Source: a virus. Taken from it: 27,627 nucleotides of DNA. Where the stretch lies: IMG/VR virus record IMGVR_UViG_3300045284_000110, positions 1 through 27,627 of that record; one strand, given 5' to 3'. Of this stretch, positions 1 through 27,627 are shown piece after piece. The position numbers and the translations under genes are program-made. The notes under the pieces were generated by a model. It saw only the letters and a list, made by a program, of their open reading frames with translations, ran no database searches and was not told where the DNA came from. Position 1 is the stretch's first letter. Every line of letters starts with the position of its first letter.

Positions 1-17
1 GTGATTTCTCTCTCCGT

Positions 18-308
18 ATGGGTGGTTCGCTGCCTTCCTGGGTGCTTCGGCGTAGGGAGTACGACTCCCCGGAATATCGGATTGCGCGGCGGCGGATGGC
101 GGAGGTTGTGGGGGTGGGTGAGGGTGTGTGTTGGCGTTGCGGACGGGGGATTGAGCCGGGTTCGAGGTGGCATGTTGGCCATGATGACAATGACCGTTCG
201 GTGATTCGCGGGCCGGAGCACGCCAGTTGCAATCTTCGTGCGGCTGGGCGTAAGGGTGCGGCGGTTGTTCATGGCCGTGTGGCGCGGAGGGTGTCGGTTC
301 AGCTTTGA
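18..308 (+). CDS. HNH endonuclease
   Basis: A 96-residue HNH nuclease, a metal-dependent DNA-cutting fold often encoded beside the terminase of cos-type phages, where it assists packaging cleavage. Seen: a CxxC knuckle at residues 38-41 (CWRCG), the core WHVGHDD near 51-57 and the closing HxxCN at 68-72. That is the full order for a small beta-beta-alpha-metal nuclease. The stop overlaps the terminase start by 4 nt, which supports a packaging role. The ATG at 18 is the first ATG in frame, but the frame is open to the window's left edge, so the true start could lie outside. Confidence 0.85.
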   Translation: MGGSLPSWVLRRREYDSPEYRIARRRMAEVVGVGEGVCWRCGRGIEPGSRWHVGHDDNDRSVIRGPEHASCNLRAAGRKGAAVVHGRVARRVSVQL

Positions 309-1732
309 CGGTTGTTGCGCGTGTGGGGTGGGTTCCCCCTCGAGCGCGTTCTCTTGGTGGTGAGGCGGCGGATTGGTGGTGTTCGCATGGGGGGAGGTTG
401 TTTGGGTGGCAGCGTGAGGTTTTGGACGGGTTCTTGTCGGTGGACGCTGAGGGTCGGTGGTCGACGTCGAACGATGGGTTGTGTTTGGCGCGGCAGAACG
501 GAAAGGGTGTGGTGTTGCAGGTGATTGAGGGGTTTGCGGCGTTTGAGCTTGGGTTGCCGGTGGTGATGCATACGGCGCACGAGTTTCCGACGTCGACGGA
601 GCATCAGTTGCGGTTGATGGCGTTTATTCAGGATTCGCCGGCGCTGCACGCGCGGGTGAAGGATCGTGGCGGCTACAAGACGGCGAACGGTCAGGAGTCA
701 ATCAACCTCAAGAGCGGGGCGCGGATTCTGTTTAAGGCGCGCACGAATCAGGGTGGCCGTGGCTACTCAGGGGATTTGCTTGTGTGGGATGAGGCGATGA
801 AGCTGCCGACGCAGACGGTGGCGGCGCAGAAGCCGATGCTGCGCGCCAGCCAGTTTGAGCGGGGCCAGAAAACGATTTACGCCGGCAGCGCCGTGGATCA
901 GGAGACGCATGAGCATGGGGTGCCGTTCGCGCTGATCCGTGAGCGAGGGTTGGAGCGGAACCCGGCGGTGTGTTATTTCGAGTGGTCCGCGCCGTACGGC
1001 CATCCGGGCGAAATGGACTATGAGGTTTTGCAGGACCGGTCTTGGTGGCCGGTGGCGAACCCTTCGATGGATGAGGGGTTGATCAGCGCGGATTACATGG
1101 CTGATGAGGTTGACACGATGCCGGCGCGGACGGTGGCGGTGGAACTTGCGAACGTGGGTGATTGGCCGCGCACGGACGGTGTGGAGAACACGGTGATTAG
1201 CGCGAAGGAGTGGGACGCGCTCGAGGATGCCGGGTCGGTGTTGCAGCCTGGGTTCGTTCTGGTGTACGACATTTCGCCGGAACGGCACACCACGATTGCC
1301 GCGGTTGGCTTCAATCAGGACGGCAAGTTTCACGCGGAGGTTCACGAACACCGGCCGGGCACCGCATGGCTGCCGTCGCGGCTGGAGGAAATGGTTGAGA
1401 ACGGCAACCCGGACGGCGTGTTCTGTGACGGGCTCGGCCCGGCCGCTTCGATGATTAAGGATTGCGACAACGCCGGCGTGACGGTGGAGCCGTTCGAGAC
1501 TAAGGACCATGTGCGCGCGTGCGGCCGGATCGTTGACCTAGTGCAAGAGCGGGGGTTGGCGCACCTGGGTTCGCAAGAACTGAGGGACGCCGTGCTTGGT
1601 GCGTCTCAGCGTCCGGTTGGTGATGCGTGGGCGTGGTCGCGTAAGAACTCGAACGTCAACATCGCGCCACTTGTGGCTGTGACGCTTGGGGTTGGTGCCG
1701 CTGAACTCGTTACCGGGCCACAGGTGTTCTGA
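305..1732 (+). CDS. terL: Terminase large subunit
   Basis: A 475-residue packaging motor that pumps DNA into the prohead and cuts the concatemer. Seen: a Walker A-like ARQNGKG at residues 62-68, a Walker B-like LLVWDEA at 158-164 with Glu163 as likely catalytic carboxylate, and a C-terminal RNase H-like nuclease half with acidic positions at Asp322 (VYDIS) and Asp375 (FCDG). Length and motif order fit phage large terminases. The start is TTG in a 4-nt overlap with the HNH stop. No separate small terminase was recognised in the window. The local strand is very G-rich: 361-420 holds 32 G and 6 C. Confidence 0.93.
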   Translation: MTVVARVGWVPPRARSLGGEAADWWCSHGGRLFGWQREVLDGFLSVDAEGRWSTSNDGLCLARQNGKGVVLQVIEGFAAFELGLPVVMHTAHEFPTSTEHQLRLMAFIQDSPALHARVKDRGGYKTANGQESINLKSGARILFKARTNQGGRGYSGDLLVWDEAMKLPTQTVAAQKPMLRASQFERGQKTIYAGSAVDQETHEHGVPFALIRERGLERNPAVCYFEWSAPYGHPGEMDYEVLQDRSWWPVANPSMDEGLISADYMADEVDTMPARTVAVELANVGDWPRTDGVENTVISAKEWDALEDAGSVLQPGFVLVYDISPERHTTIAAVGFNQDGKFHAEVHEHRPGTAWLPSRLEEMVENGNPDGVFCDGLGPAASMIKDCDNAGVTVEPFETKDHVRACGRIVDLVQERGLAHLGSQELRDAVLGASQRPVGDAWAWSRKNSNVNIAPLVAVTLGVGAAELVTGPQVF

Positions 1733-2883
1733 TGGGGCTGCTGCGTAGAGCGTTCGGCGGGAACTGGCCCGGCCAGCAACTTGAGCGGGTGACGATCATT
1801 GATCCGCCCGAACCGCTCGAGGGAACACGCATGTCGTTGTGGAACTCGATTCTGCCGAACTGGTATGCGGAGCAGGACGGGTCAACGCTTATGGGCACCC
1901 CGGACCTTGTTCAGCGGGTGTGGGTCGCAAGCAGGTGTCAGCATTTGAACGCGTCTCAGATCGCGGCTATGCCGCTCAAGTGGCACGGCAGCGCAGGCGT
2001 GCTTGAGCCGCGGTGGGTGTCGTCTCCTGACCCGCAGTTGTTCCCTAACGGCATCGGTGACGCGTTGTATGCGATCACGGACCAGTTGTACGGGTGGGGC
2101 TACTCGCTGCAGGTTGTGACGTCCCGCTATCAGGACGGTTTTCCGCGAACGTGGACTGTGATCCCCTCGAGCGCATGTGTGCCGGCGTTCGATGACAACG
2201 GACGCCGCAAGTACGACCTGGGCGGCACGCTGCTTGACCCGGCGGACGTGATTCAGGTTGACCGGAACCCGACGACGGCGGCGCATGGGACGAGCGCGAT
2301 CAGCGCATACGCTCAGCGCGCCTACTCGCTGCTCGCCGCCGGCAACAAGTCGCTGAGCGTTTCGCAGGACGCGTTCCCGTCCGGCTACCTCAAGGCCGAA
2401 CAACGGTTGACGGCCGATCAGGCGGCGTCGGCGTCGACGCAATGGATGGCGAAGGCCGGTGTGCGTAACGGCGCGCCGCCCGTGCTTGGACAGGGATGGG
2501 ATTTCAAGGCGTCCGGCATCGACCCTGCGGACATGGCTTTGCTGGACACGCAGCAATGGGACGCGATGGTGCTCGCCACGGCGTACGGCGTTCCTGGCCC
2601 GGTGTTGAACATGGCGCTGACGGGCGGGCTGACGTATCAGAACCCGCTAGCTCTGACGCAGGGATGGTGGCTGACCGAACTGCGGACGACGGCGAAACGG
2701 ATTGTGGACGCGTTCACGGCGCAGGCATTGCCGTCCGGGCAGTGGGTGAGCGTGGACGCGTCGGATATCACGTTGGAGTTGAACGAACAATCAGATGACG
2801 ACGACCCGCAGAGTGCGGTGGTGAAGGCGTCGCCGGCGCAGCAGCCCGGTCGGCTTACAGCCGTTGGAGGTGTGAACCCGTGA
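1732..2883 (+). CDS. Portal protein
   Basis: A 383-residue portal protein, the dodecameric ring at the packaging vertex through which DNA enters and leaves. It lies between the large terminase and a protease. Its sequence has portal-like features: an N-terminal segment with MSLWNSILP, a central TWTVIPSSACVP stretch, a PADVIQVDRNP loop and the late segment AYGVPGPVLNMALTGGLTYQNP, typical of HK97-type portals. It starts with ATG overlapping the terminase stop by 1 nt (TGATG). The acidic C-terminal tail (EQSDDDDPQ) is probably disordered. Confidence 0.9.
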   Translation: MGLLRRAFGGNWPGQQLERVTIIDPPEPLEGTRMSLWNSILPNWYAEQDGSTLMGTPDLVQRVWVASRCQHLNASQIAAMPLKWHGSAGVLEPRWVSSPDPQLFPNGIGDALYAITDQLYGWGYSLQVVTSRYQDGFPRTWTVIPSSACVPAFDDNGRRKYDLGGTLLDPADVIQVDRNPTTAAHGTSAISAYAQRAYSLLAAGNKSLSVSQDAFPSGYLKAEQRLTADQAASASTQWMAKAGVRNGAPPVLGQGWDFKASGIDPADMALLDTQQWDAMVLATAYGVPGPVLNMALTGGLTYQNPLALTQGWWLTELRTTAKRIVDAFTAQALPSGQWVSVDASDITLELNEQSDDDDPQSAVVKASPAQQPGRLTAVGGVNP

Positions 2884-3632
2884 GTGTTGAACAAGAGTTC
2901 GCGGACTACTACGTCCGCACCGTGGCAGATCCGCCAGCGGCCGAGAGGCCGTTTCTTTTGCGGTCATTCGAGGCCGCCGCTGTTGAGGTCGAAGGGCGTA
3001 CGGTCGACGTTCGCCTGGTGCCGTTCGGTGAGGTCGCGCGCGTGGCTGACCCGCCGGACTTCCGCGAGTACAGCGAGGAGTGGATGCCCGGCTGTTTCGA
3101 CCACCAGATGACGGCGGCGAACCGGATTCACGCGAACTACGAACACATGCAAGGCCCAACGCACGTTGTCGGGCATGGCGTGTCTTTGCGTGCCGAGGCG
3201 GACGGCTACCACGTCACCAGCACGATTCACCGCACCAACGCCGGCGACACCACCCTTGAACTGTTGAACGCCGGCGCGTTGCCGTGCGTGTCGCTCGAGG
3301 CGCGCGCGGTCCGTAACGTGAGGTCGACTGCCGGTGTGGTTCAGCGTGTGAAGGCGAACCTGCGTGGGTTTGCGTTCTGCCGTCAGGGCGCGTTCGCTGG
3401 CGCTCAAGTCTTGGCTGTCCGTTCGGACGGCGAGGAGCAGGAAACGACGTTCGATGCGGCGCTGTTGCCGGTCGAACTTGACCCCGAAGTCGTCGCCCGC
3501 TGCCGGCGCCTCGGGATTGCTGTTCCGCGGCGGTATCTGGCGCACCCCGTTACGGACACCCCCGATGAGTCGGGCCCCTCCGGTGACACGGCACCCGCCG
3601 ACGACAACACTTCAACGTCATCGGAGGAGTAA
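2880..3632 (+). CDS. HK97-type prohead maturation protease
   Basis: A 250-residue serine protease that would remove the capsid scaffolding domain before expansion. Seen: an N-terminal beta domain (RSFEAAAVEV, VRLVPFGEVA), a likely catalytic His in NYEHM (residue 89) and the Ser-containing loop LPCVSLEA (Ser138, Glu140), in the order known for this family. The last 25 or so residues are acidic, Ser/Thr-rich and probably disordered. It starts with GTG in a 4-nt GTGA overlap with the portal and ends in a TAATG overlap with the capsid gene, so the three are translationally coupled. Catalytic residues are inferred from family layout. Confidence 0.85.
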   Translation: MSVEQEFADYYVRTVADPPAAERPFLLRSFEAAAVEVEGRTVDVRLVPFGEVARVADPPDFREYSEEWMPGCFDHQMTAANRIHANYEHMQGPTHVVGHGVSLRAEADGYHVTSTIHRTNAGDTTLELLNAGALPCVSLEARAVRNVRSTAGVVQRVKANLRGFAFCRQGAFAGAQVLAVRSDGEEQETTFDAALLPVELDPEVVARCRRLGIAVPRRYLAHPVTDTPDESGPSGDTAPADDNTSTSSEE

Positions 3633-4912
3633 TGGCGAACGAATCACAGACTGAGCGCAGGCTCGGTCTTAAGCTTGGGGAGCGTGAGAACGTCCACGCC
3701 GACCATGAGGCGCTTGTGGAGTCGCTCGAGGGCGGAATGCCGTCCGAGGCGCAGACGAAGCAGCTTGAGAAGTTCCGTTCGGACCTGTCGTATCTGGACA
3801 CGGAGATTGACACGCTGTCCGCGCAGGTTGAGGCGGACCGGAACGCGGCCGCGAAGTCGGACATGCTGCGTCGTGCGGCACGTTCCGCGCTTGGTGTCGC
3901 GGACGTGGACGGCGAGGGCGGCGTGGTGTACCGGACGCTGGGCCAGCAGGCAATCGACATGATCCTGACGTCGAAGAACCAGTACGCGCAGGCCGACGCC
4001 GCGTCCAAGGGCATGACAGCGGAGGACATTCAGCGGGCCGCGCAGCGGCTCGAGGCGTTCGAGCAGGTGCAGCGGACACCCGCAACGACGCTGACGTCCG
4101 ACATTGCCGGCCTGTCGCCGCCGCAGCATGTCGCACAGGTGTTCCAGATCATCGACTCAAGCCGCGAGCTTGTGAACGCCGCCGGCATCAAGGTGTCGCT
4201 CAACAAGCTCACGGTGACGTATCCCCAGCTTGACGCCACGCCGGTTGTGGCGGTGCAGGGAACGCAGAAGACCGAGGCAGGCAACACCGGTCTGGACGTC
4301 AGCATGGTGACGCGCACCGCGAGCACGTATCTCGGTGGCGGGAACCTGTCGTGGCAGGCAATCGAGTTCTCCACGCCTGACGCGTACGACCTGTGGTTCC
4401 GTGCAATCGCAGCCGACTACGCGCTCAAGACCGAAACCGACGCGGCAACCGTCGTGTCGGCGTCGGCGTTCCTCAACAACGTCGACTCCCCGTCGCCCAT
4501 TAGTGCCACGCCGACCTATGTGGAACTCATGGCTGCCATTGGTGGCGGCGGGTTCGAGGTCTACCAGAACAGCGGCCGCATGGCCGACGCGCTGATCATG
4601 GCGCCGGACCGCTACTGGTACCTGCTCGGCCTGGCTACCGCATCGCCGTTCGGCGTTTCGTCGGGTGGCGGTCCGCTCACGCTCGACGTGGACGGGAAGC
4701 GTCTCCGCGTGATCGTGTCGCGCGGCCTGAACGCCGGCGAGATTATCGTCGGTGATCTGGATGGGCTGCTGGTGGCTGAGAACGCCGGGGCGCCTGTCCG
4801 GATGTTCGTCTCGGAACCGAGTATCGCGGGGGTCGAGGTCGGGCTTGTGGGGGCCTTCGAAGCTGCTGTCGTGGACGACGGCGCGTTCTCGCTGATCACC
4901 ACGGCGTCGTAG
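3632..4912 (+). CDS. Major capsid protein (HK97 fold) with N-terminal scaffold domain
   Basis: A 426-residue capsid subunit. Residues 1 to about 105 are charged and coiled-coil-like (LEKFRSDLSYLDTEIDTL), matching the scaffolding delta domain removed by the upstream protease. The rest has HK97-fold features: an N-arm and P-domain region (LTSDIAGLSPPQHVAQVFQ), the NSGRMADALIMAPDRYWYL segment and a C-terminal FEAAVVDDGAF region typical of actinophage capsids. It starts with ATG in TAATG. A perfect hairpin follows the stop. The exact cleavage site cannot be read from sequence alone. Confidence 0.9.
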   Translation: MANESQTERRLGLKLGERENVHADHEALVESLEGGMPSEAQTKQLEKFRSDLSYLDTEIDTLSAQVEADRNAAAKSDMLRRAARSALGVADVDGEGGVVYRTLGQQAIDMILTSKNQYAQADAASKGMTAEDIQRAAQRLEAFEQVQRTPATTLTSDIAGLSPPQHVAQVFQIIDSSRELVNAAGIKVSLNKLTVTYPQLDATPVVAVQGTQKTEAGNTGLDVSMVTRTASTYLGGGNLSWQAIEFSTPDAYDLWFRAIAADYALKTETDAATVVSASAFLNNVDSPSPISATPTYVELMAAIGGGGFEVYQNSGRMADALIMAPDRYWYLLGLATASPFGVSSGGGPLTLDVDGKRLRVIVSRGLNAGEIIVGDLDGLLVAENAGAPVRMFVSEPSIAGVEVGLVGAFEAAVVDDGAFSLITTAS

Positions 4913-4949
4913 TAGGATCGGACGGTACGACGTTGTCGAAGGTAGTGCA

Positions 4950-4978
4950 GAGGGGCGCCCTGTGGTGGGGCGCCCCTC
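4950..4978 (+). terminator. Hairpin after capsid gene
   Basis: A perfect 11-bp inverted repeat, GAGGGGCGCCC (4950-4960) and GGGCGCCCCTC (4968-4978), with a 7-nt loop, sits in the 79-bp gap after the capsid stop. There is no T-tract (ACCGTGAAAT follows). It may act as a partial terminator, an RNA end-protecting structure or a processing site that sets capsid expression apart from downstream genes. Confidence 0.65.
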
Positions 4979-4991
4979 ACCGTGAAATGAC

Positions 4992-5618
4992 ATGAGACGC
5001 AGACCAGAACAAATCGACCAACTGTTCCTAGACGCCGGCGAAACAGGGCTGACCGTAGGCGCGCGCGTACTCGACAACGAAGGCTCCACCACCATTGCCC
5101 GCACGACCGGGTTCGTGGAGTTCCCCACCGGCAGCGGCCTGTACTACCTTGACCCGTTCACGTTCCCCGCAGACCGCGGCAGCTACACCGTGCTGTTCGA
5201 CTGGGACGGAGGAACGGCGGCGCCGGGTTTCACAGCCACCGAGGAACTCGAGATTACGAGTTCGACCGGGGAGGCGTTCGACGGCGAAACGTACGGCACC
5301 ACCGACGAACTGTTCCGCATCTTGAAGATTCGCACGCCGACCGCAGAACAAGAGGACGCCGGCGAGCGCGTGCTAACCGTCGCCACATGGGAAATCAACC
5401 AAGAGGTCGACCTCGAGGAGTCGGACGTGCTGTCCGGCGCACAGATCGCGGTTGCGACCGAGGTCGCGTACGAACGCGCGGCGGAACTGTGGGCGATGCA
5501 GGAAGTCCGGTTCAACGTGCTGTCGGGTGACATGGGCGGGATCACGCTGGCCCGTGATTCGTGGGCTAAGTACGCGATCCGGTTGTGGACGTTGAAGCAG
5601 CAATGGGGGTTCGCGTAG
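4992..5618 (+). CDS. Head-tail connector (adaptor-like) protein
   Basis: A 208-residue protein directly after the capsid gene, the usual place for the head-tail adaptor. Residues 1 to about 85 form a beta-rich domain (GLTVGARVLD, GLYYLDPFTF, GSYTVLFDWDG). Residues 100-208 are helical with TDELFRILKI, TVATWEINQEVDLE and a YERAAELWAMQE segment, resembling the helical adaptors (gp6/gp15 class) that dock under the portal. Fusion of a beta domain in front of an adaptor is seen in some actinophages. No Shine-Dalgarno is evident before the ATG, which lies 13 nt after the hairpin. Function rests on position and fold resemblance. Confidence 0.55.
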   Translation: MRRRPEQIDQLFLDAGETGLTVGARVLDNEGSTTIARTTGFVEFPTGSGLYYLDPFTFPADRGSYTVLFDWDGGTAAPGFTATEELEITSSTGEAFDGETYGTTDELFRILKIRTPTAEQEDAGERVLTVATWEINQEVDLEESDVLSGAQIAVATEVAYERAAELWAMQEVRFNVLSGDMGGITLARDSWAKYAIRLWTLKQQWGFA

Positions 5619-6080
5619 ATGCCGGGCACGGCCGGCCTGATCGAAATCATGGACGCGCTCGCTGATCAAGTTCGCGGCGTCATGGAGGACGCGACCCTTG
5701 AGTTTCCCGTGCAGGTTGAAGGCCGGCAGATCGTGACGCCGACCCCGCCGACCGTCGACATGTACCCCGGTGACTCGTCCCGGTTCCCTGACAGCGCCGG
5801 GTTCGCGCTCCTGGACGACCAGGGCGGGTATCAGATCACGGTGCGCGTTCGTGCTGCTACGGCGGACGGGTTCGCGCAACAAGACCTGCTGCTCAAGTTC
5901 ATGGACGACACCAGCACGCTATGCATCGCGGCGGCTGTGCAGGACGACCCGACGTTGGGCGGGCTCGCCTCGAGCGTCACGGCCATCAACCCCACAGGGT
6001 TCTTCCCGGACCCGTGGTCTGCGTTCGGCACGATGATCGCGTTCACATTCACATGTGTTGTGTTGCCGGCGGTGTCGTGA
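5619..6080 (+). CDS. Tail terminator-like protein
   Basis: A 153-residue protein with the pattern of tail terminator or head-tail joining proteins: an N-terminal helix (IEIMDALADQVRGVM), a beta strand with PPTVDMYPGD, a strand GYQITVRVRA, a long helix (DLLLKFMDDTSTLCIAAAV) and the turn DDPTLGGLASSV. The last is a common signature of actinophage tail terminator candidates. Such a ring caps the tail tube and joins it to the connector. ATG directly follows the previous stop; the 3' end overlaps the next gene by 4 nt. It could instead be a head-tail stopper. Confidence 0.5.
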   Translation: MPGTAGLIEIMDALADQVRGVMEDATLEFPVQVEGRQIVTPTPPTVDMYPGDSSRFPDSAGFALLDDQGGYQITVRVRAATADGFAQQDLLLKFMDDTSTLCIAAAVQDDPTLGGLASSVTAINPTGFFPDPWSAFGTMIAFTFTCVVLPAVS

Positions 6081-6709
6081 CGACGCAGGTTCAGCTTGGT
6101 GTGCGGCTCGAGGTCGACCACTGCCCGGACGCGTCAGACCGGCTGTTTGTGCAAATGTCGTCCGGCGCCTATGCGGAGTGTGCGGCGATGATGCTGCCGC
6201 AGTCGCTCGAGGAGTGGAGGGCGGACAACCGCACCGCCCGCAAGCGTGCCGACCGTGCATACCGGCGTGGCTATGTGGCGATGGAGCTTTACCGGGAGTT
6301 GTACGCGGACGACATTCACGCGATCAACACTTCGGCGGCGCACAGGCAGGGCAGGCCGATGGCGCCCTCCTACTTGGAGCGCACGGAGTATTCACCCCTC
6401 CCCGAATATCCGTGCGCTCGGCATGCGACCCGCATCACAGGGGTCTGGGCCGAGGACGGCTCGCTGGTCGCGTACCTTGTGATGTTGCGGTCGGGGGATT
6501 TGGCGTTGGTGTCGCAGATTTTGGGGCATGCGGATCATTTGCCGCGCGAGGTCATGTTCCTGTTGTTTCAGGAGGCGTTGCGGCGCGAGGTGTCGGCTGA
6601 TCCGCATGGCGTGGTGGTTTACAACCGTTGGGATTCTGGGTCGGATGGGTTGCGGACGAACAAGGAACTGTTGGGGTTTGAGCCGATGCCGGTGGGGTGG
6701 CTGCCGTGA
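6077..6709 (+). CDS. GNAT/FemAB-like acyltransferase candidate
   Basis: A 210-residue soluble protein opening the non-structural cassette. The C-terminal half looks like an acetyltransferase fold: strand GSLVAYLVMLRSGD, a long helix after REVMFLLFQEALRREV, strand GVVVYNRW and the closing KELLGFEPMPVGW, like the LGF ending of GNAT proteins. The N-terminal half has a basic helix (RKRADRAYRRGY). A GTG at 6077 gives a 4-nt overlap with the tail terminator gene and is preferred to in-frame starts inside that gene. Its neighbours (methyltransferase-like, glycosyltransferase, deacetylase) suggest acylation of a sugar. The fold assignment is tentative. Confidence 0.4.
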   Translation: MTTQVQLGVRLEVDHCPDASDRLFVQMSSGAYAECAAMMLPQSLEEWRADNRTARKRADRAYRRGYVAMELYRELYADDIHAINTSAAHRQGRPMAPSYLERTEYSPLPEYPCARHATRITGVWAEDGSLVAYLVMLRSGDLALVSQILGHADHLPREVMFLLFQEALRREVSADPHGVVVYNRWDSGSDGLRTNKELLGFEPMPVGWLP

Positions 6710-6852
6710 CCAAGTACCACGTCCGGCGATGGGTTCTACTGGGGTTGCGGAAGGTTGACCCGACGACGCGGGACCGTTGGACGCGCCGGTTCGCGGTCAG
6801 GATCGGTTGGGTGCGTGATGACATGCGATACGACTGGCAGATGCTGCCGTGA
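6706..6852 (+). CDS. Small basic protein, 48 residues
   Basis: A short frame that fits exactly between two cassette genes, with GTGA overlaps at both ends (6706-6709 and 6849-6852). The product is basic and Trp-rich (HVRRWVLLGLRK, RDRWTRRFAVRIGW) and ends DWQMLP. No known family was recognised. Gap-free coupling on both sides is the main reason to call it real; otherwise this would be a rare gap in a densely packed operon. Confidence 0.6.
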   Translation: MTKYHVRRWVLLGLRKVDPTTRDRWTRRFAVRIGWVRDDMRYDWQMLP

Positions 6853-7343
6853 AGGTGCTTGAGGCTCCACTGGACGGCCTGTCGCGCGACGCTAGGGCGT
6901 ATCCGGCCCATCTGTTGCGGGAGGGCGAGACGGGCCTGTGCTTGTTCTCTGCGGCGTTTCTGGGCATCAACGACGCTATCCACATGGCGCGCATGAACAT
7001 GACTGTTACTTGCGTTGACACGGCCGCGGACAGGATCGAACAGATGGAGGCGCTCTATCCTTCGTACTGGTCATTCGGCGTTGTTGACGCATGGGAGTTC
7101 GCGGAAGGCGCACGCGCCGTGCGTGGTCAATGGGACGTGGTGAGCGTGGACACGTTCACCGGGGACGCCACCACCCGTAGCCTCGAGACAATCGAACTGT
7201 GGACGAGTCTCGCGAGGCGACACGTCACGATGACGATTGCGAACGAACATACGCGCGGCTCATACGTTCTGCCGGACGGTTGGCGTGACGCACGCTACAA
7301 CCGAGGCGGATTGGCGGACTGGCTGGTGCTGACCCGTGATTGA
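6849..7343 (+). CDS. SAM-dependent methyltransferase-like protein
   Basis: A 164-residue Rossmann-type protein. It shows a first strand and loop (LCLFSAAFLGINDAI) in the place of the usual GxGxG SAM loop, a second strand ending in an acidic residue (VTCVDTAADRIEQM) that would bind the ribose, and a WDVVSVDTFTGD strand in the motif IV position. This matches class I methyltransferases or the related spermidine synthase fold, but the glycine loop is degenerate, so activity is uncertain. GTG start in a 4-nt overlap. Between an acyltransferase-like gene and a glycosyltransferase, it may methylate a sugar or its carrier. Confidence 0.5.
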   Translation: MKVLEAPLDGLSRDARAYPAHLLREGETGLCLFSAAFLGINDAIHMARMNMTVTCVDTAADRIEQMEALYPSYWSFGVVDAWEFAEGARAVRGQWDVVSVDTFTGDATTRSLETIELWTSLARRHVTMTIANEHTRGSYVLPDGWRDARYNRGGLADWLVLTRD

Positions 7344-7920
7344 CCAGCGCGACGTCACAGCATGCTTGGTCACCCGCGGCGACCAGCCCGAAATGATGAC
7401 ACTTATCCGCTCGTCCCTCATCTTCGACAAGGTGATAGTTTGGGACAACAGCAAAGACGTCGACTGGAAATGCGCCGGCCGATACGCGGCAGCAAAGATC
7501 GCGCCAACCACCCTCGTCTACTTTCAGGACGACGACGTGCTAGTTCCCGAAGCAACACAACGGGCTCTGCTCGCCGAGTACGAGTGGCCGATTGTCGCGA
7601 ACTACGGGCACGGCACGAACGCGGACGGCTACGACGACCTTCCCTTGGTGTGTGGTGGCGCCATCGCAGACCGCGACACCGTGTGGGAGGCGATTGACCG
7701 TTACGCGGAACACCACGACCTGGACGACGCGTTCCTGTACGAAGCTGACTTCGCCGTGGGCGTGCTGTACCCCACGTTCAAGCATGTCCACCTACCGTTC
7801 GCTATCAACCTTGAGGTCGCGCAGCACGGATCGCGCTTGTGTAACCAGCCGTGGCAGCGCGACCTCAAGTTCAAAGTGACCGAACGCGCAAGGGCGATCC
7901 GGGACTTGGTGACAGTGTGA
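7336..7920 (+). CDS. Glycosyltransferase, GT-A fold
   Basis: A 194-residue protein resembling GT2-type glycosyltransferases, which move a sugar from a nucleotide donor. Seen: the opening strand TACLVTRGD (8-16), a second strand VIVWDNSKD (33-41) and the metal-binding DxD-type motif in FQDDDVLV (63-70). A later acidic stretch (DLDDAFLYEADFAVGVL) could supply the catalytic base. It is short for the family and has no membrane segment, so it would act in the cytoplasm. GTG start overlaps the previous gene by 8 nt. Virion proteins are the likeliest acceptors given the location; this is inference. Confidence 0.7.
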   Translation: MIDQRDVTACLVTRGDQPEMMTLIRSSLIFDKVIVWDNSKDVDWKCAGRYAAAKIAPTTLVYFQDDDVLVPEATQRALLAEYEWPIVANYGHGTNADGYDDLPLVCGGAIADRDTVWEAIDRYAEHHDLDDAFLYEADFAVGVLYPTFKHVHLPFAINLEVAQHGSRLCNQPWQRDLKFKVTERARAIRDLVTV

Positions 7921-8669
7921 ACGCCAGGCAGCCGTTCAACGCCGCCGACCTCGAGGAACTCGACGCGCGGCTGCTATCGGTGGCTGACCGGGTGGTGCCG
8001 ATGCGCGACGTGTTCAAGGGCGACTGCGGCCGACGCGTGATCGGGCTCAGGCATGACGTGGACGACAACCCCGGCGCGTTCGACACGGCGCTCGAGTTCG
8101 CCCGGTGGGAGTTCGACCACGGGTACAGCAGCACGTACTTTCTGTTGCACGGTTCGCGGTACTGGACGGCCGAGAACCTCGTCCGCGCATTGGAGTTCGA
8201 GGAGTTGGGCCATGAGGTCGGCATTCACGTCAACGCCATCGCGGAATCTTTGCGGTTGCGTCGTTCGCCGGACTGGATTCTCGCGGAGGCGCTTGGTGAC
8301 ATTCGGTCGGTTGGGTTGCGCGTGGACGGGTGTGTGGCGCACGGCGACCCGTTGTGCCGTGACGGCGCCGGCAACGTGCGGTTCGTTAACGACGAAATGT
8401 TCATGGAGTCAGCAAGGCCGGACATGGGCAAGCCTTCCCGCGTGATCGAACACAACTCCACGGCGGTGCTGCTCGAGCCACGTCCACGGTCGGACTACCA
8501 CCTGGCGTATGACGCGAACTGGCTTACGCGCGGCAACTACCTGTCAGATTCGGGTGGGGTGTGGTCGCAGCCGTTCGACAAGGTTTGCGCGGCGTTCGGC
8601 GCCGGCCAGTTGCACGTTCTTATCCACCCGGACTGGTGGTCCCACGCGTTCGACAGAGTGGCCGCGTAG
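7917..8669 (+). CDS. NodB-like polysaccharide deacetylase family protein
   Basis: A 250-residue protein with landmarks of the polysaccharide deacetylase barrel: the metal/base motif RHDVDDN (45-51), a strand STYFLL, the second motif GHEVGIH (98-104), an AHGDP segment and a closing LIHPDWW that is common in members from surface-sugar gene clusters. Such enzymes remove N- or O-acetyl groups from sugars using a divalent metal. No signal peptide is visible, unlike cell-wall deacetylases, so a cytoplasmic sugar or glycoprotein substrate is likelier. GTG at 7917 gives the 4-nt overlap; longer in-frame starts lie inside the glycosyltransferase gene. Confidence 0.7.
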   Translation: MNARQPFNAADLEELDARLLSVADRVVPMRDVFKGDCGRRVIGLRHDVDDNPGAFDTALEFARWEFDHGYSSTYFLLHGSRYWTAENLVRALEFEELGHEVGIHVNAIAESLRLRRSPDWILAEALGDIRSVGLRVDGCVAHGDPLCRDGAGNVRFVNDEMFMESARPDMGKPSRVIEHNSTAVLLEPRPRSDYHLAYDANWLTRGNYLSDSGGVWSQPFDKVCAAFGAGQLHVLIHPDWWSHAFDRVAA

Positions 8670-9928
8670 TGGCGTTGAGGGTGTTCAAGCGGTTGCGGGA
8701 ACTGCTGGACGTCGACACGACCGGGGTGGCGGACGGTGACGCGCTCACATACGACGCCGGCACGGAAACATGGGTGCCTGGCGCTGGCGGCGGCGGCGGT
8801 GGAGCACCGACCGACGTGAACTATCTGGTGGGCACCGCCGCTAGCGGCCTGTCGGCGGAGATTGTGGTTGGCACGTCGCCGGGCGGTGAGCTTGGCGGGA
8901 CGTGGGCGAGCCCCACGGTCGACACGGTGCATAGCGGCTCGAGCCATGCGTCGGTTCAGTCCGGAGCGGAAGCTACAGCGGCGGCTGCGTTGGCGTCGCA
9001 TGAGGCGGACACCACCAACATTCACGGCATCACGAACACGGCCGCGCTGGCGCTGTCCGCGAACGTCCCGCCGAACTCGCGCACGTTGACGGCAGGCGCC
9101 GGCCTGTCCGGCGGCGGCGACCTGTCGGCTGACCGTTCGTTCGCTGTGAACGTGGACGACACCGGAATCGAAATCAACTCGGACACGCTCCGGTTGAAGG
9201 ACGGCGGCGTCACGTCCGCGAAGATCGCTGACGGAACCATCACCACGGGCGACCTCGCGTTCGACCCCGCGACACAGGCGGAACTTGACGCGCACATCAA
9301 CGACACGACCGACGCGCACGCCGGCACCTCCATCACGAACACGGCGGCAGGGAACATCAGCGCCACCACCGTTCAGGCCGCTATCAACGAACTCGACACT
9401 GAGAAACAGCCGGTCGACGCGACGTTGACGGCGTTGGCCGCGGCGAACTGGGCGGCGAACGCTGTCCCTGTCGGTTCGGGTGCGGACACGTTGTCGCAGG
9501 TTGCGGTAGCCGCCAACAAGTTCCTCGCGCGCGCGTCGACCGGAAACCTTGTTGCGAAGGACATCACCGATTTTGCGTTGACACTTCTGGACGACGCGGA
9601 CGCCTCAACTGCGCAGTCCACACTCGGCGTGTCGACGTTCGTGAAGACCCTGCTTGATGATGCGGACGCCGCGACCGCACGAGACACGCTAGGGGTTATC
9701 GCGTCGTTGTTCCAGTCGGGAGGCGCGCAGGCGATCAAGCTGGACGACCTCGCAACGCCGGACGACAACACCGACCTTGACGCCACGACCGGCCATCACG
9801 GGCTGCTGCCGAAGCTGCCGGGTGGGACTACCACGTTTTTGCGGGCGGACGGTTCGTTCGCGGCTGCCAGCGCCTCAACGAACGTTGAGGACGAGAACCT
9901 GATCGTGGCTATGGAGGTGTTCCTGTAG
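8669..9928 (+). CDS. Tail fibre-like structural protein
   Basis: A 419-residue fibre-type protein. Residues 13-36 hold the tail-fibre module ending ALTYDAGTETWVPG, followed by a Gly-rich linker (37-47). Then come long stretches of low-complexity beta repeats: SHASVQSGAEAT, LSGGGDLSADRSFAV, TSITNTAAGN, and two copies of a LLDDADA.TA...LGV unit encoded about 9586-9700. This repeat type builds triple-beta fibre shafts. The C-terminus (FLRADGSFAAAS) resembles a common fibre end. It probably contributes to host recognition or decoration, and its Ser/Thr-rich shaft is a plausible acceptor for the cassette just upstream. GTG overlaps the deacetylase stop by 1 nt. Confidence 0.75.
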   Translation: MALRVFKRLRELLDVDTTGVADGDALTYDAGTETWVPGAGGGGGGAPTDVNYLVGTAASGLSAEIVVGTSPGGELGGTWASPTVDTVHSGSSHASVQSGAEATAAAALASHEADTTNIHGITNTAALALSANVPPNSRTLTAGAGLSGGGDLSADRSFAVNVDDTGIEINSDTLRLKDGGVTSAKIADGTITTGDLAFDPATQAELDAHINDTTDAHAGTSITNTAAGNISATTVQAAINELDTEKQPVDATLTALAAANWAANAVPVGSGADTLSQVAVAANKFLARASTGNLVAKDITDFALTLLDDADASTAQSTLGVSTFVKTLLDDADAATARDTLGVIASLFQSGGAQAIKLDDLATPDDNTDLDATTGHHGLLPKLPGGTTTFLRADGSFAAASASTNVEDENLIVAMEVFL

Positions 9929-10282
9929 ATGGCGACCTACTCGAAGTTGAAGCTGTCCGGGTCTACGGACTGGAAGGGAATCAAGGTCACGACAGTCGGG
10001 CCGATCGACGGTTCGGATACCACGATTCATACGGCGCACGCGACGGCCATTGACCTGATCACGCTTGAGGCCGTGAACCAGGACACGGTGGAGCACATCC
10101 TGTATTTGGGGTGGGGCGGCTCGACTTTGCCTGACAACGCGATCACGCTGACGATTCCTCCGCTGTCGGGGTTTGTGCCGATCGCGTTCGACAAGGGACT
10201 CACGAACTCGCTGGTTGTTGTTGCTTCGGCTGAGGCGGCGAACGTGATCATGCTTTACGGGTCGGTAAAGAGGGTCGCGTGA
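9929..10282 (+). CDS. Small beta-rich virion protein candidate
   Basis: A 117-residue protein, predicted beta-rich from alternating hydrophobic stretches (LKLSGSTDWKGIKVTTV, AITLTIPPLSGFVPI, NSLVVVASAEAANVIMLYG). It has no signal peptide or membrane segment. No family was recognised with certainty. It lies between the fibre and the LamG-fold protein and is coupled to the latter by a 4-nt overlap, so a tail-tip, decoration or fibre-associated role is the simplest guess. Confidence 0.5.
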   Translation: MATYSKLKLSGSTDWKGIKVTTVGPIDGSDTTIHTAHATAIDLITLEAVNQDTVEHILYLGWGGSTLPDNAITLTIPPLSGFVPIAFDKGLTNSLVVVASAEAANVIMLYGSVKRVA

Positions 10283-11079
10283 GTTCTATCGCCCGGAGCC
10301 GCCTGTCGTATTTGGGTTCTCCGATTGCGTTGCAGGCGAACCAGCGGCCGCCGGTTCCGCAGGGAAGGTCGCTGAACGCGTACGACCTGCTGGTGTTGGC
10401 TCAGTCGCCGAAGGCGTATTGGCGGATGGACGAGGCGTCCGGCAATTTCGCTGACTATTCGGGGAATGGCATTGTCCTGAACTCGATCACGGGTTCCCCG
10501 AACTACAGGCAGAACGTCGGGCCGCGCGGTGCGAAGAACACACGGTTTCAGGGCGGTGTCGGCGCGGTCAGGACGGTTGTTGCTTCCACGGCGACCAACA
10601 ACTTTGCGATCGAGATGTGGATTTACCCGGAGGCGGTGTCGGCCAACAACGAGGACACGATCCGCAACGGGAACCTCGGGTCGAACGGGTGGGGGCTCCT
10701 GATCCACCAGTTTTCGGCCGGTGCCGGAGGCGGTTTCCCGATCGCGTACTTCGCCGGTGGCGTCGCCATCGGGACTTCAGCGACGACGCTTCTAACCCGG
10801 AGCGTGTGGAACTACGTGATCTTGGCGCGCGACTCGGGCACCTGGAAGTATTGGATCAACAACGTGCTTGACGCCACCACGTCGGCGTCACACACGCCGA
10901 ACACGCCGACCGCCGGCCATGTCGGGTTCAACGCGAGTTCGAACCGGCAGATCAGCGTCGCGAACTGCGCGATCTACGACTCCGTGCCGACCACCGCGCA
11001 GCGAACCGCCCGTTACAACGCGATGCGAGGCGGCGCCGGGGCGTTCGGGCCGATCCCCGGCGGGGCCAGGTTCGCGTAG
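10279..11079 (+). CDS. LamG/concanavalin A-like tail protein
   Basis: A 266-residue protein with a laminin G-type jelly-roll domain at about residues 45-250. Seen: the entry motif AYWRMDEASGNFADYSGNG, then FAIEMWIYPE, WNYVILARDSGTWKYWIN and the strand GHVGFNASSNRQISVANCAIYD, a typical LamG_3 layout. These domains bind carbohydrates and are common in phage receptor-binding and decoration proteins. GTG start in a GTGA overlap with the preceding gene. The Gly-rich end (GAGAFGPIPGG) is encoded by an 8-bp hairpin region. Confidence 0.75.
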   Translation: MSSIARSRLSYLGSPIALQANQRPPVPQGRSLNAYDLLVLAQSPKAYWRMDEASGNFADYSGNGIVLNSITGSPNYRQNVGPRGAKNTRFQGGVGAVRTVVASTATNNFAIEMWIYPEAVSANNEDTIRNGNLGSNGWGLLIHQFSAGAGGGFPIAYFAGGVAIGTSATTLLTRSVWNYVILARDSGTWKYWINNVLDATTSASHTPNTPTAGHVGFNASSNRQISVANCAIYDSVPTTAQRTARYNAMRGGAGAFGPIPGGARFA

Positions 11080-11823
11080 ATGCCGTCTCTGTGGTTTGTC
11101 ATGCCCGCGCACGGGAGGGTGGACCTCGCCCGAATCTGTATGCGGGTGTTGCGGTGGACGTGCGACACGCTCGAGCAGGAAGGCGTGCGCGCGTCAGCGG
11201 TGGTGGTCGCGGACGACGAGAACCTCGACACGGCACGGGAACTCGGGTTCGCCACCGTCGAACGTGACAACCGCGCCACGTCCGAAAAGTTCAACGACGG
11301 CATCCATCTTGCGTGCGACCGCCGGTTCAACCCGCACCCGGTCGACTACGTGGTGCCTATCGGGTCTGACGACTGGGCGCACCCCTCGCTGTTCACGGTG
11401 TTGCCGAACGCGCACACGATGGTCGGGTTTCAGCGGATGGCGTTCGTCCGGGAGGACGGCCGCGAACTCACCGTACGGCACATCAACAGCGAAGGCGGGT
11501 GCGGAATCCGCATCTGGCCGCGTGTCATTTTGAAGGCCGGCGGATACCGGCCCGCCGACGAGTCCCGCAAACGCGGCTGCGACACCAGCATGCTCGTCAA
11601 CACACGGTTGGTGAGCCCGCGGCTGGTTGTGCAGCACCGCGACCTTGACCCGCTACACATCGTGGACTGGAAATCCCGCGGAGAGAACCTCAACCCCTAC
11701 CAGTCGCTCGCCCGGCACCGCGCAGAACTTGCGCGCGACCCGTTCCAAGTCCTGCACGGCCGATACCCCGACTGGGCGCTCGAGAACATGGCGGCGCACT
11801 ACGGCCAGTTGGTGGCGGCGTGA
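11080..11823 (+). CDS. Second glycosyltransferase, GT2-like
   Basis: A 247-residue GT-A-type glycosyltransferase. Seen: the opening strand SLWFVMPAHGR, strand ASAVVVADDENL, the donor-site stretch NRATSEKFNDGI (64-75) and the metal-binding VPIGSDDW (92-99), all in family order. A CDTSMLVN segment and a downstream HRDLDPLHIVDWK follow. It is unlike the first glycosyltransferase (7336-7920) in length and motif wording, so the two probably add different sugars or act on different proteins. ATG directly follows the LamG gene stop; the 3' end overlaps the next gene by 4 nt. Soluble, cytoplasmic. Confidence 0.75.
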   Translation: MPSLWFVMPAHGRVDLARICMRVLRWTCDTLEQEGVRASAVVVADDENLDTARELGFATVERDNRATSEKFNDGIHLACDRRFNPHPVDYVVPIGSDDWAHPSLFTVLPNAHTMVGFQRMAFVREDGRELTVRHINSEGGCGIRIWPRVILKAGGYRPADESRKRGCDTSMLVNTRLVSPRLVVQHRDLDPLHIVDWKSRGENLNPYQSLARHRAELARDPFQVLHGRYPDWALENMAAHYGQLVAA

Positions 11824-12029
11824 CCATCGCCGGCGTCTACACCGTGACCGGCAACCGCGAGTACCGCGGCCACGCGCCGGGTGAGACGTTCGTGGAGTTC
11901 ATCCCTCCCGGCCCGGAGCGGCGGGCGATTGACCGTGGCGACATTCGTCTTGAACACAGAACCCAACCCACGCTGCCCCCAGTTTGGGCGCTTCCCGCGG
12001 GGTGGTCGACAAACAACGAAGGAGGGTAG
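11820..12029 (+). CDS. Small hypothetical protein, 69 residues
   Basis: Starts with GTG in a 4-nt overlap with the glycosyltransferase. The product reads as a short beta domain (VYTVTGNREYRG, ETFVEFIPPG, RGDIRLEHR) with a Pro-rich tail. No family recognised. Its last codons carry the strong ribosome binding site of the tail tube gene. It may be a small virion or assembly protein. Confidence 0.55.
   Translation: MTIAGVYTVTGNREYRGHAPGETFVEFIPPGPERRAIDRGDIRLEHRTQPTLPPVWALPAGWSTNNEGG
12019..12026 (+). promoter_or_regulatory. Strong ribosome binding site of tail tube gene
   Basis: AAGGAGGG lies 8 nt before the GTG at 12035. It is one of the few near-perfect Shine-Dalgarno sites in the window and decides the start of the major tail protein over longer in-frame options. 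It suits a protein needed in many copies. Confidence 0.85.
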
Positions 12030-12034
12030 TAGCG

Positions 12035-12451
12035 GTGGCTTACACCAAGAAAGTGTCCCGGCACGACAAGATCACCATCGACGGCGTGGACGTTTCTAAC
12101 TCGTTCCGTGAGTTCGGGTTCTCGTCGGAAAACACGGTGGAGGACGTGACCGGATTCTCAGCGTCAGGAACACAGGAGACGCTGCCTGGCATCACCAACC
12201 AGTCGTTTGTTGGTGAGGCGTTCTACACGGAGGAACTCGGCGCGATTGTGCAGCCGTTGCACGCGAACCGGACGTCGTGTGTGATTACGTGGCAGCCGGA
12301 CGGGCTGGTCGACGCGACCCGCGAGATTTACAGCGGGACGGTTCTGATCAACACGTTCGGGCCGACGAACACGGTGGGTGGTGTGTCGGTGATGCCGTTC
12401 GCGGCGACACCGGGGCCGGGCGCGACGATCAGCGTCGGGAACTGGACGTAA
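12035..12451 (+). CDS. Major tail (tube) protein
   Basis: A 138-residue tube subunit, small for the family. Seen: KITIDGVDVSNSFREFGF near the start, the loop DVTGFSASGTQETLPG, QSFVGEAFYTEEL and a C-terminal strand series ending SVMPFAATPGPGATISVGNW, matching the lambda gpV/HK97 gp10-type tube layout. It precedes the tail assembly chaperone, as in nearly all siphophages. The start is GTG set by a strong ribosome binding site. A perfect hairpin follows the stop, as it does after the capsid gene. Confidence 0.8.
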   Translation: MAYTKKVSRHDKITIDGVDVSNSFREFGFSSENTVEDVTGFSASGTQETLPGITNQSFVGEAFYTEELGAIVQPLHANRTSCVITWQPDGLVDATREIYSGTVLINTFGPTNTVGGVSVMPFAATPGPGATISVGNWT

Positions 12452-12457
12452 ACCAGC

Positions 12458-12492
12458 GTGGGGCCGGTGGCGCACAGGGCAGCCGGCCCCAC
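12458..12492 (+). terminator. Hairpin after tail tube gene
   Basis: A perfect 10-bp inverted repeat, GTGGGGCCGG (12458-12467) and CCGGCCCCAC (12483-12492), with a 15-nt loop in the 66-bp gap before the tail chaperone. There is no T-run. Like the hairpin behind the capsid gene, it probably limits read-through or protects the tube mRNA end. Confidence 0.6.
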
Positions 12493-12517
12493 CCTAACCT
12501 GTGCTTAGGGGCGTGAC

Positions 12518-12991
12518 ATGAAGGTACGCATTAGCGGGACACGTTGGGACGGCGAGTACGATCTCGACACCGACCAGGCGTGGACAACCCGCGAGTGGGG
12601 ATGGATCAAGAAACTGTCCGGCTACATGCCGCTGACGGTCGGTGAGGGACTGGCCGGCGACGACCCGGAACTGTTCGTCGCCGTTGGCGTTATCGCGCTC
12701 GTCCGTGACCACAAGATCGGCCGCGACGAGGCGCTGCCGGTCGCAGAAGAAATCATGGACCTCCGCGGCGTAAGCATCGTGCTTATGGCTGATCCCGTGG
12801 AGGAAGATGAAGTCCCTTTGGACTTGACCGGGACGCCCGGCGGGCCATCGCCGAACGTCTCGCCATTGAGCAGCGAATTGAGCAGGGAGAGCGAGAGCAG
12901 TTCTGGGCCGACTTCGATGACAGGTTCGGAGCCGTTGGACGAGAACCCGCTGCCTACTACTCTTTTGAGGTTGGGCATATCCTCCACCTGA
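12518..12991 (+). CDS. Tail assembly chaperone, short (G-like) form
   Basis: A 157-residue frame between tail tube and tape measure genes, the standard site of the tail assembly chaperone. Residues 1-100 form a compact helical domain (WTTREWGWIKKLSG, ELFVAVGVIALVRD, EALPVAEEIMDL). After about residue 101 the 0-frame product turns Ser/Pro-rich and looks non-native (SSELSRESESSS), as expected if the useful C-terminus lies in the -1 frame. ATG start with no clear ribosome binding site. The chaperone coats the tape measure protein during tail assembly. Confidence 0.8.
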   Translation: MKVRISGTRWDGEYDLDTDQAWTTREWGWIKKLSGYMPLTVGEGLAGDDPELFVAVGVIALVRDHKIGRDEALPVAEEIMDLRGVSIVLMADPVEEDEVPLDLTGTPGGPSPNVSPLSSELSRESESSSGPTSMTGSEPLDENPLPTTLLRLGISST

Positions 12992-13074
12992 GCCCCGACC
13001 AAATGGGCGACCTCACGCCGTCGGACCTGATGGGTGCCGCCGCCCTTTTCGACGCGCTCTACAGGGCCGGCTGA
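12518..13074 (+). CDS. Tail assembly chaperone, frameshifted (G-T-like) fusion
   Basis: The -1 frame is open only from 12811, just after a TGA at 12808-12810, to the TGA at 13072-13074. Slippage at CCCTTTG (12814-12820) would join 101 residues of the short form to 84 residues from the -1 frame, giving about 185. The added part is charged then helical (AERLAIEQRIEQGEREQFW, PDQMGDLTPSDL, AAALFDALYRAG), like the T domain that contacts the tape measure. It ends in TGATG with the next gene. Such a -1 shift is conserved in siphophage tails. Confidence 0.8.
12814..12820 (+). promoter_or_regulatory. -1 ribosomal frameshift slippery site
   Basis: CCCTTTG sits in exact X-XXY-YYZ phase of the chaperone frame (codons GTC CCT TTG, last two slipping to CCC and TTT). 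The -1 frame opens 3 nt upstream of it. Heptamer phase and reading-frame layout both support programmed slippage. Confidence 0.8.
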
Positions 13075-13466
13075 TGGCTGGCCCGGCCGTTTCCGTTGAG
13101 GGGCTGCGCGAGCTTGACCGTGCGTTCGCGCGTGCCGGCGAGGAAGTGAACCGGGAAATGCCGCGCCGGTTGGAAAGCGCCGCCCGTCCGGTAGAACGCA
13201 CAGCCGAAGCGTTGGCTGTCACCACGATCCGCAACATGCGGGGATCGCCGGAATGGGCGAACATGAGGATCGGCAGCAACCGCGACTTTGTGTACGTGGC
13301 CCCGGTTAAGCGCGGCACCAAGATCTCCACGAGGAAGCGTAGGGGTTTCGCGCGACTGCTGATCAACCGTGCCATGCAACCAGCGGTTGACCACAACGCC
13401 GGCCAGGTCCGGGCCACCCTCGACGACATGCTCGCCCGTATGCAGCGGCGTTGGGAGAACAGCTAG
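13074..13466 (+). CDS. HK97 gp10-like tail protein
   Basis: A 130-residue basic protein with the pattern of HK97 gp10-type tail completion proteins: an N-terminal SVEGLRELDRAFARAGEE helix, then RRLESAARPVERTAEALA, a short beta part (MRIGSNRDFVYVAPV) and a C-terminal helix. Such proteins act at the head-tail joint or in tail completion and usually lie upstream of the tail tube gene. Here it lies between the chaperone and the tape measure, which is unusual. ATG in TGATG overlap with the frameshifted chaperone end. Confidence 0.6.
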   Translation: MAGPAVSVEGLRELDRAFARAGEEVNREMPRRLESAARPVERTAEALAVTTIRNMRGSPEWANMRIGSNRDFVYVAPVKRGTKISTRKRRGFARLLINRAMQPAVDHNAGQVRATLDDMLARMQRRWENS

Positions 13467-15311
13467 GTGGCTGACCGCAAGCTCGTTGTTTCGATCATCG
13501 GTGACGACCGCTCGTTGCAAGCGGCGTTCGCGCGCTCGAGCGCCGCCGCGTCCAAGTTCGACAAGACCGTCAAGTCGAAGATCGGCCGCGGCGTCTCCGT
13601 GTCCGGCAACTTCAAAGGGCTGCTGGACGACACCAAGGCCATGCAGGCCGAGGCGGACGAACTCTCCAAGCGGCTCGAGAACGTCGGGAAGGCGGGCGAG
13701 AAAGCCGCACCGGGGTTGGCGACTGTCGGAGCGCGTGCCGGCGCGCTCGGATTGGCGTTCACGGCGGCGTTCCAGGGATCGCAGAAGCTGGGCGACCTGT
13801 TGGATGTCACGGGCGCGAAGGCGTTTACGACCGCCGGCAGGTTCCAGAACTTCGGCGCGTCGCTGGCGCGTCTGGACATTGTGGGTGCCATCGCCGGCCT
13901 GTCGAACGTGCCGAAGACCCTGGACGACATCGGCATATCAGCCAACAACGCCGCCATCCACATCGAGGACTTCAAGAAGCTGTCGGAATCCGGGTTCGCC
14001 GCCGACCTGGGCAGGCAGGGCCTCCAACTCGTTGCTTCGCTCAAGGCCGCAGAGGACGCGTCAGACGCGCTGGCGGACTCCACCGCTAGGCTCGGACAAG
14101 CGTTCCGTGACTCGACAGGGAAGGCCGTTACGTTCAAGGGCGCGGTGGACGACCTCGGCGGACCACGCGGCCCCGGTCTTGTCGATCAGATCAACACCAA
14201 CCTCGAGGCCAACCGTTTTCCGAAGTTCCCCAAGCCGCTCAAGCCGCTCGGGCCGACAGCGAAGAACCAGGCGGCGCAGACGTTGGCGCAGGCCAACGAG
14301 GATTTGCCGGAACTGATGCGGCTACAGAAGGTCGACCGTGACCGGCTGGCGAAGGCGCTTGCCGGTAGCCAGGGGAACGTAAAGCAGCGGGAGGCGTTGA
14401 ACCAGCAGTTTGCGGTTGCGAAGGCTGCTGTTATTGGAACCGAGAAAGCGATCAAGGCGCAGGCCGACGCCGCAAAGGACTCCGCGGCTGCGGCCGCGAA
14501 GTTGAAGCGGGAAGACGCGTTCGCCAAGATTCTGGCGGCGCTCCAACTCGGTGTCGACAAGGCAGGACTGACCGCGATCCTGCGTGACGATCTGGACGCG
14601 TTGCAGAGTTTGAAGGTTGGGCTGCTGAAACAGATCAAGGCCGGGGTGGACGTGGTGTCCGCGCAGCGGCAGCTTGTCGGTGTGGTGGGTCAGATCGCGG
14701 ACACGCAGGCCGAGATTGGCAAGCGTAAGAAGGCTGCCGCGGACGCTGCTAAGCAGGCGCGGCAGTTCCGGGAGTTGGGACTGTCGGCAAGCGGCGACGA
14801 GATTATCCCTGGCGTGCAGAACCTCGCCACAAGAGTCCAGGGCGCGCTGCGGCGTATCAACAGCGGACAACTTGACGTCGGTTCCAAGGTCGCAGAAAGA
14901 CTCAAGCTTGCGCGCAACACGATCAAGAAAGAGGGCAAGAACCTAACCGACGACACGCGCCGCATCATCAACGAACTCTTGAAGACCCTTGATACCGGAG
15001 TCAAGCAGTCCGGTCCTATCACCAAGACACAAGGACTGAACGCCGACAAGGTTTTGGCCGGCCTGGGGTTGTCACCGGAACAGCAGCGCGAGGCTCGAGC
15101 ACGGTTGTCGTCCGTCAACACCGCTGGCCGTTCGCTGGCTGGTGACCGCCGCCCGACGGGTGGGTTCACTACGGCCGGTGCCGTGGTGATCCAGAACGAG
15201 ACGACGGTGAACCTTGACGGCGAACGCCTCGGACGCAGCGTCACCAAGACGCAGCAGAAGCAGCGGCGCCGCAACCCGAAGCAGAAGTCCGGCCCGAACA
15301 GCGGCGTGTAG
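13467..15311 (+). CDS. Tape measure protein
   Basis: A 614-residue tape measure, the extended protein that sets tail length and leaves the tube during DNA entry. Seen: an N-terminal LVVSIIGDDRSLQAAF start typical of the family, long Ala/Lys-rich helical stretches (AKAAVIGTEKAIKAQADAAK, AKQARQFRELG), a hydrophobic central part (ALGLAFTAAF) and a basic Gln-rich end (KTQQKQRRRNPKQK). At the usual 0.15 nm per residue the tail would be roughly 90 nm. No lytic or peptidase domain is visible inside it. GTG directly follows the previous stop. Confidence 0.88.
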   Translation: MADRKLVVSIIGDDRSLQAAFARSSAAASKFDKTVKSKIGRGVSVSGNFKGLLDDTKAMQAEADELSKRLENVGKAGEKAAPGLATVGARAGALGLAFTAAFQGSQKLGDLLDVTGAKAFTTAGRFQNFGASLARLDIVGAIAGLSNVPKTLDDIGISANNAAIHIEDFKKLSESGFAADLGRQGLQLVASLKAAEDASDALADSTARLGQAFRDSTGKAVTFKGAVDDLGGPRGPGLVDQINTNLEANRFPKFPKPLKPLGPTAKNQAAQTLAQANEDLPELMRLQKVDRDRLAKALAGSQGNVKQREALNQQFAVAKAAVIGTEKAIKAQADAAKDSAAAAAKLKREDAFAKILAALQLGVDKAGLTAILRDDLDALQSLKVGLLKQIKAGVDVVSAQRQLVGVVGQIADTQAEIGKRKKAAADAAKQARQFRELGLSASGDEIIPGVQNLATRVQGALRRINSGQLDVGSKVAERLKLARNTIKKEGKNLTDDTRRIINELLKTLDTGVKQSGPITKTQGLNADKVLAGLGLSPEQQREARARLSSVNTAGRSLAGDRRPTGGFTTAGAVVIQNETTVNLDGERLGRSVTKTQQKQRRRNPKQKSGPNSGV

Positions 15312-15313
15312 CT

Positions 15314-16621
15314 GTGGCTGTTGACGAGAGCCCCGGCGCCGGACGGGTGCTGATCGCCACCGGAGCAGGACCATTGGTCGCTGAGCCATCCTGGACACGG
15401 TACGACGCGCTCGGCGCGGGCTGCCGCTGCTACGGGTTCGACTGGCAGCGCGGCCGACAGTCCGAACTGGACGTGACGAACACCGGGACGGCGCGCGTCT
15501 ACTTTCACGACATGGCCGGAACGTTCCTGTCCGGCGACTTCGTGGGCGCTCAGATCATGTTGCAGTTGTTCGACCCGGTGGCGTCCGCGTGGGAACCCGT
15601 GTTCCGCGGCCACATTGACGACGCGCACAGCAACCCTTCGCCCGGCGCCCCGTCACTGACGAACGTCCAGTTCGACTGCGTGGACATTTTCGACTATCTC
15701 GGCGGCGTCCGAATGGTGGTCGGTGTGTTCGGCGACCCCGGCGGGCCGCCCGGCATCGTGTTTTACGAAGACGAACGCGTGAATCTCAGGTTGGACGCTT
15801 TGGCGGACGACGCCGGTTTGGACGCCGATATGTACGTTCATTTCGACGGGAACGTCACCATGTTGGAGGCGCAGTACGACCCCGACGACACCATTCTCGG
15901 TGCGATGCGGGACGCCGCAGACGCGGAGTTCCCGTCCGGGATTGCGAACGTGTACGTGGACAGGTTCGGCCGCGAGGTGTTCCACGGCCGGTTTGCGAAG
16001 ATCGACCCGGACGGAACCTCGAGCGGCGCCGAATGGGACTTCACCCGTTGGGCAGCAGCGACCCGCGAGGACGTAACTACCGGGGTGGCGCAGATCAGGG
16101 AGTTCCAGTTCAACCAGCCGCGGTCCAAGGTGATCAACAGTTATGTGGCGTGGCCGGTCATGGACGAAAACCACGTCGACTTTGACCAAGACCTGATACC
16201 GACAATGGTCCGCACAGACTCAGGGTCGATCAGCACGTACGGGTACCGGGGCCAGGAAGCGGCGGCGTTGAACATTAAAGACAATTTCAACAACAGCAAC
16301 ACCGGCACCGAGGAGTGTGTCCTGTTCGCTGAGTTCTACGTTGCGAACTTCGCTGACCCGCTCAAGGCGATTGAGCGTTGCACGTTCAAGAGCTTGCACC
16401 CGTCCGACCCTCGAGCGGCCGCGGGGTGGGAGCTTATGACACGAGCCGACGTGTCTGACATTATCGCGCTCACCGTGGACGAGGCAGGCATCGCCGCCGA
16501 GGACTATTTCATCGAGGGAATCTCGGGGGAGTGCCGTGTTGGCCCGCCCGAATATGACTTTGTGACGGTGACTCCGAACCTGTCGCCGGCAGCGTACTTT
16601 GATACGGACATTTTCGACTGA
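15314..16621 (+). CDS. Minor tail protein, tail hub/Dit-Tal-like
   Basis: A 435-residue protein after the tape measure, where actinophages encode distal tail and hub proteins. Seen: a beta-rich start (DVTNTGTARVYFHDMAGTF), FRGHIDDAHSN (a pattern common in distal tail proteins), a helical insert (DTILGAMRDAADAEFPSG) followed by YVDRFGREVFHGRFAKID, and a C-terminal beta domain. This resembles the gp27-like hub proteins of actinophage tails. GTG two bases after the tape measure stop. The exact ring position in the tail tip is not readable. Confidence 0.65.
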   Translation: MAVDESPGAGRVLIATGAGPLVAEPSWTRYDALGAGCRCYGFDWQRGRQSELDVTNTGTARVYFHDMAGTFLSGDFVGAQIMLQLFDPVASAWEPVFRGHIDDAHSNPSPGAPSLTNVQFDCVDIFDYLGGVRMVVGVFGDPGGPPGIVFYEDERVNLRLDALADDAGLDADMYVHFDGNVTMLEAQYDPDDTILGAMRDAADAEFPSGIANVYVDRFGREVFHGRFAKIDPDGTSSGAEWDFTRWAAATREDVTTGVAQIREFQFNQPRSKVINSYVAWPVMDENHVDFDQDLIPTMVRTDSGSISTYGYRGQEAAALNIKDNFNNSNTGTEECVLFAEFYVANFADPLKAIERCTFKSLHPSDPRAAAGWELMTRADVSDIIALTVDEAGIAAEDYFIEGISGECRVGPPEYDFVTVTPNLSPAAYFDTDIFD

Positions 16622-17250
16622 TGCCAGACGTTGTTAAGCACGCGTGGACGCACCGGCCGAGGTCACAGGGCGGCACCGACCCCATCCAGATAGACACGGG
16701 CGGCACAACATGGGCCACCACGTTCGGGTCGGGAACAGCCATCACGCACGTATCAAACGACTACTGGATACCTCTCCACCAGATGTGGACCAACGACTCG
16801 GCCGGGTTCGAGCTAACAGGTATCAGCGGATCGGACGCCGACTACCTGCAAATCAACAACCCGGGCTACTACACCATCGAGTGTCTTGTCACTCGTTCCG
16901 GCGGGTTCCTTGACAACTTCACCCGTCCACGGGTTGAGGTTCTGTTTGACCTGTCCGGCGGGTTCGCAAGCATGGTCCCGAACATGGGGCCGGCCGACTT
17001 TCCTGGCGCGTATTTGGTGCCTGTTTCCGAGTTGGAGAACGGGTCTACGGACTACGGCGCGCTTTACACCAGGGCCGCGTTCCATTGGGACCCCGCCAGC
17101 CCGGACGCGGGTGACCTGAGTGACCAGGACCCGTTGAAGGTGACCTGCAACCTCACAACAACGGCGTCCACGGCCACGTTGAACCTGCTGTCGCAAATGC
17201 TGGTCAAGAGGATTGCGGGTCCGGGATATTCAGTCACGGACTTGTTCTGA
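16621..17250 (+). CDS. Minor tail protein
   Basis: A 209-residue protein starting with the phage tail motif HAWTHRPRSQGGTDPI, seen at the front of many tail fibre or tip proteins. The rest is predicted beta-rich, with strands such as GYYTIECLVTRSG, RPRVEVLFDLSGGF and ATLNLLSQMLVKRIAG, suggesting a C1q/TNF-like jelly roll of receptor-binding type. ATG overlaps the preceding stop by 1 nt and its own stop overlaps the next start by 1 nt. A receptor or cell-surface contact role is inferred. Confidence 0.6.
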   Translation: MPDVVKHAWTHRPRSQGGTDPIQIDTGGTTWATTFGSGTAITHVSNDYWIPLHQMWTNDSAGFELTGISGSDADYLQINNPGYYTIECLVTRSGGFLDNFTRPRVEVLFDLSGGFASMVPNMGPADFPGAYLVPVSELENGSTDYGALYTRAAFHWDPASPDAGDLSDQDPLKVTCNLTTTASTATLNLLSQMLVKRIAGPGYSVTDLF

Positions 17251-17846
17251 TGACCAATAAGGCGCTCATGGTTCTGCTCGAGGACATGTGGTCGGAACTT
17301 CGCCAGACCGAACACGGGTGGACGGAGGGGAACGGCGGCGGGCCGCATTGGATGAACGCGGAACGCAAGCACCAGCAGATGCTCAAGGCGCTGGACGCGC
17401 CGTCAGGGCCGGCGTTGGTGTTTCCTATCGCGTCCGACCTGAACGTCCTGGTGGGCGGCATGCACCCCACGGCGGGGTTGGCGCACAACTGGGCGTTGGA
17501 CTTCATCTGCCATGCCGGCCTAGGAATCTGCGCCCCGGAAGCGGCTACGGTGACGAGGTTCTCGGGCCATGACCCTTCCGATGACCAGGCCGACAAGGAC
17601 GGCGTGTACGGCTGGACAACCTACCTTCGTACACCCGCGGGGTATGAGTACTTCATCACGCACCAGGGCCGCCGCTATCCGACGCTCAGGGTGGGCATGA
17701 ATGTGCAGCCTGGCGACCTGTTGGGGTTCGTCGGTGACCAGCGCTACAGGTCGGACCACGCGCACATTGGGGTTACGTCGCCGAAGGGTGACGCGGACGC
17801 GAAGGCACGGATAACGGCGGTGTCGAAGGCGCCAAGGGTGTCGTGA
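17250..17846 (+). CDS. M23-family peptidoglycan peptidase (lysin)
   Basis: A 198-residue protein with a LytM/M23 zinc peptidase core that cuts peptide cross-bridges of the cell wall. Seen: metal site His79 and Asp84 (AHNWALDF), a likely catalytic His138 (ITHQGR), the PGDLLGFVG turn and the HxH motif at 170-172 (DHAHIGV). The His-to-Asp spacing is one residue longer than the classic HxxxD, so the metal site is somewhat divergent. The N-terminal 60 residues are helical and charged. No signal peptide. Position after tail genes and before holin-type genes fits either an endolysin or a tail-tip lysin. Confidence 0.7.
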   Translation: MTNKALMVLLEDMWSELRQTEHGWTEGNGGGPHWMNAERKHQQMLKALDAPSGPALVFPIASDLNVLVGGMHPTAGLAHNWALDFICHAGLGICAPEAATVTRFSGHDPSDDQADKDGVYGWTTYLRTPAGYEYFITHQGRRYPTLRVGMNVQPGDLLGFVGDQRYRSDHAHIGVTSPKGDADAKARITAVSKAPRVS

Positions 17847-18679
17847 GCACCGACCGTCAGCTAGCGGACAAGCTGGTCCGCACCGTGGGGTATCAGACTA
17901 CGGTGGGGCCGGTTGACCGTTCCAAGGTTAACGCCGCGGCCGATGGTGTACGCAAGGCGCAACCTTCGGCGGGTATCGCTCAGGTCGCGTGGGAGCTTTA
18001 CCTACGTGACGCGCACAACCCCGTCCCGGTGGTGAAACTGCCGGCACCGTTCGACGGCAATGGCTTGGTGCTGCTCGAGCCGACCGGAGGCACCGAGGAC
18101 ATAGGCGCCGCTAAGGCCGCCGGGTTCACGTACCTGCTGCTGAACCTCGGGTACGCGTCTGGCGGGTCATGGGACACGCAACGGTCACGCGCCCGGAATC
18201 TCGGGCTCGCGGTGGTGCCGTGGCGTAGGGTGCTGACGCCGGCGGACTCCCGTCATGTGGAACAGACGGCTGACGCGTGGGGTTCGCCGGCGGCGGCGCA
18301 CAACCTCGAGAACCCCCAAGTGACCACCACATACAAGCCCGCCGCCCTCGCTGGCGTGTGCGGCGAGTTCCGGCCCAGGCCGCGCGCGGTGCTAACCGAG
18401 CCGTGGATGCAGAACGGGGCGGGCTGGTCCGCGTTGAAGACGTGGGTGGCGATGCCTGAGACGTTCCAGAACGCGAACGCCGCGTACACGCCTACGGCGT
18501 TGACGCAGCACGCGCATCAGGAGGGGATGCCGTTGGCTGTCCCATTGTTCGGTTGGGGCGAGTGGTCGGACGCACCGAACTATGTGAAACCCTCCACCTA
18601 TCTTGCGGAATGGCCGGGACCGTTCGCCGTCTATATGGGTGACGGGAAAGAGTCCCAGTACGGGGAGTGGAGGCGGTGA
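17843..18679 (+). CDS. TIM-barrel hydrolase-like protein, possible second lysin
   Basis: A 278-residue protein, GTG start in a 4-nt overlap with the M23 gene. Residues 1-65 are helical and may be a linker or wall-binding part (AQVAWELYLRDA). From about residue 70 alternating strands and helices suggest a barrel: GLVLLEPTGG, FTYLLLNLGYASGG, LGLAVVPWRRV, HNLENP, AVLTEPWM, LAVPLFGWGEW and FAVYMGDG. The NLEN and LTEPW acidic residues could be catalytic. A glycoside hydrolase function is inferred from fold pattern and from pairing with a peptidase in the lysis region. No family was firmly recognised. Confidence 0.45.
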   Translation: MSTDRQLADKLVRTVGYQTTVGPVDRSKVNAAADGVRKAQPSAGIAQVAWELYLRDAHNPVPVVKLPAPFDGNGLVLLEPTGGTEDIGAAKAAGFTYLLLNLGYASGGSWDTQRSRARNLGLAVVPWRRVLTPADSRHVEQTADAWGSPAAAHNLENPQVTTTYKPAALAGVCGEFRPRPRAVLTEPWMQNGAGWSALKTWVAMPETFQNANAAYTPTALTQHAHQEGMPLAVPLFGWGEWSDAPNYVKPSTYLAEWPGPFAVYMGDGKESQYGEWRR

Positions 18680-18852
18680 AGACGGCCGGTCTGTTCTATG
18701 CGGCCGGGCTGGTTGGCGTCACGTTGGACGGCCGTGGCCTGTGCGCGGCTCTTTTCCTGGGTGTTGCGGCGACTGCGGCGGCCGTCAGAACATTGGGGAG
18801 GGCGTGGCAACCTCAAGAGACACCGCGCGGGACAGGGTACTCCGGGGAATAG
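18676..18852 (+). CDS. Small membrane protein in lysis region
   Basis: A 58-residue product with GTG in a GTGA overlap with the preceding gene (an in-frame GTG at 18667 is possible). It has one or two hydrophobic stretches (GLFYAAGLVGV, CAALFLGVAATAAAV) and a polar C-terminus. Its last 49 nt overlap the next membrane gene in another frame. It could be a holin partner or regulator; no family recognised. Confidence 0.5.
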   Translation: MKTAGLFYAAGLVGVTLDGRGLCAALFLGVAATAAAVRTLGRAWQPQETPRGTGYSGE

Positions 18853-19019
18853 CGGTCACAGTGACGGCCGTGTGGGTGGTCGCAACCGTTGTCCAAGTGA
18901 TTGACCCGACCCGACAAGTCCCGTCTACCGTGAACGTGATTATGGGCATGGTGGTGTCCGCGCTGTTCGGCGCGGCAGCCATCAGCCACACTCGGAGGAA
19001 CGGCAATGGTGATGATTAG
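18804..19019 (+). CDS. Two-segment membrane protein, holin-like
   Basis: A 71-residue protein with two membrane spans (about residues 12-32, GIAVTVTAVWVVATVVQVI, and 41-60, VIMGMVVSALFGAAAIS) separated by a short Pro-containing loop, and a basic tail. The topology and the DPTRQVPS loop match small membrane proteins found beside actinophage lysins. GTG at 18804 is chosen because GGGGAGG lies just before it, although the spacing is very short. Overlaps both neighbours. Confidence 0.55.
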   Translation: MATSRDTARDRVLRGIAVTVTAVWVVATVVQVIDPTRQVPSTVNVIMGMVVSALFGAAAISHTRRNGNGDD

Positions 19020-19452
19020 CGGCAGGCCAACAGCTTGGGCGTCCCGCCAGATTGACCACCATGCAAACAGCATCCTGTTCGTGCTGCTGGTGGTGTCTTT
19101 GATCGCGGCGATCTGGGCGGCGCTCGGGTGGAACAAAGCCAGGGACGCGCAACGCCGCCTGACAAGCGTGGAGGCGACACAGCGGGCCGAAGTCTTGGGT
19201 AAGCAGATCGCGGACGTCACAACATGTTTCAACCAGGCCCGCAACCGGCCGCGTCTCGTTGTGATTCTGCGTGGCATCGCGGTGGAACTCGAGCCGCTGC
19301 CGCGCGAGCAGTTGCAGAACCTGCTGGACGAGTATTCGCATGACACGCCGGCACGCGCGGACTGTGTGGTGCTGGCACGCAAGTATGGCATCGATCCCAA
19401 GCCGTACGTTCAGAATCCGCCCTCCGAGGCGGGCAACGCAGCAACAAAGTAG
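19006..19452 (+). CDS. Single-span membrane protein in lysis cassette
   Basis: A 148-residue protein with one membrane span at residues 22-41 (NSILFVLLVVSLIAAIWAAL), then a helical, probably coiled-coil domain (KARDAQRRLTSVEATQRAEV) and a Cys-containing C-terminal half. GGAGG at 18994-18998 lies 7 nt before the ATG and supports this start; ATG at 19012 is a weaker option. An N-terminal anchor plus coiled coil is also the layout of spanin-type proteins, though actinobacterial hosts vary in outer layers. It may help in lysis or holin control. Confidence 0.55.
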   Translation: MVMISGRPTAWASRQIDHHANSILFVLLVVSLIAAIWAALGWNKARDAQRRLTSVEATQRAEVLGKQIADVTTCFNQARNRPRLVVILRGIAVELEPLPREQLQNLLDEYSHDTPARADCVVLARKYGIDPKPYVQNPPSEAGNAATK

Positions 19453-19461
19453 GAGGATCGT

Positions 19462-19701
19462 ATGAGCGTCTATACGAAGGTGGCCCGCACGTTCGCGTTC
19501 GCGTTCCTGGGCGTGTTCGTGCCCGCGCTCGCGAACATCGTGCTGGACTTGTCGAACACGGCTGATTGGTCTGTGGCGAAGGCCGCTTTGTTGTCGCTGA
19601 TCGGTGCGGCGTTCGCTGCTGGGCTCCGGGCGATTGTGGCGTTTCTGCCGGTGTTCGCGGACGACACGGTGGGCATCCAGAAGGACGGCGGCGAAGGATG
19701 A
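19462..19701 (+). CDS. Holin
   Basis: A 79-residue protein with two membrane spans (about residues 8-28, RTFAFAFLGVFVPALANIVL, and 41-60, AALLSLIGAAFAAGLRAIVA) and a charged C-terminus (DDTVGIQKDGGEG). Size, hairpin topology and location after the lysins match actinophage holins, which form membrane holes at the time of lysis. A strong AGGAGG (19451-19456) lies 5 nt before the ATG. It is the best holin candidate among the four membrane proteins here. Confidence 0.75.
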   Translation: MSVYTKVARTFAFAFLGVFVPALANIVLDLSNTADWSVAKAALLSLIGAAFAAGLRAIVAFLPVFADDTVGIQKDGGEG

Positions 19702-19937
19702 GAACAACCGTTGCGGCGTTCGTGGTGCTGCTGGCGCTCGCGTCGGCGGCGGCTGCCGGGGCGCGTCCGCCTGTCCGGTACAGCGTGGACGACGACCCCG
19801 GCGGGTTCACGACTCCCGGCTACGTGTGGATCGAATCGACGTTCAACGGGTGGTCTGCGGAGGGATACCCGCTGTTCGGGTATTGCCGTTACGCGTCCTA
19901 TCCGTGGGGCGTGGAACAACTCGGATGCTGGACGTGA
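19698..19937 (+). CDS. Small exported protein
   Basis: A 79-residue product with a clear signal peptide (MRTTVAAFVVLLALASAAAA, likely cut before residue 25). The mature part is aromatic-rich (DDPGGFTTPGYVWIESTF, GYPLFGYCRYASYPWG) with two cysteines that could form a disulfide. ATG in a 4-nt overlap with the holin stop. It is the last gene of the structural/lysis operon. Function unknown; a role in lysis or at the cell surface is possible. Confidence 0.6.
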   Translation: MRTTVAAFVVLLALASAAAAGARPPVRYSVDDDPGGFTTPGYVWIESTFNGWSAEGYPLFGYCRYASYPWGVEQLGCWT

Positions 19938-19957
19938 GGGAGTAGGGTAGTGCGTGT

Positions 19958-19990
19958 GCGCGGGCCGTGGCCCATCCTCCCGGCCCGCGC
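19958..19990 (+). terminator. Hairpin at module boundary, abutting a start codon
   Basis: A perfect 10-bp inverted repeat, GCGCGGGCCG (19958-19967) and CGGCCCGCGC (19981-19990), with a 13-nt loop. It fills the gap between the lysis operon and the regulatory module, and its last base touches the ATG at 19991. It may terminate the late transcript, block translation of the HTH gene, or both. Confidence 0.55.
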
Positions 19991-20251
19991 ATGACCCCGG
20001 AAGGGCTGCACGAACTGTTGGCCGGCGAGCCCCTGTCGGTGCGTGAGGTTCAGGCGTTGCACGGCGCAGCTTTGGGGGAGTCCGCGCGGCAGACGGGTGA
20101 GCGGTTGTTTCTGGCGGCGGACACGGTGCGGCATCATCGTAAGACTGCGCAGGCGAAGCTTGGTGCGCGGAACACAACGCGGGCGGTGGTGGTGGCTATC
20201 GCGTTGGGCATGTTGAACCTGGATCGTCTTGTTCCCCTTGACACACCGTAG
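19991..20251 (+). CDS. Small LuxR-type helix-turn-helix protein
   Basis: An 86-residue protein that is almost entirely a LuxR/GerE-type HTH domain: LSVREVQALHGAALGES, then TGERLFLAADTVRHHRKTAQ with the TVRHH recognition-helix pattern, and AKLGARNTTRAVVVAIALG. It has no receiver or sensor domain, so it is a bare DNA-binding module. ATG directly follows the hairpin; an in-frame start at 19967 would cut through the stem and is less likely. A second such protein is at 23033-23275. A role in late or early gene switching is inferred. Confidence 0.7.
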   Translation: MTPEGLHELLAGEPLSVREVQALHGAALGESARQTGERLFLAADTVRHHRKTAQAKLGARNTTRAVVVAIALGMLNLDRLVPLDTP

Positions 20252-20273
20252 GACGTTGTGGTACAAGGGTGTG
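20238..20273 (+). promoter_or_regulatory. Promoter with possible operator for the RHH gene
   Basis: TTGACA (20238-20243), an 18-bp spacer and TACAAG (20262-20267) form a promoter-like pair. Transcription starting about 7 nt beyond the -10 would begin at or next to the GTG at 20275, giving a leaderless mRNA. CACACC (20242-20247) and GGTGTG (20268-20273) form an inverted repeat around the -10 element, and TTGT/ACAA (20256-20266) a smaller one. These could be repressor sites. Confidence 0.6.
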
Positions 20274-20274
20274 C

Positions 20275-20436
20275 GTGAACGAGAACCCAAGACCGCACGT
20301 CGTCCGCGTCCGCGTTAGCGCCGCAGAGAAAGAGTTTCTTGAGCGTGTCGCGCAAGAGGACGGCCGCGACGTGTCCAACGTACTCCGGTTGGCGCTCAAA
20401 GAGTTCTACGAACGCCGCATTGAGCAGCAGCCGTGA
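20275..20436 (+). CDS. Ribbon-helix-helix DNA-binding protein
   Basis: A 53-residue protein with the Arc/MetJ-type layout: one strand (HVVRVRVSA, 8-16), helix A (EKEFLERVAQED), the turn GRDVSNVL, and helix B (RLALKEFYERR). Such proteins dimerise and insert a paired beta ribbon in the DNA major groove, usually as repressors of their own operon. The GTG lies 7-8 nt after a -10-like element, so the mRNA is probably leaderless. The stop overlaps the next gene by 4 nt. This is the first gene of the large early operon. Confidence 0.75.
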   Translation: MNENPRPHVVRVRVSAAEKEFLERVAQEDGRDVSNVLRLALKEFYERRIEQQP

Positions 20437-20678
20437 CCGACCGTCAGACCTCCATCGCCATCCTGCGCGCCTACCTCGCGTGGCAGAAGACACAGCCGCA
20501 ACTCGCGATTGACGGGTGGGCCGACATGCTGGACGGGCTGGATCAGACCCAAGGCGCGGCCGCTTTGGGTCTGATCGAGCCCGGACTCCAACCTTCCCCT
20601 GTCCGGGCTCTACCCAACGACAACGGCACGGGCGCACCTGCTTGCCGGCTCGCGCGCCCGTGCCAGAAGGGAGCCTAG
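20433..20678 (+). CDS. Hypothetical protein whose 3' half is hairpin DNA
   Basis: An 81-residue frame, GTG in a 4-nt overlap with the RHH gene. Residues 1-38 look like a normal small helical protein (TSIAILRAYLAWQKTQPQLA, GWADMLDGL). From there on the coding DNA is three successive perfect inverted repeats, and the encoded peptide becomes Pro/Gly/Ala-rich with no clear structure. The C-terminus may be a by-product of RNA structure. No family recognised. Stop TAG is 5 nt before the next ATG. Confidence 0.5.
   Translation: MTDRQTSIAILRAYLAWQKTQPQLAIDGWADMLDGLDQTQGAAALGLIEPGLQPSPVRALPNDNGTGAPACRLARPCQKGA
20541..20576 (+). repeat. Inverted repeat 1 of 3 (12-bp stem)
   Basis: GATCAGACCCAA (20541-20552) pairs perfectly with TTGGGTCTGATC (20565-20576) around a 12-nt GC-rich loop. 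It lies within the frame of the preceding gene, and the second stem begins at the next base. Confidence 0.7.
20577..20610 (+). repeat. Inverted repeat 2 of 3 (9-bp stem)
   Basis: GAGCCCGGA (20577-20585) pairs perfectly with TCCGGGCTC (20602-20610), with a 16-nt pyrimidine-rich loop. It directly abuts the first repeat. Confidence 0.7.
20625..20664 (+). repeat. Inverted repeat 3 of 3 (11-bp stem)
   Basis: GGCACGGGCGC (20625-20635) pairs perfectly with GCGCCCGTGCC (20654-20664), with an 18-nt loop. The likely ribosome binding site of the next gene (GAAGGGAG, 20666-20673) begins 2 nt after the stem, so folding may affect its use. No T-tract follows. Confidence 0.7.
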
Positions 20679-20683
20679 CGCTC

Positions 20684-20983
20684 ATGTTCACCGAAACCCT
20701 TATCGCCGTGTTCGTTATCGGGTTTCTCGCTGGTGTTGTGTTTATGCAGTTGACCGCTGTTCGTTCGTGGGAACGGCACACCCGCCGGATCACGGAGCAG
20801 CGTCGCCGCGAAACACGGCAGGCGATTTACAGGCAGCAGGCGCGCGAACACCACGGCACCCCCTACATCGTTCGCATGCGCGCCGACAACACACAGTTTG
20901 ATCGGGCAGTCGCCGCGGATAACGACCGCTGGTCGCGTAAGGCGCTGCCGGACAACGTGACCCGCATCGGAGTGTCACGGTGA
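20684..20983 (+). CDS. Membrane-anchored small protein
   Basis: A 99-residue protein with one N-terminal membrane span (residues 4-24, ETLIAVFVIGFLAGVVFMQL) and a basic helical cytoplasmic part (RHTRRITEQRRRETRQAIY). GAAGGGAG lies 10 nt before the ATG. Longer in-frame starts would run through the hairpin array and are rejected. No family recognised. In the early operon, such anchors often modify host membrane functions or exclude other phages, but nothing here proves that. Confidence 0.6.
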   Translation: MFTETLIAVFVIGFLAGVVFMQLTAVRSWERHTRRITEQRRRETRQAIYRQQAREHHGTPYIVRMRADNTQFDRAVAADNDRWSRKALPDNVTRIGVSR

Positions 20984-21147
20984 GCAAGACACTCGCACTC
21001 ACTCGCGCGGAAAAGCGCGCGCTACTCGCTGTGCTTCACGGAGCGCAGGACGACGACGCAGGCGAAGACGTCGAGTACACAGCGGCGCTTGCATCGTTGA
21101 TGACGAAGGCGAAGCAGACGCCCGTAAGGCCGAAGGCGCGAGCATGA
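20980..21147 (+). CDS. Hypothetical protein, 55 residues
   Basis: GTG start in a GTGA overlap with the previous gene; the stop shares ATGA with the RecT-like gene. The product is short, with a helical N-terminal half (TRAEKRALLAVLHGAQ), an acidic middle (DDDAGEDVEY) and a basic end (MTKAKQTPVRPKARA). No family recognised. Coupling at both ends supports translation. Confidence 0.55.
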   Translation: MSKTLALTRAEKRALLAVLHGAQDDDAGEDVEYTAALASLMTKAKQTPVRPKARA

Positions 21148-21728
21148 CAGCCGAACTCGTCCCTGCGGAACCCTCCGAGGCGCTCGCCCACATCAAACAG
21201 GGCACCCCGGAACTAGACCGCATCGCAAGGTTGGGCCTGTGGATGGGCGCGGCCCAGTCGAACAGCAAAGACCCCAACGCCGTCGGCATGGCAAACGCAA
21301 TCAAGATGGCGTTCGCTGACAGCCTGGGGCTCGCCATCTACGCGGCCACCGAAGTTCATTTCATCAACGGACAGTTCACACTCTCAAGCAAGGGGTTCCG
21401 GGCGTTGGCGCACAAGCACGGCATCCGCGTCATCCCCGAAGACGCTTCCGACACAAGCTGCACCGCTGTTGTGATCGGCGCGGACGGCCACGAACTCGGC
21501 CGCTCCACGTTCACTATCGAAATGGCGAAGAAACGCGGGCTGCTTGACCGGCCCGGCAAGAACTGGCAGACCATCCCCGACCGCATGCTGTGGGCCAGGG
21601 CGTCGAAGATGGCGCTGGACGATTACGCGCCGTGGGTGACTGTCGGGGTTATGACGGCGGACGAGGCTGGCGAGCCTGACGGCGAGGTTTTCGACCCGGA
21701 CGATGTTCCGTTCGGTGACCCGGCATGA
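21144..21728 (+). CDS. RecT-like single-strand annealing protein
   Basis: A 194-residue RecT/Bet-class protein that anneals single-stranded DNA for phage recombination. Seen: the helical segment ANAIKMAFADSLGLAIYAAT, the core strand EVHFINGQFTLSSKGFRALA, SCTAVVIGADGHELGRSTFT, then the late helix MAKKRGLLDRPGKNWQTIP and DRMLWARASKMALDDYAPW, in RecT order. It is shorter than classic RecT (about 270), with a trimmed N-terminus. A RecE-like exonuclease lies one small gene downstream, so the two probably form an exonuclease/annealase pair. The acidic C-terminus (EVFDPDDVPFGD) may bind single-strand-binding protein. Confidence 0.8.
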   Translation: MTAELVPAEPSEALAHIKQGTPELDRIARLGLWMGAAQSNSKDPNAVGMANAIKMAFADSLGLAIYAATEVHFINGQFTLSSKGFRALAHKHGIRVIPEDASDTSCTAVVIGADGHELGRSTFTIEMAKKRGLLDRPGKNWQTIPDRMLWARASKMALDDYAPWVTVGVMTADEAGEPDGEVFDPDDVPFGDPA

Positions 21729-21934
21729 GGGAACCGCTGATCGCGCTAGGGCTGACGCTGCTGGTGTTTGCTGTGACAGCGGCAATTATCATCTTTATTC
21801 TCTGGCTGGCGCTGCTTCCTCAAGCAGCGCTGGCGCTGCTTGAGGAAACGTACGGCATGGGTGCGGCAGCGTGTCTATTCGCTGGTGTGTTCGGTGTGTT
21901 CATGTTCGGCATTTTCTGGCTGGTGGTTCTGTGA
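21725..21934 (+). CDS. Two-span membrane peptide between RecT and RecE-like genes
   Basis: A 69-residue, strongly hydrophobic protein with ATGA and GTGA overlaps to its neighbours. Two spans are likely: residues 6-34 (ALGLTLLVFAVTAAIIIFIL and beyond) and 46-68 (AAACLFAGVFGVFMFGIFWL). Its coding DNA contains a 14-bp perfect inverted repeat. Placement inside a recombination pair is odd for a membrane protein. Function unknown. Confidence 0.6.
   Translation: MREPLIALGLTLLVFAVTAAIIIFILWLALLPQAALALLEETYGMGAAACLFAGVFGVFMFGIFWLVVL
21816..21847 (+). repeat. 14-bp perfect inverted repeat
   Basis: TTCCTCAAGCAGCG (21816-21829) and CGCTGCTTGAGGAA (21834-21847) are separated by 4 nt. A competing 7-bp hairpin (21811-21817 with 21822-21828) and a 13-bp direct repeat (21805-21817 and 21829-21841) overlap it, so the RNA could switch between folds. 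It lies inside a membrane-peptide gene, about 85 nt before the exonuclease start. Confidence 0.7.
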
Positions 21935-22809
21935 GCATGCTGGAACTTTCGTCGGATGAGTATCACGCCGACCCGTGCGACACCCCGTCCCTGTCGTCCA
22001 CCATCGCCAGGGTGCTAATCAACCGGACGCCGGCGCACGCGAAAGCCGCGCACCCTAGGTTGTCGGACGTGCCGCTCGAGCCCAAGACCAGCGACGCGAT
22101 GGACATGGGAACCGCCGTGCACCAGATCCTGCTGCGCGACGACCGGATCGACGTTGCGGACGAATGGGATAACTACCGGACCAGGGCCGCGCAAGATTGG
22201 CGGTCCATCGTCCGTTCGATAGGACGCGTTCCGATGCTGCGTCACCAATGGGAACGAGCCGTGGACGTCGCGGACGCGATCCGAGACCAGATGCGCGGCC
22301 TGGACGAACCAACACCCTTCACGCACGGCACCCCGGAACAAACCATCACCTGGCAAGACACAGGCGGGGCCATGTGCCGCGCCAGGTTGGACTGGCTCCA
22401 CAACGACATGACCCTCATAGACGATTTGAAGGTGACGTCCAAGTCGGCGGACCCGGTGGTGTGGCAGAAACAGATTTGGAGCATGGGCTACGACATACAA
22501 GCCGCGTTCTACGTGCGCGGCCTGCTCGCCTACCTGGGAGACATGTCGCACCCGATGACACCAAGGTTCCGGTGGGTGGTCGCGGAATCGTCGCCGCCCT
22601 ACTGTGTGTCGGTGGTCGAACTGTCGGACGCGGACATGCAGGCGGCGAACTTCGCTGTGGACGGCGCCATCGACCTGTGGAACAAGTGCCTGAACGGGAA
22701 CTGGTGGCCGGGCTACAAGAGCGAACCGCACATCGCCGTCCGCCCCGGTTGGGCGACACGCGAGGACGCTTGGTCGACGGTCGACGTGGACGAAAGCGTG
22801 CCGTTCTGA
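21931..22809 (+). CDS. RecE-like PD-(D/E)XK exonuclease
   Basis: A 292-residue nuclease of the RecE C-terminal/YqaJ-like class that chews one strand to feed the annealase. Seen: the entry region LSSDEYHADP and SSTIARVLINRTPAHAKAA, DMGTAVHQILL, then the core: Glu136 (PEQTI), Asp154 (ARLDWL), Asp165-Leu-Lys167 (IDDLK) and the GYDIQAAFY helix. This is the full order of catalytic residues. The GTG at 21931 gives a 4-nt overlap; the ATG at 21937 is equally possible. It pairs functionally with the RecT-like protein. Confidence 0.82.
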   Translation: MSMLELSSDEYHADPCDTPSLSSTIARVLINRTPAHAKAAHPRLSDVPLEPKTSDAMDMGTAVHQILLRDDRIDVADEWDNYRTRAAQDWRSIVRSIGRVPMLRHQWERAVDVADAIRDQMRGLDEPTPFTHGTPEQTITWQDTGGAMCRARLDWLHNDMTLIDDLKVTSKSADPVVWQKQIWSMGYDIQAAFYVRGLLAYLGDMSHPMTPRFRWVVAESSPPYCVSVVELSDADMQAANFAVDGAIDLWNKCLNGNWWPGYKSEPHIAVRPGWATREDAWSTVDVDESVPF

Positions 22810-23036
22810 TGTTCACCCCAGAAGACGAACTAGACGCGCTGGACATGGAACTCGGACGCGAACGCCGCCGACTCCTGTCGCTCGAACGCGCGCCGCATGA
22901 GGGAAGGTGGACCCGCTCCGGTGCCGAATGGATAGACGAATGCGACCACCAGCGCGACCGCATCAGCCGGCTCGAGCATGACCGGGCCGGCCTGCTCGCA
23001 GACCACATCGCGGTCGCGGAAGGGTTCCGGGCGTGA
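22809..23036 (+). CDS. Small coiled-coil protein
   Basis: A 75-residue charged, helical protein (DALDMELGRERRRLLSLE, CDHQRDRISRLEHDRAGLL) likely to form a coiled coil. ATG in a TGATG overlap with the exonuclease; GTGA overlap with the next gene. Longer in-frame starts would lie inside the exonuclease gene and are rejected. No family recognised; it could be a partner of a neighbouring DNA enzyme. Confidence 0.55.
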   Translation: MFTPEDELDALDMELGRERRRLLSLERAPHEGRWTRSGAEWIDECDHQRDRISRLEHDRAGLLADHIAVAEGFRA

Positions 23037-23275
23037 GGGTGAGGCAGGTTCGCCCTTCGGTGTTCGTGCCCGACTACGGGCCGGTGTTGACGACACTGGA
23101 ACTGGACGTCCTAAACTGTGCGGCCTACGGTCTGTCGGCGTCAGAAACCGGACAGGTGTTGTCGTATTCGACTGACCACATCAAGGGGCTCCACAAGCAG
23201 ATCAACCGCAAGCTCGAGGCGCGCAACAAGACGCACGCTGTCGCTATAGCGTGGCGGGCAGGACTGCTGTCGTGA
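23033..23275 (+). CDS. Second small LuxR-type helix-turn-helix protein
   Basis: An 80-residue protein: a short N-terminal arm, then LTTLELDVLNCAAYGLSASE, the TGQVLSYSTDHIKGLHKQ turn with recognition helix, and NRKLEARNKTHAVAIAWRAG. This is the LuxR/GerE pattern with no sensor domain. It is clearly a relative of the protein at 19991-20251 (both share a K/QxKLxARNxTxAV stretch), yet the two sit about 3 kb apart. GTG in a 4-nt overlap. DNA binding is well supported; targets are unknown. Confidence 0.7.
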   Translation: MRVRQVRPSVFVPDYGPVLTTLELDVLNCAAYGLSASETGQVLSYSTDHIKGLHKQINRKLEARNKTHAVAIAWRAGLLS

Positions 23276-23349
23276 ACGTCCTCAGCGTGTTTCTGTGGGC
23301 GTTCGCTTGTTGGCTCCTGGTGATCCTGTTCGTGTGGTGGCTGCTGTGA
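23272..23349 (+). CDS. 25-residue membrane peptide
   Basis: A tiny frame with GTGA overlaps on both sides. Nearly the whole peptide is one Trp/Leu/Val-rich membrane span (VFLWAFACWLLVILFVWWLL) with no charged residue. Perfect packing between two coupled genes supports translation. Similar tiny span-only peptides occur at 24724-24810. Function unknown. Confidence 0.5.
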   Translation: MNVLSVFLWAFACWLLVILFVWWLL

Positions 23350-24008
23350 CCGCGGAACAGCACGCCGCCACAATCCGCGAAGCGATCCTTGGCGTGGAGC
23401 CTGAGCCTGTCGCGTCGTGGGAAGTGGACGCGATGGCGGCGCTGGACGCGCTTGTCGCGCTGGCCCAGGGAACGGGAACTGTGCCGATGACTGATTCGCA
23501 GGCGGCATATCTCGCGTCGGTCGAGTTGCGGGCGCAGGCCGCCGAAGCCGACCTGGCAAACATGGAACGGGCCGCAGACCGCGACCGGCGCGACCGCCAG
23601 GCCGCCGAGGAGCGGGCCAGCCAACTAGAACACGAACGGAATCGTTTCGACAAGCTGTGGGTTCTGGAATCAGAGCGTGCGGAGAAAGCTGAGGGCGAAC
23701 TGTTCACGGCTCGCCGGGAGTACAGCCAACTAGAACACGAACGCGACGAATACCGCGCCGCCAACGAATCCGTCCGCGTCTGCTCCGCACACACACGCGA
23801 CATCATCAACGGAGACGGCTGCCTCGTCTGCTTGTTGGAGTTCGCGAACAGCTTGACGGAGCAGGCCCGCCGGGAGGCCGACCAGCTACGGGCAGCCCTG
23901 GACGACATCGCTGACGGAACGGTTCCCTTGACCTATGGCGTAGGACTCAGCGGCGCTATGCGACGCGCCCGCGCCGCCCTCGCTGGCGTGCAGGCCAAGG
24001 AACAATGA
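23346..24008 (+). CDS. Coiled-coil protein with internal repeat
   Basis: A 220-residue protein, largely long charged helices: residues 55-145 (RAQAAEADLANMERAADRD, RASQLEHERNRFDKLW, EYSQLEHERDEY) and a C-terminal helix (EQARREADQLRAALDDIAD). A CSAH...CLVC pattern in the middle (about 141-162) could bind a metal. A 21-nt direct repeat encodes SQLEHER twice, 35 residues apart. GTG in a 4-nt overlap. It is a common type in actinophage early regions; function unknown. Confidence 0.6.
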   Translation: MTAEQHAATIREAILGVEPEPVASWEVDAMAALDALVALAQGTGTVPMTDSQAAYLASVELRAQAAEADLANMERAADRDRRDRQAAEERASQLEHERNRFDKLWVLESERAEKAEGELFTARREYSQLEHERDEYRAANESVRVCSAHTRDIINGDGCLVCLLEFANSLTEQARREADQLRAALDDIADGTVPLTYGVGLSGAMRRARAALAGVQAKEQ

Positions 24009-24727
24009 CCAGGCCGCGCCTGCTCGACCTGTTTTGCGGCGCTGGAGGAGCCAGCGTCGGCTACCACCGTGCCGGGTTTGACCTGGTAGGGGTGGACATT
24101 CGGCCGCAACCCAACTACCCGTTCGAGTTCTACCAGGACGACGCTCTATCCATTCTTGGGGAAGGCTGGAACTCGGCACCACATTTCGACGCAATCCATG
24201 CGAGCCCACCATGTCAGGCGAACGTCAAGGGTCTCCGCTCGGTCAACCAGACGATCGGGCGCAACGACGAATACGTAGACCTGATCGCGGCCACACGCGC
24301 CATGCTCATCGAGAGCGGGCTGCCGTACGTGATCGAGAACGTCGAGGGGTCCGTGCTCGTCGAGCCCGTCCGCCTCTGCGGCTCGTCGTTCGGGCTGCCT
24401 ATCCAGCGGCACCGACTATTCGAGACGTCGTTCGCGCTGATGGTCCCGCCCTGCGTGCACGGCGTCAACGCCGAGCGGAAGTACTGGAACGGGGACCGCT
24501 CGAGGCGCGTCGGTGACGGAACTCGCACCTACGTTGGGGGCGATGACCGCCGCTACACGTCGACGGTCGTCCAGGTCTACGGCCACGCCGGCGGCACCGA
24601 GCACTGGGCCGAGGCGATGGGGATCAACTGGATGACCCCCGACGAAATGGCCGAGGCGATCCCCCCGGCCTACACCGAGCTTGTCGGCCATCAGCTTGTG
24701 GCGCACCTCGAGCGGGTGGCCGCGTGA
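24005..24727 (+). CDS. DNA (cytosine-5) methyltransferase
   Basis: A 240-residue C5 methyltransferase. Seen: motif I DLFCGAGGAS (8-17), SPPCQ with the catalytic Cys70 (motif IV), ENV at 111-113 (motif VI) and QRHRLFE at 134-140 (motif VIII). A short target-recognition part follows, and IPPAYTELVGHQ takes the place of motif X. It is compact (classic enzymes exceed 300), as in many phages, and no restriction enzyme is adjacent, so it is an orphan that probably guards phage DNA from host restriction. ATG in a 4-nt overlap. Its recognition sequence cannot be read from the protein. Confidence 0.9.
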   Translation: MTRPRLLDLFCGAGGASVGYHRAGFDLVGVDIRPQPNYPFEFYQDDALSILGEGWNSAPHFDAIHASPPCQANVKGLRSVNQTIGRNDEYVDLIAATRAMLIESGLPYVIENVEGSVLVEPVRLCGSSFGLPIQRHRLFETSFALMVPPCVHGVNAERKYWNGDRSRRVGDGTRTYVGGDDRRYTSTVVQVYGHAGGTEHWAEAMGINWMTPDEMAEAIPPAYTELVGHQLVAHLERVAA

Positions 24728-24810
24728 TCCTTACCGCTGCAGCCTTGGTCTTGTGGCTCGCTTCGGTGCGGTTGCTTGTTTGGCTGTCAGAACGGAGGAT
24801 GGGAACATGA
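24724..24810 (+). CDS. 28-residue membrane peptide
   Basis: A tiny frame with GTGA and ATGA overlaps at its two ends. It codes for one membrane span (LTAAALVLWLASVRLLVWL) with a short basic tail (SERRMGT). It precedes a secreted Rpf-like protein, whose start it may help to couple. Its last codons also include GGAGG (24794-24798), 8 nt before the next ATG. Function unknown. Confidence 0.5.
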   Translation: MILTAAALVLWLASVRLLVWLSERRMGT

Positions 24811-25196
24811 CCAAGATCGCGCTGTTCCTGCAATGGGCCGCAATGGTGTTCGTGCTGGCGTTGACCGCGCAGGCCGCGCCGGCGGCGAGCCCCGACAAGC
24901 CGCCGCCACACTGGGTGCCCGGCCGTGGCGACCAAGGCTGGCAATGGCGAACCGACGTGTGGCTACCCGCCAAACACGCGCGCGTCATTCAATGCGAAAC
25001 CCACACAACATGGACATGGAACAGCGGCACCTATCAGGGCGCCTACGGGTTCGCCGTGTCAAGCTGGGACCAGTTCAAGCCTGTGGCGTGGTGGCCGAAA
25101 GAAGCATATGAGGCGAGCCCGTGGCAGCAATACCAGACCGCGCTCGCCATCTACCGGCGCTACGGGTGGTCGGGGTGGGGGTGCCGCGGCGCATGA
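24807..25196 (+). CDS. Rpf-like secreted transglycosylase
   Basis: A 129-residue protein with an N-terminal signal peptide (residues 1 to about 24) and a C-terminal domain like the lysozyme fold of resuscitation-promoting factors: ARVIQCETH with the catalytic-position Glu64 next to Cys63, a YQGAYGFAVSSWDQF core, and QYQTALAIYRRYGWSGWGC with the closing Cys. It would cut peptidoglycan outside the membrane. Rpf proteins are typical of Actinobacteria, which supports the host inference. It sits in the DNA-metabolism operon and not beside the lysis genes. ATG in an ATGA overlap. Confidence 0.72.
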   Translation: MTKIALFLQWAAMVFVLALTAQAAPAASPDKPPPHWVPGRGDQGWQWRTDVWLPAKHARVIQCETHTTWTWNSGTYQGAYGFAVSSWDQFKPVAWWPKEAYEASPWQQYQTALAIYRRYGWSGWGCRGA

Positions 25197-25579
25197 CCCT
25201 CGAGAAAGACTGGCAGCGCGACATAATCCGACTAGCCCAAACCCTCGGCTGGCGTGTCGCACACTTCCGGCCCGCACAAACAAGCAAAGGGTGGCGCACC
25301 GCGGTCGGCGCGGACGGCGCCGGGTTTCCTGATCTTGTGTTGGTGCGTGACCGGGTGGTGTTCGTGGAACTCAAAAACGAGAAAGGACGCATGTCGGAGC
25401 AGCAGCTTGAATGGAAAGCCGCGCTCGAGGTCGCCGGAGCAGAGTATTACCTGTGGCGTCCCGACGACCTTGACGACGCGATGGCCGTGCTGCTCGAACG
25501 GCAGCGCCGGGACGCGCCTGTCGACGTGACCGGGTACACACCGGACGGCTCAGTCGAACTTCTGGCGCTCGATGGCTGA
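25193..25579 (+). CDS. VRR-NUC-type nuclease
   Basis: A 128-residue nuclease of the VRR-NUC class (PD-(D/E)XK fold), a group with Holliday-junction and flap nucleases. Seen: QRDIIRLAQTLGWRVAHFRP at the start, Asp47 in AGFPDLVLV, Glu59-Leu-Lys61 in VFVELKNEKGR, and the helix SEQQLEWKAALEVAG followed by EYYLWRPDDLDDAM. All catalytic positions are present. ATG in a 4-nt overlap with the Rpf-like gene. It would resolve or trim branched DNA during replication and packaging. Confidence 0.82.
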   Translation: MTLEKDWQRDIIRLAQTLGWRVAHFRPAQTSKGWRTAVGADGAGFPDLVLVRDRVVFVELKNEKGRMSEQQLEWKAALEVAGAEYYLWRPDDLDDAMAVLLERQRRDAPVDVTGYTPDGSVELLALDG

Positions 25580-25766
25580 CCAGGCTCCGCTGTTCGACGT
25601 GAAACGGTTAGGCCCAATCGTGTGCCGCGTCTGTGGCGCCACCCTCCAACCAGACGAAACCAAGGCGCCAGCATGCACCGCCGACAGGGACCGCGACCAA
25701 TACCCGCGCCGCCCGTCAGGCTGCTTGAACGCCATCAACAACGCAGAAACCGAAATACCGTTCTAG
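25572..25766 (+). CDS. Small zinc-finger-like protein
   Basis: A 64-residue protein overlapping the nuclease gene by 8 nt. Cysteines at 18 and 21 (CRVCG), near 35 (ACTADR) and near 51 (GCLN) suggest a single zinc-binding site. The rest is short and charged (TADRDRDQYPRR). No family recognised. It may bind DNA, RNA or a replication partner. Confidence 0.55.
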   Translation: MADQAPLFDVKRLGPIVCRVCGATLQPDETKAPACTADRDRDQYPRRPSGCLNAINNAETEIPF

Positions 25767-25775
25767 GGGGAAGGA

Positions 25776-26135
25776 ATGACAAGCCAACAGCGCGAATACC
25801 TGCGAGCCCAAGTCGACCAGGCGAAACGCACCACCCTCGGCCGGCACCACCGCTCAAGGCAAGGCTACTGCGTCGGTTGCGGAACCGACCTCGACAACTA
25901 CGCAGACGGATGCCGCAACTGCCAAGAACGCAAACGCAAACACCGCATACGCGCCCTACAAGCCGCCGTCGACATACGCGCAGCACGCCGCCGCCAAGGA
26001 CTCTGCACCGCCTGTGCCCGCCCGGTAGAAGACCCAACACCCGTATCGAACGCCGAGTGCCGCACATGCTGGGACCGACAACGAGGACGCCGAAGGTACG
26101 CGCAGAAACGGGGGAACAGTGGCGTGGACGGATGA
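25776..26135 (+). CDS. Tandem zinc-ribbon basic protein
   Basis: A 119-residue, Arg/Lys-rich protein with two zinc-binding units: C32-C35 with C46-C49, and C77-C80 with C95-C98. Each has the CxxC...CxxC form and they are joined by a basic helix (ERKRKHRIRALQAA). This looks like an internal duplication. GGGGGAAGGA directly precedes the ATG. The type is common upstream of replication genes in actinophages; nucleic-acid binding is inferred. Overlaps the next gene by 17 nt. Confidence 0.6.
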   Translation: MTSQQREYLRAQVDQAKRTTLGRHHRSRQGYCVGCGTDLDNYADGCRNCQERKRKHRIRALQAAVDIRAARRRQGLCTACARPVEDPTPVSNAECRTCWDRQRGRRRYAQKRGNSGVDG

Positions 26136-26436
26136 CAGGCTGTGGTGCCACCCAAAATACGTGGGACTCTCGAGCAGCGCGAAACTGGCGCTAAGACATT
26201 CGTTCGAGTACGCGTCCGGCATGGCAACCAACGGGAGGCTGACACATTCTCAGCAAATCGTGATAGGGGCGAACCGCAAAACGGCTGCTGAGCTTGTTGC
26301 TGCCGGCTGGTGGGACTTGAACGGTGAAGGACAGACCGTGCTGATTCACGACTGGGCGGAACACAACGGCGCCAGAGACGCCAGGAAGGTCAAAGAGCGC
26401 GAACGACTGAGGGCATACCGTGCAAGCAAACGCTAA
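26119..26436 (+). CDS. Replication-type winged-helix protein candidate
   Basis: A 105-residue protein with the opening WTDDRLWCHPKYVGLSSSAK common at the N-terminus of phage replisome-organiser proteins. It has a winged-helix pattern (LALRHSFEYAS, GRLTHSQQIVIGANRKTAAE, LVAAGWWDLNGEGQTVLIHD) and a basic tail (ARKVKERERLRAYRASKR). In many phages this domain is fused to a DnaD-like C-terminal part; here it ends and a GTAC cluster follows directly, a possible binding target. GTG start lies within the zinc-ribbon gene. Confidence 0.6.
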   Translation: MAWTDDRLWCHPKYVGLSSSAKLALRHSFEYASGMATNGRLTHSQQIVIGANRKTAAELVAAGWWDLNGEGQTVLIHDWAEHNGARDARKVKERERLRAYRASKR

Positions 26437-26441
26437 CCACC

Positions 26442-26514
26442 GTACTCAGTACCGTACGCGTACGCGAACAAGTACACACCCCGTACGAAAGCCCGTACGA
26501 AACGCAGTACGTAC
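26442..26514 (+). repeat. GTAC iteron-like cluster (possible origin or operator)
   Basis: Nine GTAC sites occur in 73 bp (starting at 26442, 26449, 26454, 26460, 26472, 26483, 26495, 26507 and 26511), several within CGTACG. Five of them are spaced 12, 11, 12 and 12 bp, roughly one helical turn. It is in a non-coding gap between a replication-type gene and another gene, the usual setting for iterons of a phage origin or an array of operator sites. Confidence 0.6.
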
Positions 26515-26519
26515 GCGGG

Positions 26520-26548
26520 TTGACGGGTGAAGGAACTACAACTACATA
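26520..26548 (+). promoter_or_regulatory. Candidate promoter next to GTAC cluster
   Basis: TTGACG (26520-26525), a 17-bp spacer and TACATA (26543-26548) form a promoter-like pair; CATAAA two bases on is an alternative -10. It starts 6 bp after the last GTAC site, so proteins bound there could control it. It would transcribe the inverted repeat and the gene at 26631. Confidence 0.45.
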
Positions 26549-26551
26549 AAA

Positions 26552-26619
26552 CCTTCCTTCCTTCCAACGTAGCTCTACACGCCAACCGCCACTTGACAGA
26601 CACGCCGAAGGAAGGAAGG
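26552..26619 (+). promoter_or_regulatory. Inverted repeat that can hide the ribosome binding site
   Basis: CCTTCCTTCCTTC (26552-26564) pairs perfectly over 13 bp with GAAGGAAGGAAGG (26607-26619), with a 42-nt loop. The right arm is the only purine-rich ribosome binding site before the GTG at 26631, so pairing would block translation. Unpairing, or slipping by 4 nt because the repeat unit is GGAA, would free it. A TTGACA (26593-26598) lies in the loop; a transcript starting downstream of it would lack the left arm. Confidence 0.6.
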
Positions 26620-26630
26620 ATCAGAAAACT

Positions 26631-27161
26631 GTGGACTGGCAGACCATCCGAAACACGTTCATGCGAGCCATCGGCGGCGACCCACCCGGCGCCGCCCTCG
26701 AAGACACGCTGATCCAGGCCTACTCGGAACACCCCGACGCCGTAGAACGATCCTTCGAGAAAATCACGCTCGCCCACGCCGCCGGCAAAATCCACTCACC
26801 GTGGGGAGCCCTCAAAGCCGAAGTCGCCAAAGCAGTCGACGCAGCCCGCAACCCCACACACGACGCCGGCAAAACCCGCTCAAGCGCACTAGCACGGGCC
26901 GAGAACTGGGTACGCACAACCGGCATCCACTACGACCGCGAAACCGAGGTCGAAGACGAGTTGTTCGGCGCTCGAGGATCGCTGCGCCAGCACCCGGAAA
27001 CCAAACCGCGCATCCTCGAACTCTGGAACGAACTACGCCCCCTCGGCGTCATCCTCGAACACGAAGCAGACGAACGCGGACGCCGCTACAGCGAACAGCG
27101 CGCCGCGCTCAAAGACGCACTGGCCGACCCCAAACTCGTCGCCAAACTCAAGAGCGCATAG
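26631..27161 (+). CDS. Hypothetical, possibly DnaD-like replication protein
   Basis: A 176-residue soluble protein. The N-terminal half is helical (WQTIRNTFMRAIGG, LEDTLIQAYSEHPDAVERSF, ITLAHAAGKIHSPWGALKAE) and resembles the DnaD/DnaB_2 helical domain, in which a run of helices ends in a short aromatic segment. The C-terminal half is charged helix (RILELWNELRPLGVILEHEA, EQRAALKDALAD). Together with the winged-helix protein before it, it could make up a split replisome organiser that loads host helicase. That is inferred from position and weak pattern match. Its GTG depends on a ribosome binding site in an inverted repeat. Confidence 0.4.
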   Translation: MDWQTIRNTFMRAIGGDPPGAALEDTLIQAYSEHPDAVERSFEKITLAHAAGKIHSPWGALKAEVAKAVDAARNPTHDAGKTRSSALARAENWVRTTGIHYDRETEVEDELFGARGSLRQHPETKPRILELWNELRPLGVILEHEADERGRRYSEQRAALKDALADPKLVAKLKSA

Positions 27162-27358
27162 TGGCCCGCTACCCCCGCTACCTCCGCCGCCAACACCAGG
27201 CCACCGACGAAGAAAACGTCAAGCGCGCCACCCGGGAAAACAACACCACCGAAGACCTCCCACAAGGCAGCGCCGGCCGACTCCGCGGCATACCCGCCAT
27301 CGCCCAAGGCGTACCAGGCGCCATCAACGGAACCGCACCACACCAATCCATCCGATAG
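27161..27358 (+). CDS. Small hypothetical protein, 65 residues
   Basis: GTG overlaps the previous stop by 1 nt. A basic start (ARYPRYLRRQHQA), a polar middle (DEENVKRATRENNTTED) and a Gly/Pro/Ala-rich end (GIPAIAQGVPGAINGTA). It is probably unstructured in part. No family recognised. The local strand is C-rich (27181-27240 holds 25 C and 14 G). Confidence 0.45.
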   Translation: MARYPRYLRRQHQATDEENVKRATRENNTTEDLPQGSAGRLRGIPAIAQGVPGAINGTAPHQSIR

Positions 27359-27361
27359 CCC

Positions 27362-27370
27362 TGCTACATT
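27362..27370 (+). promoter_or_regulatory. Weak extended -10 candidate
   Basis: TGCTACATT matches an extended -10 (TGn followed by TAnnnT). No -35 is visible at the usual distance. It would drive a leader of about 145 nt before the ATG at 27522. Confidence 0.3.
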
Positions 27371-27478
27371 CGCCGCGTCCACAACCCGTACCGTGGACTG
27401 GTCAACACCCAAGCAACTCGGCGCCCCGACCGAGGGTTGACGTAGACCAACGGCAGCGCCAGTAGTGCCACCAAAACC

Positions 27479-27498
27479 AGCCACCCGCCGAGGTGGCT
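27479..27498 (+). terminator. Small hairpin in leader of last gene
   Basis: AGCCACC (27479-27485) pairs with GGTGGCT (27492-27498) around a 6-nt loop. A second GCCACC at 27467-27472 can compete for the same right arm. It lies 10-30 nt before the ribosome binding site at 27508. It may be an attenuator; the 163-nt gap 27359-27521 shows nothing else firm. Confidence 0.35.
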
Positions 27499-27521
27499 TC
27501 GTCGTTCAAGGAGACAAAGCA

Positions 27522-27627
27522 ATGGCAGCCAAAAAGAAAACCGAAGGCGCAACAGGCACAGTCCAGACCAGGCGAGCCAACGAAGCAGCCAGGCAGGCAG
27601 CAGCCTCAGACCTCAGAGCCCTCGAGG
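27522..27627 (+). CDS. Start of a Lys/Ala/Arg-rich protein, cut by window edge
   Basis: An ATG with AAGGAG (27508-27513) 8 nt upstream opens a frame that runs to the window end, 35 codons in. The visible part is basic and helical (MAAKKKTEGATG, RRANEAARQAAASDLRALE). Such N-termini occur in small terminase subunits and in nucleoid-type proteins, but the fragment is too short to assign. If the window closes into a circle, its frame continues without a stop into the HNH nuclease frame at 18. Confidence 0.65.
   Translation, partial: MAAKKKTEGATGTVQTRRANEAARQAAASDLRALE

Follow-up and report, generated by a model that had tools for sequence, protein, structure and literature searches.

The replication origin of phage lambda (O/ori) is of a type in which iterons adjoin, or lie inside, the initiator gene. 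In Streptococcus phage Sfi21 a non-coding element is reported to act as an independent replication origin (PMC6356513), and in the cluster K mycobacteriophages inverted repeats (SAS/ESAS) are positioned just upstream of start codons, the ESAS arms being 17 nt in length, imperfect and present several times per genome (PMC12699233). Messenger RNA hairpins and RNA switches that sequester a ribosome binding site represent a further class with which an inverted repeat in a leader may be compared.

The locus described here is located in an uncultivated phage contig (a 27.6-kb virus record, analysed as a single stretch of 27,627 nt that is referred to as the window), in which terminase, capsid, exonuclease and methyltransferase genes are present. 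It consists of an inverted repeat situated between a replication-initiator-like gene (26119–26436) and a conserved orphan gene (26631–27161, product P0001). As in the lambda O/ori type, an initiator gene, an iteron-like array, an AT-rich patch and a possible partner gene are present (i.e. an O-ori-P-like order); however, the window repeats come after the stop codon of the initiator gene, an extra GGAA dyad is present, and P0001 matches no helicase loader by profile or by fold. The likeness to the Sfi21 origin (302-bp non-coding element, Per) comprises a non-coding position beside replication genes, an inverted repeat with a long spacer and an AT-rich tract, whereas the Sfi21 site follows a primase gene and its arms and genes are unrelated to those of the window. 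No Prim-Pol gene (PF09250) was found, directly upstream or elsewhere, in the window or in the records of two related contigs (L010 and L011), which may be incomplete, and no DnaB_C gene was found in the record of the window or those of its relatives; the Sfi21 parallel is thus one of architecture and not of homology. The repeat is similar to SAS/ESAS in being just upstream of a start codon, although the SAS consensus GGGATAGGAGCCC does not occur in the window within 2 mismatches. With sequestering hairpins the locus shares a Shine-Dalgarno (SD) sequence in a stem and an alternative upstream arm, while it differs from them in that the SD arm is absent from a third relative (L171) and that no Rfam family was matched in the window. 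On the basis of these comparisons and those presented below, all of them computational, we interpret the repeat, with moderate confidence, as part of a cis-acting, origin-type phage DNA element, the right arm of which appears to serve, in two phages, as a ribosome site as well.

Architecture of the intergenic region

The initiator-like gene (plus strand, 105 aa) matched phrog_3926 (E 9.6e-11), phrog_9474 and phrog_2447 ('replication initiation protein'), in each case in the N-terminal part of these phage replication initiation families only, and its homologs in L010 and L171 displayed stronger matches to the same families. Downstream of it, at 26440–26518 (no strand assigned), lies a cluster of nine GTAC sites that includes CGTACG palindromes and a 12-nt tandem repeat (CCCGTACGAAAG). 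These candidate iterons, all nine of which fall within 73 nt (26442–26514), form the densest stretch of GTAC in the window, as compared to a simulated maximum of 4 per 90 nt. Two characteristics of iteron origins, namely an adjacent initiator gene and a cluster of repeats resembling initiator sites, are thus found here. The cluster is followed by a third arm, GTTGACGGGTGAAGGAA (arm0, 26519–26535, plus strand), which had been missed in the preliminary description, is kept in three phages and is predicted to be capable of pairing with the left arm of the inverted repeat. Adjoining the left arm is a spacer with TAC repeats (26535–26551, no strand assigned), a candidate unwinding tract of 17 nt only, with an AT content of 76% versus 36% for the contig; of the 27,597 windows of 30 nt, those that begin at 26530 and 26534 take 8th–9th place in AT richness. 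Conversely, the loop between the GGAA arms is 59% GC and in this respect unlike an unwinding region, and GC skew across the window provides no clear origin signal, both of which count against an origin.

The inverted repeat itself is composed of 13-bp perfect GGAA arms, CCTTCCTTCCTTC (26552–26564) and GAAGGAAGGAAGG (26607–26619), separated by a 42-nt loop, exactly as first described. The feature annotation comprises a left arm (arm1) CCTTCCTTCCTTCC at 26552–26565 and a spacer at 26566–26606, neither with an assigned strand, and an SD-like right arm (arm2) GAAGGAAGGAAGGA at 26607–26620 on the plus strand. The GTG codon at 26631, 11 nt downstream of the end of the right arm, is the likely start of the next gene, since a relative's protein is similar from precisely this codon onwards. 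The right arm is the sole SD-like sequence ahead of that start, in agreement with its earlier designation as the ribosome site. The left arm does resemble the anti-SD sequence, as had also been pointed out, but merely as a consequence of its complementarity to the SD-like arm. Three sites in the window (7810, 21816 and 26552) carry perfect 13-bp arms whose loop does not exceed 80 nt, and at least one such repeat was present in about 10% of Markov-simulated windows of this size. Arm length by itself is therefore only mildly unusual; it is the GGAA composition, intergenic position and conservation that make the repeat notable, and the argument rests on conservation rather than on length. The simulated frequency would accommodate a functionless chance repeat in which a ribosome site is included by coincidence, yet one relative (L010) keeps both arms and their spacing and another (L171) keeps the left half, which renders this explanation very improbable.

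The orphan gene downstream (plus strand) encodes a protein of 176 aa for which AlphaFold produced an all-helical model (mean pLDDT 86.9, pTM 0.43). A structure search with this model returned no significant PDB fold match, and neither a Pfam match nor a significant PHROG match was obtained for the protein. From the position of its gene, P0001 is possibly a replication partner of the initiator. Homologs of P0001 are encoded after an initiator-like gene wherever examined, and only three other viral contigs, all from IMG/VR, encode one. Among INPHARED phages no DNA match was found to window positions 26100–27200 (distant mode) or 1–25000 (near mode), and tblastn against the same collection returned no match for P0001 or for its relatives in L011 and L171.

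Conservation of the left half among relatives

The three contigs encode proteins with 62–67% (L010), 36–38% (L011) and 32–34% (L171) identity to P0001. The pair of initiator and P0001 genes, with a gap between them, is common to three phages (the window, L010 and L171), and in all three this gap contains repeats after the initiator gene, followed by GTTGA.GG..TGAAGG, a spacer and CCTTCCTTCCTTCC. L010 displays the same inverted repeat as the window, with identical arm sequences, spacing and ribosome-site arrangement. In L171 the initiator gene is kept, as are the GTGAAGGAA arm, CCTTCCTTCCTTCC and a set of repeats whose sequence is particular to this contig. A right arm is missing, and the P0001-type gene has another leader, with the GTG start of this ORF lying just downstream of GCGCCGGGTTCTGGCGGGG. 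Between the non-coding left halves of L010 and L171 there is a 58-bp match at 79% identity (E 2.6e-8), whereas blastn yielded no match between the adjoining P0001-type genes. Iteron-like repeats of other sequence occupy the same place in both relatives, i.e. two copies of a 28-nt direct repeat in L010 and GTCAC/GTGAC repeats, identified by direct reading of the sequence, in L171. As the left half is kept in L171 in the absence of the right arm, the conserved unit is the left half and not the pairing with the ribosome site, and masking is not the conserved feature. In L171 a single ORF (2250–2825) fuses an initiator-like domain to an HNH endonuclease domain. L011 lacks both the gap between the initiator and P0001 genes and the GGAA arms, and carries GGTTCCnnGGAACC-type repeats close to where the initiator gene ends; the restriction of the locus to three phages and the lack of GGAA arms in L011 count against an origin.

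Ribosome-site pairing, internal promoter and repeat number

The first description had proposed that the arms can mask or expose the site at which ribosomes bind ahead of the next gene. As an RNA switch, the left arm would hide the ribosome site of the gene at 26631 and arm0 (GTTGACGGGTGAAGGAA) or a protein would free it, so that the ratio of initiator to partner is controlled. The 68-nt hairpin is predicted to fold at -23.5 kcal/mol (z -4.35), thus placing the ribosome site in a stable stem, with a computed pairing probability of 0.998 for the SD arm in the window leader; furthermore, the ability of the conserved arm0 to pair with the left arm would give two mutually exclusive folds. However, the favoured state differs between the two phages that possess both arms: in L010 the predicted minimum is the upstream fold, which pairs the left arm with the upstream arm, the pairing probability of the ribosome site being only 0.50. 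RNAalifold analysis of the three left halves recovered the arm0:arm1 stem with 0 pairs changed on both sides, and as the arms of the window and L010 are identical, no compensatory change supports pairing at the RNA level. With the right arm missing from L171, and with comparable repeats elsewhere following replication genes rather than preceding start codons (see below), we regard an RNA switch as rather unlikely. What stands of the masking proposal is the strong predicted hairpin that includes the ribosome site, and its identical arrangement in L010; as the main function of the repeat, masking is not upheld. A masking effect in the window leader is plausible, as predicted by the folding model, although not as a conserved design, and it may possibly be a role secondary to that of an origin-type element.

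Two further proposals concerned the loop and the repeat units. The hexamer TTGACA (26593–26598) was suggested to start a transcript devoid of the masking arm; however, a start near 26628 would remove both arms, the ribosome site included. At 17-nt spacing the -10 element would be AAGGAT, a weak match (3/6), TTGACA is absent in L010, and a sigma-70 promoter scan found no promoter. Slippage-prone contingency loci normally contain many more repeat units than the approximately 3.25 per arm observed here, a number that is equal in L010. A phase-variable tetranucleotide tract, in which slippage would alter expression, might be suggested by the GGAA repeats of the arms and by the unequal arms (6 versus 4 units) of another viral contig with this pattern (L005), which indicate that length can change over evolution; given the low and identical unit number, however, the proposal is unsupported and extremely improbable.

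Long-spacer repeats beside replication genes in other phages

The exact pattern with 13-bp arms was detected in only two other viral contigs: L004, which is one and the same as L010, and L005, where it is located after the stop codon of a Prim-Pol/DUF3987 gene. The version with 10-bp arms lies beside replication genes in five of six contigs; as all of these were found via the GGAA pattern itself, it is their location that is informative. Matches to the pattern in bacterial genomes resembled, upon inspection, other repeats or coding sequence, and no arm0–arm1 pattern was found among 395 genomes drawn from the class to which an Arthrobacter belongs. A hairpin of the form CCTTCCTTCC...GGAAGGAAGG with a conserved CGATTGGCATCG-like centre recurs in ten Arthrobacter-group genomes (L019, L025, L026, L028, L031, L034, L037, L040, L042 and L047) and is likely an unrelated repeat family.

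In a survey that started from proteins, a strong long-loop repeat followed the stop codon in 19 of 33 Prim-Pol/helicase loci versus 12 of 157 other genes (Fisher p 7e-10, the Prim-Pol loci being partly related and not all independent). The arms at the Prim-Pol loci differ (CTTCCTTCC, CTTCATTC, TGTCATTGTGTCA, AAACAATAGTAT and others) yet remain complementary; in the alignment of these dyads the arms are offset by one column from group to group, and the covariation refers to each locus's own best repeat and not to a formal column test. At the corresponding place Streptococcus phage SW1 carries a perfect 17-bp repeat, and in Sfi21 this position, which harbours a long dyad, bears the annotation 'origin of replication, 302 bp non-coding region'.

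Dyads were also found in the cluster AZ Arthrobacter phages and in Microbacterium phage Honk, which have a GAGAGAG core in common and the arms of which covary, those of cluster AZ being iteron-like. The Phives/Yang group resembles the window in its GTGAAGGAAG- and TTCCTTCC-type arms and a spacer of 30–42 nt, while the AZ/Honk elements differ from it in their core and in adjoining a serine integrase or exonuclease gene. In Phives (NC_071024) the two elements, at 38947–39195 (L172 2412–2660) and 23334–23502, are palindromic, intergenic, near-identical and unannotated, the dyad following the serine integrase gene and occurring again before the exonuclease gene; a CTATAAGAGAGAGAGTCCTTATAG-like core is kept in relatives and the arms covary among phages. 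In Honk (L181 2996–3058) a repeat with 22-nt arms (CGTCCCCCTCCTATTCCAGCTA) surrounds the GAGAGAG core downstream of the serine integrase gene. No paper describing the AZ/Honk dyads was found in the literature. Their position next to integrase and exonuclease genes rather than a primase gene counts against an origin, and the two copies in Phives also fit other DNA-binding roles; the element class may thus not act as an origin in all phages. The same context, together with the resemblance of arms built of short tandem units to protein sites, would suit an operator or binding site for a regulator of the phage, or a DNA-level element of another kind (for partition, packaging or recombination), instead of an origin. 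We consider this quite unlikely for the window, as the sites of the Prim-Pol phages and Sfi21 are tied to replication genes and an initiator-like gene precedes the site in the window.

The evidence counted in favour of an origin-type element comprises the initiator-like gene upstream, the unique GTAC cluster, the nearly extreme AT patch, the retention of the left half (but not the right arm) in three phages, the own-sequence repeats of the relatives, the location of the GGAA pattern beside replication genes in other contigs, the Prim-Pol-associated repeats, the Sfi21 and SW1 sites and the AZ dyads with covarying arms. The order is initiator gene, palindromic iteron-like array (26440–26518), purine arm GTGAAGGAA, short AT-rich TAC spacer and CCTTCCTTCCTTCC, to which the window and L010 add a further inverted copy, GGAAGGAAGG, after the CCTTCCTTCCTTCC arm; the literature search found no phage origin of the GGAAGGAAGG type. 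The initiator would bind the iterons and the AT-rich tract next to the GGAA arms would open, and the inverted purine/pyrimidine arms, acting as protein sites or single-strand folds, would fix the position of replisome loading. Since the distal arm is at the same time a ribosome site in two of the three phages, translation of the next gene may be dampened secondarily.

It is conceivable, albeit unlikely, that inverted GGAA/GTGAAGGAAG arms, spaced approximately 40–60 nt apart, constitute a recurring, undescribed origin module across unrelated replication proteins, the arms of which would coevolve with the initiator and, in a few phages, would additionally provide a replication gene with its ribosome site, thereby coupling translation to the opening of the origin. 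What looks like a ribosome-site switch can be the by-product of a DNA element. Most replication origins of environmental and actinobacterial phages are unmapped, and a recognisable dyad beside initiator or Prim-Pol genes, with arms that change yet remain paired, offers a concrete and testable handle for finding them, with possible counterparts in cultured Arthrobacter phages.
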